A DNA stretch of 64,000 bases, from assembly GCF_000317145.1 (NCBI RefSeq), contig NC_019697.1, positions 4,910,886 through 4,974,885 of the forward strand, given 5' to 3'. The position numbers and the translations under genes were made by a program. Below the pieces are notes generated by a model, which was given only the letters and a program-made list of their open reading frames with translations, searched no databases and was not told the origin of the DNA. The DNA comes from Chamaesiphon minutus PCC 6605 (GTDB lineage: Bacteria; Cyanobacteriota; Cyanobacteriia; Cyanobacteriales; Chamaesiphonaceae). This document shows, piece by piece, positions 1-64,000 of this stretch; the stretch's first letter is position 1; each line of letters begins with the position of its first letter.

Positions 1-183
1 ACAGGGGTATCCGACAGTATCAAGTATGGCATTCGCGGCAATACAACTACTAATAAAACAATAATTTTAGAAGTCAGAAACTCTCCTTATATTCGCTGTC
101 TAACTGTCTCTGCTCCACTCGGCATCATCCGTGTGGGCACTTACGATCGCGCTGCTAGTGCCTGTCGTAAATTTACGGGTTGA
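1..183 (+). CDS. C-terminal end of a prepilin/GspH-like protein (5' end outside window)
   Basis: An open frame enters from the left edge and stops with TGA at 181-183, giving about 60 residues. The tail contains SPYIRCLTVSAPLG and ends GTYDRAASACRKFTG. Cysteine-bearing C-termini with beta-strand character like this are common in cyanobacterial GspH/PilA-like minor pilins. The next two genes downstream are also pilus-type proteins on the same strand, which supports the call. The N-terminal cleavage and methylation motif is not visible, so the family is an inference. Confidence 0.5.
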   Translation, partial: TGVSDSIKYGIRGNTTTNKTIILEVRNSPYIRCLTVSAPLGIIRVGTYDRAASACRKFTG

Positions 184-284
184 TAGTTAGAAGTTGGGAG
201 TTGATAGTGGAATCACTAATGTAAAAGACAAGCTATCATATTTGCTCGAATAAATAGTAATAGGGCGTAACTTAGCTCGAGATA

Positions 285-1664
285 ATGGTGATGATAAAAT
301 ATTATTTAAGAACATATTTAAGATGTTATTTAGCTTTGATCGAACCTTGTACTGACAGAATTAGTAAAGCTACACATCGATTAGATCGTCAATCTCTGAG
401 TCAATCTGGATTTTCGGTGCCGCTAGCATTGGGGCTAGGATTAGTAATGATTATAGTTGCGGCTAGTATTATCGGGCGTTCTCAAAGCGATCGAGATATT
501 ACTAGTTCTCAACGTGAAATAAACAGAGCATTAAGTGTTTCTGAAGCAGGTGCGCTCAGATTTCAATCATTTCTCGATCGACATAAGTTGCTTGCTACTA
601 AAAATTTAGCTCAATGGGTAAATACGTTAGATACATTACCAACGTCACAAGCTGGTTGTCACTCGATCGATCTGCCTATTGCTAGATACCAAGCAGTATT
701 ATTCAAAGATAGTACTTGGATCGAGCTAGATCCTAGCGATCGGAATAAAGGTAGATATCAAATTGTCGATTATCGCTATCAAAATGGTGTAGGTAAGTTA
801 ACAATTGCAGGTAGGATAGATGCTTATAATACCACTGAAAATACTGCTAATAGTACCCTCAAGATCGATATCCCGATCGGTAGTGAATCGGCAAAAATTG
901 CGCCGCCAGCACTCTGGGCAAATACGTTCAATCTAAATGCAAACCAAAAAGTTACCGGACAAATTCGCGGCGTAAGTTGCCCGCTATTACCGATGATGGA
1001 TTCGGATGGTATTGCAGGTATAGATATGAGTAATATCGCACTCATTAGCGGCATTCCCAGCGGTCAAATTATTGCCGATCCATTCGTCAGTATTCCCGCC
1101 CCCAAGATTGCACCTACTATCGCAACTTCAATCCCTGCAATTACGACTTCGATCGAGTTACCGCGCCCTACTTCTGCCGATACACCAGATGCCAAAGGTG
1201 AATATCATTACTTAGTAGATACAGATGTTCCTGGTGGAAACTCAATTAAATTACAAGATAGCGATCTCATCAAAATTACTATTCCCGCAACTCAAAAAAT
1301 TAACCTTTATCTCAAAGGTAATATCGATTTAGCAGGTAGTCAAACTATCGGTGTGAATTCCGCAAACCCTAACTTACGTATCTATGGTAGCAATCAAACC
1401 GTCAAATTAACTATCAAAGATAATGCCTCAATTACGGCATTTATTCATGCACCTCTAGCCGATGCGAAAAGTATCAGTTCTACTACTCCTAATCCCAGTC
1501 AAAATATTACTGGTGCTGTCTGGGTAAATAGTTGGGATTCATCTGCTAGTTCGAGTCCGATTCCGATCGTTCAAATGGGTAATTGGTCGGACTTTGGCAT
1601 TGCTAAAATCGAGCAACCATCGCAACTCAGCCCGATTAGTTACTGGCAAAGAATAGAAAACTAG
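285..1664 (+). CDS. PilX-like / pilus-associated surface protein
   Basis: A 459-residue protein with a cytoplasmic N-terminus of about 40 residues, then one hydrophobic helix around residues 43-65 starting SGFSVPLALGLGLVMII. A polar region follows (QREINRALSVSEAGA), as in PilX-type minor pilin subunits whose helix is followed by 'EAGA' and a coiled segment. The rest is a Ser/Thr/Pro/Ile-rich, beta-predicted extracellular domain with no catalytic motif I recognise. It sits between a prepilin-like tail and a clear pseudopilin and probably belongs to the same minor-pilin operon. A hormogonium-polysaccharide (Hps) secretion role is possible by analogy, but I cannot show it. The start is ATG at 285; a further ATG lies two codons in. 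Confidence 0.6.
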   Translation: MVMIKYYLRTYLRCYLALIEPCTDRISKATHRLDRQSLSQSGFSVPLALGLGLVMIIVAASIIGRSQSDRDITSSQREINRALSVSEAGALRFQSFLDRHKLLATKNLAQWVNTLDTLPTSQAGCHSIDLPIARYQAVLFKDSTWIELDPSDRNKGRYQIVDYRYQNGVGKLTIAGRIDAYNTTENTANSTLKIDIPIGSESAKIAPPALWANTFNLNANQKVTGQIRGVSCPLLPMMDSDGIAGIDMSNIALISGIPSGQIIADPFVSIPAPKIAPTIATSIPAITTSIELPRPTSADTPDAKGEYHYLVDTDVPGGNSIKLQDSDLIKITIPATQKINLYLKGNIDLAGSQTIGVNSANPNLRIYGSNQTVKLTIKDNASITAFIHAPLADAKSISSTTPNPSQNITGAVWVNSWDSSASSSPIPIVQMGNWSDFGIAKIEQPSQLSPISYWQRIEN

Positions 1665-1714
1665 TCGATCGCTATCATTAGGTAAATAATATTTAATAAC
1701 ATTCAGAAAACCAG

Positions 1715-2470
1715 ATGCTCGATCGACAAAAAAAAGCTCGCCATCTTCTCCTTCAACAATTAAATTCAGGTGGATTTACTTTGATTGAATTAATAGTTGC
1801 ACTAGCAATAACAACTATAGTCATTAGCTTGACAGGGACTGGATTGTATGCATTGATGAAGGCTAATCAGCGCAGCCAAATCGAAACAACAGATCGTCTA
1901 GAACTCGAACAAGCTTTAGCTTTCATAACTGACGAAATTAAAATGTCTCGACAAGTGCAGGCAAATATTTCGTGGCCGACTACACCAACTACAGCGATCG
2001 GCAATTTCAATCCCGCATCGGGGAGTAGTCAAATTCAACCGATTTTGGTACTTATTCCAGCCTCAAGTAGCCGTCTCAAAGATCCGATCGTTTATTATCT
2101 AGCAGATCCACCCAATAGTAGCGTTTGGAGCGGACAGAGAGTAATTTATCGTTGGGGGCCAACACTATTACAAAATGGTAATTATAGCGATGGCGATGGT
2201 CATGATATTGCGCTAATTTCGCCAACCGCGACGATCGAATATTATAATGAGGTTTTAGTCGATCGCATCAGCGATGTCGCTCCAGCTCAAGCTAGTATCG
2301 CTTGCGAAAGTAGTTATAGTTATTCAGTTCCTAGTATCAGCACTCGATTGGGATTTTATGCTTGTATTGCCCCTGATGAAAAGTCAGTTAAACTTTGGAT
2401 GTATAAGCAGAAAACTTCATCTGCAAAAAGTGTCTCGATCGATGCTTTAGTGGTAACTCGTAGTAATTAA
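1715..2470 (+). CDS. Type IV pilin-like pseudopilin (prepilin N-terminal motif)
   Basis: A 251-residue protein with a classic prepilin leader. After a basic stretch of about 18 residues comes GGFTLIELIVALAITT, with the conserved Glu at +5 after the predicted PilD cleavage site (G|FTLIE). A hydrophobic helix follows, then an amphipathic segment (LELEQALAFITDEIKMSRQ). The size and helix-rich 'ITDEIKMSRQV' segment resemble GspJ/PilW-type minor pseudopilins and the cyanobacterial HpsC group. It lies 50 bp downstream of the PilX-like gene on the same strand, so co-transcription is likely. It is presumably processed and assembled in the inner membrane as part of a pilus or secretion tip complex. 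Confidence 0.8.
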   Translation: MLDRQKKARHLLLQQLNSGGFTLIELIVALAITTIVISLTGTGLYALMKANQRSQIETTDRLELEQALAFITDEIKMSRQVQANISWPTTPTTAIGNFNPASGSSQIQPILVLIPASSSRLKDPIVYYLADPPNSSVWSGQRVIYRWGPTLLQNGNYSDGDGHDIALISPTATIEYYNEVLVDRISDVAPAQASIACESSYSYSVPSISTRLGFYACIAPDEKSVKLWMYKQKTSSAKSVSIDALVVTRSN

Positions 2471-2491
2471 TTATCTCCTGGCTAGCTGTGG

Positions 2492-2965
2492 ATGACACTC
2501 ATTATTAACGCCGCACAAATTCAAAGCATCTACCACCACGCTGAAAATATTTATCCAGAAGAATGTTGTGGAATTTTATTAGGTAAGATTGATAAGTTAA
2601 CTAAAACTGTTATAGAAGTTATCCCGACGGCTAATGCTTGGGAACAGTCAGAGTCAGTCGTTGGCGTAGCCTCTCCGTTGGAGAATCTCGATCGAACTAA
2701 AACCAGTCGCTATACCATCCCACCCCAAGCTATTTTTCAAGCTCAAAAACGCGCGCGCGACCTCCAACTAAATATTATTGGTTTCTTTCATTCTCACCCA
2801 GATTGTCCGGCAATACCTTCGATTTGCGATCGCGATCGCGCCTGGGATGTTTATTCTTATCCGATTGTCTCAGTGATGCAAGGTAAGGTCAATAATTCTC
2901 AAAGTTGGGTATTAGATCGTAATGGTATATTTCAGGAAGAAGAAATTTATCAGGTAGAAACATGA
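2492..2965 (+). CDS. M67 family (JAMM/MPN) metallopeptidase
   Basis: A 157-residue MPN-domain protein. It has the JAMM zinc signature HxHx7Sx2D: His100, His102, Ser110, Asp113 in HSHPDCPAIPSICD. An upstream catalytic Glu lies in PEECCGILLG (residues 22-31). Stand-alone bacterial JAMM proteins of this size remove C-terminal residues from small ubiquitin-like or sulfur-carrier proteins or act as isopeptidases; the substrate here is unknown. Residues 55-66 (VVGVASPLENLD) are encoded by a copy of a short cyanobacterial intergenic repeat inserted in frame, in a loop where the family varies in length. The gene starts 21 bp after the pseudopilin gene, so it may ride on the same transcript. Confidence 0.85.
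   Translation: MTLIINAAQIQSIYHHAENIYPEECCGILLGKIDKLTKTVIEVIPTANAWEQSESVVGVASPLENLDRTKTSRYTIPPQAIFQAQKRARDLQLNIIGFFHSHPDCPAIPSICDRDRAWDVYSYPIVSVMQGKVNNSQSWVLDRNGIFQEEEIYQVET
2657..2693 (+). repeat. Dispersed short repeat (GTTGGCGTAGCCTCT family), inside a gene
   Basis: The stretch gttggcgtagcctctccgtt followed by ggagaat is a member of a repeat family. Degenerate relatives occur at about 6551-6600 (gttggcagagcctgccgtag) and 21170-21196 (gttggcatagcctcttcgag). Here it lies inside the JAMM protease gene and keeps the frame open. The repeat core has short inverted symmetry (cctctccgttggag). Confidence 0.6.
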
Positions 2966-3000
2966 ATCAAAATTCCTCAGTAAGAACTACGTTCCAAACC

Positions 3001-3513
3001 CTACCCTTTACCCTCTACATTTTCATCGAGATCGGCTCCTTCCAAGTAGTCTAACTCGCGCCAATCACGATCGAGCCGAGCCGGAGATTGGGGCAAAGAG
3101 GCTGTCTCGGCAGTAGAAAGTCGCTCTCTACGATGGGAATCGCCTCGATCTCGCCAGGTTTGCCATGCAGCTTTGACACCCACCCAGACACTGCGGGTGT
3201 TAGTTTGGACATTCCCTGCCTGTTTTTTGACCTGGGTGAGGCTTAAATCGACTTGTTGCACCACCGCAGTGGCACTTTGAACCCCCTGGGACATTTCATC
3301 ACTGAGATCGCTCAATTCTAAACTTGCCAGTCTGATTGCTTCGAGCGTCGGTGGTAACTCGCGATCGAGTCGATCGAATAGCTTTTCGGCACTCCTAGCC
3401 GCACGAGACAAATCTTGAATTGCTGGAAATGCAGCAACTACTAATGCTGTCAAACTCACAGCAACAAGTAGAATCGAGCATCCCAAAAACAGCAGCGGAT
3501 CGATAAAGGTCAA
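3001..3513 (-). CDS. DUF948-like membrane-anchored coiled-coil protein
   Basis: A 170-residue protein with an N-terminal transmembrane helix (LLFLGCSILLVAVSLTALVV, about residues 7-26). A long heptad-rich region of DUF948 type follows, and then a charged, poorly structured tail. DUF948 proteins are common in cyanobacteria and often sit next to a YtxH-domain gene, as here. The function is unknown; envelope or stress association is only suggested by the family. The start shown is TTG at 3513, which puts the membrane helix close to the N-terminus as in relatives; no in-frame ATG lies nearby. Confidence 0.65.
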   Translation of the reverse strand: MTFIDPLLFLGCSILLVAVSLTALVVAAFPAIQDLSRAARSAEKLFDRLDRELPPTLEAIRLASLELSDLSDEMSQGVQSATAVVQQVDLSLTQVKKQAGNVQTNTRSVWVGVKAAWQTWRDRGDSHRRERLSTAETASLPQSPARLDRDWRELDYLEGADLDENVEGKG

Positions 3514-3523
3514 AATTAGAGGG

Positions 3524-3549
3524 TAGTTGATAGTTGATAGTTGATAGTT
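3524..3549. repeat. Heptamer tandem repeat (TAGTTGA)n
   Basis: Three perfect TAGTTGA units plus a partial fourth, just upstream of the DUF948-like gene. The same heptamer recurs at about 13650-13678. This matches the short tandemly repeated heptamers (STRR/LTRR) known in cyanobacterial intergenic DNA. Confidence 0.8.
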
Positions 3550-3625
3550 AAAAGTCGATCTAGCAATCTAATTGGAGCTGCTGGTGACACGAACAAATTG
3601 ATATGCGATCGGCTGATACCTGATG

Positions 3626-3958
3626 CTAATCATCGTCTTGATTAGTGGTGGCACTCCGAGCGGGAGTGGCAGCTTCGCGGATCGATTGACTGGCAACGAT
3701 GCCAGCAGAAATTGCCGCTGCCAATCGATCGAGTGTTTGATGCCACCGATCGGTAGCCGCCGCAGACAACTTATCGGCTTGCAATTGCACGCTACTAGAA
3801 ATATCTTCAGCCATTTGGGGGACTGCTGTCACCGTTTTAGTCAGAATTTTACGTGTATCTCGTCCTTGACGGGGAGCTACCAATAATCCGGTGACAGCAC
3901 CAATGGCTGCACCTACAAAAACTCCACCGATGAATGAACCGCGATTTTTATCTGCCAT
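3626..3958 (-). CDS. YtxH domain-containing protein
   Basis: A 110-residue protein. A Gly/Ala-rich hydrophobic helix (GGVFVGAAIGAVTGLLVAP, residues 11-29) is followed by RQGRDTRKIL, the typical YtxH pattern of a membrane helix, then 'APxxGxxTR', then a helical soluble segment. YtxH proteins are small stress-associated membrane proteins with no known enzymatic activity. It starts with ATG at 3958 and lies upstream of the DUF948-like gene on the same strand, a frequent pairing in cyanobacteria, so the two probably act or are expressed together. Confidence 0.75.
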   Translation of the reverse strand: MADKNRGSFIGGVFVGAAIGAVTGLLVAPRQGRDTRKILTKTVTAVPQMAEDISSSVQLQADKLSAAATDRWHQTLDRLAAAISAGIVASQSIREAATPARSATTNQDDD

Positions 3959-3990
3959 AGATCGATATTACTCAACCGGATATGTATAGT

Positions 3991-4530
3991 TTAGATAGAT
4001 CTGTATCGATTCCTTTGTCCTCGCCACAATAGCAAAAAAATTGTGCTAGTAACTAGGAATATATAGATTGGATAAATGACAATTTGCCACATCCAACGAT
4101 CGATCGCCAGAAGATTTAGCGCGTTAGCAACTGAAAATAAGAGCCACGCCAATAGATTTTCGTCATCTGGACGACGGAAAGATTTACGAATAGTCGGTAA
4201 AGCACCTAAAAAATCGATACCAATATTTATCCCTAGGGCAATTGATGGCGATCGATATAGTCCCCATAATATCAAACCGATCCCCACTCCAACCAAACAA
4301 ATCCGATCTAATTTCGTCCAACCACCTTCACCAAACTTTATTGCCAATAAACTAGTGACCACTGGGCCGATAATATAAGTAATCGGCACCCAGATCGTCG
4401 CTTCGGCACCCGCAGCTCGATAGGAGAGGGCAATGACAACCCCCACCAGCGACCAAATCCACCATGTCGCTCGATTCGGACGAGTGTGCCCCCGCCAGAT
4501 TGCCCACCAATAGGGGATAAATCCACCCAA
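3991..4530 (-). CDS. Conserved cyanobacterial multi-pass membrane protein
   Basis: About 179 residues with six or so hydrophobic segments and the motif RPNRATWWIWSLVG near the N-terminus, seen in a small family of uncharacterised bacterial integral membrane proteins. The start is uncertain. TTG at 4530 begins in the middle of the first membrane helix. The frame stays open upstream to a stop at 4591-4593 and encodes FYSWIGAIAGILSLGG continuous with the helix. The only ATG nearby (4589) is in another frame. A CTG at 4575 with GGAG about 10 bp upstream would give a full first helix. Either a rare start codon or a small 5' lesion is possible. Function unknown. Confidence 0.6.
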   Translation of the reverse strand: MGGFIPYWWAIWRGHTRPNRATWWIWSLVGVVIALSYRAAGAEATIWVPITYIIGPVVTSLLAIKFGEGGWTKLDRICLVGVGIGLILWGLYRSPSIALGINIGIDFLGALPTIRKSFRRPDDENLLAWLLFSVANALNLLAIDRWMWQIVIYPIYIFLVTSTIFLLLWRGQRNRYRSI

Positions 4531-4629
4531 TGATAAAATACCAGCGATCGCCCCGATCCAGCTATAGAAAGTCAGTTTACTTGCTCCATTTTAAGAAACG
4601 ATCGAGGATCGAAGTGTGAATTTTTATGG

Positions 4630-5754
4630 CTATTCGTCTGGATTGGAAATGGGTTTGTCAGGAGCATCGACGATCGCGCGCAGCCGCAGCCAGACTGTCA
4701 TGACTAGTAGTAAAGCAATCCCGATCGCCGTCACCACGATCGCCGTCTGTCTGATTCCCTGCATCCGCATCGCAATCATGCCCCCAGCCAGAGTTACCCC
4801 CCACAAAATTACCGCCGAATGTCGTTGCGAAAATCCTTGAGCTAACAATCGATGGTGCAGATGATCCTTTCCTGGCGTACTCATCGGATTAGTTCCCGAT
4901 AGCAGTCGCTTGACGATCACTTGACTGGTATCTACAACTGGGACGATAAAAAACACGATCGTCCCCAATAGCGAAGTCAGCGTAGTCATCTTGACATTGC
5001 CCAGAATGCTAGTAGCGGCTAAGACATAACCGAGGAAGTAGGCTCCAGCATCGCCCATAAAAATCCGCGACGGATGATAGTTATGCCGTAAGAAGCCTAA
5101 AGCCGCACCGCCTGCACCCGCACAAATTAGTGTCGCAGCGGCTCTGGCTTCAAATTGAGCCGATGCTGCCAATAGACTCATTGCCGTAATAAAACTTACG
5201 CCACCTGCCAAACCATCGATCCCATCCATCAAGTTCACTGCATTGGTGATCCCGACAATCCATAGAACTGTGAAGGCAACAGATATAATCCCATCGATCG
5301 GTGCCCCAAAATAGACAAGATGGATTTGAATGCCGCAAACTACTAATAACAGTGCTGTCAACACTTGGACGAGCAGACGAAATAGTGCAGGCAATCCCCC
5401 AAATTGATCGTCGATAAATCCGACTAAAACTAACACCGAACCACCGAGTAAGATTGCTAAAACCGATACTTGCACCTTTGCCAGCACGATCGGCGCGAGA
5501 CAGCCAGCCAAGATAATTGCCGCCATTACACCCGTGTAAATGGCCAATCCTCCCGCGTTAGGGCGCGGCTCCTGATGTAGCCTGCGAGCGTTGGGTTCGT
5601 CTGCCCAGCCAACTTTGAGCGCGAAAGTCCGCACCTTCGGAATAAATAAATAGGTGACTATCCATGCAAACATAAAAGTCAGCACTACGGAGAGCCACCC
5701 GCGTCCGTGGGGGTCGGCAACACCAATCGAATTCATGAAATTCTCAAAAGTCAT
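4630..5754 (-). CDS. WecA/MraY-family undecaprenyl-phosphate sugar-1-phosphate transferase
   Basis: A 374-residue polytopic enzyme of the glycosyltransferase family 4 / PNPT superfamily, with about ten membrane helices. Hallmarks are the Asp-Asp pair (FIDDQFG, 115-116), NLMDGIDGLA (174-183), FMGDAGA (232-238) and the cytoplasmic His cluster DHLHHRL (297-303). The DHLHHRL type fits WecA/TagO (UDP-HexNAc:undecaprenyl-phosphate transferase), which starts cell-wall or exopolysaccharide repeat units, better than MraY. The exact sugar cannot be told from sequence. Start is ATG at 5754. It could supply lipid-linked primer for the polysaccharide locus in the right half of the window, although it is unlinked to it. 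Confidence 0.85.
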   Translation of the reverse strand: MTFENFMNSIGVADPHGRGWLSVVLTFMFAWIVTYLFIPKVRTFALKVGWADEPNARRLHQEPRPNAGGLAIYTGVMAAIILAGCLAPIVLAKVQVSVLAILLGGSVLVLVGFIDDQFGGLPALFRLLVQVLTALLLVVCGIQIHLVYFGAPIDGIISVAFTVLWIVGITNAVNLMDGIDGLAGGVSFITAMSLLAASAQFEARAAATLICAGAGGAALGFLRHNYHPSRIFMGDAGAYFLGYVLAATSILGNVKMTTLTSLLGTIVFFIVPVVDTSQVIVKRLLSGTNPMSTPGKDHLHHRLLAQGFSQRHSAVILWGVTLAGGMIAMRMQGIRQTAIVVTAIGIALLLVMTVWLRLRAIVDAPDKPISNPDE

Positions 5755-5811
5755 GCAGATTTCTGTTTAAAGTTTAAAAAGGATGGGGGGAGCGGAGCAA
5801 TTAAACTCTGA

Positions 5812-6267
5812 CTAATTAGATCGATCGTGACTGTGATAGTGATGTAACTTAGCCACTTGCGCTCGATCGTCGATATTGTCTACATCTTTTGGGGCACAAG
5901 TCAAACATACTCCAAAAAATTCGAGTGTGTGGTAATAAATTTTAAATTGATGGAGCGACTCTAGTCTCTGCTCTAATTGTTCGACCGGACATTCATCGAT
6001 CGCGATCGATTGTCCGCACTGCAAGCAAGTCAAATGATGCCGATCTGCTTGCACACAACTATACAATGATTCGCCAGTCGGTAATGTTCGACATTGAATT
6101 ACCCCTTCCAATTTTAGACTCTCAAGGGCACGGTAGATAGTAGCTAGCCCTACTGCCCGATCGCGAGTTCGCAGTTCTACATAAATATCTTGCGCGGAAA
6201 TTGCCCGCTCGCATTGCTTGAGCAGTTGTAAAATTCGTTCTTGGCTGCGGGTTCGATCGGATTTCAT
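5812..6267 (-). CDS. zur: Fur-family regulator, Zur/FurB-like
   Basis: A 151-residue Fur-family repressor. An N-terminal winged helix contains LATIYRALESLKLEGVIQ (41-58). The dimerisation domain carries HHLTCLQCG (77-85) and CLTC (121-124), two CxxC pairs forming the structural zinc site. Length, RSQERILQLLK near the N-terminus and YYHTLEFFGVC closely resemble cyanobacterial FurB/Zur, the zinc-uptake repressor, rather than FurA or PerR. The C-terminus is extended by a His-rich tail (LHHYHSHDRSN) that might bind metal. It is upstream of the WecA-like gene with a 57-bp gap. The Zur assignment is by resemblance; target sites were not identified. Confidence 0.75.
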   Translation of the reverse strand: MKSDRTRSQERILQLLKQCERAISAQDIYVELRTRDRAVGLATIYRALESLKLEGVIQCRTLPTGESLYSCVQADRHHLTCLQCGQSIAIDECPVEQLEQRLESLHQFKIYYHTLEFFGVCLTCAPKDVDNIDDRAQVAKLHHYHSHDRSN

Positions 6268-6635
6268 GGTGGGGAGCAGGGGCGGGGAGTTGGGCTATGG
6301 AGTTGGGATCTGGGAGTATTGTAAAGTATTGTAGTGTTGTATGTTGGGCAGTGCCCGCCATAAGGATCTCAGGTGATTCTACAAATCTACCGATCGGGCT
6401 TGTCTTAAAAATATATCTGCTACTTTGTTGAGATCTCTAGTGTCCGACTAGCGATTCAGGTCTCTTAACTTCAAAATTTCGATCGCGATCGAAATGACAG
6501 CCAAGGTTGGTACTAGTTTACAATTGGGGATGGTAAATTTAAGTTGTCACGTTGGCGTTGGCAGAGCCTGCCGTAGGCACAGCCTACCGGAGGTAATCGC
6601 TATATACCTAATTATCGCAAAGTTGAGAGATCCCG
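6268..6635. other. 368-bp intergenic region with a palindromic repeat
   Basis: Divergent region between the zur-like gene and purS. It holds a short palindrome (gggcagtgcccgcc) near 6349, HIP1-type sites at about 6480-6493, and at about 6551-6600 a compact repeat of the gttggc...gagcctgccgtaggc type with internal inverted symmetry (gcctgccgtaggc, cctaccggagg). I see no convincing gene. The frame from 6494 runs across the repeat and overlaps purS out of frame. Confidence 0.5.
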
Positions 6636-6896
6636 TTGAACCAAAAATATCACGCGCGCATTTACGTAACTCTTCGTCCCTCCGTCCTCGATCCCGCTGG
6701 TACGGCAGTCCAATCCGGCCTAGCTCATATGGGTTACACTGATGTCGAAAGTGTCCGCATCGGTAAATATATCGAAGTCAATCTCAATGCCGCCGACGAA
6801 ACCCAAGCCCGCAGCCAACTAGATCTGATGTGCGACCAACTGTTAGCTAATCCAGTAATTGAGAATTATCGGGTTGAGTTAGAGAATAGGGGATAG
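6636..6896 (+). CDS. purS: Phosphoribosylformylglycinamidine synthase subunit PurS
   Basis: An 86-residue PurS, the small structural subunit that bridges PurL and PurQ in step four of de novo purine synthesis. It contains ARIYVTLRPSVLDPAG and a C-terminal half with LDLMCDQLLANPVIENYRVE, typical of cyanobacterial PurS. The conserved N-terminus forces a TTG start at 6636; no in-frame ATG precedes it, and GAGAGA lies 7-12 bp upstream. purQ follows 108 bp downstream across a pyrimidine-rich repeat tract. purL is not in the window. Confidence 0.93.
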   Translation: MNQKYHARIYVTLRPSVLDPAGTAVQSGLAHMGYTDVESVRIGKYIEVNLNAADETQARSQLDLMCDQLLANPVIENYRVELENRG

Positions 6897-6930
6897 GCTT
6901 TAGGGGATTTTAGATTTTGGATTTCCACAC

Positions 6931-6999
6931 TCTCCCCCTCTGCCCTCTGCCCCTCTTCCCCTCTTGCCCTCTCCCCCTCTGCCCCTCTCCCCTCCCCAC
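6931..6999. repeat. Polypyrimidine tandem tract (CCCTCTGCC-type units)
   Basis: About 69 bp of almost pure C/T made of repeats such as ccctctgcccctctt and ctccccctctgcccc, ending only a few bases before the GTG start of purQ. It fills the purS-purQ spacer and leaves no Shine-Dalgarno-like purines ahead of purQ. The G-rich complement is relevant only on the other strand. Confidence 0.8.
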
Positions 7000-7004
7000 T
7001 CATC

Positions 7005-7658
7005 GTGAAATTCGGAATAATCGTCTTCCCTGGCTCCAACTGCGATCGCGATGTGGTGTATGTCACCCGCGATTTGCTCGGACAACCCACTCGCACCATC
7101 TGGCATGAAGAAACCGACTTACACGATGTCGATGTCGTCGTGATTCCTGGTGGCTTTAGTTATGGCGACTACCTCCGCTGCGGGGCAATCGCCAAATTTT
7201 CGCCGATCATGAAGCAAGTTGTCGCTCATGCCGAGCAGGGTAAATATGTTTTAGGTATATGCAATGGTTTTCAGGTGCTTACCGAGGCGGGATTGCTGCC
7301 TGGTGCCCTCGTCCGCAATCGCGATCTCCACTTTATTTGCGACAGGGTTCCCCTCCAAGTCGAAAGTACCGACTCGATCTGGACTCAAGGTTATAGTACC
7401 ACCACCCCGATCGAACTCCCGATCGCTCATGGCGAAGGCTGCTATCATGCTGATGCCGATACACTCGATCGATTAGAATCTAACGGACAAGTCTTATTTC
7501 GCTACGCTGGCACCAACCCCAACGGCTCGTTAAATAATATCGCTGGCATCTGCAACGAAACTCGCAATGTCGTGGGGATGATGCCCCACCCCGAACGCGC
7601 CGCCGATCCCCTCCTGGGCAAAGCCGATGGCATCAATTTATTCAAAAATTTGATTTAA
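7005..7658 (+). CDS. purQ: Phosphoribosylformylglycinamidine synthase subunit PurQ (glutaminase)
   Basis: A 217-residue class I glutamine amidotransferase that feeds ammonia to PurL in FGAM synthesis. It starts [16 protein letters not shown]. The nucleophile is Cys86 in GICNGFQVL, and the His/Glu pair is in MMPHPERA (about His195 and Glu197). The start is GTG at 7005, fixed by the conserved N-terminal strand. The preceding bases are a polypyrimidine tract, so there is no purine-rich ribosome site; translation may depend on coupling or a leaderless-like mechanism. It forms a purS-purQ unit on the plus strand. Confidence 0.96.
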
Positions 7659-7728
7659 TCGATCGCGATTAGTGGAGATTTCACTTTAGGTTTAATCTAG
7701 ATCTGGAAACAATCTGAAGTGAAATAAT

Positions 7729-8189
7729 TTAGTCTATATTTAAATTCATTAAGCATCTGGGCTGTAGTTCAAACAATGCTGGTATCGATAAAAACTTATC
7801 TGTCCAGGCAATTACAGAGTCTATTCTATTAGAGTAGAAGTCATTATAATTTACCATTGAAATATCTTTAAATTTGGCAGACAAGTTAAGGTTGTTTTTT
7901 CCTTCAGCCTGAATCGTAAAATTATCTAATATCTTAAGTTCTATATCGCTTGTCATTATTTGACTGTGCGGGTATTTAAATTTCCAATATATAGGTTGCT
8001 GGAACACCAGGCAGCAAAATATTTCTTGGCCTTCAGCTTTTGCGCTTCTTCTGATAAAAAGATAGAAAATTGTGCGAACATACCAGGATCTCCATCATAG
8101 AATAAGACTCTGGCGGAGAATCCTTGCCACTGCTGGAAAAGAGAGCGTGCTTTTTGCAATTGAAGCTCGATCGGTTCTGTTGATTCCAT
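7729..8189 (-). pseudogene. Small uncharacterised gene with a probable -1 frameshift
   Basis: Two overlapping frames appear to be halves of one protein. The first (8189 down to 7956, 77 residues) contains QKARSLFQQWQGFSARVLF and ends in an atypical tail after KAKKYFAAW. The second (to 7729) carries FQQPIYWKFKYPHS...DIELKILDNF. One extra A in the short A-run at about 8022-8025 (minus strand) would join them as LKAKKIFCCLVFQQPIYW, giving about 150 residues. I do not recognise the family. It could be a decayed gene, a sequencing error in a homopolymer, or two separate small ORFs. Sequence on either side looks equally coding-like. Confidence 0.45.
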
Positions 8190-8252
8190 CGCGTAAAATT
8201 GAAATTACTAGAATATTAACGCTAGTTCAAATCAGTTAATTTCGATCGCGTG

Positions 8253-8555
8253 TTATTCTTCACTCTGAAATAAACTTTCCAAATCCTGACGAGCATTAAC
8301 TACGCGCACAATTTCTAGTCCATCGTCTATTAAACGATAGAGAATGATATGGCTCTGAAGTGGAATGCCACGCAGATCGAATCGAATATGTGAATAGCTT
8401 CTGCCCATTGCGGGAAAAGTGGCTAGATTCCGACATTTTTTAGTAAATTCTTGCAGGAACTGTTCGCCAGCATTTATATTACGCTCTAAAAAATAGTCGG
8501 AAATATCATCGAGATCGCGCAGGGCACTGGGTGCAATAGAACAGCGCATCATCAA
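8253..8555 (-). CDS. RelE/ParE-family toxin
   Basis: A 100-residue toxin of the ParE/RelE superfamily. It has an N-terminal helical hairpin (SALRDLDDISDYFLERN), a middle GIPLQSHIILYRLIDDG strand pair and a C-terminal VVNARQDLESLF, which is the usual 'hxRVLHxRRD' position of ParE toxins. ParE toxins poison gyrase; RelE relatives cleave mRNA on ribosomes. The ParE branch is favoured by the lack of RelE-type catalytic basic residues and by the ParD-like partner. Its start overlaps the antitoxin stop by 4 bp (ATGA), implying coupled translation. Confidence 0.85.
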   Translation of the reverse strand: MMMRCSIAPSALRDLDDISDYFLERNINAGEQFLQEFTKKCRNLATFPAMGRSYSHIRFDLRGIPLQSHIILYRLIDDGLEIVRVVNARQDLESLFQSEE

Positions 8556-8815
8556 GTTGTTTCCTTTGCCGATCGGAATTTTTGTTGTAGTCTATCGATC
8601 GCTAGATCTAGCTCCACTCCTTCACCTCGATCGAGTTCGGCAATAGCAACATCTACTTTTTGACGAGTATCTTCAATCCAATTTTCATAATCTCGATACT
8701 TTTCTTCTAGTAACTTAAAAGCCTGAAATGCAGCTTCATCAGCAGATTTAAACCTACCTCGATCGATTTGCGATTGGATAAACTGCTCTTGTTCTGGATT
8801 GAGGGCAATATTCAT
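8552..8815 (-). CDS. ParD-like (CC2985-type) antitoxin
   Basis: About 87 residues from ATG at 8815, which has GGAG suitably placed upstream (ggagatagtttgt). The frame is open further upstream, but the longer version adds a non-conserved tail. The N-terminal segment MNIALNPEQEQFIQSQIDRG followed by RFKSADEAAFQAFKLLEE is the ribbon-helix-helix DNA-binding domain of ParD/CopG antitoxins. The C-terminus (ELDLAIDRLQQKFR) would wrap the toxin. It is upstream of the toxin with a 4-bp overlap and should autorepress the pair. No flanking mobile element is visible. Confidence 0.85.
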   Translation of the reverse strand: MNIALNPEQEQFIQSQIDRGRFKSADEAAFQAFKLLEEKYRDYENWIEDTRQKVDVAIAELDRGEGVELDLAIDRLQQKFRSAKETT

Positions 8816-8991
8816 ACAAACTATCTCCTGTATTAAATAGAGCTTTTCGCTCACCCCTATTTTAATCTCGATCTAACTCTAGTTACTACTATGCGTCGCT
8901 GCACTTGGCAGTCAAAGGATGTTGGTAGTCGATCGCGATGCCTGAAAACCGATATACTAGCCTCTAGCCATTCCTCACGACCCACTAATAT

Positions 8992-10524
8992 ATGACTCGT
9001 TTAGCACTCCTGAGTGTATCTGACAAAACCGGACTGATTGAATTTGCCCGTCAATTGGTCGAAAAATTTGACTTTGAGATTGTCAGTAGTGGGGGCACCG
9101 CCCAAGCATTGAAAGCTGAAGGGATTCCCGTCATGAAGGTGGCAGAATATACAGGTGCGCCAGAAATATTGGGCGGACGGGTGAAGACATTGCACCCGAA
9201 AATACATGGGGGGATTCTGGCGAGGCGCGATCTGCCCGAACATTTAGCAGATCTAGAGCAGCATCAAATTCGCCCGATTGATTTAGTCGTAGTCAACCTC
9301 TATCCCTTCGCCGCGACGATTAGCAAGCCTGGAGTCAGTTTAGCAGATGCGATCGAGCAAATCGATATCGGTGGCCCTGCCATGCTTCGCGCTTCAGCCA
9401 AGAATTTCGCACATTTGGCGGTATTATCCAATCCCGATCGCTACAACGATTATCTCGCCGAACTGACCAAAAATAATGGGCAAGCCTCGATCGAATTTCG
9501 ACAAGCTAGAGCATTAGAAACTTTCCAACATACCGCCGCTTACGATACCGCGATCGCGGGCTATTTGGCAGAGCAAGCAGGCAAAAGTACGAATTATCAA
9601 ATTTCTGCCCAGCCGTTGCAATCGCTCCGCTACGGCGAAAATCCCCACCAACCAGCAGCATGGTATCAGACGGGAGCAGTCCCGACGGGTTGGACGACTG
9701 CCAAAATTTTGCAGGGTAAAGAACTCAGTTATAACAATCTCGTCGATTTAGAAGCAGCACGGCGGATTATTGCCGAATTTGGCGATACTCCTGCCGCAAC
9801 GATTATCAAACATAACAATCCTTGTGGGACGGCTTTGGGCGATACTTTACTCGCAGCATACGATCGAGCATATAGTGCCGATTCTACTTCTGCCTTCGGT
9901 GGTATTGTCGCTGTCAATCGTGCGCTAGATGCCGATACCGCTCGATCGATGAGTCAAACTTTTCTCGAATGTATCGTCGCGCCCGAATGTACCCCTGAAG
10001 CGGCTGAAGTATTTGCCGCCAAAAAGAACCTGCGGGTATTAACGCTAGCAGATCTGGCAAGTGGGACGAAAGATAATGTCAAAGTTATCGCAGGTGGGCT
10101 GTTAGTGCAAACCGCCGACGAAGCGATCGAAACTACCGATAACTGGCAAGTAGTCACCACCAAACAACCGACAGCAGCAGAATTACAGGAATTGTTATTC
10201 GCCTGGAAAGTCTGCAAACATGTCAAATCTAACGCGATCGTCGTCACTAACGATCGCGCTACCATTGGCGTAGGTGCCGGACAGATGAACCGCGTCGGCT
10301 CGGCCAAAATCGCCCTCGAACAAGCTGGCACCAATGCTCAAGGTGCAATCCTCGCCAGCGACGGCTTCTTCCCCTTCGATGATTCTGTCAAAACCGCCGC
10401 CGCCGCCGGAATTACCGCGATCGTCCAACCAGGTGGTAGTATGCGCGATAACGACTCGATCGCTGCTGCCAATGAATTGGGTATAGTAATGGTGTTTACA
10501 GGCGTCCGTCACTTCTTGCATTAG
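8992..10524 (+). CDS. purH: Bifunctional AICAR formyltransferase / IMP cyclohydrolase
   Basis: A 510-residue PurH catalysing the last two steps of IMP synthesis. The N-terminal MGS-like cyclohydrolase domain includes ALLSVSDKTGL and LGGRVKTLHPKIHGGILARR. The C-terminal AICAR transformylase domain includes SLRYGENPHQPAAWY, the catalytic KHNNPCG and SAFGGIVAVN. Length and motifs are complete. Start is ATG at 8992. Together with purS and purQ nearby it gives a loose purine cluster, separated here by the frameshifted gene and the toxin-antitoxin pair on the opposite strand. Confidence 0.97.
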   Translation: MTRLALLSVSDKTGLIEFARQLVEKFDFEIVSSGGTAQALKAEGIPVMKVAEYTGAPEILGGRVKTLHPKIHGGILARRDLPEHLADLEQHQIRPIDLVVVNLYPFAATISKPGVSLADAIEQIDIGGPAMLRASAKNFAHLAVLSNPDRYNDYLAELTKNNGQASIEFRQARALETFQHTAAYDTAIAGYLAEQAGKSTNYQISAQPLQSLRYGENPHQPAAWYQTGAVPTGWTTAKILQGKELSYNNLVDLEAARRIIAEFGDTPAATIIKHNNPCGTALGDTLLAAYDRAYSADSTSAFGGIVAVNRALDADTARSMSQTFLECIVAPECTPEAAEVFAAKKNLRVLTLADLASGTKDNVKVIAGGLLVQTADEAIETTDNWQVVTTKQPTAAELQELLFAWKVCKHVKSNAIVVTNDRATIGVGAGQMNRVGSAKIALEQAGTNAQGAILASDGFFPFDDSVKTAAAAGITAIVQPGGSMRDNDSIAAANELGIVMVFTGVRHFLH

Positions 10525-10697
10525 GCTTTAGGCTTTAGGCTTTAGGGAAAGGGGTAAAGGGTAAAGGGTAAAGGGTAAAGGGTAAAGGGTAAAGGAAGTA
10601 AACTAGTTCCATTCTCCCAGTCCTCCAATCACTCCCAACTCCCAATTCCCAATTCCCCGATCCCAACTCCCAACTCCCAACTCCCAACTCCCAACTA
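10525..10697. repeat. Three adjoining heptamer arrays (TTTAGGC, GGGTAAA, AACTCCC)
   Basis: The gap between purH and the NAD kinase gene is almost wholly tandem heptamers: about three TTTAGGC units at 10525-10545, about six GGGTAAA units at 10552-10593, then AACTCCC/AATTCCC units at about 10630-10697. The last array ends within a few bases of the GTG start of the next gene. These resemble cyanobacterial STRR/LTRR repeats. Confidence 0.85.
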
Positions 10698-10701
10698 ACT
10701 C

Positions 10702-11640
10702 GTGCAACTCCAAAACGTCATCATCGCCCACAAAGCCGGAGATCGCGGCAGCAAAAACCTTGCGGAAAAAGCTGCCAAACAACTCGAACAAAAAGGTTGC
10801 CATGTGATGATGGGGCCGAGTGGAGCTAAAGATAATCCCTATCCAGTATTTCTCGGTTCTACCAGCAAACAGATCGATCTGGCGATCGTGCTTGGTGGCG
10901 ATGGTACCGCACTGACTGCCGCCAGACATCTATCTCCAGACGGTATCCCGATCTTGGCAATCAATGCTGGCGGACATTTAGGTTTTTTGACCGAACCATT
11001 AGAACTATTTAACATCGATACACCGATCGATGGCCAGAATATCTGGGAAAGACTCGAAGGCGATCGATATGGGATCGAGCGACGGATGATGCTCCAAGCA
11101 CATATATATAATGGCGACGAACGCAACACCGAACCTGAGAGTGAAAAATTCCTCGCTCTCAATGATATGTGTATTAAGCCAGCCGCCGCAGATCGAATGC
11201 TGACTTCAATTTTGGAAATGGAAATCGATGGCGAAATCGTCGATCAATATCAAGGCGATGGCCTGCTAGTTTCCACACCCACAGGCTCTACTTGCTATAA
11301 TGTTTCGGCAAATGGCCCGATCGTCCACTCTGGCATGGCAGCGATTAGCATTGCGCCAATCTGTCCTTTGAGTCTCTCCAGTCGTCCGATTATCATCCCT
11401 CCCGGCTCGACTGTAAGTATTTGGCCTCTAGGCGATTACGAACTCAATACCAAACTGTGGAATGACGGGGTACTAGCTACCTCAATTTGGCCGGGACAGC
11501 GGGTAGATGTTCAGATGGCCGACTGTAAAGCCAAGTTTGTCATCCTTCGCGATAACTACTCTTATTATCAAACCCTTCGAGAGAAACTGTTATGGGCTGG
11601 TTCGCGCATCCGCTACGATCGTCACCATACTCGGAATTAG
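10702..11640 (+). CDS. nadK: NAD kinase
   Basis: A 312-residue ATP-NAD kinase that makes NADP from NAD. It carries GGDGT (65-69) with the conserved Asp, NAGGHLGFL (88-96), and the C-terminal [19 protein letters not shown] region. Cyanobacteria usually have two NAD kinases; this longer form with the insert [14 protein letters not shown] fits one of the two paralogues. The start is GTG at 10702, immediately after the AACTCCC heptamer array, so there is no purine-rich ribosome site. Confidence 0.93.
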
Positions 11641-12505
11641 GCAATAGGAGCGTGGGCAGGGGCAGGGAGCGGGGAGAGACAAGATAGGGGGGAACGGGAG
11701 GGAAGAAAAGGACGCAAGCGTCCAAGCTATTCTCTTTTCTTTCAAACCTCTCAAACCTCAAACACCACCTCTACTCCCCGCCTCCGCTCCCCCTAAAATA
11801 TCGAAAATACCCTAAATCATCCTAATTTCAGCAAATTAACGCACGATTGTCTCGTCAAATTGGGTGGGCAAAGTGAAACTAAACAGTTAGACTGTGGATT
11901 GAGAGCGAGAAATAAATCCTCGTGATTATAATGACTTGAAGACTATTGTTAACTATTTGTTACAAAGTCGAGAATCTAGCCATCAAAATAACAATCGAGA
12001 GATCGTTGGTAATAATCTTATTACCGTTTGCAGAATGTTCGTCATGCATAATGGACAGACACAAGATCCAGATGAGTCTCAAAGATTGAGGTCGATCCAA
12101 CTGCGCTCTTACCATCTTTCGATCGCAATAGTACCTAAAGTCGATCGGCAGCGATCCCCGTCAGGCAAACGAGACTTTCCTTATGGCGAAAGCGTTTGAG
12201 CACTATAACAGCTAAATTGCTATATTTATGAGAGTGAACTCTGAATAAATTGATATTTTTATTAACAATCGAAACTGGCAAAAATTTTAATAAGAGCTAC
12301 AATCAAAAGGGCTTTCCTCAATCGAGGACGCTCTATGAGCGAAGACGATTAAATCACCAGCCGTTCGAGATCGACATTGCCGCTTGAGTAAATCTTAGCA
12401 ATCTGTCTGAATTGTTAAAGATATGCAAGCAACACAACTATTTCGTCATGAAATATAGCACCTACATTAGTTCATTGTTATAGATAGGAGTAAGAGGACC
12501 CACAA
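11641..12505. other. 865-bp intergenic region upstream of the sigma factor gene
   Basis: It starts with G-rich then C-rich low-complexity DNA and a small hairpin (ggacgcaagcgtcc, about 11710-11723). After about 11815 it becomes ordinary AT-rich sequence. A frame at 11936-12199 encodes an unconvincing 87-residue product whose C-terminal third comes from repeat-like sequence, so I do not call it. The long 5' region of the sigma gene probably holds its promoters; candidates such as tataat at 11927-11932 lack a well-spaced -35 box. Confidence 0.5.
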
Positions 12506-13648
12506 ATGACCCAGACTAAAGACATGCTCGCAACCTTAACGACTAAAGACTCCGACAGCGAGTTAGAATTACTGCTCGACGAAGATGTTGATGCTGACGA
12601 CTTTACTGCCGATCCTGAAGGAGAATCTGATGTCGAAGACGAGGATGGTAAGCTGGGGAAGGTGAAAGCCTCCCGCCGTCGCGTTCAAACTAAGAAAAAA
12701 CAATTTACAGAAGACTCGATTCGACTTTATCTACAAGAAATCGGTCGAATTCGTCTCCTCCGCGCCGATGAAGAAATCGAACTCGCTCGGAAAATTGCTG
12801 ACTTGCTCGAATTGGAGCGGATGCGTGAAAAGCTCCTCAATGACTTGGATCGCGAACCACACGATCGCGAGTGGGCAGCAGTCGCTTCAATGCCACTAAA
12901 TCAGTTTCGCCATCGGTTATTTTTAGGCAGACGCGCTAAAGATAAAATGGTACAATCGAACCTCCGACTGGTTGTTTCGATCGCCAAAAAATACATGAAT
13001 CGCGGCCTTTCTTTCCAAGATTTAATTCAAGAAGGTAGCTTGGGTTTGATCCGCGCCGCTGAGAAATTCGACCACGAAAAAGGTTATAAGTTCTCGACAT
13101 ATGCAACTTGGTGGATTCGCCAAGCAATTACTCGCGCGATCGCCGATCAATCGCGGACGATTCGTCTACCAGTTCACTTATACGAAACTATTTCGCGGAT
13201 TAAAAAGACTACTAAACTACTTTCTCAAGAAATGGGACGCAAACCCACAGAGGAAGAAATTGCTACCCGCATGGAAATGACGATCGAAAAACTGCGGTTT
13301 ATTGCCAAATCCGCACAGTTACCGATCTCGCTCGAAACACCAATTGGGAAAGAAGAAGACTCCAGACTCGGCGACTTTATCGAAGCCGACGGTGAGATGC
13401 CAGAAGATCAAGTATCCAAGAGCTTGCTACGCGAAGATTTAGAAGGTGTGCTAGATACCTTAAGTCCTCGCGAACGCGATGTGCTCAGACTGCGTTATGG
13501 CTTAGATGACGGACGGATGAAAACATTAGAAGAAATCGGTCAGATCTTTAATGTTACTCGCGAACGCATTCGTCAAATCGAAGCTAAAGCTCTCCGCAAA
13601 CTGCGCCACCCCAATCGCAATAGCATTCTTAAAGAATATATTCGGTAA
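12506..13648 (+). CDS. sigA: Principal RNA polymerase sigma factor SigA (RpoD, group 1)
   Basis: A 380-residue primary sigma-70 factor. After an acidic N-terminus come region 1.2 ([16 protein letters not shown]), region 2 ([20 protein letters not shown] and the [15 protein letters not shown] core-binding and -10 segments), region 3, and region 4.2 ([20 protein letters not shown]). The length and acidic leader are those of cyanobacterial group-1 SigA rather than the shorter group-2 factors. ATG at 12506 is preceded by GGAG about 13-16 bp upstream. A strong intrinsic terminator follows within about 80-110 bp. Confidence 0.95.
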
Positions 13649-13680
13649 TTAGTTAATAGTTGATAGTTGATAGTTGATAT
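13648..13680. repeat. Heptamer tandem repeat (TAGTTGA)n
   Basis: Three to four TAGTTGA/TAGTTAA units directly after the sigma factor stop codon, followed by a small palindrome (gggtgggcagtgcccacc, 13685-13702). It is the same heptamer as at 3524-3549. Confidence 0.75.
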
Positions 13681-13728
13681 CTGTAGGGTGGGCAGTGCCC
13701 ACCAGCCAGGGTTTTAATTATTAAATTA

Positions 13729-13760
13729 AAAAGCCACCATCTTTAAAGATGGTGGCTTTT
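13729..13760. terminator. Perfect 32-bp palindromic terminator after sigA
   Basis: Two 16-nt arms, aaaagccaccatcttt and its exact complement, with A/T runs on both outer sides. This can fold into a strong hairpin with U-tracts in either direction. It should end sigA transcription on the plus strand, and it could also stop transcription arriving on the minus strand from the neighbouring IS. Confidence 0.9.
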
Positions 13761-13808
13761 GGCTTGAGATTAAAGGTTTTGCTTAATGTCGATCGACTAT
13801 TAATTCTC

Positions 13809-15076
13809 CTGTCGGGGCGACTTGTCGCCTATAACGCTGATAGGATAAGTCTCATAGCTCTCAAGCCTTGTTGATAATTAGGTAGTTTATGTGGGGACAA
13901 AGACATTAATTCAACAACAACCTGCCAATTACTAGATGTTGAATCGACCCATGATTCACCCCAGAGTCCAATATAGAAAGTGCTATGTCTAGCATATTTT
14001 CGGTGATGTTCTGTTTTTCTGCCGAGATATTCTTGAACTTGCTTTGATTTGATATCTATCCCTTGGATGATACTCTTCAAGTATGCTAGTGATAGCAAAA
14101 TCAATAATTTGCTCAATCGTTCGCCCGTTAAATTAGTCTTTTCTAAGTTATATCCTCCGCCCTTAAAGTCTCGAAACATCTCCTCAATTCCAAATCTTTT
14201 AGCATAGGTATCAACTGCTGCTTGTAGATCTGCCAAGCTGGTCAGAATATACCAAGGCTCTTTTGTGGTAATATTTCGATATTTACCTAGCCATTTACCT
14301 GCTAGGTTAAATCCTTCAACTGGTGCAGTTTTTCTAATTGTTACTTCTTGATTAAAAAAGCTATTTCCTGGCTCTAATCCTAGCCTTTTCAGTTCAGTCC
14401 ACAATTCCTCTTCAGTCTTGATACAAACATTCTTTTTCAGTCGTAAACAGAAATCTATTTTCTGCTCTCTAAGCCAGTTCGCAAGAGTAACACTACAAAA
14501 TTCACGATCTCCCAGTACCAACAAGCTATAATCTGATAGGGCAGCGAATACTGGGGTTAATACTAATTGTTGGTTTTCCAATGTACTGTTCCCTTGTTTA
14601 TCAAGCATTTGCCAATAAATAGGAATTGCTCTCTTTCGCCAAATCATACTGACCATCAAAATATTGTTTGATTGCCATTTGGTTCGATCTATTGCTAAAT
14701 ATATAATATTATTCTGTTTGACATTGCCTTTAATCCAAGCAATCACTAGTGATAACCAAACATTATCTAAATCCCATTCATCATTTGATAAAAATCTCTG
14801 GACTTTTTTTCTTCTGCTTTCAAATTTAATTGGCATCGCTAGTTTTGTTGCGATGCTTTCTAGCGTGACTTCTTTAATAGATTGCACTACTTGAATCAAT
14901 AAAATTGTCAATAAGTAGTTACCGCGTGTGAATTTTTCTGACAAATGGGCATGATACAATTCTGGTAACATTTAATTGTTTTTTGGGTAAGAAGCTCTCT
15001 TACCCTATCTTTTTTGATACTATTTGTCTAGAGTTGTCTCTCTGCCGAGTTTTCAGGCGACCTGTCGCCCCGTCAG
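13809..15076 (-). mobile_element. IS4-family insertion sequence, complete, with 9-bp target duplication
   Basis: The element is 1268 bp. Its ends form a 22-bp imperfect inverted repeat (19 of 22 matching): the left end starts ctgtcggggcgac, and the right end reads as the complement of ctgacggggcgac. It is flanked by perfect direct repeats TTAATTCTC at 13800-13808 and 15077-15085. Removing the element and one repeat restores a continuous intergenic sequence between sigA and the ClC gene. The intact transposase and perfect duplication suggest a recent insertion. A 9-bp duplication fits IS10/IS50-like IS4-family behaviour. Confidence 0.93.
13829..14971 (-). CDS. IS4-family transposase
   Basis: A 380-residue DDE transposase. 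Catalytic Asp candidates lie in YLAIDRTKW (about residue 94) and VLGDREF (about 155). The catalytic Glu lies in YAKRFGIEEMFRDFK, which matches the IS4-family YREK signature Y-x2-R-x3-E-x6-K exactly. The gene fills nearly the whole element between the inverted repeats and appears full length and intact. The start is ATG at 14971. Confidence 0.95.
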   Translation of the reverse strand: MLPELYHAHLSEKFTRGNYLLTILLIQVVQSIKEVTLESIATKLAMPIKFESRRKKVQRFLSNDEWDLDNVWLSLVIAWIKGNVKQNNIIYLAIDRTKWQSNNILMVSMIWRKRAIPIYWQMLDKQGNSTLENQQLVLTPVFAALSDYSLLVLGDREFCSVTLANWLREQKIDFCLRLKKNVCIKTEEELWTELKRLGLEPGNSFFNQEVTIRKTAPVEGFNLAGKWLGKYRNITTKEPWYILTSLADLQAAVDTYAKRFGIEEMFRDFKGGGYNLEKTNLTGERLSKLLILLSLAYLKSIIQGIDIKSKQVQEYLGRKTEHHRKYARHSTFYIGLWGESWVDSTSSNWQVVVELMSLSPHKLPNYQQGLRAMRLILSAL

Positions 15077-15236
15077 TTAATTCTCTGAATTTTGGCACGA
15101 ACCGATAGTGATGTTCATTTTTCTGGGAAATTTGAGATCGATCGGCTTTGGCGATCGATTGAGTTATCTGGCAAACAAATAAGGTATAAATACAAGGGTA
15201 GATAGCCAGCCTCAAGATCGCTCGGTAGCAAACTGA

Positions 15237-17930
15237 ATGTGGATAGATCGACAAATCCGAAAACTATTACGCCCCAAATCTTTGGTAGAGCCTCTGGGTA
15301 AGCGCATCGCCATTGTCGAAGCTTGCTCGATCGGGATTGTTTCGGCTCTAGCAGCAGTGGGACTAAAACAATCGGTGGCGTGGTTGGACACATGGCGAGT
15401 AGATTTAGCAGGCACATATTCGCCGTGGCTGGTATTGCCCCTAATTGGTATTATGGGCGGATATCTCAGCGGTTTATTAGTCGAACGCTTGGCTCCAGAG
15501 GCTTCCGGTAGTGGGATTCCACAAGTCAAGGCGGCTTTGGGATACGTCCCAATCGCGTTAGATTTACGGGTAGCAGTAGTCAAGTGGCTGAGTACGGCAC
15601 TCTCGTTGGGTTCTGGATTGGCTTTGGGGCGACAAGGGCCGACAGTCCAAATTGGGGCAGCCTTAGCCGCGCAATTGAGCCATTGGGCGGATACATCGCC
15701 AACTTATCAACGCCAATTAATTGCGGCTGGAGCGGCAGCAGGGTTGGCAGCGAGTTTTAATGCCCCGATCGCGGGCGTCTTATTTGCGATCGAAGAATTG
15801 ATGCAGGATGTTTCCGATCTGACATTGGGCACGGCGATTATAGCCGCAGTAGTAGGCGGTGTCATTGCTCGCGCGCTGGGTGGAGGCGGGATGTTGCCAG
15901 ATCTGAGTCAGATCCCAATTCAGTTCGATCTTGGGGAGATTCCTTTATTAATCGGGGTAGGGATGCTGGCGGGACTAGTGGGGGTTTTATTCAACCGCAG
16001 TCTCCTAGCTAGTGTCAAGTTTTATCGGCGGCAGTTTCGCGATCGATCGCTAGCAGTGAAAGTGGCTGTGGCTGGAGGAATAACCAGCATTATGACCATC
16101 CTCTTACCTCATGCTTTACAGACTGGCAAAGATTTACAAGATTTTGCGATCGTCGGTCGCATCGATTGGCAGATGGCAGCGTGGATTTTGGGCGGTCAAT
16201 TCGTACTCAGTTGTGTGGGTTTCGGCTCCACTGCGCCTGGAGGTTTATTTGCACCCAGCCTAATTTTAGGTGCTGCTTTGGGCAATTTAGTGGCGACTGG
16301 AGCGCAAAGTTGCTATCACTACGGGATTTTACCCGCCGATTTAGTTTTGAGTTCGCCGACAGTTTATGCTCTTACGGGGATGAGTGCGCTGTTTAGTGCC
16401 GTCACCCACCGTCCGATGGTGGCAATCGCGATCGTCTGGGAAATGACCGCCGAGTTCGACTTAGTATTACCGCTGATGCTCGGCGCGGTTGTGGCCTATC
16501 TGGTGGCTGAAAAACTCTTTCCTGGCTCTATTTACCAACACGTACTCAGTGGCAAGGGCATTAATCTCAATCTCCCAGACTTAGCACAGCAAAGCTGGGT
16601 CGGTTTGACCGCCGCCGATTTAATGCAACGCCGCGTCGAAACGCTCTCCAGTCAAATGACGATCGCTCAAGCCGTGTGCGCTTTTGCCAATTCTCCCCAT
16701 CGGGGATTTCCGATCGTCGATGAAGGCCAGTTAGTCGGCATTCTCACCCAACGCGATTTGTCGGTGCTCGAAGATCGACAGTGGGATCGGGAGGCGGCGA
16801 TTGGCACACTAATGACACGACGCTTAATAACCGTCAGTCCGAGAGATCCGCTCACATCCGTATTACATTTGCTCGATCGCCATCAGGTCGGGAGATTGCC
16901 CGTCGTCGATGGTCGCAAACTAGTCGGCATCATCACTCGCGCCGATATTATTCGCGTCGAAGCCGAGCGGGTCAGTAGTACCGTCAGCCCGCTCAAAACC
17001 CGTTCTGAGCCGTCTTATCTGGTCTATCGAACTCAAGGCCCCGCAACGGGTCGCGGGCGGCTGCTGGTGCCTCTAAGCAACCCGCAGACGGCAGATATAC
17101 TGCTGCGATTGGCAGCCGCAATCGCTCTAAAAGCGAACTACGAACTAGAATGTTTGCACGCGATCGTCATTCCCCGCTCTAGTCTGCCTGCGGAAACACT
17201 CGTAGATCTAACCGCTAGTCGGCAATTGTGCGATCGAGCTGTCGCTTTGGGCAAAACTTTAGGAATCTCTGTACATACTCAAATCCGCGTTACTCACAAT
17301 GTCGCCGCCACTATTTTAGAGACGATCGGCGATCGACATATCGATCTACTCTGTATGGGTTGGCAGGGCAAAACAGCTACTCCAGGCATGATTTTTGGGA
17401 GTACGGTCGATACGGCGATCCGTCAGGCTCCGTGCCATGTAATGCTCGTCAAGCTGGGAGCGCGATTGCACCCCCATGGATCTAGTGGTGAATCGACCGC
17501 ACTGGATGCGATGATGCGGCTGACTCGCCTCCACCGCTGGCTGATCCCGATCTCGGGGGGGCCGAATACTGAGTATGCTTTACAGTTATTACCCGCTCTA
17601 CTCGCGCTCGATCTCAAACCAGATATCCATTTGTGCCAGGTGTTCCCACCGACAGACGAGCCGCCCGATTTGACGAATTTAAATACTGCGGCAGATACGA
17701 TCTACAAGTCCATAAATGCCGTTGCCAAGATCGTGACTCTCCATGCTGATGACATTTCCCGCACGGCAATCGATTATGCCATCGATCGACACTGCGATGC
17801 AATTATTCTCGGCGCAAGTCGAGAAGGCTTACTCAAGCAAAGCATTCAAGGAAATATTCCTGAAGCGATCGCTTGCGGTTCCGATTGTACCGTCATTGTT
17901 GTCAGAGCCGCGATTGCCGTTCGAGTTTAA
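15237..17930 (+). CDS. ClC-type anion channel/antiporter fused to CBS pair and two Usp domains
   Basis: An 897-residue fusion. Residues 1 to about 445 are a full ClC membrane domain with the selectivity-filter motif GSGIP (91-95) and GRQGP at 131-135. The canonical motif is GREGP; here the gating glutamate is Gln133. The inner-gate Glu pair is kept (FNAPIAGVLFAIEE). About 455-580 is a CBS pair (LMQRRVETL..., LMTRRLITVSP...), usually an adenine-nucleotide sensor. About 610-735 and 750-895 are two universal-stress-protein folds; the first ends ...APCHVMLVKLG and the second contains CDAIILGASREGLLKQ. It probably moves chloride or another anion under nucleotide control. ClC-CBS-Usp fusions occur in cyanobacteria. 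Start is ATG at 15237. Confidence 0.9.
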   Translation: MWIDRQIRKLLRPKSLVEPLGKRIAIVEACSIGIVSALAAVGLKQSVAWLDTWRVDLAGTYSPWLVLPLIGIMGGYLSGLLVERLAPEASGSGIPQVKAALGYVPIALDLRVAVVKWLSTALSLGSGLALGRQGPTVQIGAALAAQLSHWADTSPTYQRQLIAAGAAAGLAASFNAPIAGVLFAIEELMQDVSDLTLGTAIIAAVVGGVIARALGGGGMLPDLSQIPIQFDLGEIPLLIGVGMLAGLVGVLFNRSLLASVKFYRRQFRDRSLAVKVAVAGGITSIMTILLPHALQTGKDLQDFAIVGRIDWQMAAWILGGQFVLSCVGFGSTAPGGLFAPSLILGAALGNLVATGAQSCYHYGILPADLVLSSPTVYALTGMSALFSAVTHRPMVAIAIVWEMTAEFDLVLPLMLGAVVAYLVAEKLFPGSIYQHVLSGKGINLNLPDLAQQSWVGLTAADLMQRRVETLSSQMTIAQAVCAFANSPHRGFPIVDEGQLVGILTQRDLSVLEDRQWDREAAIGTLMTRRLITVSPRDPLTSVLHLLDRHQVGRLPVVDGRKLVGIITRADIIRVEAERVSSTVSPLKTRSEPSYLVYRTQGPATGRGRLLVPLSNPQTADILLRLAAAIALKANYELECLHAIVIPRSSLPAETLVDLTASRQLCDRAVALGKTLGISVHTQIRVTHNVAATILETIGDRHIDLLCMGWQGKTATPGMIFGSTVDTAIRQAPCHVMLVKLGARLHPHGSSGESTALDAMMRLTRLHRWLIPISGGPNTEYALQLLPALLALDLKPDIHLCQVFPPTDEPPDLTNLNTAADTIYKSINAVAKIVTLHADDISRTAIDYAIDRHCDAIILGASREGLLKQSIQGNIPEAIACGSDCTVIVVRAAIAVRV

Positions 17931-17991
17931 GACAGATCCAGCTTCAATAGAGGCAATTCAGGAATTGCGCCTACTGAAGCTGCGCCCCAGA

Positions 17992-18399
17992 TTAAAAAGG
18001 GAGTCTCAACCAGCGCGCACTCCAATTTTGCCAACGAGCGATTGGGCTGACTGAAGGTAATACACCACCAGCCGCTTCCCATTTTTCGACTAATTCTAAA
18101 CCTAGTGGCGTCAGCCGAAAACTATCCGTCAACCCTTGTCCGTCCACTTCCCGCCGCAACATCCCCACCTGAATCAGCCAATCAGTCGCCGTCTCGACAG
18201 CCAACTCCGAGAGCGGATAGCGCGTATAGCCAGATTTGACGCCCAAATCGCCAGCCAACTTAGGTACCGAGACACTCTCCCAGCGCATTTTCGCGAACAG
18301 AGCTAATTGAAACGGCGCACAGCGCAACGCCAAGTCAGCTCGATCGATCGTTTCGGCTGGATAGGAGATAACTTTGCCAGATTTAGGAATAGCAACCAC
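17992..18399 (-). CDS. Conserved cyanobacterial hypothetical (Npun_F0494-like), winged-helix-like
   Basis: A 135-residue protein with ALRCAPFQLALFAKMRWESV near the N-terminus, then a segment reading like a winged helix (LAVETATDWLIQVGMLRREV...DSFRLTPLGLELVEKWE). It resembles the uncharacterised family NCBI names after Npun_F0494; that name is from memory and only moderately sure. It is convergent with the ClC gene, whose stop is 61 bp away. No function can be assigned; a DNA-binding role would be a guess from the helix pattern. Confidence 0.55.
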   Translation of the reverse strand: MVAIPKSGKVISYPAETIDRADLALRCAPFQLALFAKMRWESVSVPKLAGDLGVKSGYTRYPLSELAVETATDWLIQVGMLRREVDGQGLTDSFRLTPLGLELVEKWEAAGGVLPSVSPIARWQNWSARWLRLPF

Positions 18400-18641
18400 G
18401 ATCGCAATAATAAATAAGATAACTACACTTATTGTAACGTTTCGCTCGATCGCGCCAAGATAAATGGCTGATGATCTCGACCGACTAAATATGGAAAATT
18501 AAAAAAGCGGTGGAAACTCACTCTTCAGCAACGATCTACATCACAGTTGAAACTAAATTTGCCATCAGCCAGATTTTCTTTTAGGCTGACGCCCTCTGCC
18601 GAAAGTTCTCTTGATAGTCCACTTCACCCACACCAACGATC

Positions 18642-18830
18642 GTGTCTAGCGACGAAACACCCACAGTCCCTTTTCCCTGGTCGGCATTTTTGAGTCAGCC
18701 AGTCTTCAATCACAAGCACAAACTCATTCTCAACCCTAGTTTATTTAAAAAAATTTATCACATTCGGCTGCTCGAAAGTTGTCTTCAGAAGCAGTTACCA
18801 GCCGCACGGTATCGTAAGCTCAGCGGCTAG
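18642..18830 (+). CDS. Possible small ORF ahead of a terminator
   Basis: A 62-codon frame from GTG at 18642 (SSDETPTVPFPWSAFLS...) in a gap of about 560 bp. I recognise no family and no good ribosome site. The only supporting fact is that a strong hairpin with a U-tract begins 24 bp after its stop (18854), so something here is transcribed on the plus strand. It could equally be the tail of a non-coding RNA. Confidence 0.2.
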   Translation: MSSDETPTVPFPWSAFLSQPVFNHKHKLILNPSLFKKIYHIRLLESCLQKQLPAARYRKLSG

Positions 18831-18853
18831 AATTTTTGTTGGTCTAAATCATT

Positions 18854-18894
18854 AAAAAAAGTAGGGGTAGTTCGTAGATTACCCCTACTTTTTT
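18854..18894 (+). terminator. Intrinsic terminator hairpin
   Basis: Arms gtaggggta (18861-18869) and tacccctac (18880-18888) with a 10-nt loop, preceded by an A-run and followed by six T. It works on the plus strand and, because of the A-run, also on the minus strand, where it could end murJ transcription. Confidence 0.85.
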
Positions 18895-18961
18895 GGAGTG
18901 TAACTTAGAGAATGTTTGAAAAGTCAGGAGAGGGTTAAATCGATCCAAGTACCCTTGTTAA

Positions 18962-19103
18962 GAGGGTGTCTGAAAAGCATAGATCTAAATCCCCCCAATC
19001 CCCTTAAAAAGGGGGAGCAAGAGTCTTAGTCCCCCTTTTTAAGGGGGATTTAGGGGGATTAACAACCGAAGATCGGAGCCAATAAGACTTTTCAGACACC
19101 CTC
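18962..19103. mobile_element. TIR-only MITE (IS5/IS1031-type ends), 142 bp, TSD TAA
   Basis: The ends are a perfect inverted repeat gagggtgtctgaaaag / cttttcagacaccctc. Flanks are direct repeats TAA (18959-18961 and 19104-19106). The interior holds a second inverted repeat of C/G runs (ccccttaaaaaggggg against ccccctttttaaggggg) that would fold into a long hairpin. There is no coding capacity. The same ends occur at 46696-46781 with a TGA duplication, so both obey a TNA target rule like that of the IS1031 group of IS5. The parent IS is not in the window. Confidence 0.85.
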
Positions 19104-19164
19104 TAACGGCTTAAAAGTTGGCGAATCTATCGTGCCGTATCAAGATCGAGATGAAGTGCTGAAT

Positions 19165-20790
19165 TTACTTTTTAAATATTTTCTGCCGAATCTGGGCGAC
19201 GAATCGATCGAATTCTGGTAATTTGAGCTGAGAGACGATCGCGGCAAATACGGCGAAACCCATGCCACCAGAGATAGCTAGTTGCACCAACAGCGTAATT
19301 GTATTGCTAACGGGGATAAACTGCTGCCAACCGTAACTTATGCCCCATGTAACGCCACCTGCGACTGTGCTAGCGAAGAAGATGCCCAGCAATGGGACAA
19401 ATCCCCGCCATGGTAAACCATTTAAGCGGCGATCGAGCAAAAATAGCATTACCGAGAACGAAATCAGATTGATGCAAACTGTCGATAAGGTAATCCCCGC
19501 CGCACCAAAGGGTTTCCAGAATAAGTAGTCAAACAGGAAATTGAAGAAGATATTCACCATGCTGATCTTAAATGGCGTACTGCCATCGCCGAGTGCGTAG
19601 AATACCCGCACCAGCACATCGCGCCCCAGAAAGATAAACATCCCCAAGCTAGAAGCGATTAAAATCGAGCCAACAAGCTGCGAATCTTGAGTTTTGAAGG
19701 CACCATATTGATAAACTGTCTGGACGATCGGAAAAGCCAGAGCCATCATCACCGCGCTGAGGGGCATCATCGCAATCCCCGTCAGCAGCAAGCCTTGACG
19801 AATCCGATCTTTGAGCTGAGTCCAATTTTGAGGATCGGCTAGGCGCGAAAATTCGGGCAATAGCGAGACTAAAATAATATTGGAAATAATTCCCAGTGGC
19901 GTCTGAATTAATAATCCCGAATATTGCATTGCCGAAGCCGCACCTGCAATTCCTGACGCAAATGCTAGATCGATAAATAGGTTAATTTGCAGCGTACCAG
20001 AAGAGAAGGTTGCAGGGCCGAGAATTTTGAGAACATCTTGGACGCCTTGTCGCCGCCATTCTAATCGCGGTTTAATCGTGCCCAAACCTACCCGCCATTG
20101 AGTTATTACTTGCATCAACCATTGCAATAGCGCGCCGATTAGGGTGGTACCTGCGAGGACTTTTCCTGCTAACAAGGCATTTTCGGAGAGCATAATTTTT
20201 GGCCCCAAATAGACTGCCAGAACGCCCACACCAACGATCGTTGTAGAGCTAGTCAGCAGGGGGCTGATGGATGGTAGCCAGTAAAAATCCGCCGAACTGA
20301 GGGTACCAAAACCAATGCCGATAAAGCCTGCGAGAACGGCCATTGCGGACATGATTTGCAACTGTTCGATCGCGCATTGACGCACCAAAGCACCGCGCGC
20401 GGCATCGCTGCTATGAGCTAAATTGGGCGCGACAATATCGATCGCATTGCTAGCGAAGCAGAAGATCGCAATACTCACGCACAATAAAACGATCCCGACG
20501 ATCGTCGTAATTGTCTCGACAATCGGTGCTACTTGCGATTTATCTTTTTCTTTGGTAAGTACGCTGACGATCGCGCTATGAAATGGCCCATTAATCCCAC
20601 CGAGTAAAATTAACAGAAAGCCCGGAATCGCATAGGCATAAGCAAATGCTTCGGTGACAATCCCATTACCAAAGGCAGCAGCGAGCGCGATCGAGCGCAC
20701 TAACCCGAACACTTTGCTAATTAAGGTGGCAGCAGCGACGATTCCGGCAATGCTGGCGATCGATCGAGTTGGTTTCTTCGATTCAGTCAC
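19165..20790 (-). CDS. murJ: Lipid II flippase MurJ
   Basis: A 541-residue MATE-like/MOP superfamily protein with about 14 membrane helices. Typical MurJ features are the N-terminal AATLISKVFGLVRSIALAAAFG, FANLLLGGINGPFHSA-like GGINGPFHSAIVSV and the central ILGPATFSSGTLQINLFID segment. It flips undecaprenyl-linked peptidoglycan precursor across the inner membrane. Start is ATG at 20790. No operon partner is close; the MITE lies 62 bp beyond its stop. Confidence 0.92.
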   Translation of the reverse strand: MTESKKPTRSIASIAGIVAAATLISKVFGLVRSIALAAAFGNGIVTEAFAYAYAIPGFLLILLGGINGPFHSAIVSVLTKEKDKSQVAPIVETITTIVGIVLLCVSIAIFCFASNAIDIVAPNLAHSSDAARGALVRQCAIEQLQIMSAMAVLAGFIGIGFGTLSSADFYWLPSISPLLTSSTTIVGVGVLAVYLGPKIMLSENALLAGKVLAGTTLIGALLQWLMQVITQWRVGLGTIKPRLEWRRQGVQDVLKILGPATFSSGTLQINLFIDLAFASGIAGAASAMQYSGLLIQTPLGIISNIILVSLLPEFSRLADPQNWTQLKDRIRQGLLLTGIAMMPLSAVMMALAFPIVQTVYQYGAFKTQDSQLVGSILIASSLGMFIFLGRDVLVRVFYALGDGSTPFKISMVNIFFNFLFDYLFWKPFGAAGITLSTVCINLISFSVMLFLLDRRLNGLPWRGFVPLLGIFFASTVAGGVTWGISYGWQQFIPVSNTITLLVQLAISGGMGFAVFAAIVSQLKLPEFDRFVAQIRQKIFKK

Positions 20791-20818
20791 AAATCTAGGG
20801 AGTAGAGAGTAGGGAGTA

Positions 20819-21014
20819 GCGGATGCGCGCTCGTCGGGTTCCCCGACGGTTTAGCGACCCAAATCGCGCTGAGGTTTGTCTTGTCTTGACGCACACAACC
20901 GGGAGGGAACCTCCCGGTCGATGCGTCGCTGTCTCGCTTCCATGGTCGGGAGACAAAGGCGGGAGCGAGCCGCTCCTCAGCGTGCGTTTGGGGCAAGACA
21001 GCGCACCAAGCGGA
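20819..21014. repeat. Complex palindromic repeat block in the murJ upstream gap
   Basis: The block opens gcggatgcgcgctcgtcggg then ttccccgacgg, a motif repeated at 29444-29490. It includes a 9-bp perfect hairpin accgggagg/cctcccggt (20898-20918) and several GC-rich short palindromes. The frames that cross it look like repeat translations (Arg/Pro/Gly-rich), not genes. The remaining gap to 21207 contains another short repeat member (gttggcatagcctcttcgag, about 21172). Confidence 0.65.
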
Positions 21015-21207
21015 GAGTAGGGAATAGAGTTATCGATCTAGACCCAAATTAATAAATACTCACCCATCTTAGATCGGGTTGTCGCTCCATGTGCGTCGAT
21101 CGAGTCCCGACCTTTTTGGATTTAGACGGCGATCGTCGCTTAAACTAGATAATTAAGCCATCGGTTGCCGTTGGCATAGCCTCTTCGAGAACGAGAATCG
21201 ACCCCCA

Positions 21208-22296
21208 ATGCTCCGTTTTCCCACCAAGATCCAAAACTTACTACTCGTCGGGCTAGGATTTCCGATCGTTGCACTCAATATCTGGGTATTGTCTCAATTT
21301 TTTCGATATTTCGAGCATCTAATTACGATTTTAACGATCGCCGCGCTTGTGGCATTTTTGCTCAACTACCCAGTTAAAATTCTCGAACAAGTAAACGTTC
21401 GCCGCTTGCTGGCGATCGTTTGCGTGTTATTAATTACACTTACACTCTTAATTATTTTGGGCGTAACCGTAGTTCCCAATGCGATCGAGCAAACTACCGA
21501 ATTAATTAAACAAGTACCGGAGTGGATTAGGGCAAGTAACGAAAATATTAATGCTTGGGAAGAATGGGGAAAAAGAAAAGGCTTACAGCTCGATTTTAAT
21601 GTGTTGAGGTCGCAGATTAATGCCAAGATTGACACTCAACTCCAAATTATTGGTGCTGAGGTGGTTGGATTGGCTGTAGGTACGCTATCGGGCGTAGTCG
21701 ATACACTTTCAATTATCGTCTTGTCGATTTATATGTTGTTGTATGGCGATCGATTGTGGTTTGGGATTGTGGCAATTTTACCAGAGGGCATTAGGATACC
21801 TTTAAGCGAATCGTTACGACAAAATTTTCAGAACTTTTTTATCAGTCAACTGATTTTAGGGACGTTCATGGCCACGAGCCTAACTGCGGTTTTCTTTTTC
21901 TTACAAGTGCCCTTTGGATTATCTTTTGCAATTTTCATCGGTGCTGCGGAATTAATTCCTTTTATCGGAGCCAGTTTGGGTATCGGACTAGTCACAGTCG
22001 TAATTATGTTAAAAAACTTCGGATTGGGAGTTTCGGTGTTAATTGCTTCGGTAATCGTTCAACAAATTAAGGATAATTTATTAGCACCAAAATTAATGGG
22101 CGAATTCATCGGTTTAAATCCGATCGCGATTTTGATCTGTTTGCTTACTGGCGGTCAAATCGCCGGATTATTGGGCGTCATTGTATCTGTGCCGATCGCA
22201 GGTACGATCAAAGGCACGTTCGACCTGATGAGCAAACCACCCCATAACCTAGTCCCTCAGCCAGAATATGCTGGAGAATCGCTAGATAGTGAGTAG
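21208..22296 (+). CDS. AI-2E family transporter (TqsA/PerM-like)
   Basis: A 362-residue membrane protein with about eight helices: paired N-terminal helices, a soluble segment of about 80 residues (EQTTELIKQVPEWIRAS...), then the conserved C-terminal block GAAELIPFIGASLGIGLV and QQIKDNLLAPKLMGEFIGL with LLGVIVSVPIAGT. The family was named for autoinducer-2 export by TqsA but includes many transporters of unknown cargo, including Na+/H+ antiporters. No LuxS is in view, so cargo is open. Start is ATG at 21208. Confidence 0.88.
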   Translation: MLRFPTKIQNLLLVGLGFPIVALNIWVLSQFFRYFEHLITILTIAALVAFLLNYPVKILEQVNVRRLLAIVCVLLITLTLLIILGVTVVPNAIEQTTELIKQVPEWIRASNENINAWEEWGKRKGLQLDFNVLRSQINAKIDTQLQIIGAEVVGLAVGTLSGVVDTLSIIVLSIYMLLYGDRLWFGIVAILPEGIRIPLSESLRQNFQNFFISQLILGTFMATSLTAVFFFLQVPFGLSFAIFIGAAELIPFIGASLGIGLVTVVIMLKNFGLGVSVLIASVIVQQIKDNLLAPKLMGEFIGLNPIAILICLLTGGQIAGLLGVIVSVPIAGTIKGTFDLMSKPPHNLVPQPEYAGESLDSE

Positions 22297-22484
22297 AGAT
22301 TTTTGGTAGATGGGTAATGAGTAATGGGTAGCGTCGCTACCTTGTTTACCAGCAAAAGACGATCGTAATCTTTCCCCCTTTCGCATTCTGCCTTCTGCCT
22401 TCTGCCCAGAGCCTAAAGCCTAGTAAGCGACCAGTAAGTCTATAATTATTACCGACAAGCATTGCAAATAAAATTCAGAACCTT

Positions 22485-23030
22485 ATGTGGAAACAAGTTA
22501 CCGTGTCGATAATTGTGGCACTGGCGATCGTCTTACAGATTAATGTCACGCCTGCTGAAGCTGCCGGATTGCAAGGCTATGTAGATACTGGTGATGGTTA
22601 TAAATTTCTCTATCCTAATGGCTGGGTAGCTGTGAAAACTACTAAAGGTGCGGATATTATCTTTCATGACTTGATCGAATCTAGTGAAAACGTCAGTGTC
22701 GTTATCAGTCAAGTAGATAAAGATAAAAAACTCAGCGATCTCGGTACGGCTTCTGACGTAGGTTATAAATTAGGCAAAAACGCGATCGCGCCACCAGGAT
22801 CGGGACGGGAAGCCGAATTGATTAGTGCCGAAACCCATGAAGCTAAGGGTAAAACTTACTATATTCTCGAATATGATGTCACATTACCCACTAGTAAAAG
22901 ACATAATATTGCTAGCGTCGTTGTCAGTCGTGGCAAATTATTTACCTTCAATGCTTCGACTACCGATCGACGGTGGGGGAAAATGAAAAATGTTTTTAAA
23001 GATGTTGTTAACTCCTTCAGTGTTGCTTAG
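22485..23030 (+). CDS. PsbP-family photosystem II protein (CyanoP-like)
   Basis: A 181-residue protein with an N-terminal signal peptide (hydrophobic about 5-22, cleavage after TPAEA). The PsbP domain opens GLQGYVDTGDGYKFLYPNGW, includes KGADIIFHDLIE and closes with FNASTTDRRWGKMKNVFKDV. PsbP relatives assist photosystem II assembly or calcium/chloride retention on the lumenal side. The signal peptide lacks a lipobox cysteine, so the mature protein should be soluble in the lumen rather than a lipoprotein as described for some CyanoP. Start is ATG at 22485. A 300-bp nested palindrome begins directly at its stop codon. Confidence 0.88.
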   Translation: MWKQVTVSIIVALAIVLQINVTPAEAAGLQGYVDTGDGYKFLYPNGWVAVKTTKGADIIFHDLIESSENVSVVISQVDKDKKLSDLGTASDVGYKLGKNAIAPPGSGREAELISAETHEAKGKTYYILEYDVTLPTSKRHNIASVVVSRGKLFTFNASTTDRRWGKMKNVFKDVVNSFSVA

Positions 23031-23330
23031 TAGCTAACCTAAGTTGCTAACTATTCCCCAGCGGTTAGAAACCGCTGCTCGTGTTTCAAAGTCCACGCAG
23101 GCAGACTTGGCAGCATTAGCAATGACTGGAAGTCGTTGGCTGCTTTATTGACTAACCCAAGTTGCTACCTATAGAATGCCTACGATTGAAATCGTGGCTA
23201 ACGGTGCAAAGTCCGCCTACGCGGACTAGAAAATTCAGTCCGCGTAGGCGGACTTTGCATCATGAGGAGTGGTTTTAACCACTTTAATTGTAGGTAGCAA
23301 CTTGGGTTAACTAGCAACTTAGGTTAGCTA
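23031..23330. repeat. 300-bp nested palindromic element
   Basis: Three concentric perfect inverted repeats. The outer 19-bp arms are at 23031-23049 and 23312-23330 (tagctaacctaagttgcta and complement). The middle 19-bp arms are at 23153-23171 and 23291-23309 (taacccaagttgctaccta and complement). The inner 23-bp arms are at 23205-23227 and 23237-23259, separated by a 9-nt loop and containing gtccgcctacgcggac. The outer and middle arms are related to each other (aacctaagttgcta / aacccaagttgcta), so one element may have been inserted inside another of the same family. No coding capacity is seen. Confidence 0.85.
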
Positions 23331-23460
23331 ACAGATTGCGCTCTGATGCGGTACGCACGCAAATCGCCAAAGGTCGTACCTCATTTTCCAGAACTGTTGT
23401 AGCAATAAACAGGTTAGTCTGCGTGAGTGCGAACATTTTTTCCAGAAATTCTGTAAACGT

Positions 23461-24048
23461 ATGACTATTAACTTTGTGCTAGCTTCTGCTTCACCCGCTC
23501 GGAGACGATTGCTTCAGAGCGTCGGCATCAATCCGCTCGTCTGCGTCAGCCACTTCGACGAATCGCAGATTCAACTGCGCGATCCGATGGCACTAGTAGA
23601 GACGTTAGCGCAGCGGAAGGCAGAAGTTGTCACCAACCAAGTCCAAGATTCCCTCATTCTCGGATGCGACTCGATCTTAGTTGTTGGTGACGAAATCTAC
23701 GGTAAACCAGAAGATCCAGCAGTCGCATTTACCCGCTGGCAAAAAATGCGGGGTGGTAGTGGGACTTTATACACCGGACATGCCCTGATCGACCAAACCC
23801 AAGCCAAACAAGTCGTCCGGTGTGGAATTACCCAAGTTTATTTCGGGCGAGTGACCGATGCTCAGATTCAGGCTTATATTGCCACTGGCGAGCCGTTAGT
23901 CTGTGCGGGGGGATTTGCCCTCGAAGGTAAAGGCAGTGCCTTGGTTGACAAAATTGATGGCTGTCATAGCAATGTGATTGGCCTCAGCTTGCCATTGCTT
24001 CGATCGATGCTTGCCGAACTGAGCTACGATCTGTGTAGTTACTGGTGA
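23461..24048 (+). CDS. maf: Maf-family nucleoside triphosphate pyrophosphatase
   Basis: A 195-residue house-cleaning pyrophosphatase that hydrolyses non-canonical or excess NTPs. It has the signature [16 protein letters not shown] at the N-terminus, the catalytic acidic site GCDSILVV and KPED, and C-terminal [17 protein letters not shown]. Specificity (dTTP/UTP or m7GTP type) is not decided by what I can see. Start is ATG at 23461, about 130 bp after the nested palindrome. The IS-interrupted gene follows after 22 bp and may be co-transcribed. Confidence 0.92.
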
Positions 24049-24070
24049 GTCCTGTCAGCTAGATACTACT

Positions 24071-24991
24071 ATGATCTCCAGCGAAGAATTCCAACAAAAG
24101 TTACAAGCCGGACGACTTCATGAAGCTTTAGCATTGGTGGTGAGGGATACGACTCTCTTGCATAGAGGATTTGCCCCCGAGTTGGATGTGACGACGCGGT
24201 TGACACAGGAGCTAGCCAACTCCGAGTCATCAGATCGGGAATATCTCCGCACCAAAATCAACTTACTGACAGGAGATATTCAAAATGAGATCGGTAAAGA
24301 TGTCGTTACCGACAGCACTACTCATCTCAAATTGCAAAAATTACATATCGACCAAATTGTGGCAAGCCATCGAATCGTCCAAGGTTATCTCGATCGATTT
24401 AAAGCAATTTTGACAGTGTTAGCCCCATCGATCCATAATGCTGCCAGCCAACAGCATCACCCCAGCCCACTCCTCCAGGCAGAGCGGATGGACACCGATA
24501 CTCTAGTGGCGCGACTGCACGAAGCTACGGGGGCATCACCAATCGATCGTCAGCAGCGACAGAGCGAATCTATGGCTAGTAATGCAGCAACATTCAGCGA
24601 TGAGGAGTTGTCGCAGTTAGCCATGAGTTGCGATACCGAGCCAGTTCAATGGCAACCACTCACTAATCCTGCTGCCCCAATCCAACGAAAACAACAAACA
24701 GATCGCACAGTGTCACTTGTAGAAGAACTCGAACCTATGGATGATGAAATCGACTTATCTATCGATGAAGATGGAGCTGTTTGGGAAGAATGGGTAGAAG
24801 ATGAAGACTTTCTGCCTGAGTCATCCTCGATCGATTTGTCATCAGCCTCGCCAGAGATCGCATTACCCGCTCGCGAAGAACCTACACTCGATCCGCGCCA
24901 GCTCCACCCGATCGAATTAAAACCCACCCTACCCCGCACTAGCAAGCGCGTAGCAGTACCTTCGCCCAGCAATTCCAAATTCAGATTTTGA
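24071..24991 (+). pseudogene. Cyanobacterial hypothetical gene, 3' end displaced by an IS
   Basis: The frame starts at ATG 24071 (MISSEEFQQKLQAGRLHEAL). Its first half is helical and predicted soluble; the middle is strongly acidic (EELEPMDDEIDLSIDEDGAV). I do not recognise a named domain. The native sequence ends at 24966. The last eight residues before the present stop (from Ser in PSNSKFRF) are encoded by the IS terminal repeat. Across the element the original frame resumes at 26401 and runs to TAA at 26516-26518. The undisturbed protein would have been 337 residues. The truncated product may still be functional. Confidence 0.85.
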
Positions 24992-26391
24992 CAACTTGGT
25001 AGGGTGAGCAGGAGAATAGAGAGACTTCAAAAAGAGAAGCAGAATGGAGCCAATGAAGCTGAGTTTTGGGGTATTGATAGTCTATCTGAACCGAGCAATT
25101 CTTCAGATGAAAGATCCGCGCCTTGCCAGCAATGGCACTAAATACACCATCAGAGATGCTGTGTTGGGAGCATTTTCGATGTTTTTCATGCAAAGCGAAT
25201 CCTTTTTAGAACATCAGCGGCACATGAATAGCAATCAGGGCAAAAGCAATGCTCAGACACTGTTTGGCATGATTAAAATCCCAACAGTGCCGCAAATTCG
25301 GAATATCCTGGATGAAATTTCAGCCACAGCACTATTTGGAGTATTCAATCACGTCTATCAGTCTTTAAGACGAGAAGGTCACTTGAAACCGTTTGAATAT
25401 CTCGGTGGATTACTAGTTGCGCTGGATGGAACTCAGTATTTTGACTCGCACAAACTCAACTGTAAATGCTGTTCGAGCCGTACCCACAAAAATGGCACAG
25501 TAACTTACTTCCACAGTGCCATTTTGCCTGTAATAGTTGCGCCTGGGCAATCTCAAGTAATTTCCTTAGCTCCGGAATTCATCACACCTCAAGATGGTCA
25601 CCAGAAGCAGGACTGCGAAGTGGCAGCAGCTAAACGATGGCTCAAAACTCATGCCCCAGAATTCCAAGGACAAGCAATCACTCTACTCGGAGATGACCTC
25701 TACAGTCACCAACCAATGTGTGAACAGGTGATAGCGTCGGGAATGAACTTTATCTTTACCTGTTTAGAAACGTCTCATACTGCTGTTTATGATTGGTTGA
25801 AATACTTGGATGGTATTGGCGAGGTGAAAAAGCTAGAAGTGAAACAGTGGAACAGCAATTCAAGCGAATTATATAGCTATCAATATGTGAATGGAATTCC
25901 TCTAAGGGACTCCCAGCCAGCAATGAAGGTCAATTGGTGTAAACTAATCCATACCCGCCAATCAGATGGAGAAATATTATATGAAAATTCATTTATTACC
26001 CGCCATGAATTAAACGAACAGAGCGTACCTCTGGTTGCTGCGGCTGGTCGATGTCGTTGGAAGACCGAAAATGAAAATCATAATGTGCTCAAAACAAAGG
26101 GATATCATCTGGAGCATAACTTTGGGCATGGTCAGCAGCATTTAGCTGCTTGTTTATTGACGCTGAACCTGTTGGCATTCCTTTTTCACACTGTTTTGCA
26201 TTTAACAGATCTTGCATATGGACAGATTCGTCTCAAGCGTGTTACTCGTAAAGGCTTTTTTCAAGATATCCTCAGTCTTACCAAATATTTACTCTTTGAG
26301 AGTTGGCCTTCTTTGATTGATTTCATGCTTTACGGCTCGGCTTCCACTCTGGTCGCCAACTCTTCCTAGATTTTTGAATTTGGAATTGCTG
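24967..26391 (+). mobile_element. Insertion sequence (DDE transposase, family unassigned) with 9-bp TSD
   Basis: The 1425-bp element has perfect 17-bp terminal inverted repeats cagcaattccaaattca at 24967-24983 and its complement at 26375-26391. It is flanked by direct repeats ACCTTCGCC (24958-24966 and 26392-26400). Excising the element and one repeat restores an open reading frame across the junction. That proves both boundaries and dates the insertion as later than the split gene. The IS family cannot be fixed without database comparison. Confidence 0.93.
25044..26369 (+). CDS. DDE transposase of the 1.4-kb IS
   Basis: A 441-residue transposase. Probable catalytic residues are Asp in VALDGTQYFDS, Asp in ITLLGDDLYSH and Glu in CRWKTENENHNVLK. 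A CxxC-like pair with His (CKCCSSRTHKNG) follows the first Asp and may bind metal. The gene is complete and occupies most of the element. Family assignment is open (IS4-like fold, possibly in the 'not classified yet' group). Start is ATG at 25044; an upstream extension would enter the terminal region. Confidence 0.85.
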   Translation: MEPMKLSFGVLIVYLNRAILQMKDPRLASNGTKYTIRDAVLGAFSMFFMQSESFLEHQRHMNSNQGKSNAQTLFGMIKIPTVPQIRNILDEISATALFGVFNHVYQSLRREGHLKPFEYLGGLLVALDGTQYFDSHKLNCKCCSSRTHKNGTVTYFHSAILPVIVAPGQSQVISLAPEFITPQDGHQKQDCEVAAAKRWLKTHAPEFQGQAITLLGDDLYSHQPMCEQVIASGMNFIFTCLETSHTAVYDWLKYLDGIGEVKKLEVKQWNSNSSELYSYQYVNGIPLRDSQPAMKVNWCKLIHTRQSDGEILYENSFITRHELNEQSVPLVAAAGRCRWKTENENHNVLKTKGYHLEHNFGHGQQHLAACLLTLNLLAFLFHTVLHLTDLAYGQIRLKRVTRKGFFQDILSLTKYLLFESWPSLIDFMLYGSASTLVANSS

Positions 26392-26400
26392 ACCTTCGCC

Positions 26401-26518
26401 ACAGTGGGACAAATTCGAGCCAGAGTACCTCCATCCCAGCGATTACCAACCTTTAAAGCTCGATCCGATCGATGCAGGGCGAATCGATCGATTATTGTCT
26501 TTGGATAAGTATATATAA
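26401..26518 (+). pseudogene. Displaced 3' exon-like remnant of the IS-split gene
   Basis: Joining 24966 to 26401 keeps the frame and adds 38 codons beginning PQWDKFEPEYLH and ending RLLSLDKYI, then TAA at 26516-26518. The tail is acidic and aromatic, matching the style of the upstream protein. It has no start codon of its own and is now untranslated unless read by chance. Confidence 0.85.
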
Positions 26519-26571
26519 CTCTATCCCCCGCCTTCCCCCTCTCCACCTGGGTACCCCCAACCGATCTAAAT

Positions 26572-27495
26572 ATGTTAGCTGAGTTACTGCATTTTCCTAG
26601 TCTAGGTATCGAAAATTTAGCTTCCCTCTTGCAACTTCCCAGTTTAGATCTGGTTAATTTCACTCACGCGATCGATCTCAATTGGGGGCAATTCTTCCTC
26701 GCTTTTCAATTTGTGTCACCTGGAGAAGAAATTTTTAATGTTGTTGGTTTTCGCCTCAAGTGGTATGGCTTATTAATTGCCACCGCAGTATTAATTGGGG
26801 TGAATTTATCGATGCGATTGGCCAAGTCTCGCGATGTCGAACCAGAAGCGATCGCCGATCTGTCGATTTGGTTAGTATTAGCGGCGATTCCTTGCGCACG
26901 ACTATATTATGTCGCTTTTCAATGGCAAAACTATTCGCAACATCCCGAACAAATTATCAAAATTTGGGAAGGCGGAATTGCCATTCATGGAGCGATTATT
27001 GGCGGGTCGATTGCGGCAATTATTTTTGCCAAACTCAAGCAGATTTCATTTTGGCAATTAGCCGATATTGTCGCGCCATCAGTAGCTTTAGGCCAATCGA
27101 TCGGCAGATGGGGTAATTTTTTTAATTCAGAAGCCTACGGAGGGCCGACAGATTTACCATGGAAACTATGTATTCCAAGCGGTGATGGAACTTGCAGTTA
27201 CGTTCATCCCACATTTTTATATGAATCGCTCTGGAATTTACTAGTATTTATCATCTTAATGTGGTTGTTTGTTCGAGACAATAATCGGCATCAACTGCGG
27301 ACTGGTTCGATATTTTTGATGTACTTAATCGCTTATAGTATCGGACGGTTTGGGATTGAAGGTTTACGCACGGATAGTTTAATGTTAGGCTCGCTGAGAA
27401 TCGCTCAAGTAATTAGTTTCGTCGGCATTGCGATCGGCTCGCTCGGTTTATTATGGTTGTATATTCGTCGCCGTCGATTGCCAGACGTGGTTTGA
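26572..27495 (+). CDS. lgt: Prolipoprotein diacylglyceryl transferase
   Basis: A 307-residue integral membrane enzyme that transfers diacylglycerol to the lipobox cysteine of prolipoproteins. Landmarks are the catalytic-region [12 protein letters not shown], the Lgt signature [15 protein letters not shown] and the late [16 protein letters not shown] with essential Arg residues. About seven helices are present. The N-terminus is about 30 residues longer than usual before [12 protein letters not shown], so the true start could be internal; ATG at 26572 is shown. The lipoprotein at 41607-43145 is one likely client. Confidence 0.93.
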
Positions 27496-27535
27496 GTAAT
27501 TGATAGTGGCAAGTGAATAGTGGAAAGTGGAAAGT

Positions 27536-27612
27536 GAACCCATCCATCCATCCACCCATCCTACGGTGGTACAGTCCACCCATCCACCCATCCACAGCCC
27601 CCGCTCCCCGCC
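27536..27612. repeat. CATCCAC/CATC low-complexity repeat tract
   Basis: Tandem catc/cacc units (cccatccatccatccaccca, then ccacccatccacccatccac) separated by a small palindrome, tacggtggtacagtccacc. It lies between lgt and the rhodanese gene. The frames across it are repeat translations. Confidence 0.7.
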
Positions 27613-27703
27613 AAAATAGTAATTAGATTTACGGTGTAGACTACTAGATTGAGCGATCGACCTAATTAGCTGTAAACTAGCACTCATACCCAGCCAGATC
27701 CCG

Positions 27704-28042
27704 ATGAGTTTTACCGAAATTACCGTTACCGAACTAGCGGCAAAAATTGCCGATCCAGATGCACCATATCAGTTTGTGGATGTCAGAGAACCTCACGAAC
27801 TAGAGATCGCGACACTGCCGAGATTTATCAACTTGCCCTTGAGCGAATACGCCAGTTGGTCGCCAGAGATTTATACTCGATTGGACAAAGATATCGAAAC
27901 ACTCGTATTGTGCCATCATGGAATGCGATCGGCGCAAATGAGTCAGTGGCTAATCGAGCGCGGTTTTACGCATGTTAGTAACATTATTGGTGGTATCGAC
28001 GCATACAGCCATTATGTCGATCCCCAAATCGCAAGGTACTAG
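27704..28042 (+). CDS. Rhodanese-like sulfurtransferase
   Basis: A 112-residue single-domain rhodanese with FVDVREPHELEIA and the active-site loop LCHHGMRSAQMSQWL containing the catalytic Cys. Single-domain rhodaneses move sulfane sulfur or act as redox partners; the substrate is not evident. Start is ATG at 27704. It lies upstream of hrcA but with a 232-bp gap holding its own candidate promoter. Confidence 0.88.
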   Translation: MSFTEITVTELAAKIADPDAPYQFVDVREPHELEIATLPRFINLPLSEYASWSPEIYTRLDKDIETLVLCHHGMRSAQMSQWLIERGFTHVSNIIGGIDAYSHYVDPQIARY

Positions 28043-28215
28043 TTACCAACAGACACAATCTTTGGGGATCGCCGTTAGGATCGGTTAAGTTAGTAGTTAC
28101 TTTGGTTACTAAAATTATCCGAGAGCGCGGTATAATTCATCCAGCTTTGTCTATCGAGTGCAAGTGCGATCGATTGGAAGTAATTGCTATCTCCAAGCTA
28201 TTCCTATCGCCACGA

Positions 28216-28246
28216 TTAACACCATCTGTTGAAGAATTGTTATAAT
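28216..28246 (+). promoter_or_regulatory. Candidate sigma-70 promoter upstream of hrcA
   Basis: TATAAT at 28241-28246 with TTAACA at 28216-28221, spacing 19 bp, about 30 bp before the hrcA start. Spacing is longer than ideal. No CIRCE operator (TTAGCACTC-N9-GAGTGCTAA) was found in this gap. Confidence 0.35.
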
Positions 28247-28274
28247 TAATAACTCCGCATAGCGGTAGTAGTTT

Positions 28275-29354
28275 ATGTCATTCGATCTGAATAAACGTCA
28301 TCAACAGATTTTGAAGGCCACGATCCGTCAGTATATTTCTACCGCCGAACCAGTTGGCTCTAAAACGCTCGTAGATGGCTATAATCTGAATATTAGTCCA
28401 GCGACAATTCGTAATGGCTTTGCGACGCTTGAAAAAGCCGGATTTTTGTATCAGCCACATACTTCAGCGGGCAGAGTTCCCTCCGATTTAGGTTATCGCG
28501 TTTATGTCGATCGATTGATTCAGCCTTCGCCAGATATGGGTAAGCAAGTAGAAGAATTGCTAACCGATAAACTCGATTGGGATGGTTGGAGTTTAGAAGC
28601 AATTTTGCGCGGTGCGGTAGAAGTATTAGCCACTCTCAGCGGCTATGTAACGATGATTACGCTACCGCAAGCTCGTCGCTCGACAGTCAAGCATATTCAG
28701 CTCGTGCGAGTAGAAGCAAATAAGATCGTGGTAATTGTAGTCTGGGATGCCTATGAAACCCAGTCGATATTGATGCAATTACCCCAGCAAAGATCGGCAA
28801 GCGATGGCGATTTACTCGATCGCGAGTTGCAAGTTTTATCAAATTTTCTCAATGGCAAATTACGCGGTCGATCGGTATTAGAAGTACTAAAACTAGATTG
28901 GAGCGAACTGGATCGCGAACTTCAGCAATATGTAGATTTGGTTAGGAACTTACTGACCGATCTGTCGCGCCAGTCCAAACCCACGCATACATCGCAAATG
29001 ATGATTTGGGGAATTTCGGAAGTCTTAGGACAGCCGGAATTTTCGCAATTACAACAAGTAAAAACCTTATTGCATTTGTTAGAATCCGAACAGGACAAAA
29101 TTTGGGAATCGATCTTCAAACCCGATCTCGACTCTTCGCTCGATCTCCAACCAAAAGTCGCGATTAGGATCGGTGCCGAAAATCCCCTCAAGCCAATGCA
29201 GACTTGTACGTTGATTTCCACCAATTACCATCAAGATTCGATTCCAGTGGGCAGTGTCGGCTTATTAGGGCCAAAACGGATGCTCTACGAAGACGCGATC
29301 GCCTTAGTTGAATCGGCGGCTGATTATATTTCAACAGCTATCAGTCAAGAATAA
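28275..29354 (+). CDS. hrcA: Heat-inducible transcription repressor HrcA
   Basis: A 359-residue HrcA. The N-terminal winged helix contains ISTAEPVGSKTLVDGYNLNI and SPATIRNGFATLEKAGFLYQ, followed by PHTSAGRVPSDLGYRVYVDR, the family hallmark. The C-terminal GAF-like domain ends PVGSVGLLGPKRMLYEDAIA. It represses groESL/chaperone genes at CIRCE operators. No chaperone gene or CIRCE is in this window, so its targets lie elsewhere. Confidence 0.95.
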   Translation: MSFDLNKRHQQILKATIRQYISTAEPVGSKTLVDGYNLNISPATIRNGFATLEKAGFLYQPHTSAGRVPSDLGYRVYVDRLIQPSPDMGKQVEELLTDKLDWDGWSLEAILRGAVEVLATLSGYVTMITLPQARRSTVKHIQLVRVEANKIVVIVVWDAYETQSILMQLPQQRSASDGDLLDRELQVLSNFLNGKLRGRSVLEVLKLDWSELDRELQQYVDLVRNLLTDLSRQSKPTHTSQMMIWGISEVLGQPEFSQLQQVKTLLHLLESEQDKIWESIFKPDLDSSLDLQPKVAIRIGAENPLKPMQTCTLISTNYHQDSIPVGSVGLLGPKRMLYEDAIALVESAADYISTAISQE

Positions 29355-29443
29355 TTATATTAATCGATCGATGTTTAATCCTGGTGGTGGCGGGTGGTTT
29401 TTGTCCGAGATCGAACAGTAACATCGATATTAAATTGCGTAAA

Positions 29444-29490
29444 GCGGATGCGCTCCGGTCGGGTTCCCCGATCGTGGAAGCGCACTAAGC
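29444..29490. repeat. Second copy of the GCGGATGCGCTCCG palindromic repeat
   Basis: The sequence gcggatgcgctccggtcggg then ttccccgatcg...gcgc matches the start of the block at 20819 with few changes. Inner symmetry is tcggg-tt-ccccga. It lies between hrcA and the next gene. Confidence 0.6.
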
Positions 29491-29513
29491 ACCCACCCTT
29501 ACAGATCTAAAAA

Positions 29514-30203
29514 ATGTGGAATAAAATTGTTTTTGGAGGATTATGGCTGGGATTTGTTGGGTATGCGTTCTTATTGGCTCCACCCGATCGACCCGATACT
29601 TTGCCGTTAATTATCAATCTTTCTACAGGGAAATGGACGGGGATAAATCCGCTAATTATTGCTCTATTTAACTTGATGGGAATCTTGCCGATGGTGTATG
29701 CCTGTCTCATCTTAATTGATGGCAAAATTCAGAAACTTCCGGCTGGCGTATTCAGCGCGATCTCTTTTGGGGTGGGCGCGTTTGCGATTTTACCCTATTT
29801 AGCCATTCGGCAATCTCTATCTGGTGTGGAAGTGGAACGGATACGATCGAATGGGATCGATCGGGGTGGTATAATTAAGCTGATAGATTCGCGTTGGCTC
29901 GGAGTTGCACTGACGATCGGCACGTCGATCTTATTGGTTTATGGAATTACTCAAGGAAATTGGCCGGATTTTGTTCGTCAATGGCAAACGAGCAGATTTA
30001 TCCACGTCATGAGTTTAGACTTTTGTCTACTAACATTACTCTTACCTGTGGCGATCTCCGATGACATTAACTTGCGTCATTTTACCAACCCACAAACAAT
30101 CAAATTATTGTCGTGGTTACCACTATTTGGTGCGCTCATCTATTTATGCACTCGGCCTAATCTAATCGATGCTAATAATAGATCTAGCCAGAAATTAGTT
30201 TAA
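29514..30203 (+). CDS. Conserved polytopic membrane protein, unknown function
   Basis: A 229-residue protein with six or seven hydrophobic segments. Recognisable blocks are GGLWLGFVGYAFLLAPPDRP at the N-terminus, NPLIIALFNLMGILPMVYAC and TSRFIHVMSLDFCLLTLLLP near the C-terminus. It resembles an uncharacterised membrane family widespread in cyanobacteria and plastid-bearing eukaryotes. No catalytic residues stand out. Start is ATG at 29514. It precedes hisH by about 80 bp and may be co-transcribed. Confidence 0.6.
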   Translation: MWNKIVFGGLWLGFVGYAFLLAPPDRPDTLPLIINLSTGKWTGINPLIIALFNLMGILPMVYACLILIDGKIQKLPAGVFSAISFGVGAFAILPYLAIRQSLSGVEVERIRSNGIDRGGIIKLIDSRWLGVALTIGTSILLVYGITQGNWPDFVRQWQTSRFIHVMSLDFCLLTLLLPVAISDDINLRHFTNPQTIKLLSWLPLFGALIYLCTRPNLIDANNRSSQKLV

Positions 30204-30284
30204 ATCAGTATCCGGAATAAATTGCCGCCAATGCGAGTCAACTTTTATCCAGAGAACTGCTAGCTTCAACACTCAACTATACTC

Positions 30285-30914
30285 ATGCTAAAAATTGCCG
30301 TTGTAGACTACGATATGGGAAACTTACACTCCGTTTGTAAGGGTCTGCAACATGCTGGCGCGGACACAGTAATTACCCACGAAGCGGCAGAATTAGCGGC
30401 TGCGGATGCGATCGTCTTACCGGGAGTAGGTTCTTTCGATCCGGCGATGAATAAGATTCGCGATCGAGACTTGGAGCAACCACTCAAAGATATTATTGCC
30501 ACTGGCAAACCATTTCTAGGAATTTGCTTGGGATTGCAGATTTTATTCGAGCGATCGGATGAGGGCAAAGAAGCTGGCTTAGGCATCATCCCTGGCACCG
30601 TGCGTAAATTTCAGCCAGAACCCAATCTTACCATCCCGCAAATGGGTTGGAATCAAATTCACCTCACACAGCCAAACTGTCCGTTGTGGGGGGAAATAGA
30701 CACCAATGCGTGGGTATATTTCGACCACTCCTACTATGTCGATCCCAGTAGTTCGCCAGTTGCGGCTGCGACAGTGACCCATGGGACACAAACTGTAACC
30801 GCTGCGATCGCGCGCGACAATGTGATGGCAGTCCAGTTTCACCCCGAAAAGTCTGCCACTATCGGACTACAGATGCTGGCCAATTTTGTCCAAATGGTCG
30901 ATCGAGCGTCATAA
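30285..30914 (+). CDS. hisH: Imidazole glycerol phosphate synthase, glutaminase subunit
   Basis: A 209-residue class I amidotransferase that feeds ammonia to HisF in histidine synthesis. It starts KIAVVDYDMGNLHSVCKGLQ. The nucleophile Cys lies in GICLGLQILF, and the His/Glu pair lies in VQFHPEKSA. It is full length. hisF is not nearby, as is usual for dispersed his genes in cyanobacteria. A strong terminator follows. Confidence 0.95.
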   Translation: MLKIAVVDYDMGNLHSVCKGLQHAGADTVITHEAAELAAADAIVLPGVGSFDPAMNKIRDRDLEQPLKDIIATGKPFLGICLGLQILFERSDEGKEAGLGIIPGTVRKFQPEPNLTIPQMGWNQIHLTQPNCPLWGEIDTNAWVYFDHSYYVDPSSSPVAAATVTHGTQTVTAAIARDNVMAVQFHPEKSATIGLQMLANFVQMVDRAS

Positions 30915-30942
30915 ATCTTGAAGGTTGCTACAAGTTGTGATT

Positions 30943-30991
30943 AAAAATGAGGGTAGGCGGCAATTTGTGAATTACCCCTACCCTCATTTTT
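30943..30991. terminator. Bidirectional terminator between hisH and the polysaccharide locus
   Basis: 14-bp perfect arms aaaaatgagggtag (30943-30956) and ctaccctcattttt (30978-30991), loop 21 nt, with A- and T-runs on the outer sides. It separates the convergent hisH and glycosyltransferase genes. Confidence 0.88.
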
Positions 30992-31051
30992 GACAGACGA
31001 TCGCAGCAAACTATAAATAGATTGACGATCGAGTAACGCCCAATTATAGAT

Positions 31052-32497
31052 TTAATGCGAGGCTAAAGATTGAAATAATCGCAAGTAGTCTTGAGCGATT
31101 TTTTCGGAGGTGTAATTTTTGCGACAATAGTCACGACCAGATCGGCCTAGCTCCTGTGTCAATTGCGGATTTTGGCTGAGTCGGTACAGATAGTCTGCCA
31201 ATCCTTGACTGTCGCCATTGCGCACGGACACGCCGCAATTTGCTGCCGCGAAGACTTCGTTTAGATAAGAATTTTCTGGACAAATGCTGACAATTGGCCG
31301 ACCGGAGGCCAAAGCTGAGTATAACTTACTCGGAGCGACCAATCCTTCCATACCCTCACTGATACTGACGATCGAGACATCACAAGCCGTAAGTGAATAG
31401 GGTAAATTCTCGCGGGGCTGGTAGGGTAAAAATAAGCAGTTAGTCAGACCCATTTCGTCTACACGATGCTGAAAATCTTTCCGCTTTTCGCCGCTGCCGA
31501 TAAATACAAATCGGATCGGAGTCTTGCGCAAGCGCACGACTGCATCAAATAACGTCTCCATATCGTGACAGCGACCCATATTCCCGGAATACAACACCGT
31601 AAATGGCTCCACTAATCCGTGCTCTTTGGCAAACCAGTTGTCTTGCTTGAGTCGAGGAAAGATCTGTTCGGAATCGACCCAACTTGGGATGACGACAATT
31701 TTGCGCTCGATGCCTGGTTGTTTGGCCAGAATCCGCTCTTTCATACTCTCGCTCAAAACAATAATTGCCGCAGCGCGCTTCCAAGTCAAGCGATTGAACC
31801 GCTCCCACAAACGCGCAATCAAATGGTGTTTTTTGATGACATCTAGCTCGATGGCGATATCTGGATACAGATCGTAGAGCAGACAAACGTAGCGAATTTT
31901 GCAAATATGACTGAGGAGATACCCCAAAATCGGTAGAAATGGTGGTGCAGTTGTTAACAAGACTAACTCACGTCGATCGCGATTGCGGAGCAGGTGCAGT
32001 GCTGTCCGCACAAAAAAGATTGCGCCAGCAACGGCTTTGCCACGAATGCGTTGGGGCCAAAACCGAGCGGATTGGGAGCGGCGCACGAGTAAGGATTCGT
32101 GAGATTCGAGTCGAGGCGAATCATCTCGATCGAACGCATAAGATGGCTGGCTGGTAAAAACATCTACCTTGCCGAAGCTTTTAAGATTGTGAGCTAATTC
32201 TTCAATCAATTGGCCTGTTGCCGCATAGTCTGGCGGAAAAAACTGATTGATAATCTTCAGGTCGATTGGGGCATAATTTTGTAGAGGTTGGTTAGAGATA
32301 AGTTCCTGTTCGTTAGGATACTTTTTGCGGGAAATAGAACTGGTTTCGGGGGTGTTGATTTTAGTGGAGGAAGGCATATTGCTAGCTTGTGGGGAGGAAT
32401 GCTTAATAAATAAAGCCATCATTTTTACCAGTCTTGCTGCACAACTGAGCACAAATGCTAAATTAATGGATGGGATAATGCATTTTTCGCAAATCAA
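31052..32497 (-). CDS. Glycosyltransferase family 4 (WcaI-like)
   Basis: A GT-B enzyme. The recognisable domain begins with INQFFPPDYAATGQLIEELA at about residue 83 and ends with the retaining-GT motif region SEGMEGLVAPSKLYSALASG. The C-terminal donor domain includes VLYSGNMGRCHDMETL. It resembles WcaI/colanic-acid-type transferases. The first 80 residues are unlike the family and low in structure; ATG at 32422 or 32377 are alternative starts. It is the most promoter-distal minus-strand gene of the polysaccharide region and is divergent from the WcaF-like gene. Confidence 0.85.
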   Translation of the reverse strand: MICEKCIIPSINLAFVLSCAARLVKMMALFIKHSSPQASNMPSSTKINTPETSSISRKKYPNEQELISNQPLQNYAPIDLKIINQFFPPDYAATGQLIEELAHNLKSFGKVDVFTSQPSYAFDRDDSPRLESHESLLVRRSQSARFWPQRIRGKAVAGAIFFVRTALHLLRNRDRRELVLLTTAPPFLPILGYLLSHICKIRYVCLLYDLYPDIAIELDVIKKHHLIARLWERFNRLTWKRAAAIIVLSESMKERILAKQPGIERKIVVIPSWVDSEQIFPRLKQDNWFAKEHGLVEPFTVLYSGNMGRCHDMETLFDAVVRLRKTPIRFVFIGSGEKRKDFQHRVDEMGLTNCLFLPYQPRENLPYSLTACDVSIVSISEGMEGLVAPSKLYSALASGRPIVSICPENSYLNEVFAAANCGVSVRNGDSQGLADYLYRLSQNPQLTQELGRSGRDYCRKNYTSEKIAQDYLRLFQSLASH

Positions 32498-32796
32498 GCA
32501 TGAACTATAAGGATTACAGGATATTTATATATATAGTACCCTTAATATCTATAAAGATAGCTAAAATCTTTGAAAATTTACTTTTGACTCCGCTGCGTCA
32601 CTAGCTGAAGTATCCACATTTAGGTAAAGTTTTGACTGAGTATCCGAAGATTTACACCAGTACAAGTTCAACATATTTTATTAATGCTGACATCTTACTA
32701 TAATATTCCGATGTGAAGCTGTCCACTATATTTGAATACACTCTGATGAATGATAATTAATTTTGTTTTGGCAACTTGGGCGGAGATAATAATATT
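32498..32796. other. Divergent intergenic region
   Basis: A 299-bp AT-rich gap between the divergent GT4 and WcaF-like genes (tatatatatagtaccctt near 32530, tactataatattccgatg near 32696). It likely contains both promoters, but I cannot place -35/-10 pairs with confidence. Confidence 0.4.
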
Positions 32797-33426
32797 ATGC
32801 GTTTAGACAAGTATACAGTTGGTGCATATTCACCTGGCGCACCATTATGGAAACAAATTGCTTGGTATTATCTCGGTTCGCCATTAGTAAGCAGCTACTG
32901 GATGGTGGGTTCTGACTTCAAATGTTGGTTATTACGTTGTTTTGGCGCGCGAGTGGGCGATGGGGTGCGGATCAAGCCAGGTGTGAAGGTCAAGTTTCCG
33001 TGGCGATTGACTGTGGGCGAGCATGTGTGGTTGGGTGAGAATTGCTGGATCGATAATGTTGCCGCAGTAACGATCGACAGCCATACTTGTATCTCTCAAG
33101 ACGTATATCTATGTACGGGGAACCATGATTGGAGCAGTCCCAGTTTCGACCTCAAAGCTACGCCAATTCATATCGGCGAGGGTTGTTGGATTGCCGCACG
33201 TGCGATGGTGGGGCCAGGAGCGACAATCGGATGCGGTGCTGTGCTGTGCATGGGAAGTGTGGCAGGTCGCTCGTTAGCACCAATGACGATTTATGCTGGC
33301 AATCCCGCACAGCCGATCAAGGAGCGACAAATGTCGGCAAATTTAGAGGAGCTGGACATGGCGAACGCAGATCCTAATTCGATGCGATCGGGATTAGTAA
33401 AATCGGTCAATAATAGCTGTTTTTAG
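32797..33426 (+). CDS. WcaF-like acetyltransferase (left-handed beta-helix)
   Basis: About 209 residues from ATG at 32797, with GGAG 14-17 bp upstream; a TTG at 32776 would add seven residues. Hexapeptide repeats run through most of the protein (IKPGVKVKFPWRLTVGEHVW, IGEGCWIAARAMVGPGATIG). The catalytic-type His lies in CTGNHDWSSPSFDL, as in the WcaF/NodL/maltose acetyltransferase group. It likely O-acetylates a sugar of the surface polysaccharide. It is the only plus-strand gene in the right half of the window. Confidence 0.85.
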   Translation: MRLDKYTVGAYSPGAPLWKQIAWYYLGSPLVSSYWMVGSDFKCWLLRCFGARVGDGVRIKPGVKVKFPWRLTVGEHVWLGENCWIDNVAAVTIDSHTCISQDVYLCTGNHDWSSPSFDLKATPIHIGEGCWIAARAMVGPGATIGCGAVLCMGSVAGRSLAPMTIYAGNPAQPIKERQMSANLEELDMANADPNSMRSGLVKSVNNSCF

Positions 33427-33793
33427 ATATTAGTATTTTTTAATACAGATTTTGAAAATTATTTAGCTTGGGGCGCAGGAGATTGAATCTCGATCGAGTA
33501 ATGTCTATTGATTGCCAACCATAATTATGGTGATGGATTAGCGTCTAATTAATTAGCTATTAGCGCGCGATCCCCAAGCTTAATTCACTCCAACAGTTGT
33601 CGATTGTCATGGGTGGATCGCACGCTTTCTAGCGATAGAGTATCGATTGGAGCTAAAAATTCAACCGATCGAGTGCCAAGATTTATGTATAATATATTAC
33701 AGAAATTTGAGTGCAAACGATGTCTACCAATCTAGCGGCGAACGATAAGGTCGATCGAATTCTCGATCTCGATTTTATTAACAGCGAGCTATT
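33427..33793. other. 367-bp gap with a possible 25-codon ORF
   Basis: Mostly AT-rich non-coding DNA. Near its right end an ATG at 33720 opens a 25-codon frame (STNLAANDKVDRILDLDFIN...) ending at 33797, overlapping the stop of the convergent GT2 gene by 4 bp. It could be the start of a decayed gene; I do not call it as real. Confidence 0.35.
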
Positions 33794-34570
33794 TTAGTCG
33801 ATTGTCTTTGTCTTGTAAAACTCATGTTCGATTAACTTAATCGATAGTATTAGCTCTGCAAAGACTCGCTGAAATGCGTAATAGATACCATGCCAACCAT
33901 CCAGAATCCCGCCTTTATAAATTAGGCAATAGACAAAAACTAGTACTGGCGCGATAACTTTAGCCAGTCTAATTTTATCTACAAAACTTAGTTGTGTTGG
34001 TGGTATATCGATCAGCTTTTTCATTTCTAAGTCTGCATATTTAATTTGCGAGTTAAACCATCTATTTACAGGTTTACGGTCGTCATGATAAATATGCTCT
34101 TTGAGAGTACCTGACAGACCTTTATTTACCAATAATTGGGTATGCCCGTCATCAATATAAGTACATGCCTCCTTGCGAAATAGTGCTTGACGCGGCGGAA
34201 GAATGGCTCGCTGTAAAGGTTTGCCAAATACGCAAAACTTGAACGGTACAAAGTAACCGTCGATCGAGCGATCGTTTAAAGCTGAAATCTCACCTACTAG
34301 TCGATCGGGAATACAATAGTCAGCATCGAGCGAAAGTACCCACTCCGAACTAACTTGTCGCACACCATAGTTCCATTGAATGGCATGAGTATCGAAAGCA
34401 CGTTGGAAGACTTTGACACAAGGATAAGATTTGAGAATATTTAAGGTTTCATCATTACTATAACTGTCGATAACTACAATCTCTTTTGCCCATGCTAATT
34501 TTTCGATAGTTCGAGCTATATTGGGTGCTTCATTATAAGTGAGGATTAACGGGGTAACTTTATCTAACAT
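33794..34570 (-). CDS. Glycosyltransferase family 2 (WaaE/KdtX-like)
   Basis: A 258-residue GT-A enzyme. The fold opens LTYNEAPNIARTIEKL, then VVIDSYSNDET, then the metal-binding DAD at 82-84 (LSLDADYCIPD). A C-terminal hydrophobic segment (VIAPVLVFVYCLIYKGG) suggests membrane association. WaaE-like GT2 enzymes add glucose or heptose-linked sugars in surface glycans. It follows sdhB by 37 bp on the same strand. Confidence 0.85.
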   Translation of the reverse strand: MLDKVTPLILTYNEAPNIARTIEKLAWAKEIVVIDSYSNDETLNILKSYPCVKVFQRAFDTHAIQWNYGVRQVSSEWVLSLDADYCIPDRLVGEISALNDRSIDGYFVPFKFCVFGKPLQRAILPPRQALFRKEACTYIDDGHTQLLVNKGLSGTLKEHIYHDDRKPVNRWFNSQIKYADLEMKKLIDIPPTQLSFVDKIRLAKVIAPVLVFVYCLIYKGGILDGWHGIYYAFQRVFAELILSIKLIEHEFYKTKTID

Positions 34571-34607
34571 TTGTGGCTATAGGTAATGATTTACTCTAGA
34601 TCCGAAC

Positions 34608-35345
34608 CTAAGATCGAGCTTGACGGTATTCTCGATTGAGATGGGCGATAGTTGCTAGAGAAATTTCTTTGGGACATACCGCCGAGCAGGAGCCAGTATT
34701 ACTACAACTACCAAAACCTTCTTTGTCCATCTGTGTCACCATATTCAGAGCGCGGCGTTGTCGTTCGGGTTGCCCTTGTGGCAAGAGTGATAAGTGGGAG
34801 ACTTTTGCTGCGACAAACAGCATTGCCGAGCTATTTTTACAAGCAGCAACACAGGCTCCGCAACCGATACACATTGCATCGGCAAAAGCAGCAGCGGCGA
34901 TATCTTTGGCAATGGGTGTCGCATTAGCATCTACAGCGTTGCCAGTATTGACGGAAATATAGCCGCCAGATTGGATAATGCGATCGAATGCCGATCGATC
35001 GACCATTAAGTCTTTGATTATTGGAAAAGCATTCGCACGCCAGGGTTCGACTGTAATCGTGTCCCCATCCCGATAGGAACGCATATAGAGCTGACAGGTA
35101 GTACTAGCTGTCTTGGCACCATGCGGGCGACCATTGATATACATCGCACAGGAACCGCAAATACCTTCACGACAATCATGGTCGAAGGCGATCGGGTCTT
35201 CATCTGCGATAATCAGGTTTTGATTGAGTAGATCGATCGTTTCCAAAAAAGACATGTCTGGCGAAACGTCAGCAAGCTGATATGCCACAAATCGACCGCT
35301 AGATTGGGCTGAGGCTTGTCGCCAAATTTTGAGAGTGAGTTTCAT
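34608..35345 (-). CDS. sdhB: Succinate dehydrogenase iron-sulfur subunit
   Basis: A 245-residue SdhB/FrdB. The [2Fe-2S] ligands are in CREGICGSC (Cys58, 63, 66) and TTC (84). Ferredoxin-type ligands follow in [11 protein letters not shown] and [12 protein letters not shown] for the [4Fe-4S] and [3Fe-4S] clusters. The length and [11 protein letters not shown] segment resemble the type-B (Bacteroidetes/epsilonproteobacterial-like) enzymes. It overlaps sdhA by 4 bp. It passes electrons from flavin to the membrane quinone site. Confidence 0.95.
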
Positions 35346-37252
35346 TTGTAAGAACGTTGACTCAATTGTGCTAGCTCAAATTCTACCGGTTCTGGGTGAA
35401 ACTGCCATTGAAGATCGGGTAGATATTCCCAGGCGGCAACATGAGCGTATGCCTTATCATTACGTTGAGCCTCACCCGCCTCGGTTTGGAATTCAGTGCG
35501 GAAATGACAGCCGCAGCTCTCTTGACGGTGGAGGGCATCGATACACATTAATTCGCCCAATTCGAGAAAATCAGCGACGCGTTGCGCCAGATCTAGTTCG
35601 GGATTGAGTGCATCGACGGTACCTGGAATTTTTGCATCTTGCCAAAACTCCGAGCGTAAAGCCTGAATTTCGAGAATCGCCGATTTTAATCCCGCTGCCG
35701 TTCGGACGATGCCGCAATGCTCCCACATAATTTGACCCAAGCGACGATGAAAACTAGTAACTGTTTGACAACCCTGAATGTCAATCAATCGCTCTAGTCT
35801 GGCTCGGACGGCGGCTTCCGCTCGCATAAACTCTGGTCGGTCGATCGAGATTGGAGCCGTACCCAGATCGTCAGCTAAATAGTTGCTAATTGTAGCCGGA
35901 ATCGTAAAATAACCATCCGCCAAACCTTGCATCAAGGCCGAAGCACCGAGCCGATTGGCCCCATGTTCGCTAAAGTTAGCTTCTCCCAAACAATACAAAC
36001 CAGGAATCGCGGTCATTAATTCATAATCTACCCATAACCCACCCATCGTGTAATGCACCGCTGGATAAATTCGCATGGGCACGGCATACGGATCTTCACC
36101 CGTAATCTGGGCATACATCGCAAACAAGTTGCCGTATTTATTTTGAATCGCCGCTCGACCGAATCGATCGAGAGCGGCAGCAAAATCGAGATATACCGCT
36201 CGTTGGGAATGACCGACCCCATAACCAGCGTCACACACTTCTTTAACCGCGCGGGAGGCAATATCGCGGGGGACGAGATTGCCATAGGCGGGATAGCGTC
36301 GCTCCAAAAAGTAGTCGCGTTCCGATTCGGGAATTTCTACAGCCGGACGGCGATCTCCTGCCGTTTTGGGTACCCAAATTCGACCGTCGTTGCGCAAACT
36401 CTCCGACATCAGCGTCAGTTTCGACTGATGTTCGCCAGCCACGGGAATACAAGTCGGGTGAATCTGGGTAAAGCAAGGATTGGCAAATAATGCACCTTGC
36501 TTGTGAGCTTTCCAACTCGCACTCACGTTACTACCGATCGCATTGGTAGATAGATAAAAAACATTACTATATCCGCCCGAACACAGCAGCACCGCATGAC
36601 CGAAATGTCGCTCTAGTTCGCCTGTGATTAAGTTACGAGCGATAATCCCCCGCGCTTTACCGTCGATGCGGACAAGATCGAGCATTTCGTGGCGGGTATA
36701 CATGGCAATCTTACCCAGCGCGACTTGGCGTTCGAGGGCTTGATAGGCACCCAGCAACAGTTGCTGCCCCGTCTGTCCCGCCGCGTAGAAGGTACGCTGT
36801 ACCTGCGTGCCACCAAAAGAGCGATTGCTAAGCATTCCGCCATATTCGCGCGCAAATGGGACGCCTTGAGCCACGCAGTGGTCGATAATCTGGGTGCTAA
36901 TTGTGGCTAATCGATAGACATTGGCTTCTCGCGATCGATAGTCACCACCCTTAATCGTATCTATAAATAACCGCTGGACGGAATCGCCATCATTCTGATA
37001 GTTCTTAGCTGCATTAATCCCCCCTTGGGCGGCGATACTATGGGCGCGGCGGGGGGAATCCTGAAAACAAAAAGCTTTGACTCGATAGCCCTGTTCTGCC
37101 AGAGTCGCCGCTGCCGAGGCTCCAGCCAATCCGGTACCGATGATGATAATTTCTAGCTTACTTTTATTGGCAGGACTAATCAGACGGGCATTTTCTTGGT
37201 AAGTCTGCCACTGTTGAGCCACAGGCACCGCTGGAATTTTAGAATCGAGCAT
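35342..37252 (-). CDS. sdhA: Succinate dehydrogenase flavoprotein subunit
   Basis: About 636 residues from ATG at 37252 (GTG at 37258 is an alternative). The FAD-binding Rossmann motif [10 protein letters not shown] comes first, followed by the flavinylation His in [11 protein letters not shown]. The substrate-site region includes HPTCIP and the capping-domain motif MGGLWVDYE. The length is that of type-B SdhA. It oxidises succinate to fumarate at the cytoplasmic face. It overlaps the 3' end of sdhC and the start of sdhB, a tightly coupled operon. Confidence 0.95.
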
Positions 37253-37892
37253 AGCCACTAATGAAGAAAAAGATCGGAATAGCTGCCAACCCTAATGGTA
37301 CTACAATGGCAAAACTAATGCCGATCGGAGCGATGAGCTGAAGATATTGCTCTGTTACGCCCAGCGTAATGCACAGGCTGCGCCAGCCGTGGAGTAGATG
37401 TGCCGATAGCGCAATACAACCTAGCACGTAGATAGAGATTACCCAGCCGTGGCTCATGGTGTCTCGCACCAGCCTATACAAACTATCGGTGCTAGTTCCG
37501 ATCGCGTTAGGCAACCAGAATTGGTATAAGTGTAAGACTAAGAAGACTAAAATTATCCCACCGAGCAGACCCATCGATCGAGCCGGATCGAATGACAAGC
37601 CAGGATTGACAGCATAAGGGGTGCTGCGTTTCGACTGGTTTTGGATACTAAGAGATATCCCCTGCCAAATATGGACGATCGAGCTACTAAATACCAATAT
37701 TTCTAGGCCGTGTAGTAGCCAATTATGACGAAGTAGCTCGGCGGTGCGATCGAATAACCGACCGCCATCATTAACAAAAAGGGTAGCATTGAGGCCGAGA
37801 TGGACGACTAAAAAAGCTATTAAGAACAGCCCCGTGCCAGCCATGATGACTTTGCGGCCGATCGAAGAGGAGTAAAAGTTAGGGACTTGCAT
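37239..37892 (-). CDS. sdhC: Succinate dehydrogenase cytochrome b subunit (type B, five helices)
   Basis: A 217-residue membrane anchor with five predicted helices and His residues in membrane positions suited to two hemes ([47 protein letters not shown]). This is the single-polypeptide, di-heme type-B arrangement, not the two-subunit SdhC/SdhD type. It lies 9 bp downstream of a glycosyltransferase gene on the same strand. Complete sdhCAB operons are unusual in cyanobacteria, where sdhA and sdhB are normally scattered, so transfer is likely. Confidence 0.9.
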
Positions 37893-37901
37893 ATCGATAC
37901 T

Positions 37902-39071
37902 TCATAACAGATCTCGGTAAACTCGAATTAACTCTACGGCAATCGGCTCCCAAGTGTAGTGTTCGAGTGTAAACTGACGAGCGCGATCGCCGATCGATTT
38001 GGCTAGATCGAGATCGGTTAAGACTCGATCGAGGACATGAGCGATCGATTCGATATCTAAATCGGCGACAAAGCCAAGACCTTTATCGCTCACAACCGGA
38101 GCTAGACCGACCCCTGGGGTAACTAAGACTGGAGTACCAACTGCTAAGGCTTCTAAGACAGAAATCCCAAAGTTTTCGGAGTGCGAGGTTAATGCAAATA
38201 AATTAGCTCCTTGAATTAATAAATCTTTGCGTTCTCCCTCAACAAACCCAACCATCCGCGTCCGCTGCTCGATGCCAGCATCAGCTAGTAATGCCTGAAT
38301 TTCGGCTTCATAAGCTGGAGTACCATTGCCAGCCAAGACAAAAGTAAACCGCCGCTCTGTGATCCGTCCGAGCGCAGGAATCAAATACTCTAAACCTTTT
38401 TTATAATGCAGTCGAGATAAAAATAGAATAATTGGTTCGTCTAGGGCACAATTCAAACTTTGACGCAGGAGTTTAGCGGCATCCGGAATCTGGACTGGGG
38501 TATCTGTCAGGGCAAGTGGTAAGACAAAGGTTTGCGACTTCAAGTTCAGTGTCGCCACATCATCGCTTTCTTGCTGGCAAGTTACCTGGATCGATCGAGC
38601 ACCATTAAGATTGGCTCGTTCGATCGCATTGAGATAAGTTTGCTTTTTCTGTCCGCCTTGCTGAAGCGACCACGCACAGAGCATTCCATGTGGGGTGGTA
38701 ATGTACGGAATACCTCTGAATCGCGCGATCGCCATCGTTACTGTGGCTGTGTACGAAAATAGTGCATGAACGTGAATCACATCGTACTTGGTTACATTTT
38801 GGAATAACCAATTTGTAAACGATCCCGAAAATGCAAAGTCCCGGAGTGCGGGTAATTGGGGCGAGAAGCGAGCAAAAAAATAAGTAGGAACTCGATCGTA
38901 GATAGTAGACTTCCCTAATGGCACATCGAGCAAATTGTCCCCATCATCATTGGTAGTGGCAATTTCAGCATCGATCCCGCAATCTCGGAGGGCGCGCACC
39001 ATATCTAAGACGGCGCGACTCGTCCCCCCTCTGGCGGGAGAAACCGAAGGAATTACATGTAAGATCTTCAC
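37902..39071 (-). CDS. Glycosyltransferase family 4
   Basis: A 389-residue GT-B enzyme. The N-terminal acceptor domain begins HVIPSVSPARGGTSRAVLDM; the donor domain has ILFLSRLHYKKGLEYLI and the E-x7-E motif in SHSENFGISVLEALAVGTPV. The N-terminal 'GG(T/P)xxxxxxL' form is typical of exopolysaccharide mannosyl/galactosyl transferases; the sugar is unknown. Its ATG overlaps the upstream polymerase stop by 4 bp, and sdhC follows after 9 bp. Confidence 0.9.
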   Translation of the reverse strand: MKILHVIPSVSPARGGTSRAVLDMVRALRDCGIDAEIATTNDDGDNLLDVPLGKSTIYDRVPTYFFARFSPQLPALRDFAFSGSFTNWLFQNVTKYDVIHVHALFSYTATVTMAIARFRGIPYITTPHGMLCAWSLQQGGQKKQTYLNAIERANLNGARSIQVTCQQESDDVATLNLKSQTFVLPLALTDTPVQIPDAAKLLRQSLNCALDEPIILFLSRLHYKKGLEYLIPALGRITERRFTFVLAGNGTPAYEAEIQALLADAGIEQRTRMVGFVEGERKDLLIQGANLFALTSHSENFGISVLEALAVGTPVLVTPGVGLAPVVSDKGLGFVADLDIESIAHVLDRVLTDLDLAKSIGDRARQFTLEHYTWEPIAVELIRVYRDLL

Positions 39072-40447
39072 TGATATATCCCAACATTATCGACATATTC
39101 TGCTTCGATACTCGCCTGATAAGTACGGAATCGATCGACTTCGAGTAAATATCCACCCATCATCAAATATGTCAAGAATGCCAGCAGCGAGAATGTAATA
39201 TTCCCTAATAAAAATGCTTCAAAACAACTACCAATTAGCATCGATCCTAGTCCTGCGATTACGGCACTGCTCTGAAAAAAGTAATATGAATTACGATTGC
39301 TCAATTGATTTAGTTGCCAAATCATCTTCACAGACTCCCATCCCATCATCATCATCGGAATGAATCCCATTAAGCCAAGAGATGCGCCTACAGCGAGCCA
39401 AGAGTTTTCACCATAACCAAATCGACTGCCCTGTGCGAGTGGAGATCCGAATAAAATATTATCCATAAAAGCATTCCACATCCCATTCCAGACATTTTCA
39501 CGAGTATTACTGGTAGATGTAAAGCGATCGCTCACATTTGTATCTATCCCTGTTGATGATGAACTCAAAGAATCTGCTCCTAAAAATGGTAAAACCAAGG
39601 CTGCGGATATGGCTAAAAACAAGATAATGCGTAACCAAGCTCCGCCATTATTCCGGTAAAACAATAAAATTGAAACAGCACTCATCATTAAGCCCGTACG
39701 AGAACCACTGAGTAATAAAAAGTACAAGGTTACCATTAAGGTTGCTACCCATAAGAATTTAGCAAAATTCCATCTGGGTATTTTTTGAATCAAAAACATC
39801 AAGCATGGAATCGTTGCGGCTAATAGTACGCCTGCATGTTGAGGATTTCCGGTCGTTCCTAAGAAGCGACCTTGTACGAACGTAATTGGTTGGCGGTTAA
39901 TTAAAAATTGAATGCTATTGACAAAGACAAAAATCAATCCTGCTACTGCGATCGATTTAACCGCAAGATGAAAATTTTCATCATCCTGCATCCATTTACC
40001 CGGACCCATTTTGAACATAAAGATGATGCCACCAAACGTCAATGCAGAGATAACTGCAAATTCTCGATCGCCATAAAGCACCGTCTTCGCAAAAATGCAA
40101 AATTGGACGGCTAGGAGATAATTGATAGCTTTAGGAAGTAACTTTTGTCGCCAATTATTCTGAGTTTGTAATGCTACAAATATTAGTAGTATTAACAATA
40201 CAATTGCCAATGGCCTACCATTACTACGAATTTGCTGGAGTGGAAACATTAGTGGTGGTGTCACTCTCGTCCACTGATCCTTAAATGTATTGAGGGATGA
40301 AGCAAAGCAACAGAGACTAAACAGCAACCAGCCTGTGGGACGATCTCGACTAGCTTTGACGACCATCAGTAAACCGATGGCAATACCAATTATGCCAATG
40401 GGAGTGGAGATGAAACCAATCAGTTGGTCGATAAAGGTTTTATTCAT
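39068..40447 (-). CDS. O-antigen ligase / Wzy-like polymerase
   Basis: A 459-residue protein with 11-12 membrane helices. The periplasmic-loop signature of the Wzy_C/WaaL family is visible: LLSGSRTGLMMSA, then a loop with TGIDTNVSDRFTS and TRENVWNGMWNAF, then YGENSWLAVGASLGLMGF. Family members join lipid-linked repeat units or ligate glycan to acceptors at the outer face of the inner membrane. Its presence suggests Wzx/Wzy-type assembly, although no Wzx flippase is in the window. Confidence 0.85.
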   Translation of the reverse strand: MNKTFIDQLIGFISTPIGIIGIAIGLLMVVKASRDRPTGWLLFSLCCFASSLNTFKDQWTRVTPPLMFPLQQIRSNGRPLAIVLLILLIFVALQTQNNWRQKLLPKAINYLLAVQFCIFAKTVLYGDREFAVISALTFGGIIFMFKMGPGKWMQDDENFHLAVKSIAVAGLIFVFVNSIQFLINRQPITFVQGRFLGTTGNPQHAGVLLAATIPCLMFLIQKIPRWNFAKFLWVATLMVTLYFLLLSGSRTGLMMSAVSILLFYRNNGGAWLRIILFLAISAALVLPFLGADSLSSSSTGIDTNVSDRFTSTSNTRENVWNGMWNAFMDNILFGSPLAQGSRFGYGENSWLAVGASLGLMGFIPMMMMGWESVKMIWQLNQLSNRNSYYFFQSSAVIAGLGSMLIGSCFEAFLLGNITFSLLAFLTYLMMGGYLLEVDRFRTYQASIEAEYVDNVGIYQ

Positions 40448-40459
40448 ATTTTAATTTGA

Positions 40460-41587
40460 TTAAGTTAGAACTCGATTCTTTCCAGCAGAGGCTCCGCCAA
40501 AGAGAGATGTCGAACTGAGTTTGCTTACTTTTGCTATCCGGAGAGAAGCTTGCCACCGATCGACCCAAATACCACTTGCATAGGGAGCAGCTAGTGTTTG
40601 AGATCTTTGACCCCAGATAGGTAACTCGGCATGATGCTGATGAAAGGTTAAGAAGGCTTGGGTGATACTTGCGGTATTTTCTTCAGGAATTACTAAACCG
40701 TTGTACCATGAGCGGACAACTTCGACCTCAGAACCACATACATCGGTACAAATAATTGGCAAACCTGCGGCGGCTGCTTCGACAATCGCTAACGGCCAGG
40801 GGTCGAATCGACTAGGGAGGATAAAAGCACCAGCCGATTGCCACACAGATTCCATATCAGTAGGTTGTAAAAAGCCACGATCGATAATTCCTGGTTTGCC
40901 TGCTAATTGAGATTTAAGTTCGCCTTGACCGCAACACACCAAATCCCAAGGATCTTCAACTCGATCGCGATAATCTTGATAGGCTTGGACTAATAAATCG
41001 ATCGCTTTGACCGGAATATAACGTCCGATAAACAGAAACGATCGTGGCCAGTCTGCTTGAGATCGTTTTTTCCACAGCGGCACCCAGCTATTGTAGTCAA
41101 TCCCATATAAACCTCGATCGATTCGCTCGGCTGCAATCCCCAATCGTTTGGCATATTGCCAGCTTCGCTCGCCTGTAACGACTACTCGATCCATCCGTTG
41201 CAGAAAAGAGCGTAGTACTAGCGGTGCCAGTCGTTGGCGCAAGTTATCTTTCCAAGGCGTATCCATGCCCATGATAAAAGCGGCATTTTGGAGCTTACTT
41301 GAAGTGGCTAATTTACAGTAGGGTTGATGCAACCAGCCACACATAACCACGACATCTGGGTGTTCTGATAACACCAGTTGCTCGATCGAATTTGAATCTT
41401 GTCGAGCCTGAAGATCGAGTAATTTAGAGGGAATACCTTGCATTAATCGATCGCCAAAAGCAGTTTCTGTCAATGCTTGAAATGCAATTACAAAAACATC
41501 GATCTCGGCTGATTCTTGCAATGCTCGCCAGCAGGCAGCCATATAACCAGAGATATCCGACCAACAGAAGACAACCTTGAGTTTCAT
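40460..41587 (-). CDS. Glycosyltransferase family 4
   Basis: About 375 residues from ATG at 41587; GTG at 41599 adds four residues. KVVFCWSDISGYMAACWRAL starts the GT-B acceptor domain. The donor domain has SFLFIGRYIPVKAIDLLVQA, then FILPSRFDPWPLAIVEAAAA as the E-x7-E equivalent, with the second acid within AIVEAA. It is 12 bp upstream of the Wzy-like gene on the same strand and 19 bp after the lipoprotein gene, so the three should be co-transcribed. Confidence 0.87.
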   Translation of the reverse strand: MKLKVVFCWSDISGYMAACWRALQESAEIDVFVIAFQALTETAFGDRLMQGIPSKLLDLQARQDSNSIEQLVLSEHPDVVVMCGWLHQPYCKLATSSKLQNAAFIMGMDTPWKDNLRQRLAPLVLRSFLQRMDRVVVTGERSWQYAKRLGIAAERIDRGLYGIDYNSWVPLWKKRSQADWPRSFLFIGRYIPVKAIDLLVQAYQDYRDRVEDPWDLVCCGQGELKSQLAGKPGIIDRGFLQPTDMESVWQSAGAFILPSRFDPWPLAIVEAAAAGLPIICTDVCGSEVEVVRSWYNGLVIPEENTASITQAFLTFHQHHAELPIWGQRSQTLAAPYASGIWVDRWQASLRIAKVSKLSSTSLFGGASAGKNRVLT

Positions 41588-41606
41588 ATTTACCAGCACT
41601 ATCGAT

Positions 41607-43145
41607 TTAAACGTCTTGTCGATCGACCCAGATTAATTTGGCGAAATCGCCAATCCGCTTTGCCGTGTAAACACTACCATTCGGACGGGCAGTTACATCT
41701 ACGCGACCGAGTTGGGGAATATCGATCGTTGCTTGACGAGAATTACCTCCTGCTGCCCAAGCCACGATCGACCAGTTAGCCTTGTTGCGATGCTTGCGAG
41801 CTAAAACTCGAATATCTGGATCTTTAGTCGGAAATTCATAAGCTGGCGTATCTTTAGACCACACATGTTTCATCGGCCCTGGTAGTAAATCTCCTTGGCG
41901 CAGATAATTTTCTAAATGGCTGAAAATGGCATGAACGCGACTGAGGGCAACCATTTGTAACAGCCAATTTGGCGGTCGATCGGCATTGAATGAAATCTCA
42001 AATCCACCCGTTGGGAAATCGAAGTAGCCAGCAATACTACCGATATTTCCTGCCATATAGTAGCACTTTAGAAATCCAATGTATCGATCGATCTCGCCAA
42101 ATACCGGATCTTTACCGCGCATCCAGCCACTACAAACCCAGTTATAAGACAGAGGATCGCCGAACTTAATTTGCTGTCCGACGGAGTTAAGGACTTGTGT
42201 GAGAATGTCCATGTTCCCCGTCCAACCAGTATTAAACTCTTTGAAATATGTTGAGCTGCTGGGACGATCGGAAATCTTCCGCATGTACTTATAGTCATAG
42301 CACCATTGTTCCCAGCCGCCATAACGTCCGCGATGGGGATTGCTATCGGCGGGATAGTAAACATACATTTGACGATCGGGTACGGCTTGACGGACAGCCT
42401 TGGTGATAAACGACTCCTGATAAGCCTTGCGAGCGGAAATATATTCAAACCAATCGCGGTTTCTCCTTGCTGAAACTACTTGGGGATCGCGTTCGCAGGA
42501 TTTCTGAATGCCACCCAAGACAGTCAATCCATATTCCCCACCGTTTAAAACCACGGAGATCGGTGCTTTGCTGCGAATCTGTTTTAATGGATCGGATCGC
42601 AGCTTGGCAGCGGCTTGTAATGCCGCTAGGGGGGCTTCTGGACTCCAGATTTTTTTACCATCTAGCAATTCCCCGCGTTCGTTCCGCAACCAAATTGCGT
42701 CAGGGGTAGTGGGTAGCTCTGGGCTAAGAATCACGGCAAGTTGGTAACGTTTGGGATTGGCAGCAGCCAAAGCCATTACTTTAGCTTCTTCACTTTGGGG
42801 ATTACCCAGGGCGGAAGCAACTCGATCGACAGTTGCATAGGGACCCCACTCTAAAGCATAGCCCCAGCGATCGGCTAGTTCGACTCTACTGTCAAATGGC
42901 AATGTCCATCCAAACCGAGTCAGTGGCGGAAGTGTATGACCTCGCTTGAATTTTGGTGCGGGCAGTTGTTTTAAGTACTGTGCTGGGTCGAGCGAGGTAC
43001 CAGTACCGATCGCGACAATCGGTGTCGCCGCATCATCAGACATTTCGGATAAGATCGAGCGGGCGCGCGATCTTGCTTGCCGATTGCTACAAGCGATCGC
43101 TCCCATCAATCCAGCACCTGCAAGAATAATCTGTCTGCGTTGCAT
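41607..43145 (-). CDS. Uncharacterised lipoprotein, possible glycoside hydrolase
   Basis: 512 residues. The N-terminus MQRRQIILAGAGLMGAIACS is a signal peptide with a lipobox ending at Cys19, so the protein should be lipid-anchored after Lgt/LspA processing. The body reads like an alpha/beta barrel with many aromatic residues (GWEQWCYDYKYMRK, YFKEFNTGWTGNMD, WVCSGWMRGKDP) and ends in a beta-rich domain (TIDIPQLGRVDVTARPNGSV). This architecture resembles glycoside hydrolases plus a C-terminal sandwich, but I recognise no GH family. In context it might trim or process the exported polysaccharide. Confidence 0.5.
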   Translation of the reverse strand: MQRRQIILAGAGLMGAIACSNRQARSRARSILSEMSDDAATPIVAIGTGTSLDPAQYLKQLPAPKFKRGHTLPPLTRFGWTLPFDSRVELADRWGYALEWGPYATVDRVASALGNPQSEEAKVMALAAANPKRYQLAVILSPELPTTPDAIWLRNERGELLDGKKIWSPEAPLAALQAAAKLRSDPLKQIRSKAPISVVLNGGEYGLTVLGGIQKSCERDPQVVSARRNRDWFEYISARKAYQESFITKAVRQAVPDRQMYVYYPADSNPHRGRYGGWEQWCYDYKYMRKISDRPSSSTYFKEFNTGWTGNMDILTQVLNSVGQQIKFGDPLSYNWVCSGWMRGKDPVFGEIDRYIGFLKCYYMAGNIGSIAGYFDFPTGGFEISFNADRPPNWLLQMVALSRVHAIFSHLENYLRQGDLLPGPMKHVWSKDTPAYEFPTKDPDIRVLARKHRNKANWSIVAWAAGGNSRQATIDIPQLGRVDVTARPNGSVYTAKRIGDFAKLIWVDRQDV

Positions 43146-43305
43146 AAATCTATTCCTTCACCTGGCTGGCGACTAATTATTTTTTAGTGTGATTTATTAA
43201 TTTGTCTGCTCAGTTTATTACACGCTTGAATAGGTTTTATTGTTGATCGTCTAAATTTCTGTTCGATTTGAGCGGCCCGATAGAATAATGACTCAACAAT
43301 TGCAG

Positions 43306-44075
43306 TTATAATTCTAAAGTTGCCAATGTGTCACCTTGATGTTCTGTCAAATGATAGTCATATTTTTTTAGTAATATATGAGCTTGCGATCGTTCATCTT
43401 CAGATAAATGGGCATGTTCGTATAAAATTAATTTTGGCTGATAACGTTCAAAGTCAATTTGACTGAGAACCTTAAAATCAAAACCTTCAGTATCAATGTG
43501 AACTAGATCTATTTTTTCAACATGATGTTTGTCTAAAACAGATTGCAATGGCAAACAGTCAACGATTGCTTCAATAATATACGGACGGACTCGATCGCTA
43601 AAATGATTGATAATATTGATAATATGGTTGATATCGAACGATCCTAATTGATCGTAAGTATTTGGTAGCTCGCCGACCAGCTCTTGACGACTATCTTCAG
43701 ACAAATAATAAAAACTTTTTTTACAGGCAGTTAGCCCGATCGCCACATTTTCAAATACTAATCTAGATTCGTTTTTATATGTATCTTGGTAGTTTTCCTT
43801 GAGGCGATCGAAGCAAAAAACGACAGGCTCGATAAAAATTCCTGCATAATTTTTATTTTCGACAATCAGATTATGAATTGGATCTCCTGTTAGACCATCA
43901 TTAGAGCCGACTTGCAAGAAGAATACATTATTATGTTTTTGAAACATGCTTGAATTTTAGCCTGTAGAAAAGGCTCTGGAGAATTAATCGCAATTCTATA
44001 AAGCTTTCTTGTGGCAAGATGAAGGGCTGGATACCTTCTCAAAAAACTTCTAAGATTAGATTCAATTGTATTCAT
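43306..44075 (-). pseudogene. FkbM-family methyltransferase gene with a -1 frameshift
   Basis: The first frame (44075-43890) encodes NTIESNLRSFLRRYPALH...QACFKN, and the second (to 43306, 213 residues from an internal ATG) encodes FFLQVGSNDGLTGDPIHNL, the FkbM SAM-binding motif. Adding one A to the A5 run at 43936-43940 joins them as QACFKKHNNVFFLQVG, a normal FkbM start. The C-terminal part (KIDLVHIDTEGFDFKVL) is typical. It may be a true pseudogene, slippage-controlled, or an assembly error. The internal ATG could also give a shortened protein. Confidence 0.75.
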
Positions 44076-44078
44076 TAT

Positions 44079-45230
44079 TTATGAAAATGTTTGCAATGTA
44101 GTAACTAACCGATCGATACAATTAGACCAAGTATATCGTGCGACATGTTGATGTCCTCTGCGAATATATTCAGCTCTTAACTGTGGTGTGCGATCTAGAG
44201 CAGCCAAGATATCCACAATTTCTGCGGTGCTAGTTGGCTCGACGATAATCCCTGCATCACCAACAATTTCTGGTAAAGATGCTCGATTGGATACTACCGT
44301 CGGAATCCCAGCCGCCATCGCTTCTAAAGCGGGGATTCCAAATCCTTCATAGGGCGAGAGAAATAGCAAGGATGACGCACATCGCAATAAAGGAGGCAAG
44401 TCTACATCAGCAACCATTCCCAACAAGGTAATATTTGAATAGTCTCTTGCGGCTGTCACATAATCTGGTTCGGAGTCACCAGCAACAACAATCTGTAAGC
44501 CACTCTTGCTTTGTTGAAGCAGTTTGGCAACTTTTAGCACATCATCGGCACCCTTCTTATGCCGCAAACCACCCACAATCATAATATAGGGAGAGCGATC
44601 TGCATTACCGATCCTCAAAAGACTCGGCACCTGAAGATCTGCTAGCTCAATTTTAGCAATCTCAAAGAATGATGAATCTACACCGTTACCAATTACCTCA
44701 ATTTTGTGGGGATTTGCACCCAACAAATCTACCATTCTCTGCTTTGAGAACTCAGATACAGTTAATACAACTTGACAACGAGCTAACGTTTTCCTCACCC
44801 ACCGCCCCCATTTATAAGCAAACCACCGATGTTGCCAGGTATGCGACCACGGTAATTCAGTTTCAAACGCCTGAATATCATGAATGGTTACTGCGACTGG
44901 GCATTTAGAGACTGGAATATAAGTCTCCATCGGTGCATACAGCCAATCTGTATCATCGGGAATATGCCGATCCATGTTTGGTACTCCCAGTAGTTTCCAG
45001 GTTCGCTCGGTGGTGTTTTCCGCAGCGGGAAATGTAGTAAAGGGGAGTGATGACAATGGAGACAGTGGATCTAGTTGTCGATTCGCACTCAGCCACTGTT
45101 GAGAGAACAACAGTTTTAGAGACATCTCATCTCGTTTTTCTAGGCCCAACAACATATTATTAATATGTTTGCCAACTCCAGTACAAGGTAGATAGGTGCG
45201 GGTAGGATGAATGTAAGAAAGAAGGTTCAT
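44079..45230 (-). CDS. Glycosyltransferase family 4
   Basis: A 383-residue GT-B retaining transferase. TGVGKHINNMLLGLEKRD near the N-terminus, IVGGLRHKKGADDVLKVAKL in the donor domain, and FLSPYEGFGIPALEAMAAG with the E-x7-E pair. It lies immediately upstream (3 bp) of the frameshifted FkbM gene on the same strand. The sugar donor cannot be inferred. Confidence 0.9.
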   Translation of the reverse strand: MNLLSYIHPTRTYLPCTGVGKHINNMLLGLEKRDEMSLKLLFSQQWLSANRQLDPLSPLSSLPFTTFPAAENTTERTWKLLGVPNMDRHIPDDTDWLYAPMETYIPVSKCPVAVTIHDIQAFETELPWSHTWQHRWFAYKWGRWVRKTLARCQVVLTVSEFSKQRMVDLLGANPHKIEVIGNGVDSSFFEIAKIELADLQVPSLLRIGNADRSPYIMIVGGLRHKKGADDVLKVAKLLQQSKSGLQIVVAGDSEPDYVTAARDYSNITLLGMVADVDLPPLLRCASSLLFLSPYEGFGIPALEAMAAGIPTVVSNRASLPEIVGDAGIIVEPTSTAEIVDILAALDRTPQLRAEYIRRGHQHVARYTWSNCIDRLVTTLQTFS

Positions 45231-45364
45231 GCAGTCAGGAAAAACTCAATTACTAAGTATGCTCGATCGATTTTAGACAGCCTGTTAGTAATATTTGAAA
45301 ATATCCACTCTGGAAAATTGCTGGAGGTTTTATTTAATGATGAAAAACCAATAAATATTGAGAA

Positions 45365-45610
45365 CTAAAAAGAATCGTAAACTTTCTCTAGAATTTCAAT
45401 ATTTTTCTGGAGATTGTGAGATTGTTCGATATATCTCAAAGCAGCTCTAGATTTAGAGTTTAATTGCGTTCTGTCTGCCAAAATCGAACAGAATACCTCA
45501 ATTAATAACTCTGTAGACAAAGCAGACATTTTGGCATTTTTTTCAGGAGAAGTTCGATCAAGAGTGAAAGCTTTGACAATAAAATTACCGTTTTCTGAAA
45601 CCTGAGCCAA
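45365..45610 (-). pseudogene. C-terminal remnant of a glycosyltransferase
   Basis: An 81-codon frame whose last 60 residues (RTSPEKNAKMSALSTELLIE ... IEILEKVYDSF) match, position by position, the C-terminus of the GT at 46848-48005 (RTSPDLRLAMSNVLTELLLD ... IKILEDVYHTF). No catalytic domain is present upstream. It looks like what is left of a paralogue after deletion or recombination, with the exostosin-like gene now lying between it and its intact sister. Confidence 0.75.
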
Positions 45611-45667
45611 AGTTGAGTGATGTTATGGCATGATTTCCGGTTAACCTGGCAATACGGTATCGACTTA

Positions 45668-46621
45668 TTAAAATTTACACAGCTTATTACGAATAAACTC
45701 TTTCAAAAATTTACTAAAATGCTCCCTTTTAAATGATTCAAACCAAATATTTCGATCGATGATGTGTTGATAGTTAGAGCGTAATGACTGAATTCTTAGT
45801 GCTGCTTCAACCAGACAATCAAAACTAGTCTCAAGTGCAAAGTTAGCTTGCCAGTATTCTAAAGCTTTATGCCCCATTTCCTCTGCTCTAATTTCTATTT
45901 CCTCTAATCGAGCGGGGATAGAATTAACATCACCTTCAGGAACTATCACGGAAAATTCATTCCAGTTGGTTCCTACTGGTGGTATCCAGTCGTCAGAGAT
46001 AATAACAGGCACTCTACCCTGTCTCATCGTCTCAAAAACTCGATAGCTTGAAACTCCGATACCACGCGGGCACAAAACAAACTTACTTAAATTTAGAACA
46101 TCCGCATATATTTTGTAATCTATATATTCAATCGAAGCATCTCTTAAATATGAGTGAGGATGATTTAAATTTAAAACTTTTTGACGTAATTTTGGGCAAG
46201 TGTTTGAGTTACCTATAAACGAAAATAAGTATTTACAGCTAGAAAATTCAGCTCGCTCGGTAAGTACCCAATCATCAAAGACACAGAAATAAAAACCATA
46301 TTCATAAATGGGGTATTGATGTAAGTAACTAGGAATGGTGAGATATATCCCTGGAATCTTAGGTATTGTCACATCTTGAAAATCAACAACCAAACATTTA
46401 TTAGAATATTTTTTGTATATGTCTGAATTAATAGTGTCGGAGTGATAATAACGTCTGAAGTCGATAAATAAGATAATATCTGCTTCACTCGGCGAATCTG
46501 TAATTTTATGGAAATCACTTCGACGATACTGCGCTGCTCTCATTACTCGATTAAAATTGTCAAGTGAATGAGGGTTCCACGAACTTTTCTCTGAAGTTGT
46601 CGTTAAATGTACTAGAGCCAT
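45668..46621 (-). CDS. Exostosin-like (GT47) glycosyltransferase
   Basis: A 317-residue protein of the exostosin/GT47 domain. The diagnostic C-terminal half is FVLCPRGIGVSSYRVFETMR then QGRVPVIISDDWIPPVGTNW. An upstream YLFSFIGNSNTCPKLRQKVL also fits. Bacterial exostosin-like enzymes transfer hexoses or uronic acids in surface glycans. Start is ATG at 46621. A TIR-only MITE lies 75-160 bp upstream of it. Confidence 0.82.
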   Translation of the reverse strand: MALVHLTTTSEKSSWNPHSLDNFNRVMRAAQYRRSDFHKITDSPSEADIILFIDFRRYYHSDTINSDIYKKYSNKCLVVDFQDVTIPKIPGIYLTIPSYLHQYPIYEYGFYFCVFDDWVLTERAEFSSCKYLFSFIGNSNTCPKLRQKVLNLNHPHSYLRDASIEYIDYKIYADVLNLSKFVLCPRGIGVSSYRVFETMRQGRVPVIISDDWIPPVGTNWNEFSVIVPEGDVNSIPARLEEIEIRAEEMGHKALEYWQANFALETSFDCLVEAALRIQSLRSNYQHIIDRNIWFESFKREHFSKFLKEFIRNKLCKF

Positions 46622-46695
46622 ATTAACTATATTTATTGCTTAAATGTTCATTGTCAAACTAATTTAAAACAAGATTTATACACATGAAGGGGTGA

Positions 46696-46781
46696 GAGGG
46701 TGTCTGAAAAGTTAGGCAAGACCTTTACAGACAGATTCTCACAATCCTGGGGGCTTTACTACCCCCTTTTCAGACACCCTC
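46696..46781. mobile_element. TIR-only MITE, 86 bp, TSD TGA
   Basis: Perfect ends gagggtgtctgaaaag / cttttcagacaccctc, the same as at 18962-19103, with flanking TGA at 46693-46695 and 46782-46784. The interior (ttaggcaagacc...gggggctttactaccccc) differs from the first copy, so the two share only ends. They were probably mobilised by the same IS5-type transposase. Confidence 0.85.
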
Positions 46782-46847
46782 TGAGCAAAGCGTTTTTGGA
46801 AGCAGCTTGCATTTACTAATTACCAAGTTTTTATATAATAAAACAAC

Positions 46848-48005
46848 TCAGAAAGTATGATAAACATCCTCTAAAATTTTAATATTTTTACAAACATCAT
46901 GATTTTTTTCAACATATTTTAATGCTGCTATAGATTTTGATTTTAAGTGTTGCTCGTCTTGCAATATTGAGATTATAATATCAAGTAACAACTCGGTTAA
47001 TACATTAGACATTGCTAATCTTAGATCGGGAGAAGTTCGATCGATGAGTGGGAGTCCATCGCCATTATCGACTAGTGGCATATCTATTATCCACCCCCGA
47101 TCTGGATGATTAATTTCTGGCAGTGCTAAAATATTAGTTGTAATTACCGGGCACCCATAACTAAAAAACTCAAGCACTGAATAACCATAAGAATCATTGT
47201 AAGTGGGTAACAAGCCAATGTGACTGGTTGCCATTAAATTAAAAACTTCTTTCTGGCTAATTTCTGGGAAAACTTTGATTTTGCCTTGACTATCTTCAAT
47301 TAATTTAAGAGCATGTTCGAGATTTGCCTGGGGAGCGGGAACGGGATAATCATTGGTAGTTAGTTGCGAAACGATCGTCAACTCAGCATCCAAGCCTAGC
47401 TCGATTATCCTAGAAAATGCTTTGACACATTCATAGCCACCTTTTCTAAAAAAATCTCTACCCACAAACAGAAATTTTAAAGTTCCATCAAAGTTTTTAC
47501 TAATTAAATCTAATTCGGTAGTATTTGGATTTTGGGGTGGATGAAGTAATTCTAGCTTTGGTAAAATGTCGTCCCGGTATGGACTACTCTCCACTAGCTG
47601 TGTTTGATAATCCATTACCCAAGAACTCAGGCAGAATATTTTTTTACACTGAGAACGAGATAAATGTTCTAATCTTAACGGTTCACAGCAAGGTAATTCT
47701 AATGTCGTAACCCAAGGTTTTTTTGAAAAACTTGTAGCATTCCAAAAATGATAACCAGCACAATTATTTAGATCGAAATCTTTATGAAGATTAATCCATT
47801 TGCTATTAGGTTTACCTTTCAGTCTCAAATAAGCAGCAGATAATAAAACGTAAAGATCTATAATTCGCTTGACTTCATAATCTGGAAATGGCAGAGCAAT
47901 ATTTCTTTTCTCATTATAAGTCAAATATTTGCTACCAATGATTTTTTTTTTGCTCATGAAAATTCGCGCGCTTAATTTGAATATCAATCGCCACATAAAT
48001 AGCAT
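46848..48005 (-). CDS. Glycosyltransferase family 4
   Basis: A 385-residue GT-B enzyme. Donor-domain features are LKFLFVGRDFFRKGGYECVK and SHIGLLPTYNDSYGYSVLEF with the E motif in VLEFFSYGCPVI. The N-terminus has 20-odd extra hydrophobic residues. Its C-terminal 60 residues are duplicated as the remnant at 45365-45610. Start is ATG at 48005. Confidence 0.85.
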   Translation of the reverse strand: MLFMWRLIFKLSARIFMSKKKIIGSKYLTYNEKRNIALPFPDYEVKRIIDLYVLLSAAYLRLKGKPNSKWINLHKDFDLNNCAGYHFWNATSFSKKPWVTTLELPCCEPLRLEHLSRSQCKKIFCLSSWVMDYQTQLVESSPYRDDILPKLELLHPPQNPNTTELDLISKNFDGTLKFLFVGRDFFRKGGYECVKAFSRIIELGLDAELTIVSQLTTNDYPVPAPQANLEHALKLIEDSQGKIKVFPEISQKEVFNLMATSHIGLLPTYNDSYGYSVLEFFSYGCPVITTNILALPEINHPDRGWIIDMPLVDNGDGLPLIDRTSPDLRLAMSNVLTELLLDIIISILQDEQHLKSKSIAALKYVEKNHDVCKNIKILEDVYHTF

Positions 48006-48071
48006 GTCAAACCTTAGCTATTTGAGATCGAAACGATCGAGCTATAATTATTATTAATTATCTACGTTGAA

Positions 48072-49319
48072 TTATAGCATCATGGCTTCATAAACTTCTA
48101 ACAATGAATTTATTGTTTTTATCCAGTTAAAAGATATAGCTCTATCTAAACCAAATTGAGAATATCTAAAGCGCAGATCGTTGCTACGATCGAGTTTGAC
48201 TATATATTCACAAAGAGTATCTTTATCTGTGGGTGAAACCAAAAAACCAGCTTCGCCAACGACCTCGGGCAAAGATGAAGTATTAGAACTTATAACTGGA
48301 CAGCCGCACTGCATTGCTTCTAGCACTGGCAATCCAAATCCTTCATAAAGAGAAGGAAAAATAAAACCAAGCGCGCCACTATAGATTGCTGCTAAGTCAC
48401 GATCCTCTATAAATCCTGCAAAGTGAATGTATTTTAAATCTGTATCTGTTAAGTGGTTCTCCTTAATCATCGATGTGACTGCCGCTTGATTGCCGCCACA
48501 GATTACTAAGTGTAAATCTTGCTTTTTTTCTTGCAAAATAACTTGTTTAAAGCAAGATATTAAATGCTCCATGTTTTTGTGAGGAGCTAAGGAATGAAGT
48601 GAGAGAAAATAATCTCCTTCAGGAAGTTGATATTTTTGCTTTGTTACTTGAATGACAGATTTATCTGAAACTGGATAAAAAAGTTCGGAAGATGCCGCTA
48701 AATAAATTGTAGCAACTCGTTCGGGATTTAGCTTTTTTCGGTTTAGTAGATCGTTCCGCGTCGCATCTGATATTGTTGTTACCCAATCATTAGGTTGAAT
48801 AGTATCGATTAGTCTTTGTGTGATCCCTCGTTGCCCTGGGCCAAAATATTTTTCATCTAAAAGTAACGGAGTTAGATCGTAAACTGTTTGTAAGTGACGG
48901 TTGGGAAGTGCCTTTCTAACTTGCTTGGGAATACGCGGATAGGAGGAATGAAATATATCGGCTTGGGCTAAGATGTTGACATCGATCGGTTTTCTAGTTA
49001 TATTAAGTAATCTAGAAATATTAGGTAAAGTTAACTGCTTGGTTTTTTCGACAAGACTATTATTGTTATTTTGCTTATTTAATTGATTAACATCTCTGGC
49101 AAAAGAGCTAACGGGATGTATCGCAGAACGAAGATTTGGATGGGTATTAAGCAGCCGTTCTGTTTGCAGAGATGCTTCGATCGAACCAGTAGCAGAAAAG
49201 CTGATGTTGTTGCCTAGATTTTGATGCAATAAGTCAGCTAATGTCCATGCGGTACGAGCAATACCCGTTCTTGTTTTCGGATTATCGCCAACTGAAGAAA
49301 TATCGAAAATTACTTTCAT
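48072..49319 (-). CDS. Glycosyltransferase family 4
   Basis: A 415-residue retaining transferase. It starts [20 protein letters not shown], the 'TGIxR' N-terminus shared with the GTs at 56771 and 58623. The donor domain has [20 protein letters not shown] and [20 protein letters not shown]. This N-terminus plus 'APHKN/PRKN' is typical of exopolysaccharide mannosyltransferases (WbaZ-like), but specificity is not certain. It is 11 bp downstream of a GT2 gene. Confidence 0.9.
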
Positions 49320-49329
49320 GAATTAGCTT

Positions 49330-50328
49330 TTATTTTGTCAATAATTGACGAATACTTCCAAATGTATACCTAGTCCAATAAGCACCAGGATTTTTGCAAG
49401 AAAGTAACAAAATTTTTAGAGCATTGATAATTCGGAGCTTTCTACTATTCTGTTGATGAATGCTTGCCAAATCTTCGTACCAGACTAATCGCGATAACCA
49501 TAGTTTAGCTAGTCGTTCGAGATCCTGATAAACAGGATCTGCAAGAATACTATTTGCAATCTTTTGTCCTTCTTGCTCGATCTTCCCTGGGGAAGTTTTT
49601 TGTTCTTGATGACATCTAAAATTAACCAACGTCTGGTTGCTGTAATTTACTTTTGGATAATGGTGAATATACCTGACTACTCGATCGAAATCAAATTGCA
49701 GGTGCAACTCTTCATTTAAGGCACCAATTTGTTTCAAATACTTAGTCTTAAACCAGAACCCTGGCTGGTGATAGACTGTATCTCTATTTTGTGGCTTCTC
49801 CGTTGTGTTAAACCTAGTCAATAAACCTTTAGAAGTTATATTTTGGGGAAATACTTTTACCTCTCGGCCAGACTCATCGAAATTATTGACGACACCAACA
49901 AAAGCATCACTATCTTGCATTCCTCGGGCGATCGCGAATAAAGCTCCGGGCATTAAAATATCGTCAGAATTAATCCAGTTAAAAATATCACCCGTTGCTT
50001 TTTCCAATCCTTTATTGATAGCATGAGTTTGACCCCGATCTGGTTCGCTTACCCAATAAGTTAACCACGGCTCGTACTTTTTGATTATTTCCAGAGAGTT
50101 ATCGGTACTTCCGCCATCGATGATAATGTACTCTAAGTTGGGATAACCTTGCAGCAACACCGATCTAATCGTTTCTTCTAAATAATGTCCGTAGTTATAA
50201 TTAGGCGTAAGTACGGTAATTTTAGGATATTTCAGATCGAGCGATGAATCATTAGTATCTATGAAATGTTCGATAGACCAAGGCCAGCCTATTTTAGTGC
50301 TTGAAGGTAGTGTTAGATCTTTCGTCAT
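49330..50328 (-). CDS. Glycosyltransferase family 2
   Basis: A 332-residue GT-A enzyme. ITVLTPNYNYGHYLEETIRS opens the fold, followed by YIIIDGGSTDNSLEIIKKYE. The acidic site is INSDDILMPGALFAIARG. The C-terminal part contains HQPGFWFKTKYLKQIG, common in GT2 enzymes that act on lipid-linked glycans. The start is ATG at 50328. Confidence 0.9.
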   Translation of the reverse strand: MTKDLTLPSSTKIGWPWSIEHFIDTNDSSLDLKYPKITVLTPNYNYGHYLEETIRSVLLQGYPNLEYIIIDGGSTDNSLEIIKKYEPWLTYWVSEPDRGQTHAINKGLEKATGDIFNWINSDDILMPGALFAIARGMQDSDAFVGVVNNFDESGREVKVFPQNITSKGLLTRFNTTEKPQNRDTVYHQPGFWFKTKYLKQIGALNEELHLQFDFDRVVRYIHHYPKVNYSNQTLVNFRCHQEQKTSPGKIEQEGQKIANSILADPVYQDLERLAKLWLSRLVWYEDLASIHQQNSRKLRIINALKILLLSCKNPGAYWTRYTFGSIRQLLTK

Positions 50329-50446
50329 AGGTGCATCTATACTTTAGATGAATTTATTATAAGGAGAAAACGATCTAACCTTAGACAAGTTAATTTTCCT
50401 GTCTGACTTGGCTCGTTTTTTTGACCGAATAGCAGCCAGGAATGTC

Positions 50447-51421
50447 TTACCAATAGCAGCCACCCTCAACAACGTGATGATTATTGGGTACTTCTGAAGG
50501 CAATGGCTTAACCCAATGTTGATTATACAATTCCTTGATTACGGGATGATCGTCCCAACGTTGACCTTTAATTCCGAATAATATTTGTGTAGAGCCTCCA
50601 AGATGAACTGCTTTTTTGCCAATACTTTTAATGTGAGTAGCTAGCGGCAAGCCATAAGCTCCGGCACCTATAATTGCAACATCAAATTCTATATTATTAA
50701 TTTTTTCACACATCCAACCGAGTGCGTCAAACCAACTCTTGAATTCAGTATTATTACCAGCAATAGATTGAATTGACTTTAATGTTTTTAATTCAAATTC
50801 TGGTAAAACTCGCTCGTCTTTAAATAAAAGTTTTCGCTGTTTGTATTGCTGTTGAATACTTTGCTCGAATGGATGAATTACTAAGACTACTTTACCTGCT
50901 AACGCCTCAGACCAAGGATTGATGTGATAATAAGGCTCTAAATCGACTAGCCTCACAATTGAAGCATTTTTTAATAATGCTGCAACCTCTACTTCTTGAG
51001 GTATCCAAGAACCTAAGATATCAATATTTTCAATATCTTTCAACATTTTAATGCTAAAGGCTTCCAGCGATGTATCTGTAACGGGGAAGAAACCCGATAA
51101 ATCGCTCATATCTGCCTTCGTCCTTTCATCCCACCAGAATGCTTCTGAATTACCTAGTATATAATTTATGGACTTATCAAGTGGGAATTTGGATTTTCTG
51201 TGCTTACCAAAATATCGAACGGTTGCATTAAACTCTGTAGAACCAAAGCGACAAATCATACATGGTTTATCGGCTAAGATTCTACTCTGAATCTTATCGC
51301 TTGCATCTTGCCCAGAATAATCGATAGGTAGCCCACCAGCCTTATTTGGTGCGAGTATTCGTTCGACTTTACTATAAGCGCGTCTAGCAGTCTCTAGTAA
51401 ATACAGGGGGCTTGTATCCAT
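50447..51421 (-). CDS. Uncharacterised polysaccharide-locus protein, possible GT-D fold
   Basis: 324 residues, soluble. Conserved-looking blocks are MICRFGSTEFNATVRYFG, NIDILGSWIPQEVEVAALLK, VVLVIHPFEQSIQQQY, FDVAIIGAGAYGLPLATHIK followed by KAVHLGGSTQILFGIKGQRW, and the end VVEGGCYW. The 'RFG(S/E)xE ... LxGxGAYGxPxAxxIK ... GxxQxLFGxKG' pattern recalls GT-D/DUF1792-type glycosyltransferases, but this is from memory and the catalytic acid is not established. It sits among glycosyltransferases. Confidence 0.5.
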   Translation of the reverse strand: MDTSPLYLLETARRAYSKVERILAPNKAGGLPIDYSGQDASDKIQSRILADKPCMICRFGSTEFNATVRYFGKHRKSKFPLDKSINYILGNSEAFWWDERTKADMSDLSGFFPVTDTSLEAFSIKMLKDIENIDILGSWIPQEVEVAALLKNASIVRLVDLEPYYHINPWSEALAGKVVLVIHPFEQSIQQQYKQRKLLFKDERVLPEFELKTLKSIQSIAGNNTEFKSWFDALGWMCEKINNIEFDVAIIGAGAYGLPLATHIKSIGKKAVHLGGSTQILFGIKGQRWDDHPVIKELYNQHWVKPLPSEVPNNHHVVEGGCYW

Positions 51422-51567
51422 TGTTAGAATTTTAACTTTGTATATAAAAACCTAAAAGTGTTGCAAAAATTGGCATCAAAGCTGCTAAAGTCTTATATTG
51501 ATATTAGAGCGAACAGACTAATCTCGACTGACTGATGGCAGCCACACGGAGACCGGAAATCGCTAGG

Positions 51568-52338
51568 CTACGGATTGGCTATATTATGTTCGTACCAGCT
51601 TATGAATAATTGAATATCTGGTTGAGCGATTAATGGCTGTGCTGCTCTCAAGTTTTCCTCGGATAAATTCCACCACTCGATCGACTGTAATTTTTTAATT
51701 AGATCTTCTGTAAATCTATATCTGATCGCCTTTGCTGGCACTCCACCTACTATTGCGTAATCGGGCACATCCTTTACAACTACCGATCCTGCGCCGACAA
51801 TTGCTCCGTTGCCAATTTTTACGCCATCCCTAATAAAAACTCTCGAACCGATCCAAACATCGTTACCTATTATTATTTCTTTGCGCTCTTCAAATAAGTT
51901 GTTGTCTGTAAATGAAACACCACATTGTTGAAGGCTAGAAAAAAACACAGGATGCGTACTGACAAAATCAGTAGGATGCTCTCCATTGCCACAAAGTAAG
52001 TGAGATCCAATCGAGCAAAATTTTCCTACTTTAACGAGATTCAAATTAGATTGTCCGGCAATATACGTAAATCTACCGATCGTACAATCTATGATATTAG
52101 ATTCTGAATATACCGAAGTATAAGATTCTAAGCAAGAATTAAAAATATTACATCTGTCTCCGATTGAGACATTATTTTCTATTTTAGAATTATAGATCGA
52201 AGATTTTCCTATTTTTAGATCTCGATCGAGATGAGATTTTTTTAATCTCGATCCAAAAGAAAAAGAAATCGCAGAATTTTTATATTTCGCAGATTGATAT
52301 AAGAACCATAAACAATCTTCGGCAAGCTTAACACGCAT
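51568..52338 (-). CDS. Hexapeptide acetyltransferase (CatB/LbH type)
   Basis: A 256-residue left-handed beta-helix enzyme. Hexapeptide turns run from about residue 30 (IGKSSIYNSKIENNVSIGD) to about 210 (IGNDVWIGSRVFIRDGVKIG then GAIVGAGSVVVKDVPDYAIV). GNGEHPTDFVSTHPVF contains the catalytic His. The end has GGVPAKAIRYRF, standard for CatB/xenobiotic acetyltransferase relatives. It likely acetylates a sugar residue of the polysaccharide. Confidence 0.9.
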   Translation of the reverse strand: MRVKLAEDCLWFLYQSAKYKNSAISFSFGSRLKKSHLDRDLKIGKSSIYNSKIENNVSIGDRCNIFNSCLESYTSVYSESNIIDCTIGRFTYIAGQSNLNLVKVGKFCSIGSHLLCGNGEHPTDFVSTHPVFFSSLQQCGVSFTDNNLFEERKEIIIGNDVWIGSRVFIRDGVKIGNGAIVGAGSVVVKDVPDYAIVGGVPAKAIRYRFTEDLIKKLQSIEWWNLSEENLRAAQPLIAQPDIQLFISWYEHNIANP

Positions 52339-52458
52339 AATTCAAACTTAGTTTCAGTACAAACAGTTAAACAGTACAACTATCTTCAAGTAAGTACTCG
52401 AACTAAAGAATATATTGAATAGATTTCTGCTCATTTCAATTAAAGTTACGATCGATCG

Positions 52459-53412
52459 CTAAGAAGATACTGGGATTAAGTGTTTGAATGGTCGCAGTCG
52501 AGCTTTAATTCGATTTTTGATTTTAGAGATCAGGCGATCTTGTTGACGCATGTGATGGCCTCCAAAGAAGTTATTAAAGGTATGAATGTCGGCTTCACAG
52601 TTACGAATAGTTAATTTGGGATGTTCGATATCCCAAATATCATAAGTAGGCATATTAGACCAGGGACTTTCGCCAAATGTATGCGTTGCGTCTACACCAA
52701 AGCCTAGATTAGAGATCAGATTTCGAGCTGGTTCGATCGACAGTCTACTTTGAGAAAGGCAGGTATAGAGCCACTGATAATCCCATGTATCGATTTTACC
52801 TGCATAAACATTATCGAATATTTCAATCCAACTCTTCTGTTCATAAATATCATGAAATGCTGATTGCAGCAAATTACTTTGTTTGCATTCAGGCCAAGTT
52901 TTCATATCGACATCATATTCTTGCCATGCTCGTCGCCAGCTCGCCCAGCCCCAAATATGAGCGTATTTAGAGAAATAATAGCTGTATGATGTTTTCGTCT
53001 GCTCTTGTTGACAAGTAGTACCACTAATCATTGAGATCCGATCGTCGTGGCGATATTTTTCTAGTAAAGTTTGGCAAAACTGAAAAAATGATGGAGCTGG
53101 CAGACAGTCATCTTCAAGAATGATGGCTTCTTCGACTTGTGAAAATACCCAGTTGATGCCACTAGAGACTCGGCGTTTACAACCTAGATTAATACTAGAA
53201 TAGTTAGTTAAAACCTCACAATCCCAATCTACTAAGTCGATTATTGCGCGAGTTTCCGTACACTTTTCGGCTTCACCAGATCGATCGCTCCTCGGCCCAT
53301 CGGCAATTACAAGTAACTTTTGTGGCTTGGCTTGCCGGATTGCCTCAAAAACCTTTTTAGTTGGATCGGGACGATTAAAGATGATGAAAGCAACTGGGGT
53401 TGACAGAGACAT
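52459..53412 (-). CDS. GT-A family glycosyltransferase
   Basis: About 317 residues from ATG at 53412. A longer frame to 53547 adds a hydrophobic, non-conserved tail. SLSTPVAFIIFNRPDPTKKV starts the Rossmann-like half. EEAIILEDDCLPAPSFFQFC holds the metal-binding acidic pair. SKYAHIWGWASWRRAWQEYD is a hallmark of the GT2-like/HlpA-like sugar transferase group in cyanobacterial and rhizobial glycan clusters. The acceptor is unknown. Confidence 0.85.
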   Translation of the reverse strand: MSLSTPVAFIIFNRPDPTKKVFEAIRQAKPQKLLVIADGPRSDRSGEAEKCTETRAIIDLVDWDCEVLTNYSSINLGCKRRVSSGINWVFSQVEEAIILEDDCLPAPSFFQFCQTLLEKYRHDDRISMISGTTCQQEQTKTSYSYYFSKYAHIWGWASWRRAWQEYDVDMKTWPECKQSNLLQSAFHDIYEQKSWIEIFDNVYAGKIDTWDYQWLYTCLSQSRLSIEPARNLISNLGFGVDATHTFGESPWSNMPTYDIWDIEHPKLTIRNCEADIHTFNNFFGGHHMRQQDRLISKIKNRIKARLRPFKHLIPVSS

Positions 53413-53543
53413 AAACGATCGGGAGATAGTTTGGGAAATAGTGGTCAGGAAGCAGTAAAATACGATCGCGAGTACCTTTAATATCTGCTCAACGAAGCCA
53501 TAATTGGAACGATTGAGAGCAGAAAGATGAACTTTGTACTCAA

Positions 53544-54335
53544 TCAAACATTGGATTTAAAGACAGTTAATTCTCCACAATTAGAAATATTAAATGGTTT
53601 GCAAGTAGCAACCGTATTTAAGACAATATCGGAAGCTTTACTACCATGAATCTCGATCGCAATGTTATCAACAAAAGGCAGCCAGGATTCATAATTCTTG
53701 GCAAAGACAACAGCCTCAGCACCCTCAATATCCATTTTGAGAATTGAAATTTTATCTGAACCCGATTCTTTTAATAAAGTTCCAACATCTGTTGCCTGCA
53801 TTTCCGGGACTTCACCTGCATTACATTCTCTGACTTGGACTGCCCAGGCATTCCACTCTAGACCTGGAGTTTCCAAAATCTTCAAACCAGTTTGGTGAGA
53901 CCAGACCCCAGAGTTGATTAATTTAACACGTTCTTTATATGGGGCAAGATTTTTTTCTAAGATCTTAAAGTTAGAGGAATCTGGCTCGATACAAATAACT
54001 CTAGACTTAGGAAAACGAGTTAGAAGATATGCAGACGAGTAACCAACGTTAGCTCCACAATCGATTATCAACTCCACATCAGACAAATCATCCAGGCAAG
54101 AATACTCTCGTTCGAGAAAAATCTGTCCAAAAACAGATAAGTCACTAGTATTAGGGCGACAAATCAATGGGAAATTACTATTTTTAGAAATTAAAGTGTA
54201 ATTGCTATCGCTATTCAACAATGAATGACGCAGCATTTGTACTGCATAAACACATGCATGAATTAAACCAAGGTTACTCACCAGACTAACTATACATCTT
54301 TTTAAAGTCAAGATTTTATTTGTATATTTAAACAT
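53544..54335 (-). CDS. FkbM-family methyltransferase
   Basis: A 263-residue SAM methyltransferase. Motif I is ELIIDCGANVGYSSAYLL, followed by RVICIEPDSSNFKILEKNL and the FkbM-typical ISILKMDIEGAEAVVFAKN. FkbM-like enzymes O-methylate sugars in polysaccharides. The gene is intact, in contrast to the frameshifted FkbM gene at 43306-44075. Start is ATG at 54335. Confidence 0.9.
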   Translation of the reverse strand: MFKYTNKILTLKRCIVSLVSNLGLIHACVYAVQMLRHSLLNSDSNYTLISKNSNFPLICRPNTSDLSVFGQIFLEREYSCLDDLSDVELIIDCGANVGYSSAYLLTRFPKSRVICIEPDSSNFKILEKNLAPYKERVKLINSGVWSHQTGLKILETPGLEWNAWAVQVRECNAGEVPEMQATDVGTLLKESGSDKISILKMDIEGAEAVVFAKNYESWLPFVDNIAIEIHGSKASDIVLNTVATCKPFNISNCGELTVFKSNV

Positions 54336-54406
54336 ATTTAATTGTAATAAAGATCGAGTAAGTGCTAGAGTTGTATTTCTAATCTTTAAAATCGGTTAGA
54401 CTGGGT

Positions 54407-55390
54407 TCACCCATATCTAATCAATAACTTAAATCTAGAAAGACTGTAATAAATTACTGCTAATAGGTAGGAGACCCTCAATAACATAGATTTTTCAACA
54501 TTTCTATTGCCATTTGCAAGCCAAGGGAGTGAAGTATTCATTTGACGCTTATAGCATATAAATTCTTGCTTCAGTAGAGCGAGATTAAGCCCTATCCTCG
54601 ATTCTCTTGAAAGAGCTTGTTCGGATGACAATGCCACTGCCTTCAGATAGTCGTTATAAAGCCTTAAAGTTCTCTGCTGCTCTGTTTTCCCCCAGCTATC
54701 CCAGTGGCACTCATTATTTACAACATGTACGAACCAATTCTTATTTATAAATAGAGATTCATAGTTCAGCAGTAAGTCTGCAAAATAGATGACAGGGAAA
54801 AAGCTATTTTCAATATGCTTATCCCATATCTTAAAGTTTACAAGTTTGGGATTAAAAAAAAGCCCAGTTAGAATAAATCCATTTTCTAAATATCGAAGTG
54901 AATTTAAAGTTCCAGCGGAGATCCTTGTATCTTCGGAAAATGGATTGCAGACAATACAGTGAAGAGTTCCATCTTCTAAGTACGAATATCTCGGTACAAA
55001 AAAAGAGCCGACTGTACGCTGCTCTTCGTCTAAACTATCTATGGTTTCAATTATTTCTTTAAGGCTGTCTTGCTGGAGCATATCATCATCAGTCAGCACC
55101 GTACAAAAATCAGCAACCGATTCTGCTACCATATCTCTGATATTCAGACTCATTCCTTTATTTTTATCGTTTTGCCTGACGCTGACAAATTGAGAAAAAG
55201 GAGCAATAGCTTCGATCGTCTCAGCAATATCGATATTGGGACTGCGATCGTCTACGGCGGTGATTTTAACTCGATAGGCTAAATCTAGGCGATCGATTTG
55301 TGAGGCAACGGATTCGATCGCTCGCACGAATGATTGCGGTCGTTTGTAAGAGGGAATGAGAAATTCTAGAGTTTTCGGAGATTGAATCAT
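54407..55390 (-). CDS. Glycosyltransferase family 2
   Basis: A 327-residue GT-A enzyme: LEFLIPSYKRPQSFVRAIES, ITAVDDRSPN, and the acid motif TVLTDDDMLQQDSLKEIIET. The C-terminus is basic and contains a hydrophobic stretch (LLRVSYLLAVIYYSLSRF) suited to membrane contact. Sugar and acceptor are unknown. Start is ATG at 55390. Confidence 0.88.
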   Translation of the reverse strand: MIQSPKTLEFLIPSYKRPQSFVRAIESVASQIDRLDLAYRVKITAVDDRSPNIDIAETIEAIAPFSQFVSVRQNDKNKGMSLNIRDMVAESVADFCTVLTDDDMLQQDSLKEIIETIDSLDEEQRTVGSFFVPRYSYLEDGTLHCIVCNPFSEDTRISAGTLNSLRYLENGFILTGLFFNPKLVNFKIWDKHIENSFFPVIYFADLLLNYESLFINKNWFVHVVNNECHWDSWGKTEQQRTLRLYNDYLKAVALSSEQALSRESRIGLNLALLKQEFICYKRQMNTSLPWLANGNRNVEKSMLLRVSYLLAVIYYSLSRFKLLIRYG

Positions 55391-55431
55391 TGCTATAGTC
55401 TATAAATTATGTAATTTAAAATATACCATTG

Positions 55432-56688
55432 TTATCTTGCTACCAAACTCATTACTTTTCTATTAACTCTTTTTCCAAAATTCCATAAATATATAAAACC
55501 TAACTTCTCAAACAAAAAAAGAGTTAAAGTACGTCTCACGCGAGTGAATAACGGTAGCAATGATTTTTTTGGCGGAATTTGAGAATCTATCAATTCTACG
55601 ATAACTTTTTCAACAACTTCAGGAGAACATAAATCCGCAGTTAGTTGCTGCCCAGCTAAGCCTATCTCTGTTCGATAATCTGGATTTTTCAGCAAGCCGA
55701 TTACTGCTTCAGCAAAATCCTTTGGTTCGTCGGCTATTAACAGATGCTTACCAGAGATAGCATTTAAGCCTTGAGCACCTACATTAGTAGTCACAACAGG
55801 CAAGCCAATTGACATTGCTTCATTTACTTTACCTTTCATTCCGCCACCATATCTTAATGGAGCGATCGATACAGCAGCTCTTTTTAAGTAAGGATTTGTA
55901 TCGGGAACGAAGCCAATAACATCCACTCCAGAGACTTCTCCAAGTTTGAGCACTTCTTCAGTTGGATTGCTACCGATTATGCTGAGTACTGCATCTGGTA
56001 CCATATCTATAATTAAAGACCAGATCTCTTTGACAAACCATTGAATACCATCAACATTAGGACTCCAATTATAACCACCAATGAAAATCACTTCTTTTGA
56101 TGAAGGATTTATAGATTGTTGTTTAAGTTTTATAATATTTGGAATGACGATAATTTTAAAATTTTTATTTTCAGCATATAGTATTCTCCGATCTTGGTGA
56201 GAAACGGCGATAACTACATCAGATTTTTTATATATTTTTAATTCTCTTTGCTTAGTTTTTTCAGCTTGCTCGCTCTCAATCAATCCCAGCTTTGCCTCAA
56301 TTTGTTCGCGAGCAAAGCTTACATCGACTGAATCGATAATAACTTTGGCATGAGGCTGGTACAATCTACATAGATCGATAAATGCCTCTGCTATAATGTA
56401 AAATTCAAAGAAGATAGCGTCATAATATGCTTGGCTGAATACTGTGTTAATAACAGCAATGTCACTTAAAACTTTTACTTGGAGTCTAGAAACATCTTCG
56501 ACATAACGCACATTTTCAGGACTGGATGAAGGTGCGGACGCTAGCCACAGATCGACAGAGCAGTGTTTTGCAAGTAACTCTAAGAGCGCAAAAAAGCGAC
56601 GATCTCCAGAATTACAGTCAGGTTTAGGAATTGAAGGAGCTATAACAAGAATTTTTATTTCTATTTTTTGCGACTGATTTCCCAACAT
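55432..56688 (-). CDS. Glycosyltransferase family 4
   Basis: A 418-residue GT-B enzyme of the 'PDxxSGDRR' subgroup: LVIAPSIPKPDCNSGDRRFF at the N-terminus, donor-domain VIFIGGYNWSPNVDGIQWFV and APLRYGGGMKGKVNEAMSIG with the glutamate pair. The last 50 residues are basic with a hydrophobic helix. This subgroup is common in large glycan loci making glycoproteins or exopolysaccharide. Confidence 0.88.
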   Translation of the reverse strand: MLGNQSQKIEIKILVIAPSIPKPDCNSGDRRFFALLELLAKHCSVDLWLASAPSSSPENVRYVEDVSRLQVKVLSDIAVINTVFSQAYYDAIFFEFYIIAEAFIDLCRLYQPHAKVIIDSVDVSFAREQIEAKLGLIESEQAEKTKQRELKIYKKSDVVIAVSHQDRRILYAENKNFKIIVIPNIIKLKQQSINPSSKEVIFIGGYNWSPNVDGIQWFVKEIWSLIIDMVPDAVLSIIGSNPTEEVLKLGEVSGVDVIGFVPDTNPYLKRAAVSIAPLRYGGGMKGKVNEAMSIGLPVVTTNVGAQGLNAISGKHLLIADEPKDFAEAVIGLLKNPDYRTEIGLAGQQLTADLCSPEVVEKVIVELIDSQIPPKKSLLPLFTRVRRTLTLFLFEKLGFIYLWNFGKRVNRKVMSLVAR

Positions 56689-56770
56689 TTATTAAATTTA
56701 TTGTTACACTATTAAATTAAATTCAAAATTTGATTTTCAGAAGAATTACTTCAATCTAAATAAATTTAAA

Positions 56771-58069
56771 TTAGCTATTTAACGCAATCTTATATCCATT
56801 AATTGTTTCTCTTACTGTCTTATCCCAACTAAACTTTTTAGCCTGTTCTAAAGACTTTTGAGACATGGAATCTCTAATAGAAGAATGATTTTCAATATTT
56901 AAGAGTGCATGGCACAATCCATCAGTATCTGTAGGATCTAGTAAAATACCTGCATCGCCTACAACTTCAGGTAATGAAGAACTATTTGAAGTAATTACTG
57001 GCGTACCGCATTGCATAGCTTCAAGAGGTGGAAGCCCAAAACCTTCATAAAATGATAAATATACGAAAGCGGTAGCATTACTATATAATGTTGCCAGATC
57101 CATATTGTCTACATATCCAGTTATAATGACCCGATTTTTAAGCTGAGGATTACTTGAAATTTCTGTGAAGATTTTATCGTACTTCCAGCCTTTAGTGCCT
57201 ACTAGTACAAGGTTTAGATTTGATTTTTTTTCTTGTTCGATCAGATTAAAGAAACATTTAATTACACTATCAATATTTTTTCTAGGTTCAAAAGTGCTCA
57301 AGCTGAGAATATAAGGAGCATCAGGGATTCCATATTTGGCTCTGACATCAATGTTTTTTTGCCTATTGTTGCATGAATAGAATAAATTAGAAGCTGCTAA
57401 ATGTGTTACAAATACTTTTTGAGGATCGATAACCTTTGAATAGTTACAGAGATCGTTTTTTGTCGATTCTGAGATACAAAATACCCAAGAGTCATAATTT
57501 AATTTTGACAAGACTTTAAGTACAGTTTGATTTCCACCTTGAGCAGGAAAAAAATTAGGATAAAGTACTGGAATGAGATCGTAAATAGTTACAAATTTCT
57601 TGATGTGACCACTTTGATTAATCTCCTCTGGTATCGGGTCAAAAGGTGAGTGAAAGATATCCAGCTTTTGAATAAGATCGGGGTCGATTGGTTTGAAAGA
57701 TTTTTTAAGGTAACGATTCGCCCAGATCAGAAACTTTCGCTTGACTTTATACGAATTTTTTTTTGCTCCCGATGATTCTTCTACTTGTCGGTTAATTTCC
57801 AAAATTGCCTGATGTAAGTTGAGCCTTCTCTGCCACGATCGATCGGTCGTACCTATCAGGGGAACTTCTGCTAATTCTGAGTTAGATTTTAAGTAATCAA
57901 AGGCATCAAAAAGTCGATCGTACGATTCACTAGCAACGCAGAATAGTTCGCATTCGTTTGATTTCTTTAAACCTATAGCTAAAGTTTCGGCAACTCTAAA
58001 AATACCAGCTCTAGCCACCAAGTTTCGATGACCTACACTCAAGTAAGATATATCATATAAAACTTTCAT
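56771..58069 (-). CDS. Glycosyltransferase family 4 (tandem paralogue A)
   Basis: A 432-residue GT-B enzyme starting KVLYDISYLSVGHRNLVAR. It has DIFHSPFDPIPEEI, the donor motif YILSLSTFEPRKNIDSVIKC, and YLSFYEGFGLPPLEAMQCGT with the E-x7-E pair. It is co-linear over its whole length with the GT at 58623-59921 (same length, many identical blocks), so the pair arose by duplication. A truncated third GT lies between them. Confidence 0.9.
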   Translation of the reverse strand: MKVLYDISYLSVGHRNLVARAGIFRVAETLAIGLKKSNECELFCVASESYDRLFDAFDYLKSNSELAEVPLIGTTDRSWQRRLNLHQAILEINRQVEESSGAKKNSYKVKRKFLIWANRYLKKSFKPIDPDLIQKLDIFHSPFDPIPEEINQSGHIKKFVTIYDLIPVLYPNFFPAQGGNQTVLKVLSKLNYDSWVFCISESTKNDLCNYSKVIDPQKVFVTHLAASNLFYSCNNRQKNIDVRAKYGIPDAPYILSLSTFEPRKNIDSVIKCFFNLIEQEKKSNLNLVLVGTKGWKYDKIFTEISSNPQLKNRVIITGYVDNMDLATLYSNATAFVYLSFYEGFGLPPLEAMQCGTPVITSNSSSLPEVVGDAGILLDPTDTDGLCHALLNIENHSSIRDSMSQKSLEQAKKFSWDKTVRETINGYKIALNS

Positions 58070-58088
58070 ACTTTAAATTATTAGATAA

Positions 58089-58421
58089 TTATTGAGGATT
58101 TACAAATAGTAAATCAAAATCACTAGCATTAATTTCATCGGCGCATTGCTGGCAATGAGCATCCATTGCAGCAATTTTACTAGTAATATCAGCGTAATTA
58201 TTGATTGCTTTACCTACAAAAGTTTTTGCCTCTCTAGGTTTCCAGTTAAATGGGATGATATGTTCAGTGATTAATTCATTTAGGGGTAAATAAGATCGAT
58301 CGGTAGTAGATGGACACCATGATTCTACAGTATGACCTCTTTTGACTAGTCCTTTAACATGATAAAAAAGAGATCTTTTGCCTCCACCACTTGGTAGATT
58401 ATGCCAAACTGCAATTCTCAT
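58089..58421 (-). pseudogene. Truncated glycosyltransferase (N-terminal stub)
   Basis: 110 codons: RIAVWHNLPSGGGKRSLFYH then VKGLVKRGHTVESWCPST, the start of a GT-B acceptor domain, ending abruptly at LLFVNPQ. The donor domain is missing. It stops 20 bp before the start of the next GT gene. Its sequence is unlike the flanking tandem paralogues, so it is the residue of a different GT cut by the recombination that placed paralogue A here. Confidence 0.75.
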
Positions 58422-58622
58422 GAATAGTTAAGGTTATAATATGAGTAGTTTTAAGCAAACTTAATATTATTAACTTAACAGATTGCTATTGAATTGAGCT
58501 GTTAACTCATACTTCTAAATGTATTTTGGAAGTTTAATTTGCAGTCGTTCGGTTAGAAGATAGTTACTGGAGAGCAAAATAAATCAGTAATCAATAGATC
58601 GAAGTGAATCAGCCATCAATAT

Positions 58623-59921
58623 TTAACTATGCATCGCATTCTTATAAGTACTAATTGTTCGATTGGTACAATTTTGCCAACTAAATTTCTTAGCTTGTTC
58701 GATCGACTTAAATGACATTTCCTCTCTTAAAACGCTACTAAGGTATATATTCAACATACTCTGGCACAAACCATCTGTATCAGTTGGTGAAACCATAATT
58801 CCTGCCTTCTCAACAACTTCTGGTAATGAAGACGTGTTTGAAGTAATTACCGGAACCCCGCATTGCATTGCTTCTAAGGGTGGTAGCCCAAATCCTTCAT
58901 AGAAAGACGGATAAACAAATGCCATTGCACCACTATATAAACCTGCTAAATCTAAGTCGTCAACATAACCTGTAACAATAATCCGATCCTTCAAGTTTGA
59001 AAATTTAGATAATTCTTTGAAAAGAGCATCGTGCTTCCAACCTTTATTTCCAACTAGAACGAGACAAAGATCTTGAATATTTTCTTGTTCTACTAATTTA
59101 GCGAAACAACGAATTGTTTGATCGATATTTTTCCTCGGTTCTAGAGTGCTGAGACTGAGTATATACGGTGCATCAGGTATCTTGTATTTTTGCTTTACTG
59201 ACAATATTTGCCGACGATCGTGACATGGATAAAATAACTCTGATGCTGCCAGATGTGTCACAACCACTCGCTCTGGATCGAGTTTATCGAGATAATTACA
59301 TAAATCATTTTTAGTTGCTTGAGATATACACGTCACCCAGCTATCCGCTCTTAAGCTGTCCAGCGCGCTTTTTACTAATTCAGCTTCATTATATTGAAAA
59401 AACTGTGGATATAAAAGTGGAATTAAATCGTAAACAGTTAATATTGTCTTAAGATTATTAAATGACCGAATTTGTTCTGGGATAGCATGAAATGGGCTAT
59501 GAAACACATCAATATCAGCTAATTTTTTTTCATGTACTAATTTTTTTTCGTCTATCAATATCTTAGAGCTACGATTGATTGAATTACTGAAGAAAAATAA
59601 AGATCTACGAATCACTCTCGCACTAAAGCTGATTTTTTGCTTTTGATTTATTCGGTGCATTAATGAATTTACTTTATTCATTGAATCTTGTTGCCAGCGA
59701 GGGGTTAAAAATGGTTTGCTAGCTAAACAAGGCCGCTCATTCAAATAATCTACAGTTGCATTTGCATATTCTAGAGAAAAAGTCGAGCATAGGCTAAGTT
59801 CGACTTCTTGTGCCTTTTCAAGGCCATTTGCCAGATTTTCGACAACTCTAAAAATTCCAGTTTTATAACGAGCATTAGACTGACCTATTCCTAATACTGA
59901 GATGTCATACAAAATTTTCAT
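58623..59921 (-). CDS. Glycosyltransferase family 4 (tandem paralogue B)
   Basis: A 432-residue GT-B enzyme starting KILYDISVLGIGQSNARYKT, with DVFHSPFHAIPEQI, YILSLSTLEPRKNIDQTIRC and YPSFYEGFGLPPLEAMQCGV. It shares length and nearly all motifs with paralogue A at 56771-58069. The duplication probably gave two transferases of related but different specificity. It is 18 bp downstream of the methyltransferase gene, hence in the same transcript. Confidence 0.9.
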   Translation of the reverse strand: MKILYDISVLGIGQSNARYKTGIFRVVENLANGLEKAQEVELSLCSTFSLEYANATVDYLNERPCLASKPFLTPRWQQDSMNKVNSLMHRINQKQKISFSARVIRRSLFFFSNSINRSSKILIDEKKLVHEKKLADIDVFHSPFHAIPEQIRSFNNLKTILTVYDLIPLLYPQFFQYNEAELVKSALDSLRADSWVTCISQATKNDLCNYLDKLDPERVVVTHLAASELFYPCHDRRQILSVKQKYKIPDAPYILSLSTLEPRKNIDQTIRCFAKLVEQENIQDLCLVLVGNKGWKHDALFKELSKFSNLKDRIIVTGYVDDLDLAGLYSGAMAFVYPSFYEGFGLPPLEAMQCGVPVITSNTSSLPEVVEKAGIMVSPTDTDGLCQSMLNIYLSSVLREEMSFKSIEQAKKFSWQNCTNRTISTYKNAMHS

Positions 59922-59938
59922 TTTCCTTCAAAATTAGC

Positions 59939-60730
59939 TTAGTTACTCAATTCTATAATGGCTATTAAACCAGTGTTTATTCGTTTGAACAAGTAATCTT
60001 GGCTGTCGAATAAGCGATCTAACTTTCTTGCATCAATTATTAGATCGACTAAGATAGAAGTTAACTTTATTAGTATTCTATTTAAAAAAAACAGCCGAGT
60101 ATTTAATTTGTATGTATTTCTCATTATTCTCGATGCAGGCTGAGTAATGTTAGGTTCAATAGTTGCTTTAAATAAAGAAGTTAGTGGAACTAAAAGTTCC
60201 TGCTGAATCTCAATATTTATAGGCTCAATCGTTTGACATAATGTTCTCAAAGAACTTTCTGTATAATATCTTAAATGCGAAGCATCTTGATACTGAGCAA
60301 ATATCAAACCAAACTGACTGATTATTTCATCTTTTTGTGGAACAGCAATAATTAAACGTTTGGATGTAACTCTGGCTAATTCTTTAATCGCCTGAATGTC
60401 ATCTACGTGTTCCAAAACATCAAAACAATATGTGCAATCAAATGCCTTATCTAAAAAAGGAAGGTTGGTCAAATCACATTGAAGATAAGTTCCCGATCGT
60501 CCTTGTTGTCTGGCTACTTGGAGAAATTCATCATACTTGTCAACACCTGTTACTTCTAATCCCTTTTGGGATAGAAATTCTACAAATGCCCCTCCGCCAC
60601 AACCTGCATCTAAAATCTTATTGCCTACAATGTAATTCTCAAGATGGCCAACTCTTTCTACATGTAAATCGCCACTAACAGAAGACCAATTAAATTTTTT
60701 TGCATTTTCAAGCGAGTAAAGTTCTTGCAT
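59939..60730 (-). CDS. Class I SAM-dependent methyltransferase
   Basis: A 263-residue enzyme. Motif I is KILDAGCGGGAFVEFLSQKG, followed by VTGVDKYDEFL, and motif III-like CTYCFDVLEHVDDIQAIKEL. The C-terminus is helical and basic. In this context it may methylate the terminal sugar of the glycan, a chain-end signal read by Wzt-type transporters with a carbohydrate-binding domain. It begins 2 bp after the wzt-like gene, so translational coupling is likely. Confidence 0.88.
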   Translation of the reverse strand: MQELYSLENAKKFNWSSVSGDLHVERVGHLENYIVGNKILDAGCGGGAFVEFLSQKGLEVTGVDKYDEFLQVARQQGRSGTYLQCDLTNLPFLDKAFDCTYCFDVLEHVDDIQAIKELARVTSKRLIIAVPQKDEIISQFGLIFAQYQDASHLRYYTESSLRTLCQTIEPINIEIQQELLVPLTSLFKATIEPNITQPASRIMRNTYKLNTRLFFLNRILIKLTSILVDLIIDARKLDRLFDSQDYLFKRINTGLIAIIELSN

Positions 60731-60732
60731 AA

Positions 60733-62013
60733 CTATGTTTTTTTAATAAGCTGATTAACGTTCCATTCTAACTTAGGTCTTACAACTCCTGGCAATTTTT
60801 CATGCATTGGGCCGTACCCTTCGATATCCTCAACGATCACACTCAAACAGTATGGCGTTGTAACAAGAGATTTATTATATGGCGGAAGATCGGCTCCAAA
60901 ATAGATTGAGTATTTGCCAGCATTTAATATGTATCCAGGGAAATTACATTGACTAATATATTCATCTGGATCTCTAGTTTCTTTTGGCCAAGCCATTGGG
61001 TCATTAGACCCACAAATTGGAGTTCCATCTAAATTCTGCATGAAAAAGCCAATTCTTAATCCATTTATCGGTTTTAATACTTCATACTTAACAGATATTG
61101 AAAAGCCTTTACGACAGTCAATTGTCGAGGCATAGTTACCTTGCTCATTCGAAATGTATGCTTCTATAAAACGAATTTCTGGAGATTGAGGTGCATCATC
61201 TTTGTGCCACACAATACGTGCATCCGCACCAGTATCATCAGCCAAGTACTGAGCTGCGGCTGTTTCTATGTCTGCTTCTAACAAAAGTTGTCCATGATGC
61301 ATCAACAATGCTCTGCTACATAATGCTCGCATTGCTGCCATATTATGACTTACGAATACGATCGTTCGCCCCTCCTTGCCTACATCCTCCATCTTCCCCA
61401 AACATTTTTTCTGAAACTGGGTATCTCCCACTGCTAATACCTCATCCACAATCAGGATTTCAGGTTCTAGGTGAGCAGCAACAGCAAAGGCAAGACGAAC
61501 ATACATTCCTGATGAATATCGCTTCACTGGGGTATCCAAAAATTTCTCTACTTCAGCAAAAGCTACTATCTCATCAAACTTCTGTTGAATCTCTGTCTTG
61601 CCCATGCCCAGAATAGCACCGTTGAGGTAAATATTTTCCCTACCAGTCAACTCTGGATGAAAGCCAGTCCCCACTTCTAGTAAACTTGCCACCCGCCCCT
61701 TAATGCCAATTCTACCCGCCGTCGGCTCCACAATGCGACTGAGCACTTTCAATAGCGTCGATTTACCTGCGCCATTGCGTCCGATAATGCCAACCCGATC
61801 TCCTTGCTTAATTTCAAATGATACATCCTTCAATGCCCAAAATTCTTCAAATTCTTCTGAGTTTTCGGGTGACTTTTTTCTTCCAAAGCCCTTTAGGAAA
61901 TTTCTAGAGCCATTAGCGATCGAGTCACGTAACGTCGTGTATTTTTCCTGTCTTTGATGGCCTATTATATATTTTTTACTTAGATTTTCGACTCGAACCA
62001 CAGTATCAGTCAT
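60733..62013 (-). CDS. wzt: Polysaccharide ABC transporter ATP-binding protein (Wzt-like)
   Basis: A 426-residue ATPase: Walker A GRNGAGKST (78-86), signature RYSSGM (165-170), Walker B ILIVDEVLAVGD (186-197). Residues about 255-426 form a separate beta-rich domain (IRFIEAYISNEQGNYASTID ... YGPMHEKLPGVVRPK) like the Wzt C-terminal carbohydrate-binding domain that recognises the capped O-antigen end. It energises export of lipid-linked polysaccharide. The partner permease (Wzm) is not in the window. A shortened copy of its 5' end is at 63343-63471. Confidence 0.92.
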   Translation of the reverse strand: MTDTVVRVENLSKKYIIGHQRQEKYTTLRDSIANGSRNFLKGFGRKKSPENSEEFEEFWALKDVSFEIKQGDRVGIIGRNGAGKSTLLKVLSRIVEPTAGRIGIKGRVASLLEVGTGFHPELTGRENIYLNGAILGMGKTEIQQKFDEIVAFAEVEKFLDTPVKRYSSGMYVRLAFAVAAHLEPEILIVDEVLAVGDTQFQKKCLGKMEDVGKEGRTIVFVSHNMAAMRALCSRALLMHHGQLLLEADIETAAAQYLADDTGADARIVWHKDDAPQSPEIRFIEAYISNEQGNYASTIDCRKGFSISVKYEVLKPINGLRIGFFMQNLDGTPICGSNDPMAWPKETRDPDEYISQCNFPGYILNAGKYSIYFGADLPPYNKSLVTTPYCLSVIVEDIEGYGPMHEKLPGVVRPKLEWNVNQLIKKT

Positions 62014-62244
62014 AAGTTTTTTATCTAATTATTACCAAGTAATTATAATTATTGTTGAAAAATATTTTAAATCATCATTTTCACTACATCTAGCATCTAA
62101 TAACGTACTTGCCATCCAAACTTATTTTTTGTCTTACTAGGATCTCTCAACCATCCAGCTAACCCTATTAGGTGAAATATGCTCTGGTCGATCTTAACGT
62201 GAGATTGCCAGTCCAGCCCGACAGAGGCAAATGCCTTTACCATA
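61915..62244. repeat. Direct duplication of the wzt 5' / gmd 3' junction, copy A
   Basis: This segment aligns with 63373-63701 over about 330 bp, with scattered substitutions and a few small gaps: shared blocks are gcgatcgagtcacgtaa, attttcgactcgaaccacag and ccaagtaattataa. Copy A contains the first 33 codons of the intact wzt and the decayed gmd tail. Confidence 0.85.
62067..62244 (-). pseudogene. Decayed 3' fragment of GDP-mannose 4,6-dehydratase (copy A)
   Basis: Reading the minus strand gives AFASVGLDWQSHVKIDQSIF ... DPSKTKNKFGWQVRY then an in-frame stop, then MLDVVKMMI and stop. It aligns with the intact 3' end at the right edge (FAAVGLDWRSHVEIDRTLFR ... GWQARHQMPDVVKMMV). The internal stop proves decay. 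It directly precedes the start of the intact wzt-like gene. Confidence 0.85.
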
Positions 62245-62342
62245 ACAGAAACAGCAGCAGAAAGATTGTTCTGCTGCTGTCTTTATTGAATGCGTATTGC
62301 TACTAAATGAGGTTAAAAATCTACTGAATTTTGATTGAGATT

Positions 62343-62948
62343 TTATTTAGCTTTTTTTGCTAAATATTTGCGACGGAGCATAAACGCGCCACCAGCAAAT
62401 AACAACATTCCAGGAATTTCACTAGGTTCGGGAACCGCAGTGGCCAAATTAACATTGTCGATAACGACACCATAAGGCCCAGTATTTCCAGAACTAATAA
62501 CTAGCTCACCACTAGCAGCAGTGTTAAATACATAGTTGAAAGTACTAAAACTATCTCCACCATTCACACTACCAATCTGTGTTCCACCGAAAAAGATATT
62601 AGCAATGGGAACAAAAGTACCACCATCTAGATTCTTTGCGAAATCAAAAGATAAAGTGCTACCAGCATTTAAATTAAAGATGCTGGAAGTGAGTGTACCA
62701 CTAGCAATACCATTCAAGTCTACATAGTTACCGTTGCCTGGATAGAAGTCGGCAAAACCGGGGCCAATTACCTCAACGTTACCACTATCGACAGTAAAAA
62801 AACTGCCTACAGAACTTGAGGCAGACTTAAACCCTGTAGAAACAGTATCAAAATTCTCATTAATTAAGCTAACCGCACCAACAGGGGATGCGAATTGAGC
62901 TAGGGCAGCTACGCCCAAAGTTGAAACAAGCACAGAACGTAATTTCAT
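62343..62948 (-). CDS. PEP-CTERM sorting-domain protein
   Basis: 201 residues: signal peptide (residues 1-25, LVSTLGVAALAQFASPVGAV), a beta-rich secreted domain with SLINENFDTVSTGFKS and a putative GVVIDNVNL strand, then VPEPSEIPGMLLFAGGAFML and a basic end RRKYLAKKAK. The C-terminal VPEP-hydrophobic-basic tail is the exosortase/PEP-CTERM sorting signal. Such proteins are often co-regulated with exopolysaccharide loci and anchored at the surface. It lies between the two copies of the gmd/wzt junction. No exosortase is in the window. Confidence 0.92.
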   Translation of the reverse strand: MKLRSVLVSTLGVAALAQFASPVGAVSLINENFDTVSTGFKSASSSVGSFFTVDSGNVEVIGPGFADFYPGNGNYVDLNGIASGTLTSSIFNLNAGSTLSFDFAKNLDGGTFVPIANIFFGGTQIGSVNGGDSFSTFNYVFNTAASGELVISSGNTGPYGVVIDNVNLATAVPEPSEIPGMLLFAGGAFMLRRKYLAKKAK

Positions 62949-63342
62949 GTCACTTTTAATGATGAAGGATAATCGGGCTAATTAGAGCATTCGCACACAC
63001 ACAGGATACTAGAAGGTGACAATATTGTCAAGTGAGTTTACTACAACTTCACCGACTATTAGACCTGAAAGCACTATTTAATCAAAGTCAAGAAGACTTG
63101 GCGATCGATACTACAGTTGCACCAGATGGCTCCGCTCGAATAATTCGAGATTACAACCATATTTTCAAGCACCAGAGCTAGGCAAATTCCCCAATTAGAT
63201 ATTTAGCGAACACCTCGATCTGAAGATCGACTAAATCTAATATGCCCGAAATTGCGATCGAATCGATCGCGCTATCAAATTTTGGTACTGGAAATAAAAT
63301 ATCAGTTGTTGGACTTAGCTATACTACATTATTTAAAATTTT
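62949..63342. other. Intergenic region with a 14-bp palindrome and a possible 49-codon ORF
   Basis: A perfect palindrome TGACAATATTGTCA is at 63017-63030, about 70 bp upstream of the PEP-CTERM start, and could be an operator. A GTG at 63032 opens a 49-residue frame (SLLQLHRLLDLKALFNQSQE ... DYNHIFKHQS) to TAG at 63179-63181, with no known domain. I treat it as unproven. The rest is AT-rich DNA with HIP1-type sites. Confidence 0.4.
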
Positions 63343-63471
63343 CTAAAGCGTGAAAAAACTGTCCGATCGCTCAGCGATCGAGTCACGTAATGTTGTGTAT
63401 TTTTCCTGTTTTTGATGACCTATGCTATATTTTTTACTTAAATTTTCGACTCGAACCACAGTGTCAGTCAT
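63343..63471 (-). pseudogene. Truncated 5' fragment of the Wzt-like gene (copy B)
   Basis: 42 codons from ATG at 63471: TDTVVRVENLSKKYSIGHQK then QEKYTTLRDSIAERSDSFF, and stop at 63343. The first 33 residues match the intact Wzt at 62013 with few changes; the rest diverges. It is followed directly upstream by the gmd 3' end, so this was the ancestral junction. Confidence 0.85.
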
Positions 63472-63701
63472 AAGTTTTTATTTAATTGTTGCCAAGTAAT
63501 TATAACTAGTAATAAAAAATACTTTAAACCATCATTTTGACTACATCTGGCATCTGGTGACGGGCTTGCCATCCTAATTTATTTTTTGCCTTACTTGGAT
63601 CGCCCAATCCTCCTGCCAAATCTGTTGGGCGAAATAGGGTCCGATCGATCTCAACATGCGATCTCCAGTCTAACCCCACAGCGGCAAACGCTTTTGCTAC
63701 A
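63373..63701. repeat. Direct duplication of the wzt 5' / gmd 3' junction, copy B
   Basis: Partner of 61915-62244. Here the gmd side is intact and the wzt side is truncated; in copy A the reverse holds. The repeats are in the same orientation, about 1.46 kb apart, and bracket the PEP-CTERM gene. Confidence 0.85.
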
Positions 63702-64000
63702 AAGTCTTCTAACGTATGACTTTGTCCAGTCGAAATCACAAAATCATCTGGCTGATCCTGCTGCAACATCAAATACATCGCTTCAACATATTCTGGTGCC
63801 CAGCCCCAATCTCTCTTCACTGCTAGATTTCCTAACTTCAGCGGCTCCATGTCGCCACCAGCAATCCGCCGTGCGGCGGCAATAATTTTTTGGGTTACAA
63901 ACCGCGTCGGACGTAAGGGCGACTCGTGATTGAATAAAATTCCCGAACAGGCAAACAACCCATACGCTTCGCGATAGTTGGCTACTTCCCAGAATGCTGC
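63524..64000 (-). CDS. gmd: GDP-mannose 4,6-dehydratase, C-terminal part (5' end outside window)
   Basis: The frame continues past the right edge: FWEVANYREAYGLFACSGIL (the catalytic/NADP-side segment), then FNHESPLRPTRFVTQKI, AAARRIAGG, KRDWGWAPEYVEAMYLMLQQ and a C-terminus ending DVVKMMV. This SDR enzyme makes GDP-4-keto-6-deoxymannose, the precursor of GDP-fucose, GDP-rhamnose or GDP-perosamine, so the polysaccharide probably contains a 6-deoxyhexose. The last ATG/TTG-like codon inside the window (63958) is not the real start. Confidence 0.9.
   Translation of the reverse strand, partial: AAFWEVANYREAYGLFACSGILFNHESPLRPTRFVTQKIIAAARRIAGGDMEPLKLGNLAVKRDWGWAPEYVEAMYLMLQQDQPDDFVISTGQSHTLEDFVAKAFAAVGLDWRSHVEIDRTLFRPTDLAGGLGDPSKAKNKLGWQARHQMPDVVKMMV

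Follow-up and report, generated by a model that had tools for sequence, protein, structure and literature searches.

A succinate dehydrogenase operon of likely Bacteroidota origin within a polysaccharide gene cluster of the cyanobacterium Chamaesiphon minutus

Complex II oxidizes succinate and reduces quinone via FAD, three Fe-S centers, and two b hemes. The quinone of Bacteroidota is menaquinone and that of cyanobacteria is plastoquinone, and the Wolinella succinogenes enzyme works mainly in the reverse direction. In cyanobacteria, the usual succinate dehydrogenase (SDH) is represented by SdhA, SdhB1, and HdrB of Synechocystis, and a 2024 paper describes SdhC and SdhD as missing from cyanobacteria, with HdrB apparently taking their place; according to its legend, this was judged with E. 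coli queries (PMC11014987). On the other hand, an sdhC gene adjoining sdhA and sdhB has already been named in freshwater picocyanobacteria, according to a figure legend of another report (PMC10161378). Among the open-licence PMC literature, we found neither a paper on transfer of type-B SDH into cyanobacteria nor a match for Chamaesiphon together with succinate dehydrogenase.

The locus described here lies in a stretch of 64,000 nucleotides from Chamaesiphon minutus PCC 6605 (contig NC_019697.1), hereafter the window, to which all coordinates refer. Like the picocyanobacterial locus, it combines a cyanobacterial host with three neighboring genes sdhC, sdhA, and sdhB:

37239..37892, minus strand: sdhC, type-B membrane anchor of the cytochrome b558 family (217 aa; TIGR02046)
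35342..37258, minus strand: sdhA, flavoprotein (638 aa from GTG at 37258 or 636 aa from ATG at 37252; NF005749)
34608..35345, minus strand: sdhB, iron-sulfur subunit (245 aa; NF005746)

The preliminary description of these genes as a complete type-B operon is borne out, as all three ORFs are intact, lie on one strand in the order C-A-B (34608-37892, minus strand), and score above the cut-offs of their families in a profile search (SdhA, 1135.8 bits against 866; SdhB, 418.5 against 243; SdhC, 129.2 against 96). By coordinates, sdhA and sdhB overlap by 4 bp and sdhC and sdhA by 14 bp if sdhA starts at the ATG at 37252, the start that matches congener G003, or by 20 bp if it starts at the GTG. 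The dN/dS ratios relative to G003 are 0.064 for sdhA, 0.064 for sdhB, and 0.152 for sdhC. Six residues of SdhA (His73, His267, Glu286, Arg331, His402, and Arg436) are invariant in 19 of 19 aligned sequences and align with active-site residues of E. coli FrdA. SdhB contains 11 cysteines in the usual three-cluster spacing, from which we presume their assignment to the individual Fe-S clusters. The same single-strand C-A-B order is found in 74 of the 75 named loci having all three genes.

The anchor subunit had been described as a single five-helix, His-rich protein, and this agrees with an AlphaFold2 model (pLDDT 87.8) that contains five long helices (residues 10-39, 58-88, 103-130, 149-176, and 181-215). 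Four histidines, at positions 31, 74, 121, and 165, are invariant in all 48 aligned SdhC sequences and are probably the ligands of the two b hemes. In the fold comparison, SdhC of Chloroflexus aurantiacus (9lay_C) matches the model with Z 22.4 (rmsd 2.8, 209 residues), and the anchors of Wolinella match it with Z 14.5 to 15.3 over ~205 residues; outside complex II, the highest Z is 7.5. The C. aurantiacus SDH (PDB 9lay, 9laz, 9lb0, 9lb1) is the best solved match of SdhA (992 bits) and of SdhC (163 bits by profile); it comes, however, from a different phylum, and its SdhA groups with Actinomycetota rows and not with the family of the window. The W. succinogenes quinol:fumarate reductase (1qlb, 2bs2-2bs4) has the same two-heme single-subunit anchor fold (Z ~15), but its anchor is only ~13-14% identical and its SdhA scores only 164-165 bits.

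These features identify the enzyme by sequence as a type-B succinate:quinone oxidoreductase, for which quinone reduction itself is predicted. As judged from the enzyme family, succinate would be converted to fumarate at the FAD of SdhA, and electrons would pass via the three Fe-S centers of SdhB to the two b hemes held by the SdhC histidines, and from there to a membrane quinone, presumably plastoquinone. The opposite assignment, a quinol:fumarate reductase working mainly in dark or anoxic cells, would be compatible with family models that span both directions and with a fold common to the Wolinella and Desulfovibrio quinol:fumarate reductases. We regard it as unlikely: the closest solved relative in both sequence and fold is the C. 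aurantiacus succinate dehydrogenase, and sequence cannot tell the direction.

The relation to the usual cyanobacterial SDH is more distant. The same reaction is expected and SdhA and SdhB are distantly homologous; however, that enzyme has no transmembrane di-heme SdhC, and its flavoprotein and Fe-S protein belong to other families (PMC11014987). In the C. minutus genome, a profile search revealed one SdhB over cut-off, and the second PF13085 match elsewhere is weak (24.4 bits, below the cut-off of 27). The next flavoprotein is an L-aspartate oxidase (868.6 bits, cut-off 723), and no protein in the genome exceeds the cut-off for the usual cyanobacterial SdhA (NF004613), the best score, 310.8 bits against 824, again belonging to L-aspartate oxidase. 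A search for an HdrB/SdhE anchor with two CCG domains was negative: the genome has only two such domains, and both lie within one GlcF-like ORF (307.4 bits, below the cut-off of 333). Among 21 genomes compared in this respect, there are two CCG domains in all 10 type-B genomes, three SDH-less genomes, and G026, and 4, 4, 4, 4, 4, 4, and 7 in the seven genomes with the usual (type-E) enzyme; an additional two-CCG protein of G023 scores highest with models of SdhE and HdrB, without reaching the cut-off of either. A search for a second sdhA or sdhB, suggested earlier as a check, was in this way negative, and sdhCAB is, as far as found, the only SDH of the genome.

The two enzyme types have non-overlapping distributions in the phylum. 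In a survey of 386 cyanobacterial genomes, each at least 90% complete, the type-B flavoprotein was detected in 36 genomes (18 of 140 genera), three of them outside the class of the window, and the type-E flavoprotein in 115 genomes belonging to 63 of the 140 genera, 114 of these genomes scoring over cut-off. No genome appears in both lists, and 235 appear in neither. Synechococcus elongatus, included as a control, also matched the type-B flavoprotein. The earlier remark that cyanobacteria usually have no clear di-heme anchor fits the majority type, but not the type whose flavoprotein is carried by the 36 genomes. Adding G003, G005, G009, G010, and G055 gave a set of 41 type-B genomes, each of which has exactly one SdhB and none of which has the usual SdhA over cut-off. 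Besides the window, the sdhA locus was examined at length in 30 of these 41 genomes. SdhC was recognized beside sdhA in 26 of the 30 loci (the exceptions are G055, G204, G090, and G355), and in several type-B groups sdhB is separate from sdhA (for instance, in G018, G022, G029, G055, G125, and G204). Type-B SDH is in this sense a second complex II solution in cyanobacteria.

The preliminary description called the operon foreign, and comparison with other phyla supports this. The comparison loci are the best 80 named matches to the window SdhA and were chosen by that similarity, so that sampling is uneven; 76 of the 80 are Bacteroidota, and none is cyanobacterial. Identity of the family SdhA proteins to the nearest named Bacteroidota is 70-73% among the matches listed, and to type-B SdhA of the aligned cyanobacteria outside the family it is at most 67%. 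We constructed an SdhA tree of 65 rows (33 of the 80 named loci, 30 cyanobacterial loci, the window, and 9lay) and, after removing 16 of these rows, a more careful tree of 49, in which the five family sequences fall inside Bacteroidota, with forks at 91/98, 100/99, 87/86, 99/92, 100/97, 94/87, and 96/93; L171 is the one row of Bacteroidota that falls outside. The SdhB and SdhC trees included 30 and 29 named loci, respectively, SdhC of L187 being cut by a contig end. SdhC of the family lies within the Bacteroidota clade (99/98), and its SdhB branches immediately outside the core of that phylum, as a sister (96/84 for the family joined with the core, 97/81 for the core itself). The concatenated SdhABC tree of 47 rows (29 named loci), which included cyanobacteria only where an SdhC was recognized, leads to the family through forks at 97/93, 100/98, 100/97, 100/99, 100/99, 83/97, 100/99, 100/97, and 98/89, the last three of which place it among Chitinophagaceae and Sphingobacteria rows. 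The window pairs with G003 and G009 pairs with G010 in all trees. A long branch separates the family from its neighbors in the trees (0.46 for SdhA and 0.59 for the concatenation).

A rival reading is vertical descent of the operon from a cyanobacterial type-B SDH, with a Bacteroidota-like position that is an artefact of uneven sampling or of long branches. The occurrence of type-B SdhA in the surveyed genomes of other orders and classes would fit this, and SdhB alone is compatible with a cyanobacterial grouping. However, a tree that forces SdhA into the main type-B clade of cyanobacteria is worse by 83.5 log units (p-AU 6e-7), and the corresponding placement of SdhC is also rejected (p-AU 0.004). 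Trees uniting all three subunits with cyanobacterial SDH had been named beforehand as the result that would speak against a foreign operon; with the main type-B clade of cyanobacteria as partner, this union is rejected for two subunits and not for SdhB (p-AU 0.13). The deep position of the family within Bacteroidota in the concatenated tree and the higher identity of its SdhA to the listed Bacteroidota than to other cyanobacteria further argue against vertical descent, which we consider very unlikely. In the SdhA and concatenated trees, type-B enzymes from the remaining cyanobacteria fall into several distinct groups apart from the family of the window; one of them, f41, which we take to be the picocyanobacteria, is a clade of its own in both.

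An interphylum transfer of sdhCAB from Bacteroidota into a cyanobacterium is well supported by these comparisons: the SdhA, SdhC, and concatenated trees place the operon nearest to Bacteroidota, and SdhB points there without excluding cyanobacteria. The nearest sampled relatives in the SdhA and concatenated trees are the sdhCAB loci of Chitinophagaceae and Sphingobacteriaceae, with the same gene order; the window differs from them in its cyanobacterial host, its overlapping genes, its polysaccharide neighbors, and its more diverged SdhB and SdhC. Since the comparison set is mostly Bacteroidota and was drawn by similarity, the exact donor and the direction of transfer rest on uneven sampling. 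The enzyme itself is well known. Given menaquinone in Bacteroidota and plastoquinone in cyanobacteria, the quinone acceptor has probably changed. The usual type-E enzyme was not found in the family. The Bacteroidota origin indicated by the trees provides a natural test of whether a complex II from a menaquinone phylum works with plastoquinone.

The genes around the operon belong to polysaccharide synthesis and include glycosyltransferases (GTs) of families 1 and 2:

33794..34570, minus strand: family-2 GT gene (GT2), downstream of sdhB (PF00535, 63.3 bits)
34571-34607: gap of 37 bp between sdhB and GT2 (by coordinates)
37893..37901, minus strand: gap of 9 bp between the HpsP-like GT gene and sdhC (by coordinates)
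37902..39071, minus strand: HpsP-like family-1 GT gene, upstream of sdhC (NF038295, 292 bits, below the cut-off of 550)
39068..43145, minus strand: upstream same-strand stretch of three genes (ORFs, Pfam/NCBIfam search), as follows
39068-40447, minus strand: Wzy-like gene (Wzy_C match of 29 bits, just under the cut-off of 31.7)
40460-41599, minus strand: GT gene among the upstream same-strand genes
41607-43145, minus strand: ORF of 512 aa with no Pfam or NCBIfam match

The coordinates reproduce the tight packing reported at the outset, namely overlaps of 4 and 14 bp (the latter with the ATG start) and distances of 9 and 37 bp to GT genes on the same strand. One explanation proposed there, transfer of the operon together with the polysaccharide cluster as one foreign block, would account for a contiguous same-strand arrangement seen in two species, that of the window and G003. 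In G003 the sdh genes lie in the same cluster, with 89% identity to the window for GT2, 84% for the HpsP-like GT, and 65% for the Wzy-like protein. Analysis of the other family genomes (relatives including G003 are draft assemblies, congeners being 77-100% complete) does not uphold a joint transfer. In G005, G009, and G010, the sdh orthologs (83-87% identity for SdhA) are found away from any cluster of this kind, sdhB being on a different contig in G005 and 2.4 kb from sdhA in G010; two of the five SDH-bearing genomes of the family have sdh within the cluster. Conversely, GT2 orthologs are present in four of the ten other family genomes (G002, G003, G004, and G007), and SdhB was not found in two of these, the congeners G004 and G002. 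The cluster of G004 is largely collinear with that of the window, and its ortholog of the HpsP-like GT (68% identity) adjoins the GT2 ortholog, with 55 bp between the matches; in G002 an acyltransferase gene abuts GT2. Base composition also differs, the GC content being 0.48-0.51 in the sdh genes, 0.39 in GT2, and 0.40 in the Wzy-like gene, although the HpsP-like GT gene is similar to sdh (0.475). The presence of sdh elsewhere and of cluster genes without sdh indicates separate histories of the operon and the sugar-coat genes and makes joint acquisition unlikely; as judged from these sequences, sdhCAB and the surrounding polysaccharide genes were probably not acquired together, and we hold transfer as a single block to be highly improbable.

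The place of the operon in the cluster is most likely the result of relocation. In the PurH tree, six SDH-less congeners are weakly placed on one side on the protein level (65/93), a split left unresolved on DNA, and the window joins G003 on the DNA level (95/97). The data fit a single gain that preceded the split of the family, together with one loss or a few. The overall scenario, which we consider likely, is that the only complex II found in C. minutus was gained as an sdhCAB operon by the ancestor of the family, the donor, by inference, being a Chitinophagaceae-like member of Bacteroidota; that the operon was lost in part of the genus; and that in the lineage of the window species and G003 it moved into an existing polysaccharide cluster, before the GT2 gene. 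Insertion in the latter lineage would be the simplest order of events, with excision in the others as the alternative.

How the relocated operon is expressed can be considered from its upstream gap. The 9-bp gap at 37893-37901 is too short for a separate promoter, making read-through in the window strain plausible, and transcription of sdhCAB probably relies either on such read-through or on a promoter within the GT gene upstream. Sites resembling promoters (16, with 18.0 expected) and terminators (9, with 9.8 expected) were about as frequent in a sequence scan as expected and thus uninformative. In G003, an acyltransferase gene (PF01757) is located between sdhC and the HpsP-like GT gene, and about 240 bp plus this gene separate the latter from a 75-bp gap preceding sdhC.

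It had also been suggested that quinone reduction is functionally tied to export of the glycan, in which case succinate oxidation would be co-regulated with polysaccharide synthesis or export. The lack of room for a promoter in the short gap and the position retained in both the window and G003 despite an sdhA dS of 0.48 are consistent with it. We nevertheless consider a functional basis for the placement improbable, since the arrangement occurs in two of the five SDH-bearing genomes of the family, the acyltransferase gene and longer gaps intervene in G003, and no accessory protein connecting both processes is present. Equally doubtful, in our estimate, is the more specific proposal of a plastoquinone phototroph whose only complex II is a captured menaquinone-type di-heme enzyme of Bacteroidota expressed with a polysaccharide operon; if it were true, respiratory succinate oxidation would rise and fall with sheath synthesis.

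Finally, Dri1 has been proposed to regulate SDH via SdhB1 (PMC11014987). The idea that DUF2470, the domain family of Dri1, disappears together with type-E SDH was refuted by its presence in 21 of 21 type-B and three of three SDH-less genomes tested; no loss along with the type-E enzyme was seen among them. The occurrence of this domain family in genomes without type-E SDH raises a question about the role of Dri1.

In the SdhA and concatenated SdhABC trees, the type-B succinate dehydrogenases of cyanobacteria, to which the enzyme in the window belongs, fall into several separate groups. One of them (f13) is close to Actinomycetota in the concatenated tree, two others (f41 and f37) occupy a deep position together in the SdhA trees, and f9 stands alone. 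The type-B enzyme of cyanobacteria likely reflects several transfers. The sdhCAB genes of locus L137, from a contig labelled Beijerinckiaceae, group among Chitinophagaceae in the SdhA and concatenated trees, which could be explained either by transfer or by a mislabelled bin.

Neither SdhB nor the usual SdhA exceeded the cut-off in seven genomes (G001, G002, G004, G006, G007, G008, and G049), six of which belong to the genus of the window; completeness is 99-100% in two of them, G004 and G006. These seven cyanobacteria seem to live without succinate dehydrogenase. Another genome, G026, retains the usual cyanobacterial SdhB (locus L066; NF009227, 544.9 bits), and neither the usual SdhA over the cut-off nor an extra CCG anchor was found in it.

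Dri1, whose domain family is DUF2470, has been proposed to regulate succinate dehydrogenase via SdhB1 (PMC11014987). Among the genomes tested, DUF2470 is present in 21 of 21 with the type-B enzyme, in all three SDH-less genomes, and in G026; of the 15 with the usual type-E enzyme, only 9 carry it. This distribution is opposite to that expected if Dri1 regulated type-E SdhB1.

In the congener G003, the gap between sdhB and the downstream family-2 glycosyltransferase gene is 118 bp and contains a perfect long inverted repeat, GAGGGGAAGGGTAATT.../...AATTACCCTTCCCCTC (L087, about 908-1027), a candidate terminator or small mobile repeat, whereas the 37-bp gap in the window lacks it.

Two other features of the window are as follows:
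41607-43145, minus strand, 512-aa ORF of the polysaccharide cluster
8253-8854, minus strand, two overlapping ORFs of 100 aa each
At E 0.001, the former matched nothing in Pfam or NCBIfam. The latter pair, judged by eye from the ORF list, is toxin-antitoxin-like.
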